Part shown: piece after piece, positions 1-64,000 of the stretch
How positions within the stretch are numbered: the first letter of the stretch is position 1
Layout of the letters: every line of letters starts with the position of its first letter
NCBI RefSeq assembly: GCF_900094805.1
Contig: NZ_FMAT01000002.1
Span: forward strand, 1-64,000
DNA length: 64,000 bases
Direction: 5' to 3'
DNA from: Arthrobacter sp. NIO-1057
GTDB lineage: Bacteria > Actinomycetota > Actinomycetes > Actinomycetales > Micrococcaceae
The notes under the pieces: model-generated
Databases searched by the model: none
What the model was told of the DNA's origin: nothing
The model's input: only the letters and a program-made list of their open reading frames with translations
Program-made: the position numbers and the translations under genes

Positions 1-141
1 CGAAACCCCTCGGAAAATAAGGGAGAATCAATGAAAAAATCCTGGCGAATAAAAACACTCAAGAACACTACACGGGGGTGTAATGCCTCAAGCAAATGTT
101 ATGTATTCACCAAATAAAAATAATTCGGTATCAACAAACTT

Positions 142-166
142 GGCACACTATTGAGTTCTCAAACAA
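142..166 (-). promoter_or_regulatory. rRNA operon leader motif (processing/antitermination element)
   Basis: Read on the minus strand this is the motif GTTGTTTGAGAACTCAATAG followed by TGTGCC. It is the element I recognise from 16S rRNA leaders and spacers in Arthrobacter and other Micrococcales. It implies that a 16S gene begins shortly beyond the left edge on the minus strand. No mature rRNA sequence lies inside the window. Confidence 0.75.
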
Positions 167-231
167 CAAACACTCTCGACACCACAACCACCACAAAACC
201 AGTGACTGCTTCGCTCCGGAGCAACTTTTCA

Positions 232-259
232 AGCTTACCACCGCGTCAACCAAAGTCAA
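232..259 (-). promoter_or_regulatory. Putative rRNA operon promoter
   Basis: On the minus strand a TTGACT -35 (254-259) is followed after 16 bp by TAAGCT (232-237) and then a GAAAAGTTGCTCCGGAG-like initial region. It points toward the rRNA leader motif about 70 bp downstream. The arrangement resembles actinobacterial rrn promoters. The -10 assignment is by eye. Confidence 0.5.
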
Positions 260-436
260 CTCGACGTTTCCAGCTCGTTCACCCCACTGTTTCCTTCAGA
301 CCATTTCGGCCCGTCCGGATCAGCGGCGCGAGATATAACTGTACACGGATTCCCACCAGAGGCAAAATCGGCAAACGTGTCGCAAATTCACGGTAATTCC
401 GTGGTTGACTTGGAGTTTTCGTTACCGGATACAACA

Positions 437-482
437 AAACCACCAAAAAAGTGTGCTGGTTCACAACATTTTTTGGTGGTTT
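437..482 (-). terminator. Inverted repeat behind tyrS, probable terminator
   Basis: A perfect 14-bp inverted repeat (437-450 and 469-482, AAACCACCAAAAAA against its complement) encloses an 18-nt loop that itself holds a TGTG/CACA stem. It lies 25 bp after the tyrS stop and before the rRNA promoter. The stem is A/T-rich rather than GC-rich, so a role in separating tyrS from rrn transcription is an inference. Confidence 0.5.
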
Positions 483-506
483 CGTGTAGTGCCTCGGTTT
501 TTATGG

Positions 507-1841
507 CTATTGAGCTAGCTCGACCACTGCCATGTTCTTCTTACCGCGACGCAGGATTGCATATCGGCCGTGCAGGAAATCCGATTCGCTCAGAACGGTG
601 TCGATGCCGTCAACCTTTTCGTTGTTCAAGTAGGCGCCGCCCTCGGTGACAGTACGTCGAGCCTCAGACTGCGACTTGCTCAGACCCGAAGACTGCAGCA
701 CGTTCAAGATGCCAAGATCCTCGACGGTGACCTTTGCCGTTGGCAATTCAGCAATGACCGATTCCAAGGTTGGCAGGTCGATGGCGCTCAAATCACCATT
801 GCCGAATACCGCTGCGGAGGCAGCGATAACCTGCTCGGTCGCCTGCTCACCGTGAACCAAGGAAGTCACTTCCCAAGCCAGGGTGCGCTGGGCAACGCGC
901 TTGAACGGACGCTCGGCGACCTCGGTCTCCAGTTCGGCAATCTGCTCCCGGGTCAGGAACGTGAAGACCTTCAAGCGGTCGATCACATCGGCATCGGCAG
1001 TGTTCAACCAGAACTGGTAGAAGGTGTACGGGCTGCACATATCAGCATCAAGCCAGATGGCATTACCCTCGGACTTACCAAACTTGGTGCCATCCGAGTT
1101 GGTGATCAGCGGGGTGCCATAAGCATGTACGGAGTTGCCCTGGACCTTGCGGATCAGATCGGTGCCACTGGTCAGGTTGCCCCACTGGTCCGAACCGCCG
1201 GTCTGCAAAGTACAACCGTACTGGCGGTTCAGCTCCAAGAAGTCGTAGCCTTGCAGCACCTGGTAGGAGAACTCGGTGTAGCTGATACCTTCGTCGGAGT
1301 TCAGGCGGGCGGCAACGATCTCCTTCTTGACCATGGTGCCCACACGGAAGTACTTGCCAACATCGCGCAGGAAATCCAGAGCCGAAAGCTGCGCGGTCCA
1401 ATCTAGGTTGTTCACCAGGCGCACTGCGTTCTCCCCCTCAGCGGAGAGGAAGCGGGAAACCTGGGACTGAAGCTTGGCGACCCATTCGTTCACGGTCTCC
1501 TTGGTGTTCAAGGTGCGCTCTGCGGTTTGGCGTGGATCGCCAATCAGACCGGTGGAACCGCCGACCAGAGCCAGTGGCTTGTGGCCGGCCAGCTGCAGGC
1601 GACGCATGTTCAACAACTGCACGAGATTGCCTAGGTGCAGGGAAGGCGCAGTCGGATCGAACCCGCAATAGTAGGTCACAGTCTCTTCGGACAGGGCTCG
1701 TTCCAGCTCGGTCTCATCGGTAGAAACGTGCACGAGGCCGCGCCACTTCAGTTCCTGCCAGACGTTCGGAAAAGATGCGTCGTTACTCTGTCCCGCAATC
1801 ACGGGGTTCTGCTTGGTATCAGACATGCTCACTGTGACCAT
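507..1841 (-). CDS. tyrS: Tyrosyl-tRNA synthetase
   Basis: Class I aminoacyl-tRNA synthetase that charges tRNA-Tyr with tyrosine in the cytoplasm. The Rossmann catalytic domain holds the HIGH-type motif as HLGN (in PSLHLGN) and the KMSKS-type motif as KFGKS. The typical GSDQWGN stretch lies between them, and an S4-like RNA-binding domain forms the C-terminus. At 444 residues it is slightly longer than the usual 420-430 because of its N-terminus. The first ATG (MVTVSMSD) and the internal one five codons later (MSDTK) both lack a convincing ribosome binding site, so the exact start is uncertain. It is the last gene before an rRNA operon, a common actinobacterial arrangement. Confidence 0.96.
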   Translation of the reverse strand: MVTVSMSDTKQNPVIAGQSNDASFPNVWQELKWRGLVHVSTDETELERALSEETVTYYCGFDPTAPSLHLGNLVQLLNMRRLQLAGHKPLALVGGSTGLIGDPRQTAERTLNTKETVNEWVAKLQSQVSRFLSAEGENAVRLVNNLDWTAQLSALDFLRDVGKYFRVGTMVKKEIVAARLNSDEGISYTEFSYQVLQGYDFLELNRQYGCTLQTGGSDQWGNLTSGTDLIRKVQGNSVHAYGTPLITNSDGTKFGKSEGNAIWLDADMCSPYTFYQFWLNTADADVIDRLKVFTFLTREQIAELETEVAERPFKRVAQRTLAWEVTSLVHGEQATEQVIAASAAVFGNGDLSAIDLPTLESVIAELPTAKVTVEDLGILNVLQSSGLSKSQSEARRTVTEGGAYLNNEKVDGIDTVLSESDFLHGRYAILRRGKKNMAVVELAQ

Positions 1842-2002
1842 TTTCTGTCTTCGATCTGCCCCTCATGCGCGTGATCAGCTCACACGCATCTGCTGGTGCG
1901 CCGAAAGTTGGGGTTGCCTCATCGGCGCGCAGTTTCCAGATTATCCCGTGGCCCTAGGCAAGTTCCAGTTACCGGTCTCAGCCCTTGGTCACATGTGGGT
2001 GT

Positions 2003-4276
2003 TCAGTTCATTCCCTGCGGCAACTCTTGGCTGTGCACCACATGAAGCCGCTGGGTGGTTCGCGTCATGGCCACATACAAATCACCCACACCACCATCAA
2101 CTTCAGCGACCAGGGCTGCCGGTTCGAGAATCAACACTCCATCAAATTCCAGGCCCTTTGATTCGCGCGCGGAAATCACCACAATGTCCTGGCTCATACC
2201 GCCCGAACCGCTTCCCACACGATCGCCATAAACGTCGGTAACCGCCGATCGAATCCGGGCAAGCTCGTGCTGCGGAACAATGACCGCCTGCAGGCCACCG
2301 GCTGAATATTCCAGCTCAGTTGCCAGCGCTTCAAGGACCGTTGCTTCCAGATTGTCCGGCGTAGTTTTGGTGATGACCGGTGGCCAATCCCCTTCGCGCA
2401 CCGCCTGCGGGGTGGTGATGCGCAAGCCAGCAGCCTGCGCTACGCGAACCGCAGCATCGGCGATCTGCGCCGGCGTACGGTAATTGACCGTCAATTCTTC
2501 TAGTTCAAAACGGTCGCCAAAAAAGGGTTCCAGGGCTTGGGCCCAGCTACTAGCGCCCGAAACCGCAGAGGTCTGCGCAATATCCCCCACAATGGTGAAA
2601 GACTTCATCGGGCAACGACGCACCAACAGGCGCCACTGCATGGGCGAAAGCTCCTGCGCTTCATCAACGACGATATGCCCGTACGCCCAGGTGCGATCGG
2701 CGACCGCGCGTTCGGCGGAGGTCAGTACAGCAGCTGTTTCCTGGTTCACGCCGGCCACCTGCTCGGCGGTAACGACCCCGTCGATCCCGGCGTTTTCCAA
2801 CATGGTGTGCATATTGTTCAATGCAGCCTTGGCGTTTTCAACATCTGCCTCGTACTGCGCGGTGTGGGCCGCCGCGTGCGGATCGGCGAAATCACCGAGC
2901 AATTGTGCCGCCTCATCAAGCAGGGGCACGTCCGCCTCGGTGAACGGCTCGGTCCTGCGTCGGTACAGTGCGTCACGCTCGGACTCTTTGAGCTGCGGGG
3001 CGGCGGCCGCCAAAAGGTGCGGGGCGGCCAAGAGCTCGGTGACCAGTTGTTGCGGGGTCATCGGCATCCAGCACAGGTTCAGCAGCACGCGCACGTCGTA
3101 GGATTCACGAACTTCCTGCGGCAAATATGAACGATCGGTGGTCGAAGACTGCCCGGCAGATTCTTCGAGTTTGCGACGTAGCTGTTCGGCCAGGTCACCC
3201 ACGAGTACTTTCACGAAGGTTTCGCGAGCCTCGTTATACGGCTTGTGGGTATGGCGGGCGCGTTCGCGGGCATTTTTGACCATTTTTGGGGTCACCGTCA
3301 GGCGGGTGCCCTCCACCACGACGATCCGGTCTTCCGGGATCAGCCGCTGGCGATTGCGCACCGCGTTAGCGATGACCTTGGCCATCGAAAGTTGACCCTT
3401 GAGCCGAGCCACCGTGCGGTTGGTTTCTGGCACCGCGTACACCCCGTGGTACAGCTCGCCCACCGAGGACATTACGACGCCGGTTTCGCCCAGGGATGGC
3501 AGCACGCGTTCGATATAGCGCATAAAAGAATTTGACGGGCCGACGATCAGCACGCCGGCGTTTTTGAGCCGCTCGCGGTATTCGTAGAGCAAGAACGCCG
3601 CACGGTGCAGGGCCACCGCCGTTTTACCAGTACCCGGACCACCTTGGACGACCACCGCTCCGGGAAGTTCAGCACGGATGATCGCATCCTGTTCGGCTTG
3701 AATGGTGCCGACAATATCGCCCATGCGTCCGGTGCGCTTTTCGCGTAGCGCGGCCATCAGGGCGCCCTCACCGTGATGGGTATGCCCCTCATCCAGCCAG
3801 GTTTCATCGAGCACGTCGTCTTCGATCCCGGCCACGGATCGGCCTTTGAGCATCAGGTGGCGACGGCGGCGCACCCCACGCGGGTTCAACGCGGTGGCTT
3901 GGTAGAACGGTGCGGCTTCGGTGGCTCGCCAGTCGATCATCAACCGGTTCAGGTCCTCATCGGACAGGCCGATGCGCCCGATGTAGCGTGGACCTTGCTC
4001 TTTGGCGGCCCCACCCATGTCGAGTCGTCCAAAAACCAGCCGGTCCTGGACCGCATCGAATTGGGCGATCCTGTCCTCATAGAGGGTGGCGAAGGAATCA
4101 CGTTCGGACATATTCTGGAAGGTTCCGATCGCCCCCTGGGCGCGGGTACGTTCCAGCTGCTCAACCTTTTCGGCGCGCAACTCATCTAGACGCTCGTACA
4201 AGCGCCCCACATATTCGGATTCAGCTAACAAGTCGCGTTCGATCGTCTCGGTCAACCTAGTTCCCCTCGCGCTCAC
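2003..4276 (-). CDS. helD: HelD-type RNA polymerase-associated ATPase (SF1 helicase-like)
   Basis: A 757-residue UvrD/Rep-like superfamily 1 ATPase. The N-terminal region (about 1-110) is charged and probably coiled-coil. It is followed by the conserved YIGRIGL segment, a Walker A (GGPGTGKTAVALHRA, about residue 215), a VDEAQELSPMQW Walker B/motif II and a late VAMTRTTQRL motif VI. This order fits actinobacterial HelD, which binds RNA polymerase, releases it from DNA or stalled complexes and can affect rifampicin tolerance. A DNA helicase role is the alternative. The start is GTG, chosen because AGGAG lies 7 nt upstream. It is upstream of tyrS on the same strand but 160 bp away, so probably a separate unit. 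Confidence 0.85.
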   Translation of the reverse strand: MSARGTRLTETIERDLLAESEYVGRLYERLDELRAEKVEQLERTRAQGAIGTFQNMSERDSFATLYEDRIAQFDAVQDRLVFGRLDMGGAAKEQGPRYIGRIGLSDEDLNRLMIDWRATEAAPFYQATALNPRGVRRRRHLMLKGRSVAGIEDDVLDETWLDEGHTHHGEGALMAALREKRTGRMGDIVGTIQAEQDAIIRAELPGAVVVQGGPGTGKTAVALHRAAFLLYEYRERLKNAGVLIVGPSNSFMRYIERVLPSLGETGVVMSSVGELYHGVYAVPETNRTVARLKGQLSMAKVIANAVRNRQRLIPEDRIVVVEGTRLTVTPKMVKNARERARHTHKPYNEARETFVKVLVGDLAEQLRRKLEESAGQSSTTDRSYLPQEVRESYDVRVLLNLCWMPMTPQQLVTELLAAPHLLAAAAPQLKESERDALYRRRTEPFTEADVPLLDEAAQLLGDFADPHAAAHTAQYEADVENAKAALNNMHTMLENAGIDGVVTAEQVAGVNQETAAVLTSAERAVADRTWAYGHIVVDEAQELSPMQWRLLVRRCPMKSFTIVGDIAQTSAVSGASSWAQALEPFFGDRFELEELTVNYRTPAQIADAAVRVAQAAGLRITTPQAVREGDWPPVITKTTPDNLEATVLEALATELEYSAGGLQAVIVPQHELARIRSAVTDVYGDRVGSGSGGMSQDIVVISARESKGLEFDGVLILEPAALVAEVDGGVGDLYVAMTRTTQRLHVVHSQELPQGMN

Positions 4277-4527
4277 AATCTGCTCCTGCGCAAAATCACA
4301 GGACAGATAATGATACGCGCCTTTAATCGCTGTCCGGTAATCTACCTACCGCACCCGCACCGAGCAGATAAGCCTGAGACACCGGCGGTTGGCCTGACTT
4401 CAGCCTGTTGCTCGCCCATTGAGCGCCACTGGGTCGAGGAATGTTCGTTCCGTGTTCCACTCGTGGTCGCAGGTTGTTCGCCAGAGGCGTGAAACACTGC
4501 GCACTATTACCGGGTTCGGCACTAGTT

Positions 4528-5067
4528 TTAGGAGTGTACGACCTGCAGTGAATGCACGCGGTGGCCTTCTAGCTTGCCGCGACCGTCCAGACCGTCGAGC
4601 TCTAGCACCACGCCGATCCCAGCGACGGTGGCGCCGGTCTTTTCGATCAAGCGCAACGATGAACCCACGGTTCCCCCGGTAGCCAGCACGTCGTCGAGGA
4701 TCAGTACCCGGGTTCCTGGGGCGATTTCGTCTTTGTGAACTTCGAGGCAGCTGGTGCCATATTCGAGGGTGTACTCATCGCGGTACACCTCGCGCGGTAG
4801 CTTGCCGGCTTTGCGGATGGTCAGCATGCCCCTGCCCGAAGCGTAGGCCGCGGCCGCAGCCAAAACGAACCCGCGGGCTTCGAGGCCCGCGACAATATCG
4901 AACTGTCCTTCAAAAGGAGCAATCAGTTCATCCACCATGCGACGCAAACCCACCGGATCAGCGAAGACCGGAGTCAGATCCTTGAAGGAGATTCCGGGCT
5001 GTGGGTAGTCCGGGACGATCTTGCTTAGTCGGTCCAGCAGGTCGCTAATGTTCTCAGAAGTAGTCAC
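4528..5067 (-). CDS. apt: Adenine phosphoribosyltransferase
   Basis: Salvages adenine with PRPP to give AMP and pyrophosphate. The type I PRTase PRPP-binding loop is clear (VLILDDVLATGGT, about residues 120-132), preceded by the APRT-type GLEARGF segment, and the 179-residue length is normal. The start is GTG. There is no Shine-Dalgarno site at a usual distance. Instead a TAAAAT -10-like box ends 8 nt before the GTG, suggesting a nearly leaderless mRNA. It appears monocistronic, with helD 250 bp downstream on the same strand. That gap (4277-4527) contains no feature I can name apart from the helD ribosome binding site. Confidence 0.95.
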   Translation of the reverse strand: MTTSENISDLLDRLSKIVPDYPQPGISFKDLTPVFADPVGLRRMVDELIAPFEGQFDIVAGLEARGFVLAAAAAYASGRGMLTIRKAGKLPREVYRDEYTLEYGTSCLEVHKDEIAPGTRVLILDDVLATGGTVGSSLRLIEKTGATVAGIGVVLELDGLDGRGKLEGHRVHSLQVVHS

Positions 5068-5075
5068 GCCTAGAA

Positions 5076-5081
5076 ATTTTA
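5076..5081 (-). promoter_or_regulatory. -10 box for apt
   Basis: TAAAAT on the minus strand ends 8 nt before the apt GTG. No consensus -35 is visible. The predicted transcription start is at or within 2 nt of the start codon. Confidence 0.4.
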
Positions 5082-5159
5082 GTCCTTTTGCGCCGCTGAT
5101 GATGCGTCAGAGTGCATAATCATGAGCACACTTTGAGTCCACCTCATGCAATCGAGTGG

Positions 5160-5900
5160 TTAACGTTGCATCAATCGGTCGCTGGGCCAAGGTAATAATT
5201 CTGGATCGGCAGCCCCGTCGGCCGCGGCCGTGACGCGGATTGAGCCTGGCAATTCTCGACCTGCGAGCCAGGCCGCCAGATCGAAATCGGTTCCTGAAAG
5301 CACCCAGGATTTCTCCCCTTCGCCCAAGACAATCCGGGTTTTCCCATGAGGTTGCAGAACCAGACGCATGCTTTGAGGCACGCGCGCTTCAAGCGCCCGG
5401 AACAGGTGAGCGCAAAATTCAGCAGGCCACGAGGCTGCAGGGCGCACCATATGATCCAGATCGGTGGCGTGGATGAGCATTTCTCGCCAGGTCGCGTAAA
5501 CCAAGTCGGCCACTTGCGCTCCCGGACGATAGCCCACAGCAGCGTCCCATTTCTGTTGTGCCGACGGTAGCTTCAAGCGCAGTTGGCTCAGAGCATCGAG
5601 CGCTAAAGCCTGTAAAGACTCGGGGCGCATTAACGCTGTCATATTGATAGCTTCGATCCGTCCCTCGGCTCCCCCGTCGTACATCGGCGGCAATTCTTGC
5701 TGCCCGGCGCTGTCAAATTGACGCACTGCGGCCTTGGCAAAGGACGCCAGATGGGCAATGAGCTGAGCCGTGTTCCATCCCGGCAATGAGCTGGGCTTGG
5801 AGTAGTCGGTGAGCGCCAGCTCGCGCAGCTGATCAGAAAGTTCGTCCAATGCGGTGGTGACTTGTGCAATGAGGTCAGCGGGAGCCAGAAGTTGTGCCAT
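5160..5900 (-). CDS. Maleylpyruvate isomerase family, mycothiol-dependent enzyme
   Basis: A protein of 246 residues beginning MAQLLAPADL. The N-terminal half is a DinB-like four-helix MDMPI domain with the typical SLPGWNTAQLIAHLASF segment, whose histidine is a likely metal ligand. The C-terminal half matches the MDMPI C domain with an SCP2-like fold. Family members use mycothiol as cofactor, for example in maleylpyruvate isomerisation, but the true substrate of this paralogue cannot be read from sequence. The reading frame is open further upstream, but residues before MAQLL are low-complexity and unlike the family. A TAAAGT box 7 nt before this ATG supports the start chosen here. A mycothione reductase at the right end of the window agrees with mycothiol metabolism. 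Confidence 0.8.
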   Translation of the reverse strand: MAQLLAPADLIAQVTTALDELSDQLRELALTDYSKPSSLPGWNTAQLIAHLASFAKAAVRQFDSAGQQELPPMYDGGAEGRIEAINMTALMRPESLQALALDALSQLRLKLPSAQQKWDAAVGYRPGAQVADLVYATWREMLIHATDLDHMVRPAASWPAEFCAHLFRALEARVPQSMRLVLQPHGKTRIVLGEGEKSWVLSGTDFDLAAWLAGRELPGSIRVTAAADGAADPELLPWPSDRLMQR

Positions 5901-5907
5901 AGGACAC

Positions 5908-5913
5908 ACTTTA
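5908..5913 (-). promoter_or_regulatory. -10 box for the MDMPI-family gene
   Basis: TAAAGT on the minus strand, 7 nt before the ATG, with no Shine-Dalgarno site in between. This suggests a leaderless transcript. Confidence 0.45.
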
Positions 5914-5937
5914 GCGTGGGTGGTCGGGTAATAAGCA

Positions 5938-5975
5938 AGCGGCCACCGCACAAAAGTCTTTGCACGATGGCCGCT
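5938..5975 (-). terminator. Terminator hairpin after argH
   Basis: Perfect 8-bp arms AGCGGCCA/TGGCCGCT with further partial pairing inside. On the minus strand the hairpin is followed by the T-rich TTGCTTATT. It lies about 30 bp beyond the argH stop. Confidence 0.65.
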
Positions 5976-6004
5976 AAACTCAGGCGAAGCGCCCGAAGTA
6001 GTGT

Positions 6005-7468
<1,464 letters not shown>

Positions 7469-7476
7469 GCAAAGGT

Positions 7477-7503
7477 TTATGCAATGTTGCTCATAAATAT
7501 TCA
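7477..7503 (-). promoter_or_regulatory. ArgR operator (two ARG-box halves) upstream of argH
   Basis: On the plus strand the site reads TTATGCA-N9-ATAAATATTCA. The same two blocks with the same 9-nt spacing occur upstream of argC, and both resemble ARG-box half sites (TGAAT/ATTCA and TGCAT types). The site overlaps the expected -35 region, so ArgR-arginine binding should repress argH. Confidence 0.7.
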
Positions 7504-7638
7504 CTGGGTTGCTGATTCATGCAATTTTTCTTTCCGTCGCGACACGCAGGAAACTCGATGTTTAACCTCTTCCAGTCCACAGCACCCGGGCGTATGGTGT
7601 TGCCATAACCGAATCGGAACTAACTTCGGAGGTACGAA

Positions 7639-8190
7639 ATGGAAATCCAGTTGTACCGGGGTGACATCACCACCCTGCACGTTGATGCCATCGTGAACGC
7701 CGCAAATCCTTCATTGCTAGGCGGTGGCGGTGTTGACGGAGCAATTCATGAAGCAGCTGGTCCTAGCTTGTTGGCTGCCTGCCGCGAAGTTCGTGCACAG
7801 CGCTATCCGGACGGTATCCCCTCAGGAATTGCTGTGGCCACGAAGGCCGGGGCCTTGGACGCGAAATGGGTCATCCATACGGCCGCACCTAATTTGGCGC
7901 TCATCAAGCCGAACCCAAAAATCCTCAGCGATTGCTTTGTGAACTCGCTGTACGTGGCCGCACGCCACGATGCCCATTCGATCGCGTTCCCCGCAATCGG
8001 GGCCGGGGCTTTCGGCTGGGAACCACAGCAGGTTGCCGACATTGCTCATGAAGCCATTGAACGGTGGATCGACACCAACAAGCATATTTCGCCGATCCAC
8101 AAAATTGTGTTGGTCGCGCACACCGATGAAGTTCAGGCAGCTTTCGAGCGGGCCTTTGGTTTAGACGCCATTGAAGAAGTGGCGGCCTGA
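7639..8190 (+). CDS. Macrodomain protein (O-acetyl-ADP-ribose deacetylase type)
   Basis: A single macrodomain of 183 residues. The ADP-ribose-binding signatures are intact: DAIVNAANPSLLGGGGVDGAIHEAAG (residues 15-40), GIPSGIAVATKAG, and the catalytic-loop segment PAIGAGAFGWEP. This is the MacroD/YmdB class, which hydrolyses O-acetyl-ADP-ribose and removes mono-ADP-ribose from proteins. The start is supported by GGAGG 7 nt upstream. It is divergent from argH, and the intergenic region holds the argH operator. A T-tailed terminator follows directly. Confidence 0.9.
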   Translation: MEIQLYRGDITTLHVDAIVNAANPSLLGGGGVDGAIHEAAGPSLLAACREVRAQRYPDGIPSGIAVATKAGALDAKWVIHTAAPNLALIKPNPKILSDCFVNSLYVAARHDAHSIAFPAIGAGAFGWEPQQVADIAHEAIERWIDTNKHISPIHKIVLVAHTDEVQAAFERAFGLDAIEEVAA

Positions 8191-8216
8191 TGTTCGGAAT
8201 GCTCTAGACACAAGTG

Positions 8217-8255
8217 TTGCCGCGCCCCTTCGCTAAGAAAGGGCGCGGCAATTTT
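8217..8255 (+). terminator. Rho-independent terminator after the macrodomain gene
   Basis: 11-bp perfect stem TTGCCGCGCCC/GGGCGCGGCAA with a 13-nt loop followed by TTTT. It sits 27 bp after the stop codon. Confidence 0.85.
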
Positions 8256-8335
8256 CTGCCTCCAGACGGCGTGATGCCGTGCGGAAGTTAGTCAGCGCGT
8301 GCAGTCAAACGCGTGCGCTCAAAAAAGGTGGCGTG

Positions 8336-8737
8336 CTATCCAGCGCGGGAGAAATAGGTATTGCGCCGCGGTTGCTGATCGGGGTCGAGATGCTTGGGCA
8401 GTATGACGTAGGGCAATCCCTTGACCTTCACGAGTCTCAAATAGCCGTTATGGACCATCACGTGATGGCTCCTACACAACGGACAGCAATCCTGCAGGCG
8501 CGTATGCCCGCCTTTGGACCAGGGTTTGAAGTGGTGGTAGTCCAAGAGTGCTGGCTCCTCAGTACAACCGGGGACCAAACAGCCACCGTCTCGGTCACGA
8601 GCGGCCAGCTTCATCCATCGTGGGAAGAGCCGGGCGTCTCGACCGATGTCCATGATGACCCCATCGGCGTTATAGATCGGACTTAAGACCTTCGCTTCAC
8701 ACAGCATGGTGCGCAGTTCGCAGGCGCTGAGTTTCAC
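8336..8737 (-). pseudogene. HNH nuclease domain, 3' part of a frameshifted DUF222/HNH gene
   Basis: 133 residues carrying a complete HNH motif: two CxxC-like pairs around DYHHFKPWSKGG and the late SHHVMVHNG. In the DUF222/13E12 family this domain follows directly on the DUF222 region, and the segment KLSACELRTMLC here continues the sequence that ends the upstream frame. The first codon is a GTG that overlaps the stop of that frame (GTGA). One extra G in the GGG run at 8737-8739 would join the two frames. It is therefore either a disrupted gene, a sequencing error, or translated by coupling or slippage. Confidence 0.7.
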
Positions 8738-10149
8738 CCGTGCGCGGTGACACCACTCAGCGAGCCCAGATCGGCCAGGTCTTGATAGCTGGCATGCACC
8801 ACAATTTCCGGAGTGATGCGTTTTGTACTATTTTCCGGATCGATATTGCGTAGCACCGCGTTCAGCGCGTTCATTCTCCGCTGAGCCACGGTGCAGGTGC
8901 TTGGCATTGTGGGCGCAGGGCTTGCGGGCAGCGAAGCATCGGACGATGCTGCGGGGTCGGCAGGAGTTTGTGCTCCGCGCGCCCACTGAGGAATTGGCTG
9001 ATCGCTATGCCAGAGTTCGTCGACCTGAGGATCGGCCTCTGCGGTACCTTGCGCTGGGGTGTCTTGCTCTGCGGTTGCTGCAGAAGTTTGTTCAGTTTGT
9101 TCGGCCTGATCGGATGCTTCGGACTGGGAGTTTTGCTCCGTTTGGCGGGCGGCTGCTCCAGCTTGGGTGCGCTTGTTATCGGCCTGAGCGATCAGCGAGT
9201 TCCACAGTTCGGCATCCAGGGAAGTTACGCGAACGATGAATTCGTGGACACCGTTGATGACCTTGCCTCGGAAAAGCCCCAATGCTGGTGTTTGAGTCTC
9301 TTGGTGCAGGTCCTTGTAATCCTTAATGAGAGTGTTCAGGTGCTTTTGCCGGCTGCGCACCGAGGGTTCATGCAGCATTTCGCTGGCGTGTTCTTCAAGT
9401 AGTACGCCGTCGGGCCCGGTAGCGGTAGCCGTGGTCGGCAGGCCGTCAAAGGTGGTGTCTTCGGGTTCGAACCTATCTAATGCTCGCGCGGCTTTGAGCA
9501 CTTCACGTGGGTCGCGCAGGTAGTGCAGGTCTGGTGGACTCCACGGCGCGGATGCGGAATCGGATGAAGAAGCCGAAACGTCAGTTGGAGCATCATCCTC
9601 CGGCGATGGTTGCGCGCCGGTGGCGAAATGCTCGGCCAAGAGCTGGAAGCGCGGGGCACAGGGCACAGCATTCTGATCGCGTCGTGCGTGAAGCAAATGC
9701 GCATCCTTCACCCGGCGTGCGGCCTCAAAATAGTTCATGTCCAGCAGGTTGGAGAGCACACTGGCAGCGTCTTGATAAACCGTGCGGCCGGCGGCGAAGC
9801 GCGGTTCTGCGCTGAAGTCGGTGCGACCAGCGTGCAGATCGTCAAATTCATCCAGGTCCAGGCCGTGCGCGGCGGTGGTTTCAACCAAGCTGGCGGCGAT
9901 GATGTTCGAACGGGTGGCTTGGTAGCTAAAAGCCTGCGCGAAATGGGCATAGGCCAACGCGGCTCGCGGATCATTCAGGTGCTCGGCCTGGGCGGACAGT
10001 TGATTCAGCAGTTGCAGGCAGAGGGATTGAGCGTGCAGCAGTTCTGGCGCGTTCAGCTCTGACGCGTCCAGTTCCGGGCGCTGACCGGCGCGCTGGGCCA
10101 CGTCGGTGGCCAGCTCGGTGAGCCGGTGCGAGAGCTGCAAGAGATCCAT
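8734..10149 (-). pseudogene. DUF222 domain protein, 5' part of a frameshifted DUF222/HNH gene
   Basis: About 471 residues from the ATG giving MDLLQLSHRL. The DUF222 region is followed by a long acidic, Gln/Glu/Ala-rich stretch (about residues 325-430) that looks like low-complexity linker, then NALNAVLRNIDPENSTK and the typical lead-in to the HNH domain, where the frame ends in TGA. These proteins are multicopy and variable in Micrococcaceae and are often called mobile-intron-like HNH endonucleases, though their function is not settled. The frame is open upstream to the argR terminator, but no ribosome binding site is visible for any start. It inserts between argR and argH. Confidence 0.65.
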
Positions 10150-10189
10150 GGGTCGATAGTGCAGCGGATTCGACCGGTTAAACAGCACA

Positions 10190-10220
10190 CCGCCACGCAC
10201 TGTGGATAAGTGCGTGGCGG
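10190..10220 (-). terminator. Terminator hairpin after argR
   Basis: Perfect 11-bp stem CCGCCACGCAC/GTGCGTGGCGG with a 9-nt loop, about 30 bp beyond the argR stop. A strong T-run is missing. It ends the argCJBDFR operon. Confidence 0.65.
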
Positions 10221-10246
10221 ATAAGTGCGCAGCGGATCAGTGCGTA
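10202..10246. repeat. Three tandem 15-bp repeats between argR and the HNH gene
   Basis: Three adjoining 15-bp units starting at 10202, 10217 and 10232 (GTGGATAAGTGCGTG, GCGGATAAGTGCGCA, GCGGATCAGTGCGTA). The array ends exactly at the argR stop codon, and its first unit supplies part of the right arm of the terminator hairpin. Confidence 0.85.
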
Positions 10247-10750
10247 CTAGCGCGGTTCGGCCAATTGCAGGAAGCGGGCGGCGACTTCTGCGCCGCCGTC
10301 CACCTGGCGGGTGGTGACCATGATGGTGTCATCCCCCGCGATGCAGCCTAGGATCGAGGGCATCTGCGAGTGGTCGATGGCCAGAGCCAGCAGGTTCGCC
10401 GCGCCCGGCGGGGTACGCAGCACCACGATATTCCCGGAGGCTTCGGCGGTGACCAGCTGTTCGGCACAGATCTTCGCCAGTCGCGCGTCGAGCACTTCCT
10501 GGGTGATGGCGGTCTGCGGGGAGCGGTCCCCGCCTTCCTGGCGCACCGCGTAGATCAGCTGACCGGAATGGTCGCGGATGCGCACCGCGCCAATTTCCAC
10601 CAGGTCCCGAGAGAGCGTGGCCTGGGTGACTTCAAGACCGTCGTCTTTGAGCAACCCGAGCAGCTCGGCCTGGGACTTGACGGAGTTGTTTCCCAAAAAG
10701 GCGCGGATGCGGGCCTGCCGGGCGGTTTTGGTACTTGGCTGGCTGGACAT
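10247..10750 (-). CDS. argR: Arginine repressor
   Basis: Hexameric arginine-responsive regulator of the arginine genes. The N-terminal winged-helix region (residues 8-75) contains TQATLSRDLVEIGAVRIR, the recognition helix region of ArgR. The C-terminal domain has the oligomerisation/arginine-binding GCIAGDDTIMV motif. The 167-residue length is normal. The ATG lies 1 nt after the argF stop, so translation is probably coupled. It is the last gene of the operon it should repress. The two composite operators in the window are its likely targets. Confidence 0.96.
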   Translation of the reverse strand: MSSQPSTKTARQARIRAFLGNNSVKSQAELLGLLKDDGLEVTQATLSRDLVEIGAVRIRDHSGQLIYAVRQEGGDRSPQTAITQEVLDARLAKICAEQLVTAEASGNIVVLRTPPGAANLLALAIDHSQMPSILGCIAGDDTIMVTTRQVDGGAEVAARFLQLAEPR

Positions 10751-10751
10751 C

Positions 10752-11711
10752 TTAGAGCTCCACTCGCGGATCTTCGGCCAACCCCGAGGCGACCATCAGC
10801 CAGGTCATGATGGCTTTTTGGGCGTGCACGCGGTTTTCGGCCTCATCGAAGACCACCGACTGTGGCCCATCGATCACCTCGGCGTCGATTTCGTAGCCGC
10901 GGTAGGCCGGCAGGCAGTGCAGCACGATCGCGTCCTCCTTGGCCAGCTTCATCGCTTCGCTGGTGACCGAGTAGTCGGTGAACAGCTTCAGGCGTGCTTC
11001 CTTTTCATCTTCTTGCCCCATGGAGACCCAGGTGTCGGTGACTACCACGTCGGCATCCTTCAGCGCGGCGGTGGCATCGGTGGTGATGGTGACCGATCCC
11101 CCGGTGAGCTTCGCACGTTCCTGGGCGGCGGTGATGATCGAATCGGCGGGCAGGTAGCCTTCGGGGCCGGCAATGCGCACGTGCATTCCGGCGGTGACCC
11201 CGGCCAGCAGGTAGGAGTTGGCCATGTTATTCGCCGCGTCCCCCAGGTAGCTCATGGTCAACCCTTGCGTGGCCCCCTTGTGCTCGCGCACGGTGAGCAG
11301 ATCGGCGATCAACTGGCACGGGTGGTAGTCATCGGAGAGCGCGTTAATCACCGGCACCGATGAGTTCGCGGCCATCTCTTCGAGCCCGGACTGGGCGTAG
11401 GTGCGCCACACGATGGTGGAGACCATGCGTTCGAGCACCTTCGCGGAGTCGGCGATGGACTCCTTATGGCCCAGCTGGGATTCACCGGAGTTGATGACCA
11501 GCGGGGAGCCGCCCAGTTCGGCAATGCCGGCATGGAAGGAAACGCGGGTGCGGGTGGAAGTTTTGTCGAAGAAGACCGCGACGGTTTGCGGCCCGGCGAA
11601 GGGCTGGTAGCCGTATTTGTCGGCCTTCATCTTGGCGGCCAGATCGAGCACCTTGGACTGCTCGTCGGCGGTGAAATCCAGGTCGGTCAAAAAGTGGCGG
11701 GTAACGCTCAT
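10752..11711 (-). CDS. argF: Ornithine carbamoyltransferase
   Basis: Transfers carbamoyl from carbamoyl phosphate to ornithine to give citrulline. The carbamoyl-phosphate motif STRTR lies at residues 51-55 and the ornithine-site motif HCLPAYRG near residue 264. DTWVSMG is also present. Length is 319 residues. The ribosome binding site AAAGGAAC precedes the ATG. It lies 50 bp after argD and directly before argR. Confidence 0.97.
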   Translation of the reverse strand: MSVTRHFLTDLDFTADEQSKVLDLAAKMKADKYGYQPFAGPQTVAVFFDKTSTRTRVSFHAGIAELGGSPLVINSGESQLGHKESIADSAKVLERMVSTIVWRTYAQSGLEEMAANSSVPVINALSDDYHPCQLIADLLTVREHKGATQGLTMSYLGDAANNMANSYLLAGVTAGMHVRIAGPEGYLPADSIITAAQERAKLTGGSVTITTDATAALKDADVVVTDTWVSMGQEDEKEARLKLFTDYSVTSEAMKLAKEDAIVLHCLPAYRGYEIDAEVIDGPQSVVFDEAENRVHAQKAIMTWLMVASGLAEDPRVEL

Positions 11712-11762
11712 CGTGGGTGTTCCTTTTCGTACGTCACGGTCGCATTCGGTGGCCGCGAATTT

Positions 11763-13031
11763 TTAGGCGTTGGCGATCAGCTGTGGCAGGGCGGTGAGGA
11801 AAGTTTCCAGCTGCTCTTGGGTGATCACCAGTGGTGGGGCCAGGCGGATGGTGTTCTCGTCGGTGGCGTTGATGATGAACCCGGCATCCAGCGCCACCGA
11901 CACCAGCTTGGGCGCATTGGCTTCGGCCAGTTCAAAGGCCGTGAGCAGTCCTGCCCCGCGAACCTGGCTGATCCCGGGGATCTGTGAGAGCTGTTCGCGC
12001 AGCCAGGTCCCGTTGGTTTTCACCGCTTCGAGCAAGTTCTGGGATTCGATGGTGTGAATGACCGCAAGCCCGGCGGCGCAGGCCATCGGGTTGCCGCCAA
12101 AGGTGGTGCCGTGATCGCCGGGGGTCAATCGCGCACAGTTCTCTTCCCCGAAGACGATCATCGCGCCGATCGGGAAGCCACCGCCCAACCCCTTGGCCAG
12201 GGTCATCACATCGGGAATGACCGGGGTGGAGGCGAAGAAGGCGCCGGTGCGGCCCATGCCGGTTTGTACCTCGTCGAAGACCAGCAGGGCTCCGGCCTCA
12301 CGGGTGATCTCGCGGGCCGCCTGAAGGTACTGTGCCGAGAGCATTTTCACTCCGGCTTCGCCCTGGATCGGCTCGATGAACACGGCAGCAACGCTCTCAT
12401 CGACCGCAGCGCGCAGGGCTTCGATGTCCCCGGCCGGGATCCAGGTGACGTTTTCGGGCAGCGGGGCGAAGGGTGCGCGGTACTTTTCCTTATGCGTCAG
12501 GGACAGGGCGCCGAGGGTGCGGCCGTGGAAGGCCTGTTCTAGGGCGATCACCTTGGTGCGCGGTGCTTCAGGGGTACCGGTGTTGCGTCGAGTCAGCTTC
12601 AGTGCGGCCTCATTGGCTTCGGTGCCGGAGTTCGCGAAGAACACCTTGGAGCCGGTCGGGGCGCCGGAGATTTCGAGCAGTTTCTCGGCCAGGGCGATCT
12701 GGCTTGGGGAGGTGAAGAAGTTGGACACATGCCCCAAGGTCGCCAATTGGCTGGTGATCACACTGGTCAGCAACGGGTTGGCATGTCCCAGGGTGTTGAC
12801 CGCAATGCCGCCGAGCAGATCGAGGTACTGCTTACCGTCGGCATCCCACACATGGCAGCCTGCCCCTCGTACCAACACCCGCTGCGGGGTGCCAAAAACA
12901 CCGAGCAGGGACTGCTGGTAGCGCTGTGAGAGGGCCGATGAGGAAAGCTGGGAGAGCTCATGGACCTCGTCGCTGGCCAAATCGGCGGCCAGATCAGTGG
13001 TCTTGGGTGTGTGCGTCGCTGACTCGCTCAC
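11763..13031 (-). CDS. argD: Acetylornithine aminotransferase
   Basis: PLP-dependent class III aminotransferase converting N-acetylglutamate semialdehyde and glutamate to N-acetylornithine and 2-oxoglutarate. The PLP lysine is in [14 protein letters not shown], and the upstream [12 protein letters not shown] segment carries the cofactor aspartate. Length is 422 residues. The GTG start overlaps the argB stop (GTGA), indicating translational coupling. It may also serve as succinyldiaminopimelate aminotransferase, as in other bacteria, which cannot be decided here. Confidence 0.96.
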
Positions 13032-13966
13032 TGGTTTTCCTTAAAGTTGTGATGGGAGGCCGGGAGCACCTGAGTGCCCACGCCGGCGGTGGTGAAGATT
13101 TCTAGCAGCATTGAATGCGGGGCTCGGCCATCAACGATGTGGGCTTGGCCCACGCCCTCGTCGACGGCTTTGAGGCACGCCCCCATTTTGGGGATCATGC
13201 CGGATTCGAGGCTGGGCAGCATTTCGCGCAGCTCGTCGTTGGTGATCGAACTAATCAGCGAGGACTTATCCGGCCACGCCGCGTACAGTCCCTCCACGTC
13301 GGTGAGGATCACCAATTTGGTGGCGCCCAGGGCACTGGCCAGGGCGGCCGCTGCGGTGTCGGCGTTAACGTTGAGCACCGCACCGGTGGGTTCGCCGGCT
13401 TCATCAAATTCCGGGGCGACCGTGGAGATCACCGGGATCATTCCGGCATCCACCAGCGAGTCCACCTGATCGGTGCGCACTCGGGTGACCTCGCCGACCA
13501 GACCCAAATCTACCGGGAGGCCATCGACGATGGTTCCGGTGCGTACCGCTTGCAAGGTAGCTCCATCTTCACCGGACATGCCCACCGAGTAGGGGCCGTG
13601 CGAGTTGATCAGGCCCACCAGGTCACGTTGCACTTGACCGGTGAGCACCATGCGGACCACGTCCATGGCTTCGGGTGTGGTCACGCGCAGTCCGCCACGG
13701 AATTCGGATTCGATCCCGAGGGTGTCGAGCATCTTATTAATCTGGGGTCCGCCGCCGTGCACGACCACCGGGTTGACCCCGGCGTGGCGCAGGAACACGA
13801 TGTCTTCGGCGAAGGCGCGACGCAGTTCATCGTTGACCATGGCGTTGCCACCGTATTTGATGACCATGGTGGTTCCGGCGAAACGCTGGATCCAGGGCAG
13901 TGCCTCGATGAGCGCTTCGGCTTTGGACTGGGCTGAATCCAGATTGGTGCGGATGCTTTGAGCCAT
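13028..13966 (-). CDS. argB: Acetylglutamate kinase
   Basis: Phosphorylates N-acetylglutamate, the usual arginine feedback-controlled step where argJ is present. The N-terminal VIKYGGNAM and [10 protein letters not shown] motifs and the [12 protein letters not shown]-site motif are intact. Length is 312 residues. AGGAAC precedes the ATG, which lies 11 nt after the argJ stop. The N-terminal extension before VIKYGG has the form seen in arginine-inhibited hexameric enzymes, so feedback inhibition is likely by family. Confidence 0.96.
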
Positions 13967-13977
13967 GTGGATCGTTC

Positions 13978-15192
13978 CTAGCTGGAGTAGGCGGAGTTTT
14001 CGTGAACGTAGTCGTGGGTCAGGTCGTTGGTCAGCACCGTGGCTTCGGCCGTGCCGGCATTCAGATCGATCTCGATCGACACATTGCGTTCTTCGAGGCT
14101 GACCAGGTTGCGGTCCTCGCCGACCCCGCCGTTTTTGCAGACCATCACGCCGTTAATCGAGACGTTCAGCTCGTCTGGTTCGAAGGCCGCCTTGGTGGTG
14201 CCGACTTCGGAGAGCACCCGTCCCCAGTTCGGGTCCTTGCCGAAGACGGCGGTCTTGACCAGGTTGGAGCGCGAGACGGCCTTGGAGACTTCTAATGCGT
14301 CGGCCTCAGTCGCGGCATTGTAGGTGCGGATGGCGATCGTGTGATCGGCCCCTTCGGCGTCTTCGATCAGCTTCGCTGCCAGTTCGCAGCAGGCGTCGGT
14401 CAGCGCGGCAGTGAATTCAGCCATGTCAGGCGTGGTGCCCGAGGCGCCGGAGGCCAGGAGCAGCACGGTGTCGTTGGTGGACATGCAGCCATCGGAGTCG
14501 GCCCGGTCAAAGCTCATGGCGGTGGCAGCGCGCAGGGCGGTATCGGCCTGTTCACTGGTGAGTACCGCGTCGGTGGTCAACACCACGAGCATCGTGGCCA
14601 GGGCTGGGGCCAGCATGCCAGCCCCCTTGGCCATGCCGCCGATCGTGATCTGGGTGGAACCAGCCGGGCCCACGAGACGTGAGACCAGTTTTGGCACGGT
14701 GTCGGTGGTCATGATGCCGGCGGCTGCCTCATCGGAGGCACCCTGATCGGTAGCCAGGGCCGCGGCGGCAGCCTTAACCCCGGGCAACAACTTATCCATG
14801 GGCAGTTGTACGCCGATCAACCCGGTGGAGGCCACGGCCACATCTGACGCGGACAAGGATAGCAGCTCGGCGACGTATTCGGCACTGCGGTGGGTATTGC
14901 CAAAGCCTTCGGCGCCGGTGCAGGCATTGGCACCGCCGGAATTCAGCAGAACCGCGTCAATGCGGCCGTCGCCCAGCACCTGCTTGGACCAGTGCACCGG
15001 GGCTGCTGCCACACGATTGGAGGTGAAAACCCCGGCTGCGGTGAAGTTAGGGCCGTGGTTCTGGACCAAGACCACATCGTTTTTGCCGGTGGATTTCAGG
15101 CCAGCTGGGACCCCTGCGGCACTAAAACCGGCCGGAGCGGTCACTCCGGTGGCAGTGGCTGAGGGATGGGTATTGGTGTGGGCGAGGCTCAC
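13978..15192 (-). CDS. argJ: Bifunctional glutamate N-acetyltransferase / amino-acid N-acetyltransferase
   Basis: Recycles the acetyl group from N-acetylornithine to glutamate, and in bifunctional forms also uses acetyl-CoA. It is made as a precursor that cleaves itself before a threonine nucleophile. The site is visible in [18 protein letters not shown], with cleavage between A and TML. The conserved end segment [11 protein letters not shown] is complete. Length is 404 residues. The GTG start overlaps the argC stop by 4 nt. No argA is seen in the window, consistent with the cyclic pathway. Confidence 0.96.
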
Positions 15193-16220
15193 GGTGCGAC
15201 TCCTTGCATGAGCAATCCGGTGTTTTCGGGCAGGCCCAGGGCAATATTCATGGACTGGACGGCGGCACCTGCGGTGCCCTTGGTGAGGTTATCCAAGGCA
15301 GCGGTGACGATCACGCGGTTGGCGTGGGTGTCGAAGGCTAGCTGCAGTTGGACGTGATTGGATCCTTGGACCGCACCGGTGGTGGGCCACTGGCCTTCGG
15401 GAAGTAGGTGCACAAATTCTTCGTTGGCGTAGGCCTGTTCCCAAGCGGTACGCAATTGGGTTTCGCTGACCCCGGCCTTAACCTTGGCGGTGGCGGTGGT
15501 CAGGATGCCACGGGGCATCGGGGCCAAGGTAGGGGTGAAGGAGACGGTCACTTCTTCACCTGCCAGCTTGGAGAAGCCCTGTTCCATTTCTGGAATGTGG
15601 CGGTGAATGCCGCCCACGCCGTAGGTGCTCATCGAGCCCATGACTTCGCTACCGAGCAGATTCGGCTTCAGTGACTTGCCTGCGCCGGAGGTTCCGGAGG
15701 CCGAGACGATCACAACATCATCGGATTCTAGTAAACCGGCGCCAAAACCTGGGGCGAGGGCCAGCTGTCCACCGGTGGGGTAACACCCTGGCACGGCCAC
15801 GCGTTTGGTTCCGACAAGTTTTTCGCGCTGTCCGGGAAGTTCGGGCAGTCCGTAGGGCCAGAAGCCGGCATGCTCGGATCCGTAGAACTTCTCCCAGGCG
15901 GCGGCCGATTCGAGGCGGTGATCAGCCCCCGCATCGATGACCAGGGTACTTTCTGGAAGGGCTGCGGCAACGGCGGCCGAGGCGCCGTGGGGTAGCGCCA
16001 AAAATACGACGTCGTGCCCGGCGAGGTTTTCTACCGTGGTATCAACTAGGACGCGGTCGGCGAGCGCGTGCAGGTGGGGTGCGATCGAACCAAGTCGTTG
16101 TCCGGCTTGAGAGTGCGCGGTGATGGCACCGATCTCTACTTCTGGATGGGCCGCAAGAATGCGAAGGACCTCGCCACCGGCATATCCGCTGGCGCCGGAG
16201 ACAGCTACTGAAATCGTCAT
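15189..16220 (-). CDS. argC: N-acetyl-gamma-glutamyl-phosphate reductase
   Basis: NADPH-dependent reduction of N-acetylglutamyl phosphate to the semialdehyde. The N-terminal nucleotide-binding GASGYAGGE and the catalytic cysteine in [11 protein letters not shown] are present. Length is 343 residues. First gene of argCJBDFR. There is no ribosome binding site before the ATG. A TAGAAT -10 box ends 6 nt upstream, so the mRNA probably starts at the start codon, and the ArgR operator lies immediately upstream of that box. Confidence 0.97.
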
Positions 16221-16226
16221 GACCAG

Positions 16227-16232
16227 ATTCTA
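16227..16232 (-). promoter_or_regulatory. -10 box for argC (leaderless)
   Basis: TAGAAT on the minus strand, exactly 6 nt before the argC ATG and 7 nt downstream of the ArgR operator. Confidence 0.6.
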
Positions 16233-16239
16233 TCGCGAA

Positions 16240-16266
16240 TTATGCATGGACGCTAATAAATATTCA
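16240..16266 (-). promoter_or_regulatory. ArgR operator (two ARG-box halves) upstream of argC
   Basis: Plus-strand TTATGCA-N9-ATAAATATTCA, identical in both blocks and spacing to the site at argH. Its position over the -35 region of the argC promoter predicts repression of the whole operon. Confidence 0.75.
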
Positions 16267-16396
16267 TAAAATACTTCGTCACCTACCGCGACATCCGCAA
16301 AACCTACCCCCACCACACCAAGCAAAGTCCTAAACTGACCATAGAGACCGACCAAAAATCCCCCCGGGACACCGCGCATTTGAGGAGCACCACAGC

Positions 16397-17365
16397 ATGC
16401 AGCAACAAGCCATCGTGGTTAACGAGCCAACCGACGCCACTGGATTGCAGCAAACCCAAATCCCGGTTCCTACCCCGGGCGCCGGTGAGCTACTGATCAA
16501 GGTCGCAGCCACTGGCGTGAACTTTATTGAAACCTATCAGCGCAGTGGCGTGTACACCGTTGACTACCCCTTTGTCCCGGGCTCTGAATTCTCCGGCGTG
16601 GTAGAGCAAATCGGCGAAGGCGTACAAAACTTCGCGCTCGGCGACCGGGTTGCCACCGCCTCGGGCATCGCCGGGTATTCGCAATACGCTCTGGTCCCTG
16701 CGGATTTGACAGCCAAGGTCCCCGACGCAGTTGACCTACATATCGCTGCGGCACTGCCGCTACAGGGAATGACCGCGCACTACCTGGTCCACTCCAGCTA
16801 TATGGTCCACGAGGGCGATGTCATCCTCACCTATGCTGGCGCCGGCGGTGTGGGACTAATCCTCACCCAGCTGCTCAAGCTCAAGGGCGCCACCGTGATC
16901 ACCACCGCATCCACCCAGGAAAAGAAGGACCTGGCCAAGGCCGCTGGCGCCGACTACGTGGTGGACTATGACCAGGTCGCCGATACCGTCGACAAGGTCA
17001 CCGATGGCCAAGGTGTTCATGCGGTGTACGACGGGATCGGCAAGGACACCTTTGATACCTCGCTGGCAGCATTACGACGCCGTGGAACCTTGGTGCTCTT
17101 TGGCGGGGCCAGCGGTCAGGTCCCGGCCTTTGACCTACAACGCCTAAACGCCGGCGGATCCTTGACCGTCACTCGCCCCAAGCTCGCAGACTTCCTCACC
17201 TCACAGCAGGAGATGCACTGGCGCTTTGGCGACATGGTCGGCTGGGTGGCCACCGGCAAGATCGATGTACGCATCGGAGCCCGGTATCCGCTTTCTGAAG
17301 CGGGAGCTGCACACACGGCACTGGAATCGCGCGCGACCACCGGAAAGGTCATCTTGTTACCGTAA
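16397..17365 (+). CDS. qor: Zinc-independent quinone oxidoreductase (MDR family)
   Basis: A 322-residue medium-chain reductase of the zeta-crystallin/Qor type. The N-terminal GroES-like part contains GVNFIETYQRSGVY, and the Rossmann part has the NADPH motif AGAGGVG. The structural-zinc cysteines of alcohol dehydrogenases are absent. It likely transfers one or two electrons from NADPH to quinones. GAGGAG lies 9 nt before the ATG. It is divergent from argC and about 230 bp before the Pls gene in the same orientation, with a terminator between, so no operon link is implied. Confidence 0.9.
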   Translation: MQQQAIVVNEPTDATGLQQTQIPVPTPGAGELLIKVAATGVNFIETYQRSGVYTVDYPFVPGSEFSGVVEQIGEGVQNFALGDRVATASGIAGYSQYALVPADLTAKVPDAVDLHIAAALPLQGMTAHYLVHSSYMVHEGDVILTYAGAGGVGLILTQLLKLKGATVITTASTQEKKDLAKAAGADYVVDYDQVADTVDKVTDGQGVHAVYDGIGKDTFDTSLAALRRRGTLVLFGGASGQVPAFDLQRLNAGGSLTVTRPKLADFLTSQQEMHWRFGDMVGWVATGKIDVRIGARYPLSEAGAAHTALESRATTGKVILLP

Positions 17366-17377
17366 GTACCAGTTTTG

Positions 17378-17414
17378 AGCCCGGGGCACAATGTACCGTC
17401 AAATGTCCCGGGCT
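17378..17414 (+). terminator. Terminator hairpin after the quinone oxidoreductase gene
   Basis: 11-bp stem (17378-17388 with 17404-17414) built on AGCCCGGG/CCCGGGCT with one G-T pair. It starts 12 bp after the stop. The T-run is weak. Confidence 0.6.
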
Positions 17415-17597
17415 TGCTTCGTAGTAGAAGCGAAACCAATGAGACTTAGCTGACAGTTCAGCTTGATTACGCCATAACGCTTACCTAAATCGTATTAGAT
17501 AGTTGCTGGATCTTCGATCCACCCCTCCAGGATCCATTTCATTGTTGGAACGCTCTCCCCCAGTGTTCCGATTCCACTTAAGCAGTTAAATGAAGGG

Positions 17598-20500
17598 ATG
17601 GATCCGTTCATAATGAACAACGATCAAACTCCTGCGCCGGATCAAGAAATCTACGCCCCCCAGTTTCCTTCCGGTGCCCTAGCCCCGGCTCCCCGGACCC
17701 TCATCGACATCCTCCAGGCCACCGCACAACAACACCCTGATGCGCCGGCCATCGATGATGGCGAACGGACCGAGAGTTATGCCGAGCTACTTGATGAGGT
17801 CAAAGCCAAGGCCCTGCGCCTGCATGAGCAAGGCCTAGGAGCCGGTGACCGCATTGGTGTGCGTGTTGAATCGGGCACCCGCCACCTCTACGAATGGATC
17901 CTCGCGATCCTTTGGGTCGGCGCCGCCTACGTACCAGTAGATGCCGACGATCCGGACGAACGAGCCAAAACGGTCTTCACCGAGGCCGAGGTCGCCGGCA
18001 TCGTCAAAGGCACCGATACCATCGTGGTCAACGCCCAGAGACCCAAGCCTTTTGCTTCCCCTCGGCTACCCGGGCTTGAAGACGATGCCTGGATTATTTT
18101 CACTTCCGGTTCCACCGGCAAGCCTAAGGGTGTGGCCGTATCACACCGTTCGGCGGCAGCCTTCGTCGACGCCGAAGCGCAGATGTTCCTTCCTGCTGAC
18201 CCGCTGAACACCACCGACCGCGTGCTCGCCGGACTCTCGGTAGCCTTCGACGCTTCCTGTGAAGAAATGTGGATCGCCTGGCGTAATGGAGCCTGCCTGG
18301 TCCCGGCCCCGCGCGCCCTGGTTCGCAGCGGCATGGACCTAGGCCCTTGGCTAATTTCACGTTCGATCACCGCGGTCTCCACCGTCCCCACCTTGGCAGC
18401 CCTGTGGCCTGCTCAAGCATTGGATTCGGTACGTCTGCTGATTTTTGGTGGCGAAGCCTGCCCACCGGAACTGGCCGGACGTTTGGCCACCGACGGACGT
18501 GAAGTCTGGAACACCTACGGCCCGACCGAAGCCACGGTAGTAGCATGTGGCGCCACCATGGATGGCAGCCTGCCGGTACGCATCGGCCTGCCACTAGCCG
18601 GTTGGGATCTGGCGGTCGTCGACCCGCAGGGAATCCCTGTGGCCGAGGGCGAATCCGGTGAACTGATCATCGGCGGCGTAGGACTAGCTCGTTACCTTGA
18701 TCCGGAAAAGGACGCCGAAAAGTATGCGCCGATGCCCACCCTGGGCTGGGAACGCGCCTACCGCTCCGGCGACATGGTGGTCAACGACCCGCTGGGTCTG
18801 ATCTTCATCGGACGCGTGGATGACCAGGTGAAAATCGGTGGACGCCGCATCGAACTCGGCGAAATTGATGCGGCCCTGAATTCCTTGGTCTGTGTCTCCT
18901 CCGCCGCGGTGGCCGTGCGTGAAACCGCGACCGGCAACAAGATCCTCGTCGGTTACCTCCAAGCACCCGAGGACTATGATCTTTCTGCGGCCCGCACCGC
19001 ACTGCTCGAAGATTTGCCAGCACCCATGGTGCCCATCCTGGCGGTCATGGATCACCTGCCGATGAAAACCAGTGGCAAGGTCGACCGCAACGCCTTGCCT
19101 TGGCCTTTGCCGGGAGCCGAAAGCAATGACTCTTCCGGGGAACTCCCACAGCTTGATGAAGTCGGTGAATTCATTGCCGAAGCCTGGCAAGGTGCTTTAG
19201 GTGCTTCGGTGTCCGGTTTTGATGCGGACTTCTTTGCTGCCGGTGGCGGATCGCTCTCGGCAGCCCAATTAGTCTCCGCGTTGCGCGTTCGCTACCCGGA
19301 TATGACGGTGGCAGAGCTCTATGACTACCCACGCTTTGGTGCCCTGGTGGAATACCTCGGCGGGCAACAGGTGAGCAGTGAACCGGTAGAACCACGCACC
19401 GTGCGTCGTACCAAACGCATGACGCAGCTGGCGCAGACTCTGGTCTCCTTCCCGCTCTTTATCCTTTCAGGCCTACGTTGGTTCACCTACCTACTCATCG
19501 GCCACGCAGCCCTTGTTGCCTTGGGAGTCTTTGAAGAAGCCCTATCCACCCCGTGGTACGTGATCGCCGGACTGTGGCTGGTCTTTGTCACGCCGATCGG
19601 ACGAATGGTCCTATCCATCGTGGCCAATAAGTTGTTGTTGCACGGCCTAACACCCGGCGTGTATCCGCGTTCCGGTTCGGTGCACCTGCGACTCTGGTTA
19701 GCGCAGCATGTCGCTGATGTGGTGGATCCAATTTCACTGTCCAGCGCACCACTTCTGCCGTGGTATGCCCGCATGCTCGGTGCGAAGATCGACAAGACCG
19801 CCACCTTGCACAGCCTGCCACCGGTGACCGGTATGCTCACCGTGGGTCCCGGCGCGACCATCGAACCCGAGGTCGATGTCAGTGGTTACTGGATCGACGG
19901 CGATAAGCTGCACGTTGGTGCCATCGAGGTCGGTGCCCACGCCTCCATCGGTGCACGCAGCACTTTGGTCCCCGGGGCAGTGATCGGCGCCCACACCATT
20001 GTCGATGCTGGTTCCGCCGTGTACGGCAGCACCCGCGATAATTCGCGCTATGCCGGTTCCCCGGCCACCCGTCAGTCCAAGGCCAAGCCAAAATGGCCAG
20101 AGGCCGTACCGGTCTACCGCAAGCTGCCACGTGTTCTGGCAGGTCTTGGTTCCATCGTATTGAATCTGTGGCAGTGGATCCCTGTGGTGCTGGCGTTCTT
20201 CGCCGTCACCCCGATTCTTCGCCCGGTACATTCACTGGCCGACATTGGTTGGCGTTTCATCCCTGCCGTCCTTCTGGCAGCACTCGTGTGGTTCCTGTCC
20301 AGCATGGTGCTGACCATCCTCATCGTGCGCCTGCTGTCCATCGGCTTGGTCGAAGGGTGGCACCCGGTCACCTCACGCGTGGGCTGGCAGGCATGGGCCA
20401 CCGAACGTGTCTTGGATACCGCCCGCGATCAGCTCTTCCCGCTTTATGCCTCGCTGTTCACCCCCATCTGGCTGCGTCTCTTGGGAGCCAAGGTGGGACG

Positions 20501-21548
20501 CGACGTGGAAATCTCGACCGTCCTGTTGATCCCGAAGATGACGACCATCTCTTCGGGAGCGTTCTTGGCCGACGACACCATGGTCGCCTCCTATGAGCTT
20601 GGTGGTGGCTGGATGCATATCGCCCCGGTCCGTGTGGGCAAGAAGGCCTTCCTGGGTAACTCGGGCATTTTGCATGCTGGTCGTCGAGTCCCGAAGCGTT
20701 CCTTGATCGCGGTGCTCTCGGCGACCCCGAAGAAGATGAAAGCCGGTACCTCCTGGATCGGTTCGCCACCTAATAAGTTGCGCCGCACCACGGTGGAAGC
20801 TGAATCCGAACGTACCTACCGTCCTGGTCTGAAGCTGAAGATCATGCGTTCGTTCTGGGAACTGACCCGTTCCTTGGCGGTCTTCACCACTGCGGCGATT
20901 GCCGGTGGAGTGCTCTGGGCGCTGGCCGCCATGGCTAACGTCACCAACATTTGGGTCAGCATGCTGCTTTCTGGAGCTGTTCTGGTACTTGCTGGGGCCG
21001 TGGCCGCTGCAGTTGCCGTGGTAGCTAAGTGGCTGGTTGTTGGTCCGATCCGTTCCGGTGAGCACACCCTGTGGAGCTCATTTATCTGGCGCACCGAAAT
21101 GGTCGATTCCTTCACCGAATTGGTCTGTGCTCAGTGGTTCGCACGCCTGGCGTCAGGAACCCCGGCACTGGTCTGGTTCTTGCGTGCACAGGGCGCCAAG
21201 ATCGGCCACGGCGTCTGGTGCGAAAGCTACTGGTTCCCCGAAGCGGATCTGGTGACCCTGGAAGATCACGCCACGGTGAATCGTGGCTCCGTACTGCAAA
21301 CCCACCTCTTCCACGATCGCATCATGTCCATTGACGCGGTCACCTTGGGAGCCGGTGCAACCCTAGGCCCACACAGTGTGATTCTGCCAGCCGCCCAGAT
21401 TTCTGAGGGTACGACCACCGGGCCTGCCAGCTTGATCCTGCGCGGTGAAGTCTTGCCTGCCAATACCTACTGGCGAGGTAATCCCGCTGTACGCTGGAAC
21501 ACTACCGCCGAAACGCAAGAATCACAGCCAGTACCACAGGAAGCCTGA
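17598..21548 (+). CDS. Pls-type non-ribosomal peptide synthetase (epsilon-poly-lysine synthetase family)
   Basis: A 1316-residue membrane-bound synthetase with the architecture of Streptomyces Pls, about 1319 residues. An adenylation domain (about 40-500) has A3 FTSGSTGKPKG, A5 NTYGPTEATV, A7 YRSGDM, A8 GRVDDQVKIGGRRIELGEID and A10 KTSGKVDRNALP. A carrier domain follows with its phosphopantetheine serine in GGGSLS at residue 552. Then come six predicted membrane segments in three pairs (near 620-680, 845-915 and 1090-1150), alternating with three tandem hexapeptide-like domains that in Pls form the isopeptide bonds. No condensation or thioesterase domain is present. The A-domain pocket FDASCEE places glutamate in the code, which suits a basic amino acid such as lysine, ornithine or diaminobutyrate. 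Two starts are possible (17598 and 17613). Confidence 0.9.
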   Translation: MDPFIMNNDQTPAPDQEIYAPQFPSGALAPAPRTLIDILQATAQQHPDAPAIDDGERTESYAELLDEVKAKALRLHEQGLGAGDRIGVRVESGTRHLYEWILAILWVGAAYVPVDADDPDERAKTVFTEAEVAGIVKGTDTIVVNAQRPKPFASPRLPGLEDDAWIIFTSGSTGKPKGVAVSHRSAAAFVDAEAQMFLPADPLNTTDRVLAGLSVAFDASCEEMWIAWRNGACLVPAPRALVRSGMDLGPWLISRSITAVSTVPTLAALWPAQALDSVRLLIFGGEACPPELAGRLATDGREVWNTYGPTEATVVACGATMDGSLPVRIGLPLAGWDLAVVDPQGIPVAEGESGELIIGGVGLARYLDPEKDAEKYAPMPTLGWERAYRSGDMVVNDPLGLIFIGRVDDQVKIGGRRIELGEIDAALNSLVCVSSAAVAVRETATGNKILVGYLQAPEDYDLSAARTALLEDLPAPMVPILAVMDHLPMKTSGKVDRNALPWPLPGAESNDSSGELPQLDEVGEFIAEAWQGALGASVSGFDADFFAAGGGSLSAAQLVSALRVRYPDMTVAELYDYPRFGALVEYLGGQQVSSEPVEPRTVRRTKRMTQLAQTLVSFPLFILSGLRWFTYLLIGHAALVALGVFEEALSTPWYVIAGLWLVFVTPIGRMVLSIVANKLLLHGLTPGVYPRSGSVHLRLWLAQHVADVVDPISLSSAPLLPWYARMLGAKIDKTATLHSLPPVTGMLTVGPGATIEPEVDVSGYWIDGDKLHVGAIEVGAHASIGARSTLVPGAVIGAHTIVDAGSAVYGSTRDNSRYAGSPATRQSKAKPKWPEAVPVYRKLPRVLAGLGSIVLNLWQWIPVVLAFFAVTPILRPVHSLADIGWRFIPAVLLAALVWFLSSMVLTILIVRLLSIGLVEGWHPVTSRVGWQAWATERVLDTARDQLFPLYASLFTPIWLRLLGAKVGRDVEISTVLLIPKMTTISSGAFLADDTMVASYELGGGWMHIAPVRVGKKAFLGNSGILHAGRRVPKRSLIAVLSATPKKMKAGTSWIGSPPNKLRRTTVEAESERTYRPGLKLKIMRSFWELTRSLAVFTTAAIAGGVLWALAAMANVTNIWVSMLLSGAVLVLAGAVAAAVAVVAKWLVVGPIRSGEHTLWSSFIWRTEMVDSFTELVCAQWFARLASGTPALVWFLRAQGAKIGHGVWCESYWFPEADLVTLEDHATVNRGSVLQTHLFHDRIMSIDAVTLGAGATLGPHSVILPAAQISEGTTTGPASLILRGEVLPANTYWRGNPAVRWNTTAETQESQPVPQEA

Positions 21549-21560
21549 GGCAACCCACCG

Positions 21561-22862
21561 ATGCACCATCGCATTTTAGATGAGTACACCAAGCACTACG
21601 GCTCCGGAACCTACACCGTGGAACATTACGATGTGAACCTCGTGGTGAAGCTCGCGAGCAACCACCTCGACGGCCGAGCCATGCTGCGCATTCGCGCACT
21701 CGAAGATATCAACGAGATTCCGTTGAACCTCAACGGGCTGAAGATCATCAAGGCCACTTGCCAGGGACGCAAGGTCTCGGTCAGCAAAAAGCACCACCGC
21801 GTGGTCATCTCCACCCCGAGCCGGATCAAAGCCGGGGATCATATCGAATTGAATCTGCGCTATGGCGGAAACCCCAGCGTCGATAACGGGCAATGGGGCG
21901 AGGTGGGCTGGGAAGAGCTCACCGACGGCATCCTCGTTTCCGGCCAGCCGGTGGGAGCTTCGACCTGGTTCCCCTGCAATGACCATCCAAGCCACAAGTC
22001 CTCCTACCGTTTTGAGGTGTCCACCGATGCGGGCTACCGCGTGGTGGCCAATGGCGATTTGATCTCGCACAGCCGCTCGGCCAGCCGCAATACCTGGGTG
22101 TACGAACAACGCGAGCCCATGGCCACCTATCTGGCGACCTTGCAGATCGGGCGCTACATCGAAATCGCCTTTGACCGCGGGCACCATCTGCTGGCCTACT
22201 CGGTTCCAGGCAATGATCTTCCGTTGCGCGGAGCCTTCGCGAAGCAAAGCCAGATGGCCGAGATCTTCGAGCGCAAATTCGGCCCCTACCCATTCGAGAA
22301 TTACAAGATCGTCGTGGCCGACGACGAACTCGAGATTCCCTTGGAAGCCCAGGGAATGAGCATTTTCGGGCGCAATCACCTTTCGCTGGAGTGGGAAGCC
22401 CAGCGCCTGATCGCCCACGAGTTCGCGCACCAGTGGTTCGGCAATTCGCTGACTCCCTCGCGGTGGAAGGACATCTGGCTGAACGAAGGCTTCGCCTGCT
22501 TCAGCGAGTGGGTGTACTCGGAGCACGCCGAGGTCATGCCGATCGAGCAGCGTGCCCGCGCGGCCTGGGAGAAGCTCAAGTCCCTGCCCCAGGATCTGCA
22601 GATCGGGGACCCGGGCCCGAAGGACATGTTCGATGATCGTGTCTACAAGCGTGGTGCCCTGACGCTGTATGCCTTGTATGTAGCTCTTGGTGAGATGAAG
22701 TTCTACGAGATGCTGCGCGATTGGACGGGCACTTATCAGCATGGCAGTGTCGATACGCCGAAATTCACTGAGCATCTGAAAAAGCATGCAACCGGTGTTG
22801 ATGTTGATCAGATCTTGCAAGCTTGGCTCAACGAGCTACCCCTGCCGGACTTCCCAGCTTAA
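21561..22862 (+). CDS. M1-family zinc metallopeptidase (aminopeptidase) linked to Pls
   Basis: 433-residue gluzincin. The zinc site is HEFAHQWFG (His286, His290) with Glu309 in NEGFA, the exact M1 spacing. The usual GAMEN exopeptidase motif is replaced by an LEAQGMSIF segment. Only the N-terminal saddle and catalytic domains are present, with no long ERAP-type C-terminal domain. No signal peptide is visible. It starts 12 bp after the Pls stop, with GAGG between, so the two are co-transcribed. In Streptomyces, epsilon-poly-lysine-degrading enzymes are zinc aminopeptidases, so trimming or self-protection against the Pls product is a reasonable inference. Confidence 0.88.
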   Translation: MHHRILDEYTKHYGSGTYTVEHYDVNLVVKLASNHLDGRAMLRIRALEDINEIPLNLNGLKIIKATCQGRKVSVSKKHHRVVISTPSRIKAGDHIELNLRYGGNPSVDNGQWGEVGWEELTDGILVSGQPVGASTWFPCNDHPSHKSSYRFEVSTDAGYRVVANGDLISHSRSASRNTWVYEQREPMATYLATLQIGRYIEIAFDRGHHLLAYSVPGNDLPLRGAFAKQSQMAEIFERKFGPYPFENYKIVVADDELEIPLEAQGMSIFGRNHLSLEWEAQRLIAHEFAHQWFGNSLTPSRWKDIWLNEGFACFSEWVYSEHAEVMPIEQRARAAWEKLKSLPQDLQIGDPGPKDMFDDRVYKRGALTLYALYVALGEMKFYEMLRDWTGTYQHGSVDTPKFTEHLKKHATGVDVDQILQAWLNELPLPDFPA

Positions 22863-22885
22863 AGTCCTTCCAAGCTCGCGTACGC

Positions 22886-22918
22886 GTTCAGGAACCGTTC
22901 AAAAACCGTTCATCCATA
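22886..22918 (+). promoter_or_regulatory. PHO-box-like direct repeats upstream of ppk2
   Basis: GTTCA occurs at 22886, 22897 and 22908, exactly 11 bp apart, with ACC at the end of the first two units. This is the geometry of the actinobacterial PhoP binding site (11-bp direct repeat units beginning GTTCA). It lies just upstream of the predicted -10, in the -35 position. Confidence 0.65.
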
Positions 22919-22923
22919 AAAAT

Positions 22924-22929
22924 TAGGCT
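22924..22929 (+). promoter_or_regulatory. -10 box for ppk2 (leaderless)
   Basis: TAGGCT, 6 nt before the ppk2 ATG and 6 nt after the PHO-box repeats. No Shine-Dalgarno site precedes the ATG. Confidence 0.45.
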
Positions 22930-22935
22930 TATCCT

Positions 22936-23832
22936 ATGAGTATAGAAATGCCCCTCCTCGACGACGCGTTTCGCGGATTCACGGTACTTGATGACGATGA
23001 TGACGATCCATTGTTGCTCCGCGCCGATGGCAGCGTTGTTGATACCTGGCGCGAGGACTACCCTTACGATGAAAAGCTTGACCGCGACACCTATGAGGTT
23101 GAAAAGCGCGCACTGCAGATTGAGCTGCTGAAACTTCAGAAGTGGGCCAAGGCCAACGGCCGACGCATCATGATCGTTTTTGAGGGCCGTGACGCCGCTG
23201 GCAAGGGCGGAACCATCAAACGCTTCACCGAGCACCTGAATCCACGTGGTTCCCGAGTTGTTGCTTTGGAGAAGCCCAGCGAGCGTGAGTCCACCCAGTG
23301 GTACTACCAGCGCTATGTGCAGCATTTCCCGTCAGCCGGCGAGATCGTGCTCTTTGACCGTTCTTGGTACAACCGTGCCGGCGTGGAACGCGTCATGGGA
23401 TTTAGCACCCCTGAACAGGTAGATCATTTCCTGAATCAAACCCCACTGTTTGAGAAGCTTGTGGTGGACGAAGGCATTGATCTGATCAAGTTCTGGTTCT
23501 CGGTCTCTGCTGGCGAACAGTTCACCCGCTTCACCATTCGACGTATCGACCCGGTACGACAGTGGAAGCTCTCCCCTATGGACCTAGAGTCCCTAGATAA
23601 GTGGGACAAGTACACGGAAGCTAAAAAGGAAATGTTCCTCAAGACGGATACCGATCATGCTCCGTGGACTGTGGTGAAGTCCAATGACAAAAAGCGTGCT
23701 CGCCTGCATGCAATGCGTCATGTGCTGAACCTCTTTGATTACAAAGGCAAGGACCACGAATTGGTCGGCTCGCCCGACCCACACATTGTGGGGCGTGCGG
23801 CAAAGGTCATTACCCACGGCGAAGAATTCTGA
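22936..23832 (+). CDS. ppk2: Polyphosphate kinase 2
   Basis: 298-residue PPK2-family P-loop kinase. It has Walker A FEGRDAAGKGG (about residues 82-92), the lid and Walker B segment LFDRSWYNRAGVERVMGF (about 137-155), and the conserved QWKLSPMD and APW segments. Family enzymes transfer phosphate from polyphosphate to a nucleoside di- or monophosphate, or the reverse. The single-domain form resembles class I (ADP/GDP). The acidic N-terminus (DDDDDD near residue 25) is unusual but outside the core. The upstream region suggests control by phosphate starvation and a leaderless mRNA. It lies between the Pls/M1 pair and the convergent phosphopantetheinyl transferase, so ATP supply for Pls is a possible but unproven link. 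Confidence 0.93.
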   Translation: MSIEMPLLDDAFRGFTVLDDDDDDPLLLRADGSVVDTWREDYPYDEKLDRDTYEVEKRALQIELLKLQKWAKANGRRIMIVFEGRDAAGKGGTIKRFTEHLNPRGSRVVALEKPSERESTQWYYQRYVQHFPSAGEIVLFDRSWYNRAGVERVMGFSTPEQVDHFLNQTPLFEKLVVDEGIDLIKFWFSVSAGEQFTRFTIRRIDPVRQWKLSPMDLESLDKWDKYTEAKKEMFLKTDTDHAPWTVVKSNDKKRARLHAMRHVLNLFDYKGKDHELVGSPDPHIVGRAAKVITHGEEF

Positions 23833-23838
23833 GAAGTT

Positions 23839-24516
23839 TCAGTTTGATCGCACGGTGATCGCGGTAGCCAGCAGGCCCTGACCCACCGGCCCTTCGGCCA
23901 TCCAGGTCCCAGTAATCTGGGACAGGTCAACGCCTTGGTGAAGGGTATCGGTGCGCAGTAGGTGCGCTGAGAATGTTCTCGCCTGCTGGTCTATCGTGAT
24001 TTCACATTCGAGAAAATCTAACCATTTCCTCGCTAACGGGAACCAGGTCTTAAAGACGCTTTCTTTGGCGCTGAAGATCAGTTTGTGCCAGGCGATGCTC
24101 GGATCTTCAGCCTCTAACTGCGCCACCGCCTGCTGTTCAGCAGGCAAGAGGATCAGCTCGACCGCTTCTGGTGGCAACACCTCGTGCGGTTCAGCATCAA
24201 TTCCGATGCCGCCGAACGCACTGGAGCTGGCCACCGCAGCCGCGCGCAAGCCAGGACAGTGCGTCATACTGCCCACAATATTGGCAGGCCATACTGGTGC
24301 CCTATGCGCATCAGGCACCAGAATGTGGTCCCCATACCCAAAGTCCGCCAAGGCCTCTCGCGCGCAAATCCTCACGGTGCGAAATTCTTGTTGGCGAGAC
24401 TCTACAGCGGAGGCGACGTACTGCTCTTCTTGCCAATATCGTTGCCCATGATCCAATTCTGAACGCGTTTCAACTACACGTATGGACTCGGGTAACAGCC
24501 TGTGAAAAATCTGCAT
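23839..24516 (-). CDS. 4'-phosphopantetheinyl transferase (Sfp/EntD type)
   Basis: 225 residues. The two signature segments are GIGIDAEPH (magnesium-binding D and E) and FSAKESVFKTWFP (the KESxxK helix), with the EntD-like NIVGSMTHCPG between them and the N-terminus. It moves phosphopantetheine from CoA onto carrier-protein serines. The carrier domain of the Pls protein nearby is the obvious client. It is convergent with ppk2, with 6 bp between the stops. Its ATG lies 9 nt after the stop of the DUF5129 gene, so it is probably transcribed with that gene. Confidence 0.9.
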   Translation of the reverse strand: MQIFHRLLPESIRVVETRSELDHGQRYWQEEQYVASAVESRQQEFRTVRICAREALADFGYGDHILVPDAHRAPVWPANIVGSMTHCPGLRAAAVASSSAFGGIGIDAEPHEVLPPEAVELILLPAEQQAVAQLEAEDPSIAWHKLIFSAKESVFKTWFPLARKWLDFLECEITIDQQARTFSAHLLRTDTLHQGVDLSQITGTWMAEGPVGQGLLATAITVRSN

Positions 24517-24525
24517 GATTCGCGG

Positions 24526-26040
24526 TTAGAAACGAGACGATCCGCCGGAACCGGAGAAACTGCCGCCTCCGGAATATCCTGTCGAAATCGATCCAGAAGA
24601 ACTAGCGGATTCACGGGCTTGAGCCACGGAGCTGGTGCCTGAAGAATATCCGGCGTTATAACTGTTGACGCTCCAAAACAGTGCTCCTGGATTTAGCACG
24701 TCGAGGATCGTTCCACCGCGTGAGCCGTGATAATCCGTTGACTGGCGAGAGCGTTCCATCGCTTCTCGCATTTGTTCCTTCTCGTCTTCGTTCTCGGCGA
24801 AGGCGTCAATCTGAGCCTTAGCAAATTCGTCGAGCCGCTGCGTTAGTTCTTTGCGAAGATCCGAAAGCTGGTCCAGAGCTTGGTCAACATCGATTTCTTC
24901 GGTCTTGAGCTTGGTGCTGAGCGAGGCCAACGTGGCGGTTGCATCCCCGCGGTAAGAAGCTAAAGCTGCTGCGCTGGCCTGCAGTTCCGGTTCGACGTTA
25001 TCAATGAGAGTCGAAATCTGGGTGAGGTCGTCTTCTAATGGCTGAGTTTGTGCGCGCCAGGCCTCTTCCCACGAGGCCGAGCGAGTGTATAACGCGGCAG
25101 CAGCAATGATCGCGTCGTCGGTGCGGTCCAGGTTTTGTGCATCCGTCTTGAATTTCTTGGTTTCCTCTACGCCTTCACTCGAAGACCGGTACTTCTTATC
25201 CGCAGCATCAAGTTTGGCTTGCGCGTCGAAGGACTGGCGGTAGCTCGCCATGAAGTCAGCAAAACGGCGTTCAAGTTCTGCGGCATGGCTGGACCCGGTA
25301 GGTAGGGTCTTGGCAGCGAGTTCGGTTTCGTCGAGGTCCATGGTCACGTTGGTCAGATGCGTTGTTCCGCTCTGAAGTTCCTCAGCGAAGCTCTTGCGAC
25401 GTGAGGAACGCACTGCAGCTACGCTGGCGACAACGATTCCCGTGCCACCACCACCGGCGGCCACGGTCCACCAGAGCGCTGGGCTCTTGTACCACGGACG
25501 GTTCATGATGCTCGAGGCCTTGGTGGCTACTGCGATCACGCCGTCGGTCCACCTCGATAGGTTGAAATCGTCGTAGCCGGCTTCATGAATGCTGTCCATT
25601 TGGCCGGTTGAGACTTTTCGGTCTTCACCAAAGTACGTACCAATTTGTCCATCACCAGAGCCCTCAACCGACAGAGTGATGATCAACAGTCCATCGGCCC
25701 AGTAATCCCCGTAGTCTTCAGCCTTGGCAGAAATCCAATCGGGATGATGTTCTCGAGCGTATTCCAGTGTTTTGGTATTGATGTCATCGGAGTATTCACC
25801 TTCGCGCGTGTATACAGCAACGTTGGTTGGCTCATAAAAATCAACATCGTCCAAGGCATCTAGGAGTCGATCGCGATTGATGACTCCGGCAGTGTCATCG
25901 ATGCTTACCGTACCCAGATTTTCACCGGCACGAATTTGTACGCCAGTTACAGCGTGAGCCGGGGTCACCACGCTGAGCAAGCCGAAGGAGAGAACCGCTA
26001 AGGCGCTAACCACTCGTTTATTTAGAATGCTTCGTACCAT
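24526..26040 (-). CDS. Secreted/membrane DUF5129 (TPM-like) protein
   Basis: 504 residues. A signal peptide ends at about residue 30 (PAHA), followed by a TPM-like extracellular domain (about 35-185, with the GLLIITLS strand), one membrane segment (about 190-212, WWTVAAGGGGTGIVVASVAAV), a long charged helical cytoplasmic region (about 215-450) and a Gly/Ser-rich tail ending in SGSGGSSRF. This order matches proteins labelled DUF5129 in Micrococcaceae. The function is unknown, though TPM-domain proteins act in membrane quality control and photosystem repair elsewhere. GAGGAG lies 8 nt before the ATG. The phosphopantetheinyl transferase gene follows in the same transcript. Confidence 0.75.
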   Translation of the reverse strand: MVRSILNKRVVSALAVLSFGLLSVVTPAHAVTGVQIRAGENLGTVSIDDTAGVINRDRLLDALDDVDFYEPTNVAVYTREGEYSDDINTKTLEYAREHHPDWISAKAEDYGDYWADGLLIITLSVEGSGDGQIGTYFGEDRKVSTGQMDSIHEAGYDDFNLSRWTDGVIAVATKASSIMNRPWYKSPALWWTVAAGGGGTGIVVASVAAVRSSRRKSFAEELQSGTTHLTNVTMDLDETELAAKTLPTGSSHAAELERRFADFMASYRQSFDAQAKLDAADKKYRSSSEGVEETKKFKTDAQNLDRTDDAIIAAAALYTRSASWEEAWRAQTQPLEDDLTQISTLIDNVEPELQASAAALASYRGDATATLASLSTKLKTEEIDVDQALDQLSDLRKELTQRLDEFAKAQIDAFAENEDEKEQMREAMERSRQSTDYHGSRGGTILDVLNPGALFWSVNSYNAGYSSGTSSVAQARESASSSGSISTGYSGGGSFSGSGGSSRF

Positions 26041-26363
26041 GTTCGCTTCTCCTCAAGACCTGTTCTGGATGGTTAGTGAACGACCACTCATAGTAGTTTA
26101 TCGATCAAAGGGGATTTTTTGTCGCAGTTGCATCTGACGTGCCGGATAGGCTTAGTAGCACGAGGTAGTTCAAGCTTCTCCCGGCTCGCTAGGAGATTTC
26201 CTAAGGCTACTACCCTACCGCGTGATGCATTGCTCAGAACCTGCGTTCGATCTTCGCTTTTTACCTTGTCAATCAGCAAAAGAGCATCGGCGTAGTGATC
26301 GAAAATTTGGCTGGAGCACTAATGACTGCACCGTCGAATCGAAAACGGCGGTAAAATTGCAGA
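26041..26363. other. Intergenic region between divergent DUF5129 and phosphoribosyltransferase genes
   Basis: 323 bp without a credible gene. It contains the ribosome binding site of the DUF5129 gene at the left and the TAAAAT -10 box of the phosphoribosyltransferase at the right. I see no riboswitch, tRNA or long repeat. Confidence 0.6.
26352..26357 (+). promoter_or_regulatory. -10 box for the phosphoribosyltransferase gene (leaderless)
   Basis: TAAAAT, 6 nt before the ATG, with no ribosome binding site in between. Confidence 0.5.
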
Positions 26364-26882
26364 ATGACTAGCATTGACGATTCCGGGGCATCCGTCCTTT
26401 CAGAACCAGAACGCGAAATCCTCACCTGGGATACCTTCGGTGAAGCCTCCCGCGAACTTGCACAGACCATTGTTGATAGTGGCTTCGAGCCTGAAATTGT
26501 CTTGGCGGTAGCACGTGGCGGCCTGCTCTTGGCCGGCTCAATCTCCTACGCACTGGGCGTCAAGGCCTGCGGTGCCCTGAATGTCGAGTTCTACACTGGC
26601 ATCGGCACCGTTCTCCCTGAGCCAGTAGTTCTTCCACCGATGTTGGACGATGGCCATTTGCGCGACAAGAAGATCCTGATCGTTGACGATGTTTCTGACT
26701 CGGGCCGTACCTTGGAAAAGGTCGTTGATCTTGTTTCGGCATGGGGCGCCAATGTCAAGACCGTGTGCCTCTACACCAAGCCACGCACCATCATGGTTCC
26801 AGACTACGAATGGCGACGCACCGACAAGTGGATTACCTTCCCTTGGTCGGATATGCCACCAGTGACCGCAACCGCAAAGTAG
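26364..26882 (+). CDS. Purine phosphoribosyltransferase (xanthine/guanine type)
   Basis: 172-residue type I PRTase. The PRPP loop is ILIVDDVSDSGRT (about residues 99-111). AVARGGLLLAG in the N-terminal half matches the Gpt/hypoxanthine-type family, and the KPRTIMVPDYEWRRTDKWITFPW tail region is typical of xanthine/guanine phosphoribosyltransferase-like proteins. It probably salvages xanthine or guanine with PRPP, but the exact base is not readable. It is monocistronic, with a strong terminator behind it. Confidence 0.85.
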   Translation: MTSIDDSGASVLSEPEREILTWDTFGEASRELAQTIVDSGFEPEIVLAVARGGLLLAGSISYALGVKACGALNVEFYTGIGTVLPEPVVLPPMLDDGHLRDKKILIVDDVSDSGRTLEKVVDLVSAWGANVKTVCLYTKPRTIMVPDYEWRRTDKWITFPWSDMPPVTATAK

Positions 26883-26889
26883 TGCACAC

Positions 26890-26926
26890 AGCAGGGAACG
26901 ATATGACTCGTTCCCTGCTTTTGTTT
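26890..26926 (+). terminator. Rho-independent terminator after the phosphoribosyltransferase gene
   Basis: Perfect 11-bp stem AGCAGGGAACG/CGTTCCCTGCT with an 8-nt loop followed by TTTGTTT. Confidence 0.9.
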
Positions 26927-26958
26927 AACCTGCTTTTCTTGCCCCATTGCTCCTGCCA

Positions 26959-26964
26959 TACGCT
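26959..26964 (+). promoter_or_regulatory. -10 box for the first GNAT gene (leaderless)
   Basis: TACGCT, 6 nt before the ATG at 26971. The intervening GGGGGC is too close to act as a Shine-Dalgarno site. Confidence 0.4.
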
Positions 26965-26970
26965 GGGGGC

Positions 26971-27432
26971 ATGGGTTCTTCATTGAAGCTACAAAAAATT
27001 ACTGAAACCGACACGGATTTCATAGTGAAGCTCGGGGCAGACCCCCGAGTGACCGCAGACATTGGCGACGGCAAGCCTTGGAGCCGAGAATATTCAACAC
27101 AACGTGTCACCCTAGCCATGCAGAGCACGGACATTTCATGGTTTATTGTGTGGCAAGATCATGTGCGCCTCGGACTATTCACTGCGACGCGGAGAACTCA
27201 CGCGACAGAAATCGGGTATTGGCTAGCACCCGATTTTTGGGGCCAAGGATTGGCCAAACTTTTAGTCTCCCGCGGCATCGAGGAACTCCACGAAATGGGA
27301 TGCACCGATTTGATCGCGAGGGTAGCTCCGGAAAATCTGGCGTCACTCAAGATCTTGGAACGCCACGGTTTTATTGCTCAAAGTCAGGATGATTCGATAA
27401 TCACCCTCACCAAGGCAACACCAGAACTTTAG
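26971..27432 (+). CDS. GNAT-family N-acetyltransferase
   Basis: 153 residues beginning MGSSLKLQKI. A RimJ/RimL-like acetyltransferase fold with the acetyl-CoA region EIGYWLAPDFWGQGLAKLL (motif A, about residues 75-95) and the late ENLASLKILERHGF motif. The substrate is unknown; N-terminal or small-molecule acetylation are both possible. An ATG 24 nt further upstream is in frame but overlaps the predicted promoter, so the shorter start is preferred. Its stop codon overlaps the end of the convergent small membrane gene. Confidence 0.8.
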   Translation: MGSSLKLQKITETDTDFIVKLGADPRVTADIGDGKPWSREYSTQRVTLAMQSTDISWFIVWQDHVRLGLFTATRRTHATEIGYWLAPDFWGQGLAKLLVSRGIEELHEMGCTDLIARVAPENLASLKILERHGFIAQSQDDSIITLTKATPEL

Positions 27433-27656
27433 ACGGTTGCCGGCTCTTGGAGCAGGCCGAAGCTCGTTGGTCGCATAGGATCTGGTGCTTCTTCTTCAGG
27501 CTGATAGGTGGGTGTCGGCTCATCTTGCAGGTGTGCACCGGCTCCACGTTCGATAAAGACGACCACGCCCCAGCCAGCTGCGATCAGCACTGCAACAGCT
27601 ACTAGGCCGAGGAACAACACCAACAGCACGGCACCGCAAGAACGCAGTCCCTTCAC
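27429..27656 (-). CDS. Small membrane protein, function unknown
   Basis: 75 residues with one strong membrane helix (LLVLFLGLVAVAVLIAAGWGVVVF, residues 11-34) followed by a proline- and acid-rich tail, probably outside the membrane. GTG start with AAGGAAG about 10 nt upstream. I recognise no family. It is convergent with the GNAT gene, sharing 4 nt, and upstream of pheST. Confidence 0.55.
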   Translation of the reverse strand: MKGLRSCGAVLLVLFLGLVAVAVLIAAGWGVVVFIERGAGAHLQDEPTPTYQPEEEAPDPMRPTSFGLLQEPATV

Positions 27657-27748
27657 GACCCATCACTTCCTTGAAGCTCAAATTTTCAGAGGTTTCCCAG
27701 AATAAGTGTAGTCGCCTTCTTGCCACTAGTTCACCGCGATAAACAGCA

Positions 27749-27793
27749 ATGCCCCGGTGCTTGGTCGAAAAATCCGAACAAGCACCGGGGCAT
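27749..27793 (-). terminator. Terminator after pheT
   Basis: Perfect 15-bp stem ATGCCCCGGTGCTTG and its complement with a 15-nt loop, 15 bp after the pheT stop. On the minus strand it is followed by TGCTGTTT. Confidence 0.85.
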
Positions 27794-27807
27794 CGTTTAA
27801 GGCGTGA

Positions 27808-30348
27808 CTAGCGCTGGGTAGCCCCGAACTTCTCGGTAGCCACAGCCACTGCTGCAGCGCGAGCCTCGGACGCCTCATCAGCGGTCAGGGTACGGTCGGT
27901 AGCACGGAAGCGAAGGCCGAAGGCCAAGGACTTCTTGCCTTCTTCAATGCCCTTGCCCTGGTAGACGTCGAACAGTGCGATGTCTTCGAGCAACTCCCCT
28001 GCACCCTCACGTAGTGCAGCCAGCACGTCGCCTGCGACAACATCCTGATCCACAACCAAGGCCACGTCCTGGGTGGCTAGTGGCTGGGTGGACAGGTGCT
28101 CGGCGACGACCACTGCAGGTGCAGCTTCCATCAGGGCAGCAGCGTTCAATTCCATGGCAACGGTGCGTGCTGGCAGGTCCCAATCCTTGAGCAACTGCGG
28201 GTGCAATTCACCGGCATAACCGATGACTTCACCGGCCACCGAAAGCTGCGCTGCACGTCCCGGGTGGAAGCCCTGGTGGCTACCCTGAGCCACTTCGAGC
28301 TGGACACCGAGAATGCCGGCAACACTCTGCGCAGCGTCCAAGGCGTCAGCCCAGTCCCACGCGCGTGGTGCGAAGCCTGCCGAAGCTGAAGCCTCATGGC
28401 CGGTCAGAACCGCGGCAAGATGCCATGGCTGGTTTGGCACGCCATTGAACAATTCGGCGAGTACTTCATCACTTGGCTTGGCGCCCAGTGGAGGAAGTAC
28501 GGTGGAGCCGAGCTGTTCGCCTGGTAGGAACACCAAGCCGCCCTCGTACAAGGCAAGGTCGCGGAAGCCACGGCCGATGTTACGGCGCGCAGTATCAAGC
28601 AGACCCGGCAGCAAGCTGGTGCGCAGGAAGCGGAATTCCTTGGAGATCGGGTTCGCCAAGGAAATGGCCTTCACCGTGGTTCCGGCCTGAGCCGCTCCAA
28701 AGGTGTTGTTCTGTAGCTCAGAAACGAATGGGTAGGTCAGAACCTCAGTCAGACCAGCATCTGCGAGGCCCTGCAGTACACGGCGACGCTGCGACTGGGC
28801 GCGGGTCAGGCCACGGCCTGGAGGTGCTACCGGCAGGGTTGCTGGAATCTTGTCATAGCCCACGACTCGGGCTACTTCCTCAACCAGGTCTTCCTTGATT
28901 GCTAGGTCTGGGCGCCAGCTAGGGGCGGTGACCAGGAATCCGGTGCTGTTTTGCTCTACGCTGGCCCCGATGCCTTCCAAGGAAGCAACGGTCTGCTCAT
29001 CGGTGTAATCCACGCCGATCAGTGCGCTAGCGAATCCTGCCGGCAACTGAATCTGCGTAGGTGCAGGCTGTGCCCCGACGTCGGTGATCTGAGTGGTTTC
29101 AGTACCACCGGCAAGTTCAACCAACAGGTTCACTGCTCGCTGGGCTGCAATCTGCATGATCTGCGGATCAACGCCACGCTCGAAGCGCTTGGAAGCCTCA
29201 GAAGGTAGCTTGTGGCGGCGACGCGAACGGCCGATGGAGACCGCATCAAAGTGCGCTGCCTCAATCAAAACGCGTGAGGTCGTCTCCGAGACTTCAGTCG
29301 AAGCCCCACCCATGACACCTGCGATACCGAGGGCACCTGACTCATCGGTGATCAGGAGGTCTTCAACCGAGAGTTCACGCTCCTTTTCATCCAGGGTCGT
29401 CAACTTCTCGCCAGCTTCAGCGCGGCGCACGGTGATCGCTCCGTTGAGCTTGTCAGCATCGTAGAAGTGCAATGGTGCACCGAGTTCAAGCATCACATAG
29501 TTGGAGATGTCCACCGGCAAGGAGATGGAACGCATGCCAGCAAGCTGCAGGCGCGAAGCCATCCATCGTGGAGTTGGCAGCGAAGGGTTGATGCCGGTGA
29601 CTTCACGGGTGACGAAGCGGGTGCAACCTGGAACACCGTAAATCGGTGCCTGATCGGCCAGCACGACATCGTGTCCAGCTTCGCTGGCTTCACTCACGGC
29701 AACGGTGGTTGCTGGGTCGGTAAAGGACGTACCGGTAGCCAGTGCGTATTCGCGCGCCACGCCACGGATGGAGAAGCAGTAACCGCGGTCCGGGGTGACG
29801 TTGATTTCAGCGGCTTGGTCGTTCAGGCCGAACAGCTCGAACACGTCGGTGCCCAGTTCCGGATCCAACCCGTAGTTTGATAGGACGATGATGCCGTCGT
29901 GGTCATCGCCGATGCCCAGCTCACGGGAGGAAGCGATCATACCTGCCGAGGTGTGGCCGTAGGTTTTACGTGGGGAGATCTTGAAGTCTCCAGGCAGCAC
30001 GGCTCCTGGCAAGGTGACAACAACCTTGTCGCCTTCTACGAAGTTGTGGGCACCACAGACAATGCCCTGGACACCGGAGGGGTCAATGCCCTTGCCGGTC
30101 AGGGTCTGCTCGGCACCTTCTGGAACCACGCGAACTTGGCACCAGTTGATGGTTTTGCCGTTCGAGGCTACTTCCTTTTCGAGCGAGAGTACCTGGCCGA
30201 CCACAATCGGGCCAGAAAGCTCGTCGGTGGGGCGGTGAACGTCTTCTTCTTCCAAGCCAACCTTGACCAGGTCTGCCATGACGTCCTCAGCCGTTGCTTC
30301 GGCTGGTACCTGCGCGTACTCGCGCAACCAAGATAGTGGAATACGCAT
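27808..30348 (-). CDS. pheT: Phenylalanyl-tRNA synthetase beta subunit
   Basis: 846-residue beta subunit of the alpha2-beta2 enzyme that charges tRNA-Phe. It has the tRNA-binding EMAP-like domain (residues 40-160, with GIVCGAHNF), the B3/4 editing domain (with the PTPRWMASRLQLAG region), the B5 domain, the catalytic-like core and the C-terminal ferredoxin-fold anticodon-binding domain ending in FRATDRTLTADEA. Start codon 3 nt after the pheS stop, with GGAG upstream. Co-transcribed with pheS. Confidence 0.97.
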   Translation of the reverse strand: MRIPLSWLREYAQVPAEATAEDVMADLVKVGLEEEDVHRPTDELSGPIVVGQVLSLEKEVASNGKTINWCQVRVVPEGAEQTLTGKGIDPSGVQGIVCGAHNFVEGDKVVVTLPGAVLPGDFKISPRKTYGHTSAGMIASSRELGIGDDHDGIIVLSNYGLDPELGTDVFELFGLNDQAAEINVTPDRGYCFSIRGVAREYALATGTSFTDPATTVAVSEASEAGHDVVLADQAPIYGVPGCTRFVTREVTGINPSLPTPRWMASRLQLAGMRSISLPVDISNYVMLELGAPLHFYDADKLNGAITVRRAEAGEKLTTLDEKERELSVEDLLITDESGALGIAGVMGGASTEVSETTSRVLIEAAHFDAVSIGRSRRRHKLPSEASKRFERGVDPQIMQIAAQRAVNLLVELAGGTETTQITDVGAQPAPTQIQLPAGFASALIGVDYTDEQTVASLEGIGASVEQNSTGFLVTAPSWRPDLAIKEDLVEEVARVVGYDKIPATLPVAPPGRGLTRAQSQRRRVLQGLADAGLTEVLTYPFVSELQNNTFGAAQAGTTVKAISLANPISKEFRFLRTSLLPGLLDTARRNIGRGFRDLALYEGGLVFLPGEQLGSTVLPPLGAKPSDEVLAELFNGVPNQPWHLAAVLTGHEASASAGFAPRAWDWADALDAAQSVAGILGVQLEVAQGSHQGFHPGRAAQLSVAGEVIGYAGELHPQLLKDWDLPARTVAMELNAAALMEAAPAVVVAEHLSTQPLATQDVALVVDQDVVAGDVLAALREGAGELLEDIALFDVYQGKGIEEGKKSLAFGLRFRATDRTLTADEASEARAAAVAVATEKFGATQR

Positions 30349-30351
30349 TAC

Positions 30352-31431
30352 TTAGATCTCCATCCCGAAGTGCTGGCTGAAACGGACGTCGCCTTCGATC
30401 ATGTCGTGCATGTCAGGGACGTCGTTGCGGAACATGAGCGTACGCTCGATGCCCATACCGAAGGCAAAGCCGGAGTACTCTTCCGGGTCGATGCCTGCCG
30501 CGCGCAGCACGTTCGGGTTGACCATGCCACAACCACCCCATTCGATCCAACGCGGTCCGCCCTTGGCACCTGGGTGCCAGATATCCAGCTCAGCCGAAGG
30601 CTCGGTGAACGGGAAGTACGCTGGGCGCAGGCGGATCTGTGCTTCTTCGCCAAACATTTGACGGGCAAAGTGCTCCAGGGTGCCACGCAGGTCAGCCATG
30701 GTCAGGCCCTTATCTACGGCCAGACCTTCGAACTGGTGGAAGACCGGGGTGTGGGTGGCATCCAGCTCATCGGTGCGGAAGGTGCGTCCTGGGCACAGTA
30801 CGTAGACTGGCACCTCACGTTCGAGCATGGAGCGGACCTGTACCGGTGAGGTGTGGGTGCGCAAGACCAAGTGGGCGTCGGCTGGCTCGATGAAGAACGT
30901 ATCTTGCATTTCGCGGGCCGGGTGATCTGGCTTGAAGTTCAGCGCGTCGAAGTTGAACCATTCGGATTCTACTTCTGGGCCTTCGGCGATTTCCCATCCC
31001 ATACCAACGAAGATGTCGGCAACGCGGTCCTGCAGGACCGAGAGTGGGTGGCGTGCGCCGACCGAGCGGCGGCGTGCTGCTGCGGTAACGTCAACGGTCT
31101 CTTCGATGAGGATGCGGGCAGCTTCGGCTTCTTCGAGCACGGTGGTGCGAGCAGCAAGGGCCTTGTTGACCCGTCCGCGGGCGGAACCAACAAGTTTGCC
31201 GGCCACGGCCTTTTCTGACTTGTCGAGCTTGCCGATCTGGCGGTTTGCCAGGGACAGGGCTGACTTTTCACCAGTATGCGCCAGGCGGGCTTCTTTTAGT
31301 TCGTTAAGGTCGCCAGCAGCCTCGATGGCAGCCAATGCGGCCTCAACGGCGGCTTGGATTCCTGCTTCATCGGTTGGGTGCGGAACGTTGGACTCCCCGT
31401 CGGGAGCTTGTCCAGTTGTCTGATCAGACAT
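30352..31431 (-). CDS. pheS: Phenylalanyl-tRNA synthetase alpha subunit
   Basis: 359-residue catalytic subunit. An N-terminal coiled coil (about 20-100) that binds tRNA precedes the class II core, with motif 2 around [31 protein letters not shown], and motif 3 GMGIERTLM. The phenylalanine-pocket alanine lies in the SGFAFGMG segment. First gene of pheST. I looked for a T-box or attenuator upstream and saw none. Confidence 0.97.
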
Positions 31432-31495
31432 GGGATCGATCGATCCTTACTCTTATCTTGTACTTACGCGTAGAACACTTTGGTTCCATTCTATT

Positions 31496-31537
31496 GCCAA
31501 GGGCCCGTGATCGTTTCACCGATGACGGGCCCTTGGC
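31496..31537 (-). terminator. Terminator after the lppM-like gene
   Basis: Perfect 13-bp stem GCCAAGGGCCCGT/ACGGGCCCTTGGC with an inner ATCG/CGAT stem. It lies between the lppM-like gene and pheST. Confidence 0.8.
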
Positions 31538-31573
31538 GTGAAGCTTCTTACCTCGAAGCTAGAGTTTTGCTAC

Positions 31574-32215
31574 TTAGTGCGTTTCCTTAACACCCTTAGG
31601 TGCGAAGGCCAGCACGAAGACGAGGGTCAATACCAGCAATGCTCCACCGAAAATCGACGAGTAGAACAGTGAGTGGTCAAACTTGCCGGTGGCCTGGTAG
31701 ACCTGAGCGCCCTTGATCATGTCAAAGGTGACGGTGTGGTGCTCAACTTCGCCCGGAGTGTGCGAGGTGACTTCACCGGGGAAGTTCACCAGGAGGTTAG
31801 CTTCGGTGAAGGAAGAATCAACGGTGGCTTTGTCCCCTGGCATGGAGAAGGTAACTTCCTGTCCATCATCGGCAAGGTTGATATCAAATCCGAAGACCTT
31901 AAACGCGTCCTTGAGCTGGGTGTAGGTCTTGACGCCATCGGTTTCGAAGCGCAGGCCGACGTTCTCACCTTCATTGATCTTGGAGTAAGTCCACTTACCG
32001 TCAAGCTCCTTTTCCATGGCTTCGGTGTCAACCTGAGTTGCCAGAAGCTCGTCCAGGCTCATGCCCTGAAGGTTTTCCTTGTTCAAGGTCACTTCAACGA
32101 CGCCGGTCGTCTTATTTTGACCCTGAACGTTGACTTCTGCGTTCATGTTGACGCAGCCGGACAATGCTAGGACAGCGGTAAAGACCAGCGCGATCACGCT
32201 CAAAAGTCTCTTCAC
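31574..32215 (-). CDS. LppM-like lipoprotein
   Basis: 213 residues. A type II signal peptide ends at the lipobox LSGC (cysteine near residue 21). A beta-rich extracellular domain (NMNAEVNVQGQNKTTGVVEVTL onwards, about 25-175) and a C-terminal membrane helix (about 185-206) followed by a short basic tail complete it. This matches the LppM/DUF3153 layout of actinobacteria, whose mycobacterial member binds phosphatidylinositol mannosides. GTG start with AGGAGC upstream. The local role is unknown. Confidence 0.75.
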   Translation of the reverse strand: MKRLLSVIALVFTAVLALSGCVNMNAEVNVQGQNKTTGVVEVTLNKENLQGMSLDELLATQVDTEAMEKELDGKWTYSKINEGENVGLRFETDGVKTYTQLKDAFKVFGFDINLADDGQEVTFSMPGDKATVDSSFTEANLLVNFPGEVTSHTPGEVEHHTVTFDMIKGAQVYQATGKFDHSLFYSSIFGGALLVLTLVFVLAFAPKGVKETH

Positions 32216-32293
32216 GGAAAAGGGCTCCTCAAAAAGTTGGGGTTCAGAATTCGTGCAATGCCACGAAGGGCGCTACTTCAAGTTTACGCGTCT

Positions 32294-32740
32294 TTATTTG
32301 CTCACACTTGCACGTACTTGTTCTAGGCACGCCGAAACAATAGGTGCGTCCGCGGGAATCCACTGAACTGCGTTATGCAAGGTGTTATCAAGGGTCAGCC
32401 AAGCCAACTGATCATGCCCATCGAGGGTGTCTGGCTCACCGTCAATAATCTGCGCGAACCACATGCGCATGGCAGCCTTTTCATTCAATTGCCATCCTTG
32501 CGGATGCGGTCCTGGAATTGATGCGCCGAGTCGGATTTCGACGCCTAGCTCTTCGCGTAGTTCACGGTGCACCGCCTCAACTTCGCTCTCCCCTGGCTCA
32601 ACTTTTCCTCCGGGGAATTCCCACAGCCCGGCCAGGGATTCGGGGCGGTTGCGCCGGGCAACCAAAAGTTTGCCTGGTGCTGCCAAATCGTCAACGATGG
32701 CGACCGCAACAATCTGCTTCAACAGTGGTGTTTGCTCCAC
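32294..32740 (-). CDS. NUDIX hydrolase (MutT family, 8-oxo-dGTPase-like)
   Basis: 148 residues with a complete Nudix box (GGKVEPGESEVEAVHRELRE followed by ELGV, about residues 44-67) and the N-terminal VAVAIVDDLAAPGKLLVARR and WEFPGGK typical of MutT. It probably cleans the nucleotide pool of oxidised dGTP. GTG start 1 nt after the stop of the upstream RNA methyltransferase, with GGAGC as the ribosome binding site, so the two genes are co-transcribed. Confidence 0.88.
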   Translation of the reverse strand: MEQTPLLKQIVAVAIVDDLAAPGKLLVARRNRPESLAGLWEFPGGKVEPGESEVEAVHRELREELGVEIRLGASIPGPHPQGWQLNEKAAMRMWFAQIIDGEPDTLDGHDQLAWLTLDNTLHNAVQWIPADAPIVSACLEQVRASVSK

Positions 32741-32743
32741 GTC

Positions 32744-33643
32744 TTAGCTCCGCTGAGAAGTGTGCTGGGCGCGGGCTGATGCATACAGGCATACGGTTGC
32801 TGCGGTTCCGACATTCAGCGATTCGGCGACACCATAGAGCGGGACGGCAACAGCATGGTCGGCAGACTGTTTTTCATGCTCATCGAGGCCTTGTCCTTCA
32901 TTGCCAAAGAGCCACAGCGTAGGGGCTTCGAGTTCTGGCTGGCCGTCACTTTCCTGTTTGCTATCCCCCGCTTGGTGGGCGCGCAGCACAGCGGCGTCCT
33001 GTAGTGCATCGAGATTCAGCGCACCGTAGCCATCAGCTGCCAATACTTGGCTACCGGTGGTTCTTGCGGCTTCGATCAGGTGGTCAAATTCGATGTTGTT
33101 GAGTACCGGCAGGTGGAACACTGAACCTACGGTGGAGCGTACTGCCTTCGGGTTGTAAATATCGACGCTGCCCTTGGTGAGGATTACGGCGTCAGCTCCG
33201 GCGGCGTCGGCTGCTCGTAGCACGGTTCCGGCGTTGCCCGGATCTTGAACTCTGCACAGTACCGCGATGAGTTTTGGCTTGGAGCTAAGCACTTCGCTCA
33301 GCTGTGGCTGCGAAATCGCAGCAACGGCAAGAATGCCCTGTGGCGTCTGTGTGTCAGCCATGGCGTGGAGAACCTCGCCGGTAACAATCCGGGGATGGAT
33401 CTGCGCTTGTTCGAGCAGCTGAGCGAATTCTTCATGGCTTTCAAGGAATCCGCCGACGACATATACGGCCTGTACTAGGTTGTCATCTAGTAAGTGCGCT
33501 TTAAGGGCTTCACGCACCGCTTGGGGACCTTCAACGAGGAATTCCCCTGTGGCTTCACGTCCTTTGCGGTTGGCAAGGCGAGCGACCGACTTGACTCGTT
33601 CGGCGCGCGGATTGGACATCACTTCAGGGGAAAAACTGCTCAT
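32744..33643 (-). CDS. SpoU/TrmH-family RNA 2'-O-methyltransferase
   Basis: 299 residues. An N-terminal substrate-binding domain (about 15-100; VKSVARLANRKGREATGEFLVEGPQA) is followed by the SPOUT catalytic domain with motif 1 RVQDPGNAGTVLRAADA, motif 2 LFGNEGQGL and motif 3 AESLNVGTAATVCLY. It methylates ribose of rRNA or tRNA with SAM. A 23S rRNA target is common for this subgroup. It is often found next to rplT-pheS, as here. An insertion of Gln/Glu-rich residues before motif 2 is slightly unusual. The promoter suggests a leaderless mRNA. Confidence 0.88.
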   Translation of the reverse strand: MSSFSPEVMSNPRAERVKSVARLANRKGREATGEFLVEGPQAVREALKAHLLDDNLVQAVYVVGGFLESHEEFAQLLEQAQIHPRIVTGEVLHAMADTQTPQGILAVAAISQPQLSEVLSSKPKLIAVLCRVQDPGNAGTVLRAADAAGADAVILTKGSVDIYNPKAVRSTVGSVFHLPVLNNIEFDHLIEAARTTGSQVLAADGYGALNLDALQDAAVLRAHQAGDSKQESDGQPELEAPTLWLFGNEGQGLDEHEKQSADHAVAVPLYGVAESLNVGTAATVCLYASARAQHTSQRS

Positions 33644-33649
33644 ACTTCG

Positions 33650-33655
33650 AGAATA
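33650..33655 (-). promoter_or_regulatory. -10 box for the RNA methyltransferase gene (leaderless)
   Basis: TATTCT on the minus strand, 6 nt before the ATG and just downstream of the rplT terminator. Confidence 0.5.
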
Positions 33656-33670
33656 CCGGTAGAAACACTA

Positions 33671-33706
33671 ATGGGTGGGTTCGCGCCTTGCGCGATACCC
33701 ACCCAT
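33671..33706 (-). terminator. Terminator after rplT
   Basis: 10-bp stem ATGGGTGGGT/ACCCACCCAT with an inner GCGC stem, followed on the minus strand by a T-rich tract (TTAGTGTTTCT). It ends the infC-rpmI-rplT operon. Confidence 0.8.
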
Positions 33707-33752
33707 CGGTGTGATCTGTCCTACCTGAGCTTCAGCTCAAAGGGGGAAAGAT

Positions 33753-34394
33753 TTACTTCATCTGCTGGCGGGATTCTCCACCAGCTGGTTCGAAGCCTGC
33801 AGCCTTAGCAGCTTCAACCGAGTTGAACCAGAATTCAGCTTCGGTCTGCTCGTACCAGGTCGAACCTGGAACGTGGTACTTGTTCGAGCCAGCGTTGCCC
33901 TTGATAACGAAGCCCTCAGGAGCGTCTTCGCCTTCAACAGCCTTGATAACGCCTTCGCCCTCAACGGACTTTGCAGCAGCAGCCTTAGGAGCCTTTGGAG
34001 CAGCAGTCTCAGCGGCAGCGCGTGGAGCGTTGACGTCAGCTGGCAGTGCTTCCTTAGCAACCTTAACCAGGGTTGCGAATGCGTTGGAGTCCGATACAGC
34101 CAGCTCGGCCAGCATGCGACGATCAACCTCGATCTCAGCAGCCTTCAGGCCCTGGATCAGACGGTTGTAGGTCATGCCGTTGGCGCGGGATGCAGCGTTG
34201 ATGCGCTGGATCCAGAGGCGACGGAAGTCACCCTTACGCTTACGGCGGTCGTTGAAGCTGTAAACGAACGAGTGGAGCAGCTGCTCCTTGGCCTTACGGT
34301 ACAGGCGCGAACGCTGACCGCGGTAACCCTTTGCGCGTTCCAGAACGACGCGACGCTTCTTGTGGGCGTTTACTGCCCGCTTCACACGTGCCAC
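33753..34394 (-). CDS. rplT: Ribosomal protein L20 with a C-terminal extra domain
   Basis: Residues 1-125 are ordinary L20 ([35 protein letters not shown]), which binds 23S rRNA early in assembly. After an Ala/Pro/Lys-rich linker (about 126-160) comes an added module of about 45 residues ([42 protein letters not shown]). I recognise this as the small actinobacterial domain sometimes called a sunset domain. It is also attached to other ribosomal proteins in this family of bacteria. Total length is 213, against about 120 for L20 alone. Third gene of the infC operon. Confidence 0.93.
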
Positions 34395-34498
34395 GTGTGT
34401 ACTCCTTCAAGTCAGTTCCCTTGTGCCCACGGTATTGCGGGATGGGAGAAATCTATGGGTGGTGGGGTATTGCTTCCCCGAAATGCGAAAGGGAGAGC

Positions 34499-34693
34499 TT
34501 AGAGGCCCAGCATCCGCTTGATGGTCTTTACATCGGCCTTAGCGACGATCTGGTCAGAAGCCAGGCGACGGGTAACGCGCGAGGACTTGTGCTCCAGGTA
34601 GTGGCGACGGTTGGCCTGCTGGCGAGCGAGCTTACCGCTACCGGTGAGCTTGAAGCGCTTCTTGGCGCCACTGTGAGTCTTGAACTTCGGCAT
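34499..34693 (-). CDS. rpmI: Ribosomal protein L35
   Basis: 64 residues beginning [14 protein letters not shown], the normal L35 N-terminus and length. AAGGAG lies about 10 nt before this ATG. An in-frame upstream start would add nine residues unlike the family. It sits between infC and rplT. The 169-bp gap to infC contains a short CACCG/CGGTG hairpin but no gene. Confidence 0.95.
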
Positions 34694-34862
34694 AGCTGCC
34701 GTTCTCCTTACGTGCTCCACACGGTGAAATTACCGCGTGGGGATCATCCGAAGCGGGCCCCTTTTTATGGTGACCGCTGTTGTTCTCTTGTAGTTGGATC
34801 CTGCCAAGAGGCAAGATCCTTCACCGTAAACGGTGACGGGCTCGAAAGCCCAACAGGCTTGG

Positions 34863-35546
34863 CTAGGCGTCGCCTTCAGCTGCTTGGCGTGCCTGCTCCA
34901 ATTTGGCGCGGGCTTCGTCATCCATAGCTGCTGCAACGTTCTGGCCCTCGGTCTCAGCTGGAGCGTCGGTGCGAATCTTACGCTTGGCCGAGTTACGGCC
35001 ACCCGACTTCTGCTGCTGTTCGCGGCGAGCCTCTGCCTTGTTCTTCAGCGGACCAACAACCATAACCATATTTCGGCCATCGATGCGTGGGCTGGATTCA
35101 ATGATTCCGGCCTCAGCTACGTCTGCTGCAAACTTTTCCAGCAAGCGAATACCCATCTCTGGTCGCTGCTGTTCACGACCGCGGAACTGGATCATGGCTT
35201 TCACCTTGTCGCCAGCGCCCAGGAAGCGCAATGCATGCCCAACCTTGGTCTCGTAGTCGTGAGTATCAATCTTTAGGCGGAAGCGAACTTCCTTCAAGAC
35301 CGTGTTGGTCTGGTTCTTACGAGCTTCGCGAGCCTTGACAGCGGCTTCGTACTTGTACTTGCCGAAGTCCATCAGTTTGCACACTGGAGGCTTGGCGTTG
35401 GGTGCCACCTCGACCAAGTCCAGATCGGACTCGTGAGCTAAACGAAGCGCGTCCTCGATGCGGACGATGCCTACCTGCTCACCATTGGGGCCGACGAGAC
35501 GTACCTCTGGCACGCGAATGCGCTCATTAATGCGTGGATCGCTGAT
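34863..35546 (-). CDS. infC: Translation initiation factor IF-3 (ATC start)
   Basis: 227 residues. The N-terminal domain ([21 protein letters not shown]) and the C-terminal ribosome-binding domain ([33 protein letters not shown]) are complete, followed by an acidic/basic tail of about 40 residues. The conserved N-terminus [14 protein letters not shown] lies upstream of the first GTG in the frame. The only start that includes it is an ATC at 35544-35546, with AGGAG exactly 6 nt upstream and an in-frame TGA two codons before. Non-AUG starts of infC are known from E. coli (AUU), where they allow IF3 to repress its own synthesis. First gene of infC-rpmI-rplT. Confidence 0.93.
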
Positions 35547-35749
35547 GTGTCACTCCTGAAATTCGTAATCCATAACCACAAACGAAGAAGGCCCCCGTCT
35601 GCGATTGCAGGCGAAGGCCAAAGTGAACGACATGACGAAGGGCGCAAAGAATTGCGCCTACATCTTGGGATTGCATAAATGCGATCCTGCCGAAAAACCC
35701 GGAAGCCTTGAAACGGCGACGGCGGGTGGGAGTTGGCCTCCACTTGCAT
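35471..35749 (-). CDS. Possible leaderless leader ORF overlapping the infC start
   Basis: A 92-codon frame starting at an ATG exactly 6 nt after a TAGTAT -10 box. It reads through the infC ribosome binding site and ATC start in another frame and ends inside infC. The product ([16 protein letters not shown]...) resembles nothing I know and is basic. If the promoter is real, ribosomes would load at the 5' end and pass over the infC start, giving coupling or occlusion. It may equally be untranslated leader. Confidence 0.3.
35641..35658 (-). promoter_or_regulatory. Hairpin in the infC leader
   Basis: Perfect 7-bp stem GGCGCAA/TTGCGCC with a 4-nt loop in the 200-nt leader between the predicted promoter and infC. 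It could be a pause or attenuation element of the infC-rpmI-rplT operon. No T-run follows. Confidence 0.35.
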
Positions 35750-35755
35750 GGCTCA

Positions 35756-35761
35756 ATACTA
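35756..35761 (-). promoter_or_regulatory. -10 box of the infC operon
   Basis: TAGTAT on the minus strand with a weak TTAGCT 18 bp upstream. It is 6 nt before the leader ATG and about 200 nt before infC. Confidence 0.45.
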
Positions 35762-35838
35762 GTACGAATCCCCATTCAGAGCTAACTGAACGTCATGAGA
35801 AGTACCGGCATCGAGTCGGTCTGTGACAAGCTTAGCAG

Positions 35839-36205
35839 TATGAGTACCGAAGACACCAACTCGCATCAGCACCTCGTCGACCAGCAGGTGCGCGATATCG
35901 CCGAAGTTCCGGCAGTAGAAATCATCACCACTGCAGCCGTTCACTTGATGAGTGCAGCAGCAGTTAAATGTGGTCTGGCTGAGGGCGAAGACGCCACTGA
36001 GCTGAAGGATCTGGACGAAGCACGCAAGCTCATCACCGCCCTTGCTGGCCTAGTCACCGCAGGTGCACCGGAGATCGGTTCGCAGCACGCGGCCCCACTG
36101 CGCGATGGTCTGCGCAGCCTGCAGCTAGCCTTCCGCGAGGCCTCCTTGATCCCAGACGCACCAGGCAAGGGTCCGGGCGAGAAGTACACCGGAGCTGTTA
36201 ACTAA
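35839..36205 (+). CDS. DUF1844 protein
   Basis: 121 residues from the ATG giving MSTEDTNSHQH. The conserved DUF1844 core (VEIITTAAVHLMSAAAVKCGL, DLDEARKLITALAGLV) spans about residues 25-85, followed by a tail rich in Pro and Gly. It is a small cytoplasmic helical protein of unknown function, found next to infC across actinobacteria, as here, where it is divergent. An in-frame upstream ATG lacks conservation. No ribosome binding site is seen before the chosen start. Confidence 0.82.
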
Positions 36206-36239
36206 GCAAATATTCTGGCATTTTTAAGAGATTAACATC

Positions 36240-36270
36240 ATGGGCTCGCTTCTTTGGGAAGCGAGCCCAT
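36240..36270 (+). terminator. Terminator after the DUF1844 gene
   Basis: 13-bp perfect stem ATGGGCTCGCTTC/GAAGCGAGCCCAT with a 5-nt loop, 34 bp after the stop. Confidence 0.8.
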
Positions 36271-36323
36271 CGTTGCTTAAATCACTAGAATCGTACAAGC
36301 CGCACGAGGCCGCGTCCTCGGGT

Positions 36324-36329
36324 TAGTGT
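36324..36329 (+). promoter_or_regulatory. -10 box for the second GNAT gene (leaderless)
   Basis: TAGTGT, 7 nt before the ATG, with no Shine-Dalgarno site. Confidence 0.4.
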
Positions 36330-36336
36330 TGGTGCC

Positions 36337-36888
36337 ATGGAATTGATCGAGCAACCTGTGCTCAATGCCGGCACCTTTCTCTTGCGCCCATTTCAAGATT
36401 CGGACCTCGATCTGATCCACGGGGCTTCAAAGGATCTGTACATCGCGCAGATCACCACCGTCCCTTTTCAGGGATCACGCCAGCAGTGTTTGGACTTCAT
36501 TGAGCGTCAGCGCCAGAGGACCGCCGATGGCACTGGTTACTCTTTTGCCATCGCTCAGTCAGCGACCAACATTGCAGTCGGACAAATCGGCCTTTGGCTA
36601 CGCAATGCGGATCGCGGGCGGGCGAGTATTGGCTATTGGGTATCTCCCCAGCACCAGCACAGGGGTGTTGCCAGCACTGCGCTGAAGACAATAAGTGATT
36701 GGGGATTAAGCTACCCGGGCATCCACCGCGTTGAGCTCTACGTCGAACCATGGAATGAAGGTTCCTGGCGAGCTGCCGAACGCTGCGGATTTCAGCGTGA
36801 AGGTTTACTTCGCAGCTGGGAAATTATCGGCGGCGAAGCCAAAGACCTGTATATGTACTCGCGGATAGCCCCTACCCTCAAGGATTAA
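36337..36888 (+). CDS. GNAT-family acetyltransferase (RimJ/RimL-like)
   Basis: 183 residues with the RimJ/RimL-like layout: LLRPFQDSDLDLIHG at the N-terminus, the acetyl-CoA motif SIGYWVSPQHQHRGVASTAL (about residues 90-110) and the late RVELYVEPWNEGSWRAAERCGF. Such enzymes acetylate N-termini of proteins or small amines, but the substrate is not readable. Its stop overlaps the end of the convergent MFS gene. Confidence 0.85.
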   Translation: MELIEQPVLNAGTFLLRPFQDSDLDLIHGASKDLYIAQITTVPFQGSRQQCLDFIERQRQRTADGTGYSFAIAQSATNIAVGQIGLWLRNADRGRASIGYWVSPQHQHRGVASTALKTISDWGLSYPGIHRVELYVEPWNEGSWRAAERCGFQREGLLRSWEIIGGEAKDLYMYSRIAPTLKD

Positions 36889-38222
36889 GCCGTAGTTTCC
36901 CAACGCTGCCTGCGACTGCGGCGCAGGCGCCGCCGAATCTGCTGGGCGATCAGGGCAGCGAAAACCACAATGGCAGCCATAATACCGATGCCTACGAACG
37001 CGTAGGACGGACCAATGCTGTCAACAAAGAGACCGGTCACCGGCGAACCCAAGGCAGTACCGGCAGTCATCGCGGAGCCATACCAACCCATGGCTTCACC
37101 ACGGCGCTTTTCAGCCACCAGATCCGTAAGCCATTCTGAGGCTGCCGACAGGGTGGGCGCGCACAAGAACCCTGGCAATGCCGAGAACAAAGCCAATGAC
37201 CACGTATCCCAAGCGAAGAACATTGGAATGGTCAAAATCGCCATAAACAGCAGCAACAGTAGTGGTGAAATCACGCGCTTCATGGAGCCGTAGATCAAAC
37301 CACCGATCAGTGAGGCACCACACCAGAAGAAGAAGACCAACCCAAGACGGTGGCTTTGCATCGCAGCATCAAGTTCGGCCACGATGGCCACCTCGGTTCC
37401 GGTCAGCAACATGCCCGCACCGGCCGAGGCAATGAAGACTGCCAGTACTGAGGCGCTGATCCAGTTGAAACGGCTCTTGAAGGCGCGTCCGCGTTTCTTG
37501 ATTCTGGCCCGTGCTGACTTCCAACCAGCAACGATGAGCTCGCCTTCAACCTCTGGCACACCCATCGGTGCGGCCGCGATAAAGCTAGCTTCAGCGCCCA
37601 AGCGCTCCTCATGAGCATTGGCCTGCATGCCGATAGCCTTGGGATCATCACTTCGTGTAGGTGGATTAAGTAGCATCAATGCTAGGCCGGCCATTGAGGC
37701 AGTCAACCCAATGACGCTCAGGCCAATCACGCTACTGATTTGGGTAGCTACGATACCAGCGGTGGCAGGACCGACAATGAATACCAGTTCAGTGGCGGTC
37801 GCGTCCAGGGCGAAAGCGGTTCGACGCTGTTCACCAGTGGTCATGATGCCCAGCGCTGTACGGACCACAGAAAATACCGGGAGGGCGAACAGTCCGCCGA
37901 TAAACGCCAGCAGATAGACCCACACCAGTGGTACGTGCGGGACAGTGCACCATACAGCAGTTTCCACTATTACCGAGGGCAACATGGCCCGGCGTAGTCC
38001 CCACATGTCCACGCGTGCGCCGCGCCATGGGGCACCGATAGCGATGCCCAGAGTCATCAACGCGGTCACCAAACCGGCTGATACCCAGCTCTGGTCGAGA
38101 TTATTGACCAGGTGCAGCAGCAAGAGCATGCTCAGCGCTGAGTGAGGAAGTCGGGCAATCATGCCAATGAGCAGCAACATCGCAATCTGCGGTTGACGCA
38201 AAATCTGCCAATAGCTTTTCAT
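36885..38222 (-). CDS. MFS transporter
   Basis: 445 residues with about twelve predicted membrane segments in two halves and a long cytoplasmic loop (about 200-265) containing a basic stretch (KSARARIKKRGRAFKSRF). The loop between helices 2 and 3 has the MFS pattern GAPWRGARVDMWGLRR. The C-terminus is very basic (RRRLRRSRRQR). The substrate is unknown, and drug or metabolite efflux would fit. The ribosome binding site is AAGGAA upstream of the ATG. Confidence 0.8.
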   Translation of the reverse strand: MKSYWQILRQPQIAMLLLIGMIARLPHSALSMLLLLHLVNNLDQSWVSAGLVTALMTLGIAIGAPWRGARVDMWGLRRAMLPSVIVETAVWCTVPHVPLVWVYLLAFIGGLFALPVFSVVRTALGIMTTGEQRRTAFALDATATELVFIVGPATAGIVATQISSVIGLSVIGLTASMAGLALMLLNPPTRSDDPKAIGMQANAHEERLGAEASFIAAAPMGVPEVEGELIVAGWKSARARIKKRGRAFKSRFNWISASVLAVFIASAGAGMLLTGTEVAIVAELDAAMQSHRLGLVFFFWCGASLIGGLIYGSMKRVISPLLLLLFMAILTIPMFFAWDTWSLALFSALPGFLCAPTLSAASEWLTDLVAEKRRGEAMGWYGSAMTAGTALGSPVTGLFVDSIGPSYAFVGIGIMAAIVVFAALIAQQIRRRLRRSRRQRWETTA

Positions 38223-38262
38223 GCCCGAAGTGTTCCTTACTTTTCCAAGGAGCCCGCCGAGT

Positions 38263-39144
38263 TTAACTTGGCGCGCTGTGCAAACTGAGTTCTAGGGAAT
38301 CCACTGCTTCAGTGAATTGTGTGTTCTGGGACAACCGTCCCTGAATAGCGCCGGCAATTTCCTGCGCTTGGTTTTGGCTTGTTCCCGGTGCGAAAACAAA
38401 CTGCAAATTAAGTTCTGGTCCTGAGCCACCGCCGGGGACCATTTGGCCATCTCGGGATCTTGAGCCTACTCCTCTTCCGGGAGCCAGCTTCACGGTCTGT
38501 AGTTGGCTAAAGCCTTCGGTGGCGTCCTGCACAAGGTTGGCGATCTGCTGATTCAGATAGCTCGGAATCCAGTCGACCTGTTTGGCAAGGTTCCATACGC
38601 CCGGTCGTCGAAGCACGAACGTAAAGTCGCTACCAGGGTCAAGAACCAGTAGCTGACATTCTTCGCTGACTGCAGAGAGTGCCGCGCGCGGAGCAAATAC
38701 AGCTACCGGTCGGGCATCCTTATGCCACGCTTGCAGGCGCTCCACCGTGGTGAAGACAGGCAGTGCCATGCGTCCGTCAGGTGCTTTGATCTTCACCAAC
38801 GCCATGTCGGCTTCTTTATCCGAGGCGAAACCGTGATCGGTCATCGCTTCCTCGCCCAGTTGCGCAACCACGGCAACAAAAACTCGGGCGGTGGCCAAGG
38901 CCTTATGTACTTCGGATTCCGAGCCTTCGCCCGCACGCAGTTGCGCCAATGCTTTCATGGTTTTAGCGTCGGCGCTGCCATCGTCTTTGTCGAAGTTATG
39001 TAGTGGGTTCCCCTCACCGCTGAGGTCTCGCCCTTCCCAACTCTGCCCCGCAGAGTCGGCAGATGAACCGGCCTGAGCCAGCGCAGCGACAATATGTCCA
39101 GGCAGGTGGCGTTGAGGCGCTGATTCAGAATGCTCCGTACTCAT
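38263..39144 (-). CDS. SseB-family protein
   Basis: 293 residues. Two SseB-type regions: an N-terminal one (about 90-165, VFVAVVAQLGEE... MALPVFTTVERLQAW) and a C-terminal one with LQFVFAPG. The N-terminal 85 residues are polar. Family members include the rhodanese-unrelated SseB of enterobacteria, and most actinobacterial members have no assigned function. It lies between hisA and the MFS gene. The promoter suggests a leaderless mRNA, with GGAG too close to the ATG to serve as ribosome binding site. Confidence 0.75.
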   Translation of the reverse strand: MSTEHSESAPQRHLPGHIVAALAQAGSSADSAGQSWEGRDLSGEGNPLHNFDKDDGSADAKTMKALAQLRAGEGSESEVHKALATARVFVAVVAQLGEEAMTDHGFASDKEADMALVKIKAPDGRMALPVFTTVERLQAWHKDARPVAVFAPRAALSAVSEECQLLVLDPGSDFTFVLRRPGVWNLAKQVDWIPSYLNQQIANLVQDATEGFSQLQTVKLAPGRGVGSRSRDGQMVPGGGSGPELNLQFVFAPGTSQNQAQEIAGAIQGRLSQNTQFTEAVDSLELSLHSAPS

Positions 39145-39150
39145 AACTCC

Positions 39151-39156
39151 ATGCTA
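39151..39156 (-). promoter_or_regulatory. -10 box for the SseB-family gene (leaderless)
   Basis: TAGCAT on the minus strand, 6 nt before the ATG. Confidence 0.45.
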
Positions 39157-39308
39157 TCGGTGGATTTGCTTCTGTTGGAGGCAAGAGCGGAATCTTCTCT
39201 CATGAGCTTGAACACCACCAGAAAGTTGCTTCAGATCTTTTTTGTGTCGTTTCGTGGGAAAGGACCGTGCACCCGGAAGCTGATTCCCTTGCCCACTTCA
39301 GAAAACAA

Positions 39309-39346
39309 ACGACGGCTTGAAAGCAATGGAGCTTTCAAGCCGTCGT
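39309..39346 (-). terminator. Terminator after hisA
   Basis: Perfect 16-bp stem ACGACGGCTTGAAAGC and its complement with a 6-nt loop. On the minus strand it is followed by TTTGTTTTC. It ends the his operon. Confidence 0.9.
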
Positions 39347-39368
39347 ATTCACAGGGGCAGTGCTGGAC

Positions 39369-40106
39369 TTAGCTTCGTCCTGCTACGTCCAGGGCTTCTT
39401 GCAAGGTGAACTGTCCTGAGTAGAGGGCCTTGCCCATGATGGCACCCTCAATGCCCTCCGGAACCAGCTCGCGAAGTACGCGTAGGTCTTCCAGCGAAGA
39501 AATTCCGCCGGAAGCTACAACCGGTTTGTTGGTCTTTGCGGCGATTTCTCGAAGTAGTTCAACGTTGGGTCCACGCAAGGTACCGTCCTTCGTCACGTCG
39601 GTGACGACGTATCGGGCACAGCCTGCGTCTTCCAATCGTGCAAGGACCTCCCACAGGTCTCCGCCGTCTTTGGTCCAACCGTGGCCCGATAGCGTGGTTC
39701 CACGAACATCCATGCCGACTGCGATTTTGTCGCCGTGTCGGGCGATGGCTTGTTTGGTCCATTCTGGATTTTCCAGTGCTGCGGTCCCCAAATTAACGCG
39801 GGTGGCACCGAATTCCAAGGCACGATCCAAGGAGGCGTCGTCGCGGATACCGCCGGAGAGTTCGACCTTAATGTTCAGTTCCTTGGCAATACGCTGCACG
39901 ATATCAACGTTGCTACCTCGGTCAAACGCGGCGTCCAAGTCGACTAGGTGCAGCCATTGTGCACCGGCGTTCTGCCAGGAGAGTGCTGCTTCTAGTGGGT
40001 CGCCGTAGCCGGTCTCGGACCCAGCTTCGCCCTGAACCAGACGAACTGCTTGTCCCCCGGCGATGTCTACTGCAGGCAGTAGTTCGAGAATTGGTTGCTC
40101 GCTCAT
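39369..40106 (-). CDS. priA: Phosphoribosyl isomerase A (HisA/TrpF bifunctional PriA type)
   Basis: 245-residue TIM barrel isomerising ProFAR to PRFAR in histidine synthesis. Actinobacterial PriA also does the TrpF step of tryptophan synthesis. The N-terminal [21 protein letters not shown], the [13 protein letters not shown] segment, the phosphate-binding [12 protein letters not shown] and the second catalytic aspartate in [10 protein letters not shown] match PriA more closely than enterobacterial HisA. Whether TrpF activity is kept cannot be read directly, and no trpF is in the window. AAGGA precedes the ATG. Confidence 0.92.
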
Positions 40107-40131
40107 GATGTCCTTAGTGAAGTAATAATTT

Positions 40132-40281
40132 TTAGAGGGTCAATACCCACGCGGCAACGATGCTCATGACGGCGAGCACCCATAGCGCGATGATCCAAGA
40201 AATATGGGCCTTCTGGCTTTTGAGCGAGATCGCTCCCCCAGCCAGAAATGCACCAACGAATCCAAGTACGATAGTCCACAT
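40132..40281 (-). CDS. 49-aa membrane protein inside the his operon
   Basis: A short frame beginning [20 protein letters not shown] with two membrane helices (about 2-18 and 27-48) joined by a KSQKAH loop. It starts 2 nt after the hisH stop and ends 25 nt before the hisA start, on the same strand, so it is probably co-transcribed and translationally coupled. I know of no function. Its position between hisH and hisA and its clean two-helix composition argue that it is real. Confidence 0.6.
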
Positions 40282-40283
40282 AC

Positions 40284-40919
40284 TTACAGGGTGCCCAGCC
40301 AGTTACGCAGTAGTTGTGCACCGGCTTCGCCCGACTTTTCCGGGTGGAATTGGACAGCAGAGAGTGGACCGTTTTCTACGGCAGCGATAAACGGCGAGCC
40401 GTGAGTACTCCAGGTGACTTGTGGCGGAGTCATCGCTGGCTGGGTTACATCGAATTCCCACTTCTGCACTGCGTAGGAGTGGACGAAGTAGAAGCGTTCG
40501 TTCTCGACACCGGCAAAGAGTTTGCTTCCCTCGGGAGGCTGTACGGTATTCCACCCCATGTGCGGAATAACATCGGACTGGAGCCGCTCGACCTTCCCTG
40601 GCCATTCTCCGATACCAGCGGTCTTCACCCCGTGCTCAACGCCTTCTTCAAAGAAGACCTGGTGACCGACACAAATTCCGAGCACTGGTTGTCCACCAGC
40701 AATACGGCGTCCGATCCAGCGCAATGCTCCGATTTTGGTGAGTTGTTCCATCACAGAGGCGTAGGCACCTACGCCAGGCACAACCAGTCCGTCGGCATTC
40801 ATGACTTTTTCAGGATCTGCCGTCAGTTCAACTGAAGCTCCTGCGGCTTCAAGTGCTCGGACAGCGGAACGAACATTCCCCGAACCGTAATCCAGAACAA
40901 CTACATTCTTCTTTTCCAC
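40284..40919 (-). CDS. hisH: Imidazole glycerol phosphate synthase glutaminase subunit
   Basis: 211-residue class I glutamine amidotransferase that feeds ammonia to HisF. The nucleophile cysteine is in [13 protein letters not shown] (about residue 80), and the His/Glu pair is in [10 protein letters not shown] near the C-terminus. The oxyanion-strand segment VVPGVGAY is present. hisF is not in the window. The GTG start follows the hisB stop directly, indicating coupling. Confidence 0.95.
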
Positions 40920-41540
40920 TTACAGTGCACCCTTCGTGGATGGAATCTTGTCGCCCATGCGTGCATCTAATTCGACAGCTTCACGTAGTGCACGTGCAAA
41001 GGATTTGAACTGAGCTTCGACGATATGGTGTGGATCGCGGCCCGAAAGGACTTCGATATGGGCACAAATCTGGGCGTGGAAGGTAATCGCTTCGAATACG
41101 TGGCGGGTCATAGAACCGGTGAAGTGTCCACCAATGAGGTGGTATTCCTGACCAGCTGGCTCGCCTGAGTGGACCAGATATGGGCGTCCAGAGACATCAA
41201 CGACAGAGCGTGAGAGTGCTTCATCCAAAGGGGCGTAGGCAGTGCCAAAGCGTCGAATGCCAGCCTTGTTGCCCAGTGCTACTCGCAGTACTTCACCAAT
41301 GGTGATCGCAGTGTCTTCCACCGTATGGTGCACGTCGATATGGGTGTCACCAGTGGCTCTTACCGTTAGGTCAATCAGCGAGTGCTTGGATAATGCGGTG
41401 AGCATGTGGTCGTAAAAAGGCACTGAGGTGCTGATCTCTGACACGCCCGTGCCATCGAGATCGAGCTCGACAAATACAGACGATTCGCTGGTGACGCGTT
41501 CCATACGGGCGCGGCGTGCGCCAATCAATTCGGCAGACAT
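40920..41540 (-). CDS. hisB: Imidazoleglycerol-phosphate dehydratase
   Basis: 206 residues, monofunctional dehydratase without the phosphatase half. The manganese-binding histidine motifs are present: [29 protein letters not shown], and later [17 protein letters not shown] and [21 protein letters not shown]. The ATG (MSAELIG) is preceded by AAGGA. An in-frame upstream start lacks support. Confidence 0.96.
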
Positions 41541-41562
41541 GTCTTCCTTCACTTATTCTTGC

Positions 41563-42669
41563 TTATTTTTCAGCGCCGAGTAGCTCGGCAAGACGGTCCA
41601 AAAACGCGGTAGTTTCTGATTCTGTTCCGGCAGTCACGCGCAATGTACCTGGGATTCCATTGTCGCGGACAATAATGCCTGCTTCTAGCAGTCCTTCCCA
41701 CACCGCATGTGGGTTATCGAGCCCGCCGAAAAAGACGAAGTTGGAATCAGAGACCGATGGCTGGAGGCCCAGCTCTTTCAAGCGGGAAACGATTCGGTCG
41801 CGTTGCGTTTTGATGTCTTCGACCTGGGCTAAGAGCAATTCGATGTTCTTCAACGCTGCTACAGCGGTAGCTTGTGTCACCGCAGAGAGGTGGTACGGCA
41901 ATCTCACCAAGCGAATGGCATCGGTAACTTCGGGCGCAGCGGCAAGATAGCCAACTCGGGCACCTGCCAGGCCGAAAGCCTTCGACATCGTGCGCGAGAC
42001 AATCAGTCGCTGACGCCCTTCAAGCAGAGTCAGTGCCGATTTGGTACTGGAGAGGGAAAATTCGGCATAGGCCTCGTCAACGATCACCATGCCGTTGTGT
42101 TCACTCATGGCATCATAAACGGCGGTGATCACGTCAAGGCCAAGTGCGGTGCCCGTAGGGTTGTTGGGGGAACACAGAAAAACAATGTCCGGCTGGTGTT
42201 CGCGAACCTGCTGAGCAGCAGATTCTGCAGACAGCGTGAAGTCGTCTGCGCGCACTCCTGGCACATACTTTGTGTCGGTGCCACTAGCGAGCAGTGGATA
42301 CATGGAATAAGTTGGCCCGAAGCTCATGAGGCTTCGCCCTGGTCCACCGAAGGCCTGCAGGATTTGCTGAAGGATTTCATTGGATCCGTTGGCGGCCCAA
42401 ATATTCTCAGAAGTTAGACCGTGGCCCAGGTAGTCGGCTAGTAGCTCGCGCAATTCAGTGAATTCGCGATCTGGATACCTGTTGAGGTTTGTTGCTGCTT
42501 TCGCGACTTCTTGCGCGATCGCTTCTACCACCGTAGGAGGAAGCGGATGGGTGTTCTCGTTGACGTTCAGCTGAATGGGCACATCGATTTGAGGTGCGCC
42601 GTATGGAGATAGCCCGCGGAGATTCTCACGCAAGGGCAGCTGACTCAAAAGTTCACTGCGGTCATTCAC
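41563..42669 (-). CDS. hisC: Histidinol-phosphate aminotransferase
   Basis: 368-residue class I/II PLP aminotransferase. The PLP lysine is in VSRTMSKAFGLAGARVGYL, with SPNNPTG and the NENTHPLPP N-terminal motif. It converts imidazole-acetol phosphate to histidinol phosphate. It is the first gene of the local his set; hisD, which often precedes it, is absent here. GTG start without a ribosome binding site, 6 nt after a TAGACT box. Confidence 0.95.
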   Translation of the reverse strand: MNDRSELLSQLPLRENLRGLSPYGAPQIDVPIQLNVNENTHPLPPTVVEAIAQEVAKAATNLNRYPDREFTELRELLADYLGHGLTSENIWAANGSNEILQQILQAFGGPGRSLMSFGPTYSMYPLLASGTDTKYVPGVRADDFTLSAESAAQQVREHQPDIVFLCSPNNPTGTALGLDVITAVYDAMSEHNGMVIVDEAYAEFSLSSTKSALTLLEGRQRLIVSRTMSKAFGLAGARVGYLAAAPEVTDAIRLVRLPYHLSAVTQATAVAALKNIELLLAQVEDIKTQRDRIVSRLKELGLQPSVSDSNFVFFGGLDNPHAVWEGLLEAGIIVRDNGIPGTLRVTAGTESETTAFLDRLAELLGAEK

Positions 42670-42675
42670 GTGTCA

Positions 42676-42681
42676 AGTCTA
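42676..42681 (-). promoter_or_regulatory. -10 box for hisC (leaderless, GTG start)
   Basis: TAGACT on the minus strand, 6 nt before the GTG of hisC. Confidence 0.45.
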
Positions 42682-42749
42682 CGTGTGGACCAGCTCGGCG
42701 GGTGAATCCGCTACGAGCCAAGGTAACAATCCTAGACTCGTTGGTGTTG

Positions 42750-43103
42750 CTATTCAGCTAGCACTGGAATGGACAGTGAATCGCCGACGCGGATTTCGCT
42801 TCCGCTGAGGGAGTTCAATTCAGAGATGTGGTTCACGGCAGAAGTGATGTCGTAGCCATGAGCATATTCTTTGGCCAGGCTCCACACGGTGTCCCCCGGG
42901 ATGACTGTAACGTCAACCGTTTCGACTCCTGTCGGAAGGTCGGATGAGGCGTGCGCGTCAGAAGCGAACATGGAGACCAGGAATGCGGCAATCACGGTGA
43001 GTACAAAAACGGGGACACCTACCAAGATGGCCCAGCCTCGACGGTTGATGCGGATCTTCATGGGTGTCTGGCTTTGATTTGAGTCAAGTGCGATGGTTGC
43101 CAT
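42750..43103 (-). CDS. LysM-domain membrane protein, probable SOS division inhibitor
   Basis: 117 residues: a short basic cytoplasmic N-terminus, one membrane helix (about 26-47, WAILVGVPVFVLTVIAAFLVSMF), and an extracellular LysM domain (about 64-114, VTVIPGDTVWSLAKEYAHG ... IRVGDSLSIP) that should bind peptidoglycan. It is divergent from lexA with a canonical SOS box 57 bp upstream. This is the arrangement of Bacillus YneA and mycobacterial Rv2719c, which block division during DNA damage. The same role is inferred here. GAGGAG precedes the ATG. Confidence 0.78.
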   Translation of the reverse strand: MATIALDSNQSQTPMKIRINRRGWAILVGVPVFVLTVIAAFLVSMFASDAHASSDLPTGVETVDVTVIPGDTVWSLAKEYAHGYDITSAVNHISELNSLSGSEIRVGDSLSIPVLAE

Positions 43104-43159
43104 GACTTTATCTCCTCAAGATTGGTGAGCGAAGCGAAGGTGTGTTCGACACTAGTGTT

Positions 43160-43175
43160 TCGAAACAGTGTTCGA
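43160..43175 (-). promoter_or_regulatory. SOS box between lexA and the LysM gene
   Basis: TCGAAACAGTGTTCGA differs at one position from the Gram-positive LexA consensus TCGAAC-N4-GTTCGA. It should control the LysM gene and perhaps lexA. Confidence 0.8.
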
Positions 43176-43225
43176 ATCTAGTACATCTGTTCTAACAGAG
43201 CTTCGTCCGACTTGTCCAGAAGTTT

Positions 43226-43241
43226 TCGAACAAATCTTTGA
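43226..43241 (+). promoter_or_regulatory. Degenerate SOS box closer to lexA
   Basis: TCGAACAAATCTTTGA keeps the left half of the LexA site and differs at two positions of the right half. A possible second, weaker operator for lexA autoregulation. Confidence 0.4.
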
Positions 43242-43361
43242 AAGAAGCTCCACTATCGACTAAGATTTCGAATTAGACGAGCAATGAAAACATCACATCA
43301 TCTGGCTCCGACAGTTTGGACTATCGAACTTTCGACAGAACGCTAGGGAAGGCAAAATCTC

Positions 43362-44081
43362 ATGTCAGCTTCACAACGCACTCCCCGATCGAATGCACGC
43401 TCGCTGACGATTCGCCAAAAGAAGATTCTGGAAACCATCCAGCGTGCCATTGGCAAGAACGGTTATCCACCATCCATGCGTGAGATTGGCGACTCGGTGG
43501 GACTCAAGAGCCTCTCTAGCGTCACGCATCAGTTGAGCCAGCTAGAAAAGCTCGGATACATTCGTCGAGATCCACGCCGTCCGCGCGCGATGGAAATCTT
43601 GTTGCCTCTGCAACTGACAGATGATGCAGAAAACGCGACGCAGTCTGAGAGCGCTGACGCTAAGACCAGCGAAGATGCCATGGTTATTGAGCTCAGCACC
43701 TCGGCCGACACAACAATGGTTCCATTGGTCGGACGAATCGCAGCAGGCGGGCCAATCTTGGCCGATCAGTCCGTTGAGGATGTTTTCTCGTTGCCCCGAC
43801 AACTGGTCGGGCACGGAGAATTGTTCATGCTCAAGGTTTCTGGCGATTCAATGGTCGATGCCGCAATTTGCGATGGCGACTGGGTGGTAGTCCGACGTCA
43901 GCAGAACGCAGAAAACGGTGACATTGTCGCCGCCTTGCTTGACGAAGAAGCCACCGTCAAAACTTTCCGCCAACGAGACGGCCACACGTGGTTGTTACCC
44001 CAGAATTCGCGCTACGAGCCAATTCTGGGCGACGCAGCGACGATTATGGGCCGTGTCGTTTCGGTGATGCGCTCGCTCTAA
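43362..44081 (+). CDS. lexA: LexA repressor
   Basis: 239-residue SOS repressor. The N-terminal winged helix (about 15-80; [38 protein letters not shown]) is followed by a linker longer than in E. coli, as is usual in actinobacteria. The Ala-Gly self-cleavage site lies in GRIAAGGPI, and the S24 peptidase serine (GDSMVDAAI) and lysine (TVKTFR) are present. AGGGAAGG precedes the ATG. It is regulated by the SOS box or boxes in the shared upstream region. Confidence 0.96.
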
Positions 44082-44087
44082 CCACGT

Positions 44088-44137
44088 AATGCCAAGAAGG
44101 GTGTTGATGCATGTACATCAACACCCTTCTTGGCATT
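44088..44137 (+). terminator. Long perfect terminator hairpin after lexA
   Basis: Arms at 44088-44109 and 44116-44137 pair perfectly over 22 bp around a 6-nt loop. The stem begins 6 bp after the lexA stop. lexA and dinG are convergent, so the hairpin may work in both directions. Confidence 0.85.
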
Positions 44138-44199
44138 TGGTCTTACTTGACACTCCACGTATCCGCCATGGCACGGAGTCAGTTCAAGCCATTGTGCAT

Positions 44200-44216
44200 A
44201 GACCATAAAGTGGTCT
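44200..44216 (-). terminator. Possible hairpin after dinG
   Basis: 6-bp stem AGACCA/TGGTCT with a 5-nt loop, 16 bp after the dinG stop. No T-run, so the assignment is weak. Confidence 0.3.
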
Positions 44217-44231
44217 GGAGTGCTGTTCGGT

Positions 44232-46229
44232 CTACTTCTTGGTGGGCTTCAAACGCTCTAGAACGCCGGAAATAACTTTCTTGTCGACCGTAGGCCACAT
44301 AGGAGGCAACGTTGCTTTCAAGAAGCTTCCGTAACGTGCCGTCGCCATGCGCGAATCCAAAATGGCAACAACACCTCGGTCATTAACAGATCGAATCAAT
44401 CTACCTGCACCCTGTGCTAGCCGAATGGCAGCATGCGTAGCCGAAACCTGCATAAAGCCATTGCCACCGTGTTTAGCAACGTCCTCGGTTCGTGCCTTCG
44501 ATATCGGGTCATCGGGCCGCGGAAAAGGAATCTTATCGATGATGACTAAGCGGCAAGAATCGCCAGGGACATCAACTCCCTGCCACAGCGTCATCGTGCC
44601 GAACAGACAAGTGTCGCGTTCCGTTGCGAACTGCTCCACCAAGGATTTCATGCTGGCTTCACCCTGACACAAAATGTCAACGTCCAACCGTTCGCGCAAG
44701 ATGCTGGCAGCTTCTTCCGCAGAGCGTTTTGAAGTAAACAGGGCCAAGGCCCCACCGCCGGAGGCCTTGATAAGATCTTCGATCTCGTCCAAGGTTTCTG
44801 CGGCTAGTTGTCGGCCCGGTTTTGGCAAATGCTTGGCCACATACAAAATGCCCTGCTTGGGGTAATCAAAGGGACTGCCCACATCAACACCCGTCCAAGA
44901 GGGTGCACCGGCTCCCATCAGGCCTAGAGAGCCTGCGACAGCATCAAATTGCGAACCAATGGCCAACGTTGCACTCGTTAGTACCACGGTGCGCCCATCG
45001 AAGAGGCCTTCACGAAGCTTGCCTGCAACCGACAGCGGCGCAACGTTCAAAGTCGCTGGTTGTGATTCTTCCGCCTCGACATAGCCGCGGCCTTCGACAA
45101 ACTCCCTTGGACGCGTTGTGTAAAGCACTTCGCGTCGTTCCTCGGATTCAAGCATACGAATCGCGTCATCCATGACCGCCTGAAGCTGAGACCGTGCGGT
45201 CTGACGACCGCCATCAGCGGGTGCATTAGCCTCTGGTTTAGATAGTGCCAATGCGAGACGCGCCTGCTCAACAATGTCGTTGAGGGCAATGCCCATATCC
45301 TCGCGCAGGCCTTGCTCCAAGAGACCAGTTGGAATCCCGGTGAGGGACTTTTCCAAGCGATTGGCAGCCTTGACCATTTCGTCAACGTTCACGCCGCAAT
45401 GACGCTTCGCTCCGCCGGCAGCGGTCATCACCATGCGTGCAGATAGCGCGCCAGAGACCGAACTAGTGACACGGTCTTGCAATTCGTGGGCCTCATCGAT
45501 GATGGCCACATCAAAGTCAGGCAATACCGACAGACCTTCAAAGGCTGAAACCGCTAGCAGCGCGTGGTTGGTGATGACCACGTCAGATTCGGAGGCTCGT
45601 GCTCGTGCCATTTCCGAGAAGCATTCATCGGCCATCGGACACTTTTGGGAGCCCAGACACTCCATCGCAGAAACGGAGACTTGTTTCCACGCTTTATCAC
45701 TGACGCCAGGAACCAATTCGTCCCTGTCACCTGTGTCGGTGCGTTCAGCCCAGTCCCGAAGTTTCATCACTTCACTGGCAAGTGGTGAATAGGTTGTTCC
45801 CGCAGGTACCGCCGGTTCGTCCATCGAGAACAGGGTGCCTTCGTCGTCGGGGTATCCCCCACCGAGTTTGTACTGGCACAGATAGTTAGAACGACCTTTG
45901 AGTAGGGCAACATCCATCGGACGGGAGAGCTTGCCCTTGAGCGACTCAAGTAATCGCGGCACATCGCGACCAACAATTTGCGACTGCAGCGCGAGTGTTG
46001 CGGTAGAAACAATCACTGGTTTAGCGCTGGTTTGCGCGTGAGCTAGTGCCGGAATGAGATAGCCCATCGACTTTCCCGTACCAGTACCTGCTTGAACCAG
46101 TAAGTGTTCTTCGTCTTCTAAAGCAGTCACCACGTGTTTGACCATTTCCTGCTGGCCAATACGCATGGCGCCACCCATGGAAGTTACCGCGGCCTCGAGT
46201 AGCTCAAGGGCCTGCTCTTGCTTATCCAT
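44232..46229 (-). CDS. dinG: DinG/Rad3-family ATP-dependent DNA helicase
   Basis: 665-residue superfamily 2 5'-3' helicase. Walker A is QAGTGTGKSMGYLIPAL and the DEAH box is IIDEAHEL. Four cysteines in YLCQYKLGG and ECLGSQKCPMADEC are spaced as for the Fe-S cluster of XPD/DinG. Late motifs GTMTLWQGVDVPG and IRLAQGAGRLIRS are present. It unwinds R-loops, D-loops or forks. The ATG overlaps the hflX stop by 8 nt, so it is co-transcribed with hflX. No SOS box was seen directly before it. Confidence 0.92.
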   Translation of the reverse strand: MDKQEQALELLEAAVTSMGGAMRIGQQEMVKHVVTALEDEEHLLVQAGTGTGKSMGYLIPALAHAQTSAKPVIVSTATLALQSQIVGRDVPRLLESLKGKLSRPMDVALLKGRSNYLCQYKLGGGYPDDEGTLFSMDEPAVPAGTTYSPLASEVMKLRDWAERTDTGDRDELVPGVSDKAWKQVSVSAMECLGSQKCPMADECFSEMARARASESDVVITNHALLAVSAFEGLSVLPDFDVAIIDEAHELQDRVTSSVSGALSARMVMTAAGGAKRHCGVNVDEMVKAANRLEKSLTGIPTGLLEQGLREDMGIALNDIVEQARLALALSKPEANAPADGGRQTARSQLQAVMDDAIRMLESEERREVLYTTRPREFVEGRGYVEAEESQPATLNVAPLSVAGKLREGLFDGRTVVLTSATLAIGSQFDAVAGSLGLMGAGAPSWTGVDVGSPFDYPKQGILYVAKHLPKPGRQLAAETLDEIEDLIKASGGGALALFTSKRSAEEAASILRERLDVDILCQGEASMKSLVEQFATERDTCLFGTMTLWQGVDVPGDSCRLVIIDKIPFPRPDDPISKARTEDVAKHGGNGFMQVSATHAAIRLAQGAGRLIRSVNDRGVVAILDSRMATARYGSFLKATLPPMWPTVDKKVISGVLERLKPTKK

Positions 46230-47883
46230 GAATGTTGAACGTCTCCAACTCTGCAGCGAGGGAATCTCGTACCTTCACGATCATCCGCGTGCCATTTTCT
46301 AGGTGTTCGCTTTCCAAGATTTCGGACTCACTCTGGTGCAACTTAGCAATCAGATCCCCACGCTCGTAAGGAATAAGAACTTCAAGCTGGATACCGGGAC
46401 GCGGGATTGAGGTGCTGATCTTTTCTAGGAGCTGGTCAATGCCCTCGCCGGTGTGAGCCGAAACAACCGAAGTATTCGATTCACGGTTTCTGATTCGTTC
46501 AATAACGAATGGATCAGCAACATCAGCCTTATTTAGGACGATGATTTCCGGAATATTCAACGCATCAACTTCTCCGAGGACCGTACGAACAGCCTGAATC
46601 TGTCCTTCTGGGTCCGGGTGAGAAGCATCAACGACATGCAAGATCAGATCTGAATCCGCGATTTCTTCCAAAGTCGAACGGAAGGCCTCGACCAACTGTG
46701 TGGGCAGGTTCGATACGAAGCCCACAGTATCGGCCAGTGTGTAAGTCAGTCCGTCTTCGGTCGCTGACTGGCGTACGGTCGGATCCAAGGTGGCGAACAG
46801 CGCGTTCTCAACCAGCACGCCGGCGTTAGTCAGGCGATTGAGCAACGAAGACTTTCCAGCGTTGGTGTACCCAGCGATTGCTACTGCCGGCACTTCATTG
46901 CGCTTTCGGTTCGCTCGTTTGGCTTCACGTGCAGGCTTCATCGCTTTGATCTCGCGGCGGAGTTTCGCCATGCGGTCACGAATTCGACGACGGTCCATTT
47001 CGATCTTGGTTTCACCGGGACCACGTGAGCCGATACCGCCACCGGCCGCACCTACACGACCACCAGCCTGACGCGACATGGATTCGCCCCAACCGCGCAG
47101 ACGCGGCAAGAGGTATTCCAGTTGGGCCAATTCGACCTGTGCTTTACCTTCTCGGGACTTCGCGTGTTGGGCAAAGATGTCCAAGATCAGGCTCGTGCGG
47201 TCAATAACCTTGACCTTCACGATATCTTCGAGCGCACGGCGCTGCGAAGGAGCCAGTTCGGCGTCAACCACCACGGTATCGGCACCGGTGGATGCCACGA
47301 TCCCGCGCAGTTCCTCAGCCTTGCCTGAGCCGAGGAACGTCGAAGGATCCGGCTTATTGCGTCGTTGGACGACCCCGTCCAAAACTTCGGAACCTGCGGT
47401 CTCAGCTAGAGCCGCAAGTTCACGTAAGGAATTTTCGGCGTCGTTGACGGTTCCCTCGCTCCAAATACCGGCCAAAACAACTCGCTCAAGGCGAAGCTGG
47501 CGATACTCGACTTCGGTAACATCTTCGAGCTCAGTGGACAGGCCAGCTACACGGCGCAAAGCGCGACGCTCAGCGAGGTCGTCTTGGTCCCCGTCATATT
47601 GGCTTAAGCCTGACGAAAAGCGATTGAGCGCAGTGGCCTGTCCGGAGAAGATTGAGTTTTCTTCTTCGCCGAAGTGTTGGACTTGTGGGCTCTGGGCATC
47701 GTCGGCTTCGAGGATCCGGTCGATGGCGGCCTGGATCTGGGCATCATCCATTGATGCCGAATCGTGCTCGTGTGACTCGGAGTTAGTCATGGTCTCCTTA
47801 GAAGTACTTCGCATTCCAGAATAGTGCGGGTGATCCCCACTTCGCGACGTGGCGCGTGAGGATTCAGTCGGTTCATTAAACAT
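46222..47883 (-). CDS. hflX: GTPase HflX
   Basis: Ribosome-associated GTPase that splits stalled ribosomes. The HflX N-terminal domain carries RRNKPDPSTFLGSGKAEEL, then the glycine-rich GGRVGAAGGGIGSRGPGE linker and a coiled coil, then the G domain: G1 GYTNAGKSS, G3 DTVGFV and G4 LNKAD. Length is 553 residues from the ATG with AAAAGGA 6 nt upstream. A second ATG at 47790 (MTNSESHEHD) with AAGGAG 3 nt upstream is the alternative. The acidic N-terminus is variable in the family. dinG follows in the same transcript. Confidence 0.93.
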   Translation of the reverse strand: MFNEPTESSRATSRSGDHPHYSGMRSTSKETMTNSESHEHDSASMDDAQIQAAIDRILEADDAQSPQVQHFGEEENSIFSGQATALNRFSSGLSQYDGDQDDLAERRALRRVAGLSTELEDVTEVEYRQLRLERVVLAGIWSEGTVNDAENSLRELAALAETAGSEVLDGVVQRRNKPDPSTFLGSGKAEELRGIVASTGADTVVVDAELAPSQRRALEDIVKVKVIDRTSLILDIFAQHAKSREGKAQVELAQLEYLLPRLRGWGESMSRQAGGRVGAAGGGIGSRGPGETKIEMDRRRIRDRMAKLRREIKAMKPAREAKRANRKRNEVPAVAIAGYTNAGKSSLLNRLTNAGVLVENALFATLDPTVRQSATEDGLTYTLADTVGFVSNLPTQLVEAFRSTLEEIADSDLILHVVDASHPDPEGQIQAVRTVLGEVDALNIPEIIVLNKADVADPFVIERIRNRESNTSVVSAHTGEGIDQLLEKISTSIPRPGIQLEVLIPYERGDLIAKLHQSESEILESEHLENGTRMIVKVRDSLAAELETFNIHG

Positions 47884-48209
47884 TCGCGGTCCTTTTCAGA
47901 GCGCTCGAAACATTAGTGAGGCAGGTGAATGCGCGGTTACCAAGGAGCAAAGGCGAATGGCAGGTGTGTGATACACAACGTGCGGAAAACAAAAAATGAC
48001 TTCGCTGCCTGCTGATTTCAATATCCGCGCGCTCGAAACGCACGCGTGGATATATCTGATCGCGGGGTAACCACTGCGGTTACGTATTAGACGAAAACGA
48101 AAGTCATAGGGAAAACTCTACCAGTCATTGATCCGGTTGCCTATATAGCTTTGCTCACGTTGATTGCGCTGGTCTTTGGCCTCGGGATACACAAGGATAA
48201 ACTTTGGCT
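47884..48209. other. Intergenic region between divergent hflX and the methyltransferase gene
   Basis: About 325 bp without a credible gene. It holds the hflX ribosome binding site at the left and the TAAACT -10 box of the methyltransferase gene at the right. I see a short GTAAC/GTTAC inverted repeat near 48070 but no RNA gene or larger repeat. Confidence 0.6.
48198..48203 (+). promoter_or_regulatory. -10 box for the methyltransferase gene (leaderless)
   Basis: TAAACT, 6 nt before the ATG at 48210. Confidence 0.5.
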
Positions 48210-48815
48210 ATGACCTCGGATCACTACTTCACGGCCACCCCTGCCTCCGCAGATGAGCGACGCACCATTGAAGTCGAACTCAACGGCAAGGTGCGCAAGG
48301 TTCAAACCGCCGCAGGCATCTTCTCGCCTGCTGGTTTAGATAAGGGCACCGCAGTGTTGTTGCAGTACGTTCCAGCGCCCCGCGGCCGCGTACTGGACAT
48401 CGGTTGCGGCTGGGGACCTATCACGCTGACCGCTGCTGCACAGTCACCGGAATCTACCGTGTATGGCGTAGACGTTAACGAGCGTTCGATTGAACTAACA
48501 CGACTAAACGCGCAAAAGTTGTCATTGAGCAACGTGGTGGTCGGAACCCCTGAAGCCGTGGATCCGACGCTTGAGTTCGATACGATCTGGTCCAACCCAC
48601 CGATCCGCATCGGAAAAGAAGCACTACACGAATTGCTGATGCTCTGGCTACCGCGTTTGGCTGCTGGTGGAGATGCTTGGTTAGTTGTACAAAAGAATCT
48701 GGGAAGTGATTCTCTGCAAAAGTGGCTCATCGAGCAGCTTCCTGCCACCTGGTCGGTCACCCGCGAAGCCACAGCCAAAGCCTTCCGAGTATTAAAAGTT
48801 TCCCGTCCCGCTTAG
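48210..48815 (+). CDS. RsmC-like class I SAM methyltransferase
   Basis: 201 residues with the SAM-binding motif I VLDIGCGWGPITLTAAAQ (about residues 60-78), the acidic loop GVDVNERSIELTRLNA and the catalytic WSNPPIR motif of N2-guanine RNA methyltransferases. Short single-domain members like this one are usually labelled 16S rRNA methyltransferase or RsmC-like. The target is not established. The N-terminal HYFTATPAS is typical. The ATG at 48210 is preferred over a TTG two codons earlier. Confidence 0.82.
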   Translation: MTSDHYFTATPASADERRTIEVELNGKVRKVQTAAGIFSPAGLDKGTAVLLQYVPAPRGRVLDIGCGWGPITLTAAAQSPESTVYGVDVNERSIELTRLNAQKLSLSNVVVGTPEAVDPTLEFDTIWSNPPIRIGKEALHELLMLWLPRLAAGGDAWLVVQKNLGSDSLQKWLIEQLPATWSVTREATAKAFRVLKVSRPA

Positions 48816-48832
48816 GACAACCATTAAAAAAT

Positions 48833-48867
48833 TGCAGGCATCTTGTTCATTGAACAAGATGCCTGCA
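48833..48867. terminator. Bidirectional terminator between the methyltransferase gene and dapF
   Basis: Perfect 16-bp stem TGCAGGCATCTTGTTC and its complement with a 3-nt loop. A T-run follows on the plus strand (GTTTTT) and on the minus strand (ATTTTTT). It serves both convergent genes. Confidence 0.92.
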
Positions 48868-48883
48868 GTTTTTGCGCTGTCGA

Positions 48884-49819
48884 CTACTTAGCGCCGATTA
48901 CTCCTCGTGCAACCAATTCGGCTGGCCCTGAGAGAATCGTGTCCTCGCCACCTGCTTCGTTGGCACGGAATTCAACCCCGACAACACCACCAGGCACCGT
49001 CACGGCCCACTGATTGATAAGCGCTGTACCACGAGCCCAGTATCGTACTGCGGCGGCGGCTGCGCAGGCCCCGGTCCCGCACGACAGCGTCTCCCCTACC
49101 CCGCGTTCGTGAACGCGCATCTTTACCTGAGCTACGCCGTCTTCTTCAATCAGGGGCTCGTTGGGAACAACAAACTCCACGTTGGTGCCATGCTCAGGCT
49201 TTGGAGCAACTTCTGGTTCTTCAAACAGATCAAGAGCATCGAGCATGCCACCATCTGGAAGGGCCACGACCGTATGCGGGTTGCCCATAGTGATGCTCAA
49301 GGCCGGTAGAGCTTGGTCCCATCCACGAGGCTTAACCAGCGAATCAATGGAATCTGCTTCAGCTTTATCTTCAAAGATCAGTCCCCACGGACCAAGATTC
49401 ACCGCGTAGCCGTCGGCGATCCTGGTGATCCTCTTGATCCCAGCACGGCTGCCAATGTAGAAGCTTTGACCGACAAGAAGATCTATCAAGCCTTCAGCAA
49501 TCAGGAAGTGGGCGAAGGCACGCACGCCATTTCCACACATCTCTGCAATTGACCCGTCGGAATTTCGATAATCCATAAACCAGTAAGCGTCAGGATTTTG
49601 ATCTACTTGTTGCTCGTATCCCGGCATCTTCGATGTGGGAACTGCGCGGATCATCCCGTCTCCGCCGATACCAAAACGTCGATGGCACAGCGCGGCAACC
49701 TGCTCGGCACTGAGATCAATTTCTGCGTTCGGATCAGCGATTAAAACAAAGTCATTACCCGTGGCGTGCCCCTTGGCGAAGGACTGCCCCGCCAATTGAC
49801 CTAGTTCAGTGCTGTACAT
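48884..49819 (-). CDS. dapF: Diaminopimelate epimerase
   Basis: 311 residues. Interconverts LL- and meso-diaminopimelate for lysine and peptidoglycan synthesis. The two active-site cysteines are in the segments ending AEMCGNGVRAFAH and ETLSCGTGACAAA, each at the start of one of the two mirrored halves. The N-terminal KGHATGNDFVLI is diagnostic. TAGGAGC lies 5 nt before the ATG. It follows miaB-miaA, 26 bp after miaA. Confidence 0.95.
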   Translation of the reverse strand: MYSTELGQLAGQSFAKGHATGNDFVLIADPNAEIDLSAEQVAALCHRRFGIGGDGMIRAVPTSKMPGYEQQVDQNPDAYWFMDYRNSDGSIAEMCGNGVRAFAHFLIAEGLIDLLVGQSFYIGSRAGIKRITRIADGYAVNLGPWGLIFEDKAEADSIDSLVKPRGWDQALPALSITMGNPHTVVALPDGGMLDALDLFEEPEVAPKPEHGTNVEFVVPNEPLIEEDGVAQVKMRVHERGVGETLSCGTGACAAAAAVRYWARGTALINQWAVTVPGGVVGVEFRANEAGGEDTILSGPAELVARGVIGAK

Positions 49820-49845
49820 CGATGCTCCTAGCGTATTGGTGCGTC

Positions 49846-50754
49846 TTATGACTTGCCGACAAGGGAGAGAGCCTTGCCAATAAGATTCGGCTCGGTGGGG
49901 TTCAGCCAGCTGACCCGGGGGTCAGCATTGAACCAAGTAATCTGTCGTCGAGCAAATTTTCTGGTGGCAATTACCGTCTGATCAATGGCTTCAGCCCGAG
50001 TGATCTTGCCGTCAAGATAATCGGTGTATTGCTGGTAGCCGATCGCGCGCGAAGATGTCTTCCCCTCGCGTAATCCTTGCTCCAAGAGTCCAGCAACTTC
50101 GGCAGCCAATCCCATGGCGTCCATTTTCTGCACACGAGTTTCTAGTGCCTCATGTAACGCTGTACGATCGTAGTTTAGTCCGATTTGAAGCGCCGGGGCC
50201 ACGTACTCTCGATGTGGCATGTAGGAGCTAAACGGACGCTGCGAGATCTCGTAGACTTCCATTGCCCTGATAGCCCGTCGCAGATCTAGGTTACGTTCAG
50301 CCGACACCGGATCCACACTGGCCAATCGACGACGTAAATCACCATCGCCATGTTCCTGGACTTCTGCTTCCAGTCGTTTTCTGACGTCTGGATCCGTGGG
50401 CGGGAAATCGATCACGTCGAGGGCTGCTCGGACATAAAGCCCAGAGCCTCCCACCATCACCGGGACCTTACCGCGAGCACGAATCCGCGAGAACTGTTCG
50501 CGGGCCTGCTCTTGGAATGCGGCCACCGATGCTTCTTCGGTGATGGATAAGGTATCCAACAAGTGATGTTCGATTCCACCACGTTCAGATACCGGCAATT
50601 TTGCCGTCCCGATATCCATTCCGCGATAGAACTGCAAAGCATCAGAATTGACGATTTCACCGCCCAGCTCTTGGGCTAGGGCAATCGCCAAATCTGATTT
50701 GCCGGTACCGGTAGGTCCAACGATTGCGATCACCGGCAAATTAGTTTCGGTCAT
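49846..50754 (-). CDS. miaA: tRNA dimethylallyltransferase
   Basis: 302 residues from the ATG giving MTETNLPVIA. Adds a dimethylallyl group to A37 of tRNAs reading UNN codons. P-loop IVGPTGTGKSDLA, the substrate motifs VNSDALQFYRGMDIGTAK and MVGGSGLYVRAALD, and the QITWF tail are present. The frame is open further upstream inside miaB, but the ATG 4 nt after the miaB stop fits the family N-terminus. There is no clear ribosome binding site, so it is probably translated by coupling. It works directly before MiaB in the ms2i6A37 pathway. Confidence 0.95.
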   Translation of the reverse strand: MTETNLPVIAIVGPTGTGKSDLAIALAQELGGEIVNSDALQFYRGMDIGTAKLPVSERGGIEHHLLDTLSITEEASVAAFQEQAREQFSRIRARGKVPVMVGGSGLYVRAALDVIDFPPTDPDVRKRLEAEVQEHGDGDLRRRLASVDPVSAERNLDLRRAIRAMEVYEISQRPFSSYMPHREYVAPALQIGLNYDRTALHEALETRVQKMDAMGLAAEVAGLLEQGLREGKTSSRAIGYQQYTDYLDGKITRAEAIDQTVIATRKFARRQITWFNADPRVSWLNPTEPNLIGKALSLVGKS

Positions 50755-50758
50755 CGGG

Positions 50759-52288
50759 TTAGCTACGAACCTTGAGTGTTGGCATACCCAGACTTGTGCG
50801 GCCCGGCGAACTCGACGTTCCAGGAGTCGGTACGCTGCAGCTTTCTGCTTGGGAGCGATCCCATGCGTCACCTGCCCGCGAACGACGCAACGAGTATTGT
50901 TCGAGCTCTGGATCAGAAATCAGGTGGAACGCTGCGACCTCGGTAATCGGCAGGGTCACCAGATCGCCGGGGCGTGGCACTTCAGCTGTCGGTGGCACCG
51001 AGAAGTGCACGAGGCGTTGGTCCTGGGCACGGCCAGCAAGTCGGTGAGTTTCCTCAGCTTTGCGACCTGATTGCTCGGTCACCATTACCTCAACGGTTCG
51101 GCCCAGCTGTTTAGCGTTTTCTTCCTTGGCAATGCGATCTTGAAGCGCGGTCAAACGCTCGTAGCGTTCTTGAACGACTGCCTTGGGCAGCTGGTCGTCT
51201 AGGGTAGCTGCCGGTGTGCCCGGGCGCTTCGAGTATTGGAAGGTGAAGGCCGAGGAAAAGCGCGAAGCTTCTACGACATCCAAAGTTGCTTGGAAATCTT
51301 CTTCGGTTTCTCCCGGGAACCCGACAATGATGTCGGTGGTAATCGCAGCGTGTGGAATGCGTTCGCGGACCTTATCGAGGATGCCAAGGAATTTCTTGGA
51401 ACGGTAGGAGCGACGCATGTCTTTGAGGACCCTGTCGGATCCAGACTGTAGTGGCATGTGCAGCTGTGGCATCACGTTTGGTGTTTCAGCCATGGCTTCG
51501 ATGACATCATCGGTGAACGCAGCCGGGTGCGGGCTGGTAAAGCGAACGCGTTCGAGCCCTTCAATTTCGCCACAAGCACGCAGAAGCTTGCCGAAGGCCA
51601 ATCGATCTCCGAATTCGACACCGTATGAGTTAACATTTTGGCCCAGCAAGGTGACCTCAATGGCGCCGTCATCTACCAGCGCTTGGATTTCAGCCAGGAT
51701 TTCACCGGGCCTACGGTCACGTTCTTTACCGCGTAGTGACGGAACGATGCAGAAAGTACAGGTGTTGTTGCAGCCAACGGAGATCGAGACCCATCCGGCG
51801 TAGACGGACTCACGGCGGGTGGGCAATGTCGATGGGAAGACATCGAGGGATTCTAAGATCTCGAGTTCTGCCTGCTTGTTGTGCTCCGAACGGGCCAGCA
51901 GGGTAGGCAACGATCCAATGTTGTGGGTACCGAAGACGACATCGACCCATGGGGCCTTCTTCAAAATGGTGTCTCGGTCCTTTTGAGCCAAGCAACCGCC
52001 GACGGCAATCTGCATGTTAGGGCGTTCTGCCTTAATAGCCTTGAGAATGCCTAGGTTTCCGTAAAGCTTGTTGTCCGCGTTTTCGCGCACTGCACAAGTA
52101 TTGAACACGACGACGTCGGCGACCTCGTCCTTGAGATCTTCAGGCTTGCGGTTTAAACCAGCGTCTTCCAAAAGACCTGAAAGTCGTTCGGAATCATGGA
52201 CATTCATTTGGCAACCGAAAGTACGCACCTCGTAGGTACGTGAGGTTTCTTCAGTGTCCGGGTTGCTCACGATATGTTGCTCAGTCAC
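50759..52288 (-). CDS. miaB: tRNA-2-methylthio-N6-dimethylallyladenosine synthase
   Basis: 509-residue radical-SAM methylthiotransferase acting on the MiaA product. The UPF0004 domain carries [13 protein letters not shown] and two further cysteines ([14 protein letters not shown]). The radical-SAM cluster motif is [14 protein letters not shown], and a TRAM domain follows near residue 400. The C-terminus is extended by about 50 residues. GTG start without a usable ribosome binding site. A TAATCT box lies 6 nt upstream, so the mRNA is likely leaderless. Confidence 0.95.
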
Positions 52289-52294
52289 CCTTCA

Positions 52295-52300
52295 AGATTA
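52295..52300 (-). promoter_or_regulatory. -10 box for miaB (leaderless, GTG start)
   Basis: TAATCT on the minus strand, 6 nt before the GTG. Confidence 0.45.
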
Positions 52301-52466
52301 CCGAAGTTTCGATACAGCTGAAATGTAGGTGAACCTAGGGAACATGGTCTGTCGCTTGAGCTTCAGCCTGAAGAAACATCGGAGCAACGGCACAGAGGTT
52401 ACCGATAGGATCATGTAGCTTCATCCACTGACTACTCTTAAACCCACAAACAGGACGATAAATCAC

Positions 52467-52763
52467 TTGCCCAATAATCAGCCATCAGAAAGTTCAAAGC
52501 CACGTCCATCGAGGATGTCACGCGGGATGAAGACTTTCCATTGGTGGATGGCATCGCTCACCGCACTGTTCGTCATTGGGATTCCGGTCATTATCGGCGT
52601 GATTCCGCCAATAGATGACAAGACTGATGATCTTTTGTTCCAGATCGGGTTGATCTCGGTGTTGTTGGGAGTTTCTATGATCATTGTCTGGGTGTGCACA
52701 GCAGTAGAAGACTGGTTTTCCCGTTGGAGCAGTGGCGCACCTATTCGGCACAACAAGCGCTAG
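52467..52763 (+). CDS. Small two-helix membrane protein, function unknown
   Basis: 98 residues. A polar N-terminus (SSKPRPSRMSRGMK) is followed by two membrane helices (about 27-48 and 58-80) and a short basic tail. The start may be the TTG at 52467 (AGGA 11 nt upstream) or an ATG at 52515. It lies on the strand opposite to miaB and recX, tail to tail with recX. I recognise no named family. Confidence 0.6.
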   Translation: MPNNQPSESSKPRPSRMSRGMKTFHWWMASLTALFVIGIPVIIGVIPPIDDKTDDLLFQIGLISVLLGVSMIIVWVCTAVEDWFSRWSSGAPIRHNKR

Positions 52764-52765
52764 CA

Positions 52766-53626
52766 CTAAGCCCCAAATCGGTCATTCCATTCTTCGCGGG
52801 CAACTTTGAACGCCATTGACCCGTTATAGCCCTTGCGGCCCAACATGCCAACGAGTCGACGCAAGGCCCTGTCCCGGTCAACTCCCATGGATTCCGGGCG
52901 AAGTTTTACACGGACTAGCTCTCTGGCGCGTTGTTCTTCTGCTTCATCGTCAATCTGCTCTAAGGCTTCAGCGACGAGTTCATCGTCAATGCCTTTGGAA
53001 CGTAGTTCATGTTTGATGGCGCCACGAGCCAGCCCCTTTGAACGGGCTCGAGCGACAGTCCAGGACTTAGCGAAGCGTTCGTCGTCCACGAGATTAATCT
53101 CGGCGTACCGCTCGATAACTTCCTCAGCAATATCCTCCGGACATTCCTTTTCAATCAGCTTGTCTTTGAGCTGCTTTGCCGTTTTGTCACTGGCAGTGAG
53201 CTGACGGAGCAAGATTCCACGTGCTTTCTCATGCCATTGATCATCCGTGAGTTCTTCTGGCGCCCCCGACTCACGCGCGACTTTACGAGCTTCCCGTGCC
53301 TCACGCCGCTCCTTTTTCGTCGGTGCCGGCGGTGGTGGTGTGGCCTCAATGCGCGCCATGGCGGCACGCAATTCTTCAACACTCTGGGGTTGTTTACTTT
53401 TACGTGAAACCGGAATGATGATCGGTTGGCGTCCTCGTTCGGGACGGTCCGATTCTAAAGAGCTGCCGACATTTTCATCCGCATCGGCCCTTGTTTCCGT
53501 CGGATCTGGCTTTGCCCAATCCGGCATGTCATCAAGGTCCCCTTGAAACTCTTGTGAAACGGACGTAGCGTCCGACCCGGTATTGTATCCGGGTCGGACG
53601 CTACGTCGTTTGAAGTTTGAAGACAC
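52766..53626 (-). CDS. recX: RecX regulatory protein
   Basis: 286 residues. The C-terminal 160 residues form the RecX three-helix repeats (ARGILLRQLTASDKTAKQLKDKLIEKECPE, YAEINLVDDERFAKSWTVARA, GLARGAIKHELRSKGI). The first 120 residues are a charged, proline-rich extension common in actinobacterial RecX. It inhibits RecA filaments. The GTG start overlaps the recA stop by 1 nt, so recA and recX are translationally coupled. Confidence 0.93.
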   Translation of the reverse strand: MSSNFKRRSVRPGYNTGSDATSVSQEFQGDLDDMPDWAKPDPTETRADADENVGSSLESDRPERGRQPIIIPVSRKSKQPQSVEELRAAMARIEATPPPPAPTKKERREAREARKVARESGAPEELTDDQWHEKARGILLRQLTASDKTAKQLKDKLIEKECPEDIAEEVIERYAEINLVDDERFAKSWTVARARSKGLARGAIKHELRSKGIDDELVAEALEQIDDEAEEQRARELVRVKLRPESMGVDRDRALRRLVGMLGRKGYNGSMAFKVAREEWNDRFGA

Positions 53627-54678
53627 TACTTGTCGCCCTCGACAACTCGCAGTTCTGTCTCGTCTTCTTCAACTTCGTCCTTTGGTAGGACGCCGAGCTT
53701 CTGCAAGATCTGGCGCTCAAGCTCGTCGGCCAGATCTGGGTTATCACGAAGGAATCGACGGGCATTTTCTTTACCCTGGCCCAGCTGATCACCATCGTAA
53801 GTGAACCAAGCACCGGACTTCTTGACCAAGTTGTGCTCAACACCCATATCGATCAAGGAACCTTCACGGGAGATTCCGTGGCCGTACAGGATGTCGAATT
53901 CAGCCTGCTTGAAGGGAGGAGCCATCTTGTTCTTGACGACCTTGCAACGGGTACGGTTACCGACCGGGTTGGTTCCCTCCTTCAAAGTCTCGATACGGCG
54001 GATATCGATACGAACCGAGGCATAGAACTTCAGTGCTTTACCACCGGTGGTGGTTTCAGGACTGCCGAAGAAGACACCGATCTTCTCACGCAGCTGGTTG
54101 ATGAAGATGGCCGTAGTCTTGGAAGCCGACAAACGTCCGGTAATCTTTCGCAGAGCCTGCGACATCAGACGAGCTTGCAGGCCGACGTGGCTGTCGCCCA
54201 TTTCGCCTTCAATTTCGGCACGTGGTACCAGTGCTGCCACGGAGTCAATGACGATGATGTCCAACGCACCGGAGCCTACGAGCATGTCCATGATCTCCAG
54301 AGCCTGCTCACCAGTATCTGGCTGCGAGACGAGAAGAGCATCGGTATCTACACCAAGCTTCTTCGCGTATTCAGGATCCAAAGCGTGCTCGGCGTCAATG
54401 AATGCTGCAACGCCACCAGCCTTCTGTGCGCTGGCAACAGCATGCAGTGCGACAGTGGTCTTACCCGAGGATTCTGGACCATAGATTTCCACGACACGTC
54501 CGCGTGGCAGTCCGCCAATTCCCAGAGCGACGTCCAATGCGACCGAACCAGTAGGAATGACTTCAATGGGTGCACGAGTTTCATCACCCAGGCGCATAAC
54601 CGAGCCCTTGCCATAGGCCTTGTCAATTTGGCCGAGGACAGCCTCTAGTGCTTTTTCTCGATCATTATTTGCTGCCAT
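53626..54678 (-). CDS. recA: RecA recombinase
   Basis: 350-residue DNA strand-exchange ATPase and LexA co-protease. Walker A is GPESSGKTT (about residues 66-74), and [16 protein letters not shown] and the L2 loop [27 protein letters not shown] are intact. The ribosome binding site AAAGGTGA precedes the ATG. The SOS box and promoter lie about 170 bp upstream, leaving a leader of roughly 160 nt in which I see no named element. Confidence 0.98.
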
Positions 54679-54844
54679 GGTTCACCTTTTGCTCGTGCAA
54701 GTCGGTAATGACTTGCTCATGATTTATGTCCTGCTGTAGACAGTATGCTCGCCCACCGACACTTTGGACCCTGATAGCCCGCCAGTGTGGACATTCTCAG
54801 TGCTTAAGTTTTTTAGTGCAGTTTCCTGCGACGTTTCTAGAATA

Positions 54845-54874
54845 ATCATATCCGAACAGATGTTCGAAATCCAA
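54845..54874 (-). promoter_or_regulatory. recA promoter with embedded SOS box
   Basis: On the minus strand TTGGAT (54869-54874) and TATGAT (54845-54850) are 18 bp apart. The LexA site TCGAAC-ATCT-GTTCGG (54852-54867) fills the spacer, an ideal position for repression. Confidence 0.8.
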
Positions 54875-54920
54875 CACGCCGTTTCCTAAGTATCGAAAAT
54901 ACAGACTTCGAATTCGCCGT

Positions 54921-55145
54921 TCAGGAATCCTTGGGTTCAATATCCACGCCAAGCCAACGCTCAACGGGAACATCCTGGGCACGGCACAGGGCCTCCCAGA
55001 TTTGCTTGGGTTTAATGCCCTTTTTCAGGGCTTCGGAAGGTGTGAGGCTATCAAGCTCGGTCAATGCCATTGAGTCAGCAAGAACATGAGAATATCTTGC
55101 CCCGAACTCAGCCTCCATATTGCGCCAAAAATCGCTGATTTTCAC
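54921..55145 (-). CDS. DUF3046 protein
   Basis: 74 residues with the DUF3046 pattern: RNMEAEFGARYSHVLADSMAL, then LDSLTPSEALKKGIKPKQIWEALC and VPVERWLG. A small cytoplasmic protein conserved in actinobacteria between clgR and recA, function unknown. GTG start with GGAGA 8 nt upstream. The recA SOS promoter lies 45 bp after its stop. Confidence 0.85.
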   Translation of the reverse strand: MKISDFWRNMEAEFGARYSHVLADSMALTELDSLTPSEALKKGIKPKQIWEALCRAQDVPVERWLGVDIEPKDS

Positions 55146-55169
55146 CTAATCATTCTCCCATGACATAGG

Positions 55170-55202
55170 CAAGGAGCCCACGCATTAAGCGTGGACTCCT
55201 TG
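55170..55202 (-). terminator. Terminator after clgR
   Basis: 14-bp arms CAAGGAGCCCACGC/GCGTGGACTCCTTG with one mismatch and a 5-nt loop, between clgR and the DUF3046 gene. Confidence 0.7.
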
Positions 55203-55258
55203 AGCGGCTCCGGAAAACTCGATTACTGAGTAGCGGACACCAAAAGATTTTTTTGAAA

Positions 55259-55579
55259 TTAGACGGAAGCCAGTGGCTTACCGGTGGCCTTGTCAGCGAA
55301 TTCGTTAGCCATGTCCGTAGGCACGGTATCAGGGATGGCGATACCTTCTGCCAGAGCTACGCGTTCGGATACCTCACGAAGCATTAGGGACAGTGGAATT
55401 TCCAGCGCCACGCAGATCGAGGAAAGCAACTCTGAAGATGCTTCTTTCTGACCGCGTTCAACTTCGGAAAGATATCCGAGGGAAACTCGGGCACTATGTG
55501 AAACCTCGCGAAGTGTGCGTCCCTGGCGCTGACGGACGTCACGCAGAACATCGCCGATTTCATGACGGAGTACTACCAT
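55259..55579 (-). CDS. clgR: ClgR-type XRE transcriptional regulator
   Basis: 106 residues beginning [26 protein letters not shown]. The helix-turn-helix (about 13-66) includes [20 protein letters not shown], the ClgR recognition helix. ClgR activates clp protease and other stress genes in actinobacteria. The C-terminal tail ends in Ala-Ser-Val, which fits control of its own level by Clp proteolysis, as is known for ClgR with a C-terminal hydrophobic tag. AGGAGG lies 7 nt before this ATG, which decides the start against a longer open frame upstream. Confidence 0.9.
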
Positions 55580-55867
55580 TTTGTGCTCCTCCTTCTCGGG
55601 CTGGACCGTATGGGCTTCTCCCATATCGCGCCAACGGACAACACCATTGACAGTAACGGGTTGCTTGACCATAAATTTAGCCTTTGCTCCTAGGTCCATC
55701 TCGAAGATCTGTTTAATACGGGGGCCAACCTTGCGACCCTGTAATTCGTACAACGGTGGGTCATACGATTTTGTTCCCCGATCTTCAGCCTAATCTGAAA
55801 AATGCGATACATGCCACATAAAGATCGATTTTTGCGTAATGTCTCGGGAGAAATAGTCTTACGCGTC

Positions 55868-56353
55868 TTACTGTGAAGAAGCTTTATTCAGTATGACAGC
55901 CAACTGTTGAAGGGCTGCTTGCGTACTCTGCTCCCGAATCTGGGCGCGGTCGCCAACAAAGTGATGTTTCTTGGACCCCGACTCTTCGCCACGAGCCCAG
56001 CCGATGAAGACGGTGCCGACGCTCTTGCCATCATGAGCCTCTGGGCCGGCCACGCCCGTTGCTGAAACCGCCAGGTCCGCACCACAAGCCTGCAATGCTC
56101 CTAGGGCCATCTGCCGAGCGACCTCAGGATCAACGGAACCATGGGTTTCAAGCAAATCAGCATCGACGTTGAGTAGTTCTCGTTTCACGTCCGAGGAGTA
56201 GCTAACGACTCCCCCGCGCAGTACGGCCGAGGCGCCGGATACTTCTGCCAAGCGAGCAGCGATCATGCCTGCAGTCAACGATTCCGCCGTGGCCAGCTGC
56301 ACTCCTTGCGCGATGGCCGCAGCGATCACCGAAGGAGCCGGAGATTTCATCAT
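55868..56353 (-). CDS. cinA: CinA C-terminal domain protein (NMN amidohydrolase family)
   Basis: 161 residues comprising only the C-terminal CinA domain (ATAESLTAGMIAARLAEVSGAS, LRGGVVSYSSDVKRELL, SATGVAGPEAHDGKSVGTVFIG). In many bacteria this domain deamidates nicotinamide mononucleotide. The N-terminal MoaB-like domain is absent. The start was set at MMKSPAPS, 10 nt after the pgsA stop, though an in-frame start 36 nt upstream overlapping pgsA is possible. It is part of the ftsK-pgsA-cinA-clgR series. Confidence 0.88.
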   Translation of the reverse strand: MMKSPAPSVIAAAIAQGVQLATAESLTAGMIAARLAEVSGASAVLRGGVVSYSSDVKRELLNVDADLLETHGSVDPEVARQMALGALQACGADLAVSATGVAGPEAHDGKSVGTVFIGWARGEESGSKKHHFVGDRAQIREQSTQAALQQLAVILNKASSQ

Positions 56354-56363
56354 GAGCAAGAGC

Positions 56364-56966
56364 CTACTTTTGCTTCTTGGAACTGGCAACCAACTGGCCG
56401 GCCTTGATGAGGTACTCGACGCCCGTCACTACGGTGACAGCAACGGTCAACAGCATCAGCCACCAAGCGACGGTATGTAGCCATTCAATGGTGTGAGTGT
56501 AAGGAAGCAGGTAGAGCCCGATCACTACGGACTGCAGCACAGTCTTGATTTTTCCACCCATATTGGCGGCGATCACCCCGTAGCGAATCACCACAACCCG
56601 CAAGAGCGTGATGCCCCATTCGCGAACCAGGATCACGATCGTGACCCACCATGGCAGTTCCGCCAAGATGGAAAAGCAGACGAGCGCGGATCCGGTGAGC
56701 AGCTTATCGGCGATCGGGTCGGCGATCTTGCCGAAGTTGGTGATCAGCCCGCGGCTGCGCGCCAGGTCCCCATCCAGCTTGTCGGTGTACATAGCCAAGA
56801 CGAAGAGCACCAAGGCTACCCAACGCCACAGGCCCTGTTCGCTATTATCGGCCAGCAGCGCCCAGACGAAGAAGGGCACCATGATGATGCGGATGGTCGT
56901 GAGCACATTGGCGATGTTCAGCGTCGGTACCGGTGGCTGGGCGCCGTGGCCAGCTTGCTCGCTCAT
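56364..56966 (-). CDS. pgsA: CDP-diacylglycerol-glycerol-3-phosphate 3-phosphatidyltransferase
   Basis: 200-residue membrane enzyme making phosphatidylglycerol phosphate from CDP-diacylglycerol and glycerol 3-phosphate. The CDP-alcohol phosphotransferase motif is present as DKLDGDLARSRGLITNFGKIADPIADK in the pattern DG..AR..G..D..D. Several membrane helices follow. The start is 5 nt after the ftsK stop, with GGAAG upstream. Confidence 0.93.
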   Translation of the reverse strand: MSEQAGHGAQPPVPTLNIANVLTTIRIIMVPFFVWALLADNSEQGLWRWVALVLFVLAMYTDKLDGDLARSRGLITNFGKIADPIADKLLTGSALVCFSILAELPWWVTIVILVREWGITLLRVVVIRYGVIAANMGGKIKTVLQSVVIGLYLLPYTHTIEWLHTVAWWLMLLTVAVTVVTGVEYLIKAGQLVASSKKQK

Positions 56967-56971
56967 GGGTT

Positions 56972-59968
56972 CTAGTTTCTTCCTGTCAGGTCCCAGGCGT
57001 CTTCCCCGGGTTCGTCGGAGCCGTCGAAGTAGTCAACGGCTTGCGGGCGATCATCCAGATCCTTGGCCACCAGGTCCTCAGCATATTCGGTGACCGGCTC
57101 AGCATGATTCACGTTGGCTTCTTGCACCAGGGCCGCCTCAGTGGCCGATGGCGCGGTGGTTGCCGGGTCATCTCCGCGCATAGCCGCCAAGACCATTGGT
57201 AGGTCATCTGGCTGAATGAGAACGTCGCGGGCCTTGGAGCCCTCGGAAGGACCCACCACTCCGCGCGATTCCATCAAGTCCATCAAACGCCCTGCCTTGG
57301 CAAAGCCCACGCGCAGTTTACGTTGCAACATCGAGGTGGAACCAAACTGGCTGGTGACCACTAATTCGGTGGCCTGCAACAACAGGTCCAGATCGTCTCC
57401 GATGTCCTCGTCGATCTGCTTCTTCTTCTCGGCGGCCGGGATGACGTCTTCTCGGTATTCTGGGGCCAACTGGGTCTTCACGTGTTCAACCACGCGTTGG
57501 ATTTCAGATTCGGTCACCCAAGCACCCTGTACACGCATCGGCTTGGAAGTACCCATTGGCAGGAACAGCGCGTCACCCTGACCAAGCAGTTTCTCCGCAC
57601 CGGGCTGGTCGAGGACCACGCGGGAGTCGGTGACCGAGGAGGTCGCGAAGGCCATACGTGAAGGCACGTTGGCCTTGATCAAACCGGTAACAACATCCAC
57701 CGAAGGACGCTGGGTCGCCAGCACCAGGTGAATACCTGCCGCACGTGCCAACTGGGTGATACGAACAATCGACTCTTCGACATCGCGTGGGGCCACCATC
57801 ATCAAGTCGGCCAGCTCGTCCACAATCACCAACAGGTATGGGTAAGGCTTGAGCACCCGCTGGGAACCTTCCGGTGGGTGCACCTTGCCGGCCTTAACAG
57901 CCTTATTGAAGTCATCGATGTGCTTAAAACCGAAGTTCGCCAAGTCGTCGTAGCGGGTGTCCATTTCGCGCACTACCCACTGCAAGGCTTCGGCAGCCTT
58001 TTTGGGGTTGGTAATGATCGGAGTGATCAGATGCGGCACGCCTTCATAGGCGGTCAGTTCCACACGCTTCGGGTCAACCATGACCATGCGTACTTCATCC
58101 GGGGTCGCGCGCATCAAGATCGAAGTGATCATGGAGTTCACAAACGAGGACTTACCTGCACCGGTAGCACCGGCCACCAAAAGGTGCGGCATCTTCGCCA
58201 AGTTGGCAACAACAAAGCCGCCCTCAACGTCCTTGCCCACACCCATCACCATGGGGTGTTCGGTCTTACGTGCATTGTTGCTGCGCAGCACGTCGCCCAG
58301 GGCAACAACTTCCTTATCGGTATTGGGAATCTCAATACCGATGGCGGACTTGCCAGGAATTGGCGAAAGGATACGAACGTCGGAAGACGCAACCGCATAG
58401 GAGATGTTCTTGGCCAGCGCGGTGACCTTTTCCACCTTGGTGCCCGGGGACAGCTCGATTTCGTAGCGGGTCACCGTTGGACCGCGAGAGAAACCGGTAA
58501 CTTGGGCATCAACCTTGAACTGCTGCAGGGTGTTAGTCAGCGCGTCAACCACTACCTGGTTAGCTTCAGAAGCTTCCTTGGCTGGCGGACCAGCTGGCAG
58601 ATAATGATCTTCCGGCAAGGTATAGGTGACGTCACCTGAAAGTTGCAGCTGCTCGCTACGGGCAGGAATCGGGGCCTGTGGGCTGGAAGATAAACCAGCT
58701 GCACGCGAGGAAACCTGGTCCATGGCAGAAGTTGCTGCCTCTGGTTCAGACTTCAGACCAATATTGGCCATGATCTCGGCCATTTCACTTTCGGCCTTGG
58801 TAGGACGCTTCACCCCAGGAGGTGGCCCAGCAGGTTGAGGGATCGAGGCGGCCGGGATCGCCTGGGTGGCAGCCTCGGTCGCATCCTGGTCTTCAAAGTT
58901 CGGCCGGGCGATAGCCTGAGTGGCTGCTTCATCGGCGTCGAAGATCTTACCGGAGTTACGGTTAGACACCGGAAGCGCGGTAGTCGAGGCTTCCGAGGCA
59001 TCTTCTTGATCAATCACTGCCTTGTCATAGGCGACGTCGCCGGAACGCTCGCCACTTTCGTGACCGTCCACGTCATAGACTTCAGTCACCTGACGAGCAG
59101 CGGCTGCACGGCGTTCGAAGAAGCCAGGCTTCTTCTTTTTTGGAGCTGGTGCGACAGGTTCTTCCTCTGGGTAGAGGTAGGACTGGTCGTGTTCTTCACG
59201 ATGTGGATCCAGTTCGGACTTAGCCGAGGAACGCGTTGGCTTAGGAGCCTGAGGATCTTGACCCAAAAGACGGTTGTAACCGGCACGGATCCGCTGAGGA
59301 ATCTGCATCACTGGCGTTGCGGTAACAATCAAGATGGACATGAAGGCCAAGAAAATAAAGACCGCCATGGCGCCTGGAACCGTGATCAACAGACCTAACG
59401 GTGTCCCAAGAATAGAACCAGCCATGCCACCGGCGTTCCACAGAACCTCAAAGTCGTCGGTAACCGAAGGAGAACCTTGAGCCAATGAAGCGATAGATGA
59501 GCCCGAAAGCGTCATGATCAATAGGCCGATGCCGATGCGGTTGTTGGCGGTGACTGCTTCCGGGTAGCGGAAGAGTCGGAAGGCCCCGATAAAGAGGATG
59601 ACTGGCAGGAGCACTGCCATAAAGCCCAGGGTGCCACCTACAACGGCATGGACGCCCTGTCCGAACCAACCTGATTCCCGCAAGCCCCACCATTCAATGA
59701 TGGCAACAGTAATTGCGATCAGGGCAAGGAAGAGGCCTGTGCCGTCACGGCGCAGTTCGTAGTCAGGGCTGACCGTTCCGCCAATGCGACGGAAGGCGCC
59801 ACCAAAAATCCGAGCAATGCCCATCCATACGCTGCGCAGGACGCGCAAAGGTAGAGCGAGTTCCGCATCCGGATTCTCGGGCGTTTTCTTGGAGGACGAA
59901 GAGCTGGACGCCTTGGGTTTACGCGTCGTTGGCTTCTTTGTCCCCTGAGACTGAGTACGTGGGGCCAT
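56972..59968 (-). CDS. ftsK: DNA translocase FtsK
   Basis: 998 residues. An N-terminal membrane domain with four to five helices (about 65-240), a long acidic linker (about 250-480), and the motor: alpha domain (FKVDAQVTGFSRGPTVTRYEIEL), RecA-like beta domain with Walker A GATGAGKSS and Walker B LLVIVDELADLMM, then the gamma winged helix near the C-terminus (TSQFGSTSMLQRKLRVGFAKAGRLM) that reads KOPS-type sites. A tail of about 80 acidic residues extends beyond gamma, which is unusual compared with E. coli. It segregates chromosome termini at the septum. No ribosome binding site; a TACCCT box is 6 nt before the ATG. Confidence 0.95.
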   Translation of the reverse strand: MAPRTQSQGTKKPTTRKPKASSSSSSKKTPENPDAELALPLRVLRSVWMGIARIFGGAFRRIGGTVSPDYELRRDGTGLFLALIAITVAIIEWWGLRESGWFGQGVHAVVGGTLGFMAVLLPVILFIGAFRLFRYPEAVTANNRIGIGLLIMTLSGSSIASLAQGSPSVTDDFEVLWNAGGMAGSILGTPLGLLITVPGAMAVFIFLAFMSILIVTATPVMQIPQRIRAGYNRLLGQDPQAPKPTRSSAKSELDPHREEHDQSYLYPEEEPVAPAPKKKKPGFFERRAAAARQVTEVYDVDGHESGERSGDVAYDKAVIDQEDASEASTTALPVSNRNSGKIFDADEAATQAIARPNFEDQDATEAATQAIPAASIPQPAGPPPGVKRPTKAESEMAEIMANIGLKSEPEAATSAMDQVSSRAAGLSSSPQAPIPARSEQLQLSGDVTYTLPEDHYLPAGPPAKEASEANQVVVDALTNTLQQFKVDAQVTGFSRGPTVTRYEIELSPGTKVEKVTALAKNISYAVASSDVRILSPIPGKSAIGIEIPNTDKEVVALGDVLRSNNARKTEHPMVMGVGKDVEGGFVVANLAKMPHLLVAGATGAGKSSFVNSMITSILMRATPDEVRMVMVDPKRVELTAYEGVPHLITPIITNPKKAAEALQWVVREMDTRYDDLANFGFKHIDDFNKAVKAGKVHPPEGSQRVLKPYPYLLVIVDELADLMMVAPRDVEESIVRITQLARAAGIHLVLATQRPSVDVVTGLIKANVPSRMAFATSSVTDSRVVLDQPGAEKLLGQGDALFLPMGTSKPMRVQGAWVTESEIQRVVEHVKTQLAPEYREDVIPAAEKKKQIDEDIGDDLDLLLQATELVVTSQFGSTSMLQRKLRVGFAKAGRLMDLMESRGVVGPSEGSKARDVLIQPDDLPMVLAAMRGDDPATTAPSATEAALVQEANVNHAEPVTEYAEDLVAKDLDDRPQAVDYFDGSDEPGEDAWDLTGRN

Positions 59969-59974
59969 ACTTCA

Positions 59975-59980
59975 AGGGTA
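59975..59980 (-). promoter_or_regulatory. -10 box for ftsK (leaderless)
   Basis: TACCCT on the minus strand, 6 nt before the ATG. Confidence 0.4.
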
Positions 59981-60067
59981 TCGCCATCAGCTGTATGCGC
60001 CCCGAATTTACACGTCTGCACGGGGTTTGGCAGGTGCTAGAGAATGATCACGTCGTGGGCTGGTGAG

Positions 60068-60316
60068 TTACTTTGAGTAACTGATCATCAGGGTATAGGT
60101 TCCAGAACTTTTGAGGCATGCATGGCTTTTGACCTTGTAGCCCGAAGATTTAAATGCTTGGACCGTGGCCTTCTCCATTTTTGCGCACGTGCCGGCGCTC
60201 GCCACATCCTGTGTGTAGGTCTTGCTACTTGCTTGGGCTGCCGGAACGGCAACCAGGCCCATTCCTGCGGCCAAGATTCCGGCCGTGGCACACGCTGCAA
60301 GGTGGCGTTTGAACTT
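60068..60316 (-). CDS. Small secreted protein with no standard start codon
   Basis: 82 codons if counted from the AAG at 60314-60316. The frame gives a textbook signal peptide (KFKRHLAACATAGILAAGMG onward to PAAQA, then SSKTYTQD) and a mature part of about 50 residues with two cysteines (GTCAK, SHACL), a likely disulphide. A strong GAGGAGG lies exactly 7 nt before the AAG, yet no ATG, GTG or TTG occurs in frame until a TTG inside the signal peptide (60274). Either the start has mutated from ATG, the base is misread, or an odd start is used. No known family recognised. Confidence 0.5.
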   Translation of the reverse strand, partial: KFKRHLAACATAGILAAGMGLVAVPAAQASSKTYTQDVASAGTCAKMEKATVQAFKSSGYKVKSHACLKSSGTYTLMISYSK

Positions 60317-60421
60317 CGCTTTTCCTCCTCGCCCACTGTGGGATCAGTACTTTAGTCTTTGGATCTGTTGAGCAAAGTCAGCCAGGCTTTAGCATGCAAC
60401 GAGCAAATCTCAGCCTAGCAA

Positions 60422-60913
60422 CTAGCCCTTAATACCGTATCCCGAAGTAACTGAGTCGACGCAATTGCGCCGATTAAGCCAGGCCACTACAGCGAATCCC
60501 GAGGCGAAGCTTAGGGCCAAAAGCCCCATGGCAACAGCGATGAACCTAGCCGGGCTGGCTTCACCGAGTCCAGCGACGACAATCGGGAGCGCCGGAACAA
60601 GTGCTGCGAGCATTGAGCCGAATCCAGCGACGGTTGCTTGGCTCTGAGCGGAAGGCTCCCAATCTTTGATGTTTTGGATCCAGAGGCCGATGTAGGCACC
60701 GGTACCGCACAAAATTCCCATCAGCAATCCTGCCATTGCCCCATAGGTTAAGGGCAGCGCGAGATCGTACGGACCGGTGCCATGGCCATCTTCAGCAAGC
60801 GGCCAAAACATCAACAGGGTTGCCAGCATTCCCAGGTACGTTCCCAAGAACGCCGAGACCAGGAGCATCCGCGCGAGCGTTGAAGACAAGAACCTTGCTA
60901 GTTTCTGATTCAT
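60422..60913 (-). CDS. Membrane protein of unknown function
   Basis: 163 residues with four predicted membrane helices (about 15-38, 52-76, 92-112 and 122-145) and a basic N-terminus. No catalytic motif is visible and I recognise no family. A TTGAAT-N16-TAGAGT promoter lies just upstream, and the ATG is 6 nt after the -10, so the mRNA is probably leaderless. Confidence 0.7.
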   Translation of the reverse strand: MNQKLARFLSSTLARMLLVSAFLGTYLGMLATLLMFWPLAEDGHGTGPYDLALPLTYGAMAGLLMGILCGTGAYIGLWIQNIKDWEPSAQSQATVAGFGSMLAALVPALPIVVAGLGEASPARFIAVAMGLLALSFASGFAVVAWLNRRNCVDSVTSGYGIKG

Positions 60914-60919
60914 GGCTCA

Positions 60920-60947
60920 ACTCTAGGAGGACTAAGGATCAATTCAA
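60920..60947 (-). promoter_or_regulatory. Promoter of the four-helix membrane protein gene (leaderless)
   Basis: TTGAAT (60942-60947), a 16-bp spacer, TAGAGT (60920-60925), then 6 nt to the ATG. Of the leaderless promoters in the window this has the best -35. Confidence 0.55.
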
Positions 60948-60967
60948 ACGTTGACACCCTCTGAGGA

Positions 60968-62368
60968 TTAAGAGAAGTCCAAGCCAAGCAGGGCGTTCTC
61001 GGTGACCTCAGGCAGCGCAGGATGGATCCAGTATTGTTCCGTGGCAACATCTCGGACATCAAGGCCGAAGGCCATCACCGTGATCATCTGCTGAATCAGC
61101 GTTGAGGCTTGAGGTCCCATGTAATGAGCACCTAGCAGTTTGCCGGTGTTCTTATCGGCAACCAGCTTGGCAATACCACTTTGGTCTTCCATCGCCCACC
61201 CATAGGCCACATCACCATACTTCTGCACCTTGACCGTGATGTCATGCCCAGCTTCCCGAGCTTCTTGCTCAGTCATGCCGACGTAAGCAATTTGTGGGTG
61301 CGTGAAGACCGCTGCAGGAACATGCTCGTGCGGCATCTTCTTCATGTTTTCTGGGTTCAAGAGATTGTGGCGAACAGCGCGCATCTCCGCGTTAGCCACG
61401 TGCTTAAGCAAGTATGGCGAGGAAATATCGCCCAGCGCCCAAACGCCTTGCGCCGAAGTGGACCGCCCAAATTCATCAACACTGACGCGCCCGTTAGTTG
61501 CCTCGATGCCGCCCAGCTCGAAATCCAGTTCATCCCCATTGGGAATGCGGCCAGTAGCGACCAGCATGACTTCTGCGCTGACGATACTTCCATCATCAAG
61601 CGTCACGCTCACTTCTTGTTCGTTCTGGCTCACTGCAGTGATATTTCGCCCGCGATGCATATCGTAGCGTTGGTCAGCCAGCTCATTAAAAGGCTCACGC
61701 AGGTCAGTATCTAGGTGCCGAAGCAGTTCTGAACGGGCAATGATGCTGACCTTGGTGCCTAGAGCTTCAAACACATGCGCAAATTCCATAGCAATGTAGC
61801 CGCCACCAATAATGACGATCGACTTCGGCTGCCGAGCCAAGCGCATGATGTCTTCGTTGGTGTGGAAATGGACACCAGACTCTGCGATGACCTCAGGAAT
61901 AAACGGACGGGATCCAGCCGCCAGTACGATTTGATCCGCGCTAATAGTCTTCGTCTGCGCACCTTGTCCGGTTTGCAAGGTGCGAGGCGCGACAAAACGG
62001 GCATGCTGATCATAAACGTCGATGTTCGGGGTCTGATCACCGCGGCGATATTCTTCCCCGCCCTTTGCGATGAGGTCGATACGCTGGTCAAAGACTCGAT
62101 TGACGATACCGGGCCAATCCACTGAATTCACTTGAGCGTCAATTCCCAATCGTGAAGACTCTCGAGTTTCCAACGCCAAATCTGCAGCGTAAACATACAT
62201 TTTGGTGGGGATGCAACCCACGTTCAGGCAGGTACCGCCGAAGGCACCCTTTTCGATGATGGCAATTGATTTGTCATCAAATTCGGGGCCAGGGATAGAG
62301 TTACCCGAACCTGTGCCGAGAATAATCAGATCATAGTGCTGATCTACCGAAACGGAATTGGAAGTCAT
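60968..62368 (-). CDS. mtr: Mycothione reductase
   Basis: 466-residue FAD-dependent pyridine nucleotide-disulphide oxidoreductase. It has the FAD motif GTGSGNSI near residue 17, the redox-active GGTCLNVGCIPTKM (Cys pair near 44-49), the NADPH motif IGGGYIAMEFAH, and the C-terminal dimerisation domain with HPALPEVTENAL (catalytic His-Glu). The GTGSGN start and CIPTKMYVYAA pattern identify mycothione reductase rather than lipoamide or mercuric reductases. It keeps mycothiol reduced with NADPH. AAGGG precedes the ATG. Confidence 0.92.
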   Translation of the reverse strand: MTSNSVSVDQHYDLIILGTGSGNSIPGPEFDDKSIAIIEKGAFGGTCLNVGCIPTKMYVYAADLALETRESSRLGIDAQVNSVDWPGIVNRVFDQRIDLIAKGGEEYRRGDQTPNIDVYDQHARFVAPRTLQTGQGAQTKTISADQIVLAAGSRPFIPEVIAESGVHFHTNEDIMRLARQPKSIVIIGGGYIAMEFAHVFEALGTKVSIIARSELLRHLDTDLREPFNELADQRYDMHRGRNITAVSQNEQEVSVTLDDGSIVSAEVMLVATGRIPNGDELDFELGGIEATNGRVSVDEFGRSTSAQGVWALGDISSPYLLKHVANAEMRAVRHNLLNPENMKKMPHEHVPAAVFTHPQIAYVGMTEQEAREAGHDITVKVQKYGDVAYGWAMEDQSGIAKLVADKNTGKLLGAHYMGPQASTLIQQMITVMAFGLDVRDVATEQYWIHPALPEVTENALLGLDFS

Positions 62369-62464
62369 CTTTGGTGTGTCCCTTTCACGGTGACTATTGA
62401 CCCTTATCGGAGGCTATCACTGAGGAAAAAATTCAACGTATCTTAAGTTGTTCTTGACGCAGTC

Positions 62465-62506
62465 CAACGGTTAGTAACTGATGATTCGACCAGTTACTAA
62501 CCGTTG
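62465..62506 (-). terminator. Terminator-like hairpin after the osmoprotectant binding-protein gene
   Basis: Perfect 16-bp stem CAACGGTTAGTAACTG and its complement with a 10-nt loop, 34 bp after the gene. No T-run on the minus strand, so it may instead protect the mRNA end. Confidence 0.6.
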
Positions 62507-62540
62507 AACAAACTATTGCGTCGAGGTGGGTGTAAGAGGC

Positions 62541-63443
62541 CTACAGACCTTGATCTGACAGCCACGTCTTGGCAATGTCGGCTGCCGATTTCTTATCAAC
62601 CGTGCTCTGCACATTTAGATCCACGAGTGCCTCAGCCGACAATTTCTCACTCACTGGATTCAAGATCCCGCCCAATTTCTCAGACTGATCGGCGGACACT
62701 ACCGGCACCACATTGGATGCAAGGAACAGCGACTTCGGATCCTGAAGAACAACAAGATCTTCGGTCTTAATGCGTGGGTCCGCGGTGAAAACGTTAGCCA
62801 CGTTGACCGTTCCAGCAACAAGATCTTCCACCGTGGTATCCCCCGTTGCCGAGAACTCGGTCTTCACGCCATAGGTGCTCTCCAGGCCTTTCGGGCCGTA
62901 GGGGCGTTCGGCAAGTTCTGGCGGGCCGCCAAGGGTCAGCTGATCTTTGAACTTGGACAGGTCCGCGATGCTCTTCAGGTCGTTGTCCTCGGCGAACTTG
63001 CGAGTCACCGTGTAAGAGTCTTGATCCGATGCTTCCGCTTCGTTCAAGACAGCCAAAGAATCAGGAAGTTCTTTTTCCAGTTCTTGATAGACGTCGGTCG
63101 CTGAGCGGGCTTCGGTGTCTTCCTTGAAGAACTGCAACAAGTTACCGGTGTATTCCGGGAAAACGTTGATACTGCCGTTTTCCAGCTGGGGCATGTATGC
63201 GTCGCGCTGCCCGATGTTAAATTGGCGCTCAACTTCCAGTCCCGAGTTTTCTAGGGCCTGCGCATAAATCTCGGCAACGATCTCGTTGGAATAGTAGGCC
63301 TGAGAGCCAACCACGATTTTCTCTGATCCCGATTTTTCGGAATTGCTCTGCGTCGCTAAGGGATCAGAGCTTGAGCAACCAGCCAAAGCCAGGGTTCCTG
63401 CCGTCACCACTGCCGCTACTCGAAGTGCCTGTTTGATTCTCAT
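62541..63443 (-). CDS. Osmoprotectant ABC transporter substrate-binding lipoprotein (OpuCC/ProX type)
   Basis: 300 residues. Lipoprotein signal peptide with lipobox LAGC (cysteine near residue 23), a Ser-rich linker, then an OpuAC-type binding domain (KIVVGSQAYYSNEIVAEIYAQAL, VFPEYTGNLLQFF, GVKTEFSATGD). It probably binds glycine betaine, choline or carnitine outside the membrane. Its start overlaps the stop of the upstream permease by 4 nt, so the two form one transport operon. Confidence 0.9.
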   Translation of the reverse strand: MRIKQALRVAAVVTAGTLALAGCSSSDPLATQSNSEKSGSEKIVVGSQAYYSNEIVAEIYAQALENSGLEVERQFNIGQRDAYMPQLENGSINVFPEYTGNLLQFFKEDTEARSATDVYQELEKELPDSLAVLNEAEASDQDSYTVTRKFAEDNDLKSIADLSKFKDQLTLGGPPELAERPYGPKGLESTYGVKTEFSATGDTTVEDLVAGTVNVANVFTADPRIKTEDLVVLQDPKSLFLASNVVPVVSADQSEKLGGILNPVSEKLSAEALVDLNVQSTVDKKSAADIAKTWLSDQGL

Positions 63444-64000
63444 GTCAGTTCCTCATCTTGTACTGGTAAGTGATCTGCATCGTGATTTTTAGTTGTAGTT
63501 CTTCTGTGGACTAGCCCGCGAGGGACCGAAGCTTTCTGCACGATAGCTAGCACCAAATCCAATAGCAGGGCTAGAACCGCAACCATCAACGAGCCGCCGA
63601 GCACCATGTCAAAGCGTCGAAGGTTCAATCCGGTGATAATCGGTAGTCCCAGTCCCCCAAGATTTACATAGGCGGCGATGGTCACCGTGGCAACAACCTG
63701 TAAGGTGGCCGCCCGGAGTCCTCCCACTAATAATGAAAGCCCTAAGGGGATCTCAACTTTCAACAAGACTTGCCATTCAGTCATTCCCATGGCTCGTGCT
63801 GCATCAATCGTTTTGCGATCAATCGCTTCAAACCCGGTATAGGCCCCGGCAAGCAGTGATGGGATGGCCAGCACCACAAAGGAAACAAGCGCGGCTGCAG
63901 GCTTATGGGTAACCCCAAATAGCAGCACCAGAAGAATCAGTAGGCCGAAGGATGGCACCGCACGAGCGATTCCCGCAGCAGCCACCGCTATTTCGCGCCC
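63440..64000 (-). CDS. Osmoprotectant ABC transporter permease (5' part outside the window)
   Basis: The last 186 codons of an OpuC/ProW-type permease. The open frame continues to the window edge without a start that fits the family. The EAA loop is visible (DAARAMGMTEWQVLLKVEIPLG), flanked by membrane helices. The C-terminal tail is polar and longer than usual (about 35 residues after the last helix). With the binding protein it forms an osmoprotectant importer. The ATPase gene should lie further upstream. Confidence 0.88.
   Translation of the reverse strand, partial: GREIAVAAAGIARAVPSFGLLILLVLLFGVTHKPAAALVSFVVLAIPSLLAGAYTGFEAIDRKTIDAARAMGMTEWQVLLKVEIPLGLSLLVGGLRAATLQVVATVTIAAYVNLGGLGLPIITGLNLRRFDMVLGGSLMVAVLALLLDLVLAIVQKASVPRGLVHRRTTTKNHDADHLPVQDEELT

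Follow-up and report, generated by a model that had tools for sequence, protein, structure and literature searches.

Gene content of the locus

The stretch of DNA analysed here (64,000 nucleotides, hereafter the window), whose host genome is read as Glutamicibacter, carries a pls gene followed by genes for an M1 zinc peptidase, a PPK2 and a 4'-phosphopantetheinyl transferase (PPTase) (Table 1). Such a set of four genes had been proposed in the original prediction, and both the open reading frames and the family matches bear it out; each of the parts, as was also claimed, comes from a known family, with Pfam or NCBIfam matches for Pls, M1, PPK2 and PPTase. The active-site motifs of all four genes are intact.

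According to the open reading frame coordinates, the gap between pls and the M1 gene is 12 bp. The PPTase gene lies on the strand opposite to pls, outside the pls operon, and DUF5129 is situated 9 bp upstream of it on the same strand. The left neighbours of the locus are argCJB and a quinone-oxidoreductase-like gene; the right neighbours are DUF5129, a small gene, and pheST (pheS assigned by position only). The scan for promoters and terminators was uninformative, yielding one promoter-like site with 3.3 expected, and ten terminator-like sites with 7.7 expected.

Table 1. Features of the pls locus and its flanks (window coordinates).
Feature	Position	Strand	Basis and remarks
pls, epsilon-poly-L-lysine synthetase (Pls/PosA family)	17598..21548	+	ORF of 1316 aa; family match, pocket
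pls adenylation (A) domain, ~residues 40-500	17715..19097	+	Pfam; pocket identical to that of 7wew
pls carrier (PP-binding) domain, residues 525-587	19170..19358	+	Pfam; GGGS motif
pls membrane C-terminal region, residues 612-1297	19431..21488	+	TIGR02353
M1 zinc peptidase, two-domain type, 433 aa	21561..22862	+	Pfam; PldII-like by position and family
PPK2, TIGR03707 family, 298 aa	22936..23832	+	Family match; starts 73 bp past the M1 gene
Sfp/PptT-type 4'-phosphopantetheinyl transferase, 225 aa	23839..24516	-	4PPT_N and ACPS; probable loader of the Pls carrier
DUF5129 gene	24526..26040	-	Right flank; retained in 4/4 Pls-negative genomes
Quinone-oxidoreductase-like gene	16397..17365	+	Left flank of the site; retained in 4/4 Pls-negative genomes

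Domain structure and predicted product of the synthetase

Pls matches the Pfam families AMP-binding (5e-59), PP-binding (1.7e-9) and, once, Hexapep, while no condensation or thioesterase family was found in it by Pfam at E <= 0.001. Residues 612-1297 match TIGR02353 ("Pls/PosA family non-ribosomal peptide synthetase") with 630 bits, the cut-off being 423. This is the composition of a Pls/PosA homopolymer synthetase, that is, an A domain, a carrier and the TIGR02353 membrane C-terminus without C or TE domains, and both the core motifs of the A domain and the serine motif of the carrier are intact. The predicted order of domains held for the A domain, the carrier and the lack of C and TE domains, and was reproduced more weakly for the six helices and three hexapeptide domains of the C-terminus. 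A crude hydropathy scan yields three hydrophobic clusters (654-677, 846-922 and 1092-1152), which would be consistent with six helices without proving them; the putative division of the C-terminus into three domains is based on TIGR02353, as Pfam gives a single hexapeptide match.

The best solved relative of Pls is 7wew_A, "Epsilon-poly-L-lysine synthase" (615 bits, residues 11-507). The ten-position pocket of the window Pls, DAESIGTVVK, consists of the same letters as in the 7wew alignment; the positions were assigned by the PheA numbering, and the segments around them are nearly identical in the two proteins. Seven of the 145 Pls hits had frames of at most 1150 aa and were excluded from the pocket alignment, leaving 139 rows with the window; four genomes are present twice, and two sequences are other NRPSs. 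The same pocket was observed in 125 of these 139 sequences (the window counted in).

The second pocket position, the length-setting one, is Ala in lysine synthetases, Met in PosA, and Phe in the diaminopropionate/butyrate class (PMC10522769); in the window Pls it is Ala. As the pocket equals that of 7wew and has Ala at the second position, the substrate is predicted to be lysine, and the polymer, very probably, epsilon-poly-L-lysine; a polymer other than lysine was rejected on this evidence. Epsilon-polylysine synthetases characteristically form chains of 25-35 L-lysine residues joined by epsilon linkages. A synthetase for a cationic homopolymer had indeed been expected, and comparison of the pocket residues, proposed as a check, points to lysine. 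PosA, the delta-poly-L-ornithine synthetase of Acinetobacter baumannii, belongs to the same family and also has an A domain, a carrier, a membrane C-terminus, and an acidic pocket (D..E), but differs by Met at the length-setting position, and posA forms a single-gene operon (PMC10522769).

Two Glutamicibacter genomes (L212 in G011, 6210-10067; L213 in G002, 7989-11825) encode, besides Pls, a further Pls-like synthetase that shares 48% identity with the window Pls and has the pocket DAESIGTVIK. Relatives of M1, PPK2 and PPTase were not found in the fetched flanks of these genes.

The M1 peptidase and the pls-pldII pair

The M1 gene encodes the M1 N-terminal and catalytic domains (Pfam) with an intact HEXXH-18-E motif, and its closest solved relatives are 474-residue zinc metalloproteases, e.g. 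6a8z. In a survey of the class, a TIGR02353 protein at E <= 1e-100 was found in 105 of 394 genomes, and the reading covered 108 loci in 104 genomes (the window genome excluded; ten second copies were left out, and contig ends truncate some of the loci). Removal of 16 synthetases with less than 45% identity left 92 loci for the M1 count. In 89 of these non-Glutamicibacter loci (Pls at least 45% identical), a relative of the window enzyme is located at most 3 kb from pls, the three exceptions being L130, L137 and L181. Among the 16 excluded loci, a distantly related M1 (31-32%) occurs roughly 1 kb from the synthetase gene in four (L193, L195, L196 and L198).

In S. albulus, PldII overlaps pls by 4 bp, forms one operon with it, and affects chain length (PMC4361855, PMC9223678), and a pls-peptidase operon is known in C. 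variabile (PMC8117764). The window resembles both in the synthetase family, the lysine pocket, the directly following metallopeptidase and the probable product. With a metallopeptidase directly behind pls and related across Pls loci, the window enzyme would be PldII-like by family and position; this agrees with the original suggestion of a product-degrading zinc aminopeptidase 12 bp behind pls. The pls-M1 core is therefore not new, as it is the described pls-pldII operon. However, the units of S. albulus and C. variabile are described as consisting of two genes, whereas in the window PPK2 and PPTase are added behind pls-M1, and the Glutamicibacter unit seems to have travelled as a block in at least one genome. 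The Pls of C. variabile produced epsilon-polylysine in S. coelicolor, and no epsilon-polylysine was obtained from C. variabile in culture, nor from its pls in C. glutamicum (PMC8117764).

Conservation, loss and apparent transfer in Glutamicibacter

Pls above the cut-off was observed in 14 of 18 Glutamicibacter genomes. In all 14 a gene for M1 (at least 66% identity) is situated directly beside pls, while it is found in none of the four Pls-negative genomes. The same holds for the window-type PPK2 (at least 82% identity; 14/14 and 0/4), which adjoins M1 in the Pls-positive genomes except G011, where about 2.8 kb separate the two genes. Since the order pls-M1-PPK2 recurs in 14 genomes, chance adjacency is unlikely. 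The conservation of gene order proposed as a check thus was complete for M1 and PPK2 and partial for the adjacent PPTase (10/14).

In the Pls-negative genome G008, the PPTase matches codons 2-180 of 225 (with the break at about 180) and there joins pls codon 88. In this scar, pls codons 2-88 abut the truncated PPTase end; a deletion has thus taken out the bulk of pls, together with M1, PPK2 and the end of PPTase. In the tree of argB, argJ, argC and the oxidoreductase, covering 13 of the 18 genomes, Pls-negative genomes occupy three places (G008; G009 with G010; G003). Three loci of Arthrobacter-like relatives (L068, L108 and L109) also contain pls-M1 between argCJB and pheST, and PPK2, PPTase and DUF5129 gave no match there. 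Given the tree positions and these three loci, pls-M1 looks ancestral at the site and lost approximately three times, in the line of G003 with or without a PPK2. As the three loci hold pls-M1 without PPK2 and PPTase, the latter two look to have been added in the Glutamicibacter line.

On its arg side, G005 is distant from the window (argJ, 74% identity; argC, 83%). Its PepN segment is 88% identical to that of the window, compared to 95-96% in G015 and G014. Its PPK2 paralogue points the same way (66%, compared to 70-82% in G014/G015), but the values for G011 and G013 do not exceed this 66%. For Pls, the identity is 91% in G005, with 91% and 89% in G014 and G015, and for M1 it is 91%, with 85% and 84%, respectively. 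In the Pls+M1 tree (12 taxa) G005 is placed beside the window with support 0.990; in larger trees it groups with G007/G016 (Pls, 0.963; PPK2, 0.898; DUF5129, 0.952), and in the PPTase tree with G015/G016/G007 (0.987). As the cassette trees nest G005 near the window or G007/G016, while by the arg genes and PepN it is far, the simplest reading is that pls-M1-PPK2-PPTase, perhaps with DUF5129, reached G005 by lateral transfer. At the DNA level the G005 profile is noisy, with 67-84% on the arg side and 71-91% across the cassette. On the right the synteny differs, as no pheT turned up in the fetched flank.

In G014, PPTase and DUF5129 group with G012/G008/G001, and Pls and PPK2, with G015. Thus, the histories of PPTase and pls differ in some cases, recombination having split the two, and G014 argues against a fixed four-gene unit. 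In G004, Pls and PPK2 are 98.7% identical to those of the window, PPTase is 96% identical, and M1 just 89%, which suggests possible recombination within the cassette.

The phosphopantetheinyl transferase

The window PPTase has the 4PPT_N and ACPS domains (Pfam) with the motifs GIDAE and FSAKES, does not reach the NCBIfam cut-offs for PptT and Npt, and is the only 4PPT_N PPTase of its genome. Such PPTases were found in 11 of the 18 Glutamicibacter genomes, namely in ten of the 14 Pls-positive ones, always at the pls locus, and in G008. The search with the ACPS model revealed one short gene, read as AcpS, in each of the 18 genomes, and all 14 Pls-positive genomes have at least one PPTase besides it. 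In G002, G011, G013 and G017 the extra PPTase lies away from the pls locus and has no 4PPT_N match; one copy in G017 is situated just behind pheT. In each of the Pls-negative genomes G003, G009 and G010, PF01648 matches one gene only; its frame is short, it was interpreted as AcpS, and there is no further PPTase. Housekeeping as the only role of the PPTase was rejected on the basis of these three genomes. Judging by co-occurrence, the window PPTase is a probable loader of the Pls carrier, although its position outside the pls operon and its absence from the site in four of the 14 Pls-positive genomes speak against it as a part of the unit.

Synthetase genes with a neighbouring PPTase were also seen elsewhere. 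One such case is L203 (G039; 6210-10760), where the gene right behind that for a Pls-like synthetase (36% identity) encodes a PPTase relative (39%). At L229 (G017) and L230 (G001) a PPTase is located near an NRPS with DMENLGLINK at the aligned pocket positions, perhaps a siderophore cluster.

PPK2 at pls loci

The window PPK2 matches its Pfam family at 3.6e-100 and TIGR03707 with 375 bits (curated cut-off 301.8), has an intact Walker A motif, and its top matches among solved structures carry the name Polyphosphate kinase 2. PPK2 enzymes of the TIGR03707 class act in the ADP-to-ATP direction. A second, distant PPK2 (26-33% identity) is encoded in all 18 Glutamicibacter genomes. Outside the genus, a PPK2 was found in the fetched flank of pls at only one of the 92 surveyed loci, hence Pls generally does not need a nearby PPK2. 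The Glutamicibacter PPK2 is 75% identical to that of G156, a genome from another family, versus 64-66% to those of three matching genomes of its own family; being nearer to genes of other families, it may have been acquired. Strict co-occurrence in the genus and the apparently shared history with pls in G005 would argue for a link between PPK2 and pls, while co-loss is weak evidence, as the pls losses removed a block.

In Corynebacterium, PPK2 also tends to be found near pls. We considered 121 genomes of the genus of G393; this genus was taken to be Corynebacterium, since loci L074 and L077, from C. xerosis and C. halotolerans, show the arrangement too. The primary set comprised 86 genomes, each represented by its best pls row; 17 lower-scoring rows (second copies plus the sole row of four genomes) were excluded. 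In 79 of the 86, pls and PPK2 are on a single contig; the other seven comprise four with PPK2 on another contig and three where PPK2 had no match. PPK2 is downstream of and convergent with pls in all 79, at distances from 27 bp to 22.8 kb (within 5 kb in 65). This PPK2 is present in 115 of the 121 genomes, including 28 without any pls row, and its region matches the published groEL2-por-ppk2 region (PMC3792995). Among the 15 loci whose neighbourhoods were read as DNA (L074, L077, L130 and L231-L242), PPK2 was seen in 14, and an M1 relative at E <= 1e-5 in none (fetched flank), in contrast to the published pls-peptidase pair of C. variabile.

Hence in most surveyed genomes PPK2 is close to pls as in Glutamicibacter, but unlike in the window it is convergent with pls, persists without it, and is not sister to the Glutamicibacter gene in the PPK2 tree (no support value given for the nodes between them). 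The Corynebacterium neighbourhood was therefore rejected as proof of a pls-PPK2 link. By a rough hand estimate, with 35 genera having pls and a probability of some 0.6% per genus that a PPK2 is within 10 kb, finding two genera with such a neighbourhood is only mildly surprising. Pls and PPK2 may have met twice, and one of the meetings could be a positional accident.

Proposed function and relation to published systems

The best explanation of the whole, which we consider likely, is an epsilon-poly-L-lysine cassette with Pls, M1, PPTase and PPK2 working together, these activities and the product being predicted from identities, motifs, the pocket, conservation, and the patterns of loss and transfer. 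Judging by family and pocket, Pls would very probably adenylate L-lysine with ATP, yielding AMP and PPi, and load its own carrier, while its membrane C-terminus would polymerise and export the product. Similarly to PldII, M1 would, given its family and position, very likely cleave epsilon-polylysine outside the cell or at the membrane, curbing chain length and self-harm. PPTase would probably turn the Pls carrier into its active form, as its co-occurrence indicates. The least certain step, put forward tentatively, is that PPK2 may regenerate ATP from ADP using polyphosphate, Pls consuming one ATP per residue; AMP released by Pls would need adenylate kinase or another enzyme before PPK2 could act.

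The production of epsilon-polylysine, used industrially as a food preservative, is limited by ATP, and PPK2B of C. glutamicum together with PAP raised its yield in S. albulus by 21% (PMC10012588). PPK2 is there combined with epsilon-polylysine synthesis, as at the window locus, but the combination is engineered and includes an AMP-to-ADP enzyme, whereas that of the window is natural, with no such enzyme in the locus. By this analogy, PPK2 as an ATP source for Pls is plausible. The original prediction held the combination with PPK2 to be undescribed, which stands for natural loci, as no pls-PPK2 neighbourhood was found in the literature searched, and fails for PPK2-aided polylysine as such, already printed as engineering (PMC10012588).

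Glutamicibacter Pls homologues have been published, and the natural role of epsilon-polylysine is understood less well (PMC8117764). Searches of the accessible literature turned up no report that makes PPK2 or PPTase a part of a pls locus, and the accessible text of PMC11078813 has nothing on PPK2 or PPTase at pls loci. The part not found in print is thus the genus-level extension, PPK2 and PPTase behind pls-M1 in Glutamicibacter. A bolder version, in which this is a natural, laterally mobile epsilon-polylysine cassette with its own loader and polyphosphate-driven ATP supply, and the Corynebacterium pairing arose independently, is rather unlikely; if true, it would be a natural counterpart of the ATP-regeneration trick engineered into Streptomyces. 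With PPTase and PPK2 beside pls, and with Pls-positive and Pls-negative sister species, it is directly testable whether polyphosphate contributes to the cost of polylysine in nature, and which PPTase loads Pls. The genes pls-M1-PPK2-PPTase are suggested as a four-gene unit for heterologous production.

Alternative explanations

The strongest alternative, which falls somewhat short of an even chance, is that only pls and M1 cooperate, while PPK2 and perhaps PPTase are passengers, inserted between pls and DUF5129 within the Glutamicibacter line and then lost or moved together with the block. The Arthrobacter-like loci with pls-M1 alone at the same site, the rarity of PPK2 at other loci (1/92), the 73 bp gap upstream of PPK2, the block deletion in G008 and the different history of PPTase in G014 all fit passengers; the distribution of PPK2 (14/14 versus 0/4, with the four in three places of the 13-genome tree) and the PPK2 tree, which follows pls in G005, do not.

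Alternatively, PPK2 could adjust polyphosphate balance rather than ATP supply, polyphosphate as a polyanion binding polylysine or being displaced by it. Membership in the PPK2 family and the general chemistry of polyanions and polycations are compatible with such a role, yet we consider it improbable, as the support in print, which comes from engineering, concerns the ATP route only (PMC10012588).

Finally, that Pls makes another cationic polymer (ornithine or diaminobutyrate), or is silent or inactive, is very improbable: the Pls of C. variabile was silent in culture (PMC8117764), but the window pocket equals that of 7wew, with neither the Met of PosA nor the Phe of the diaminopropionate/butyrate class at the length-setting position, and the Pls motifs are intact.
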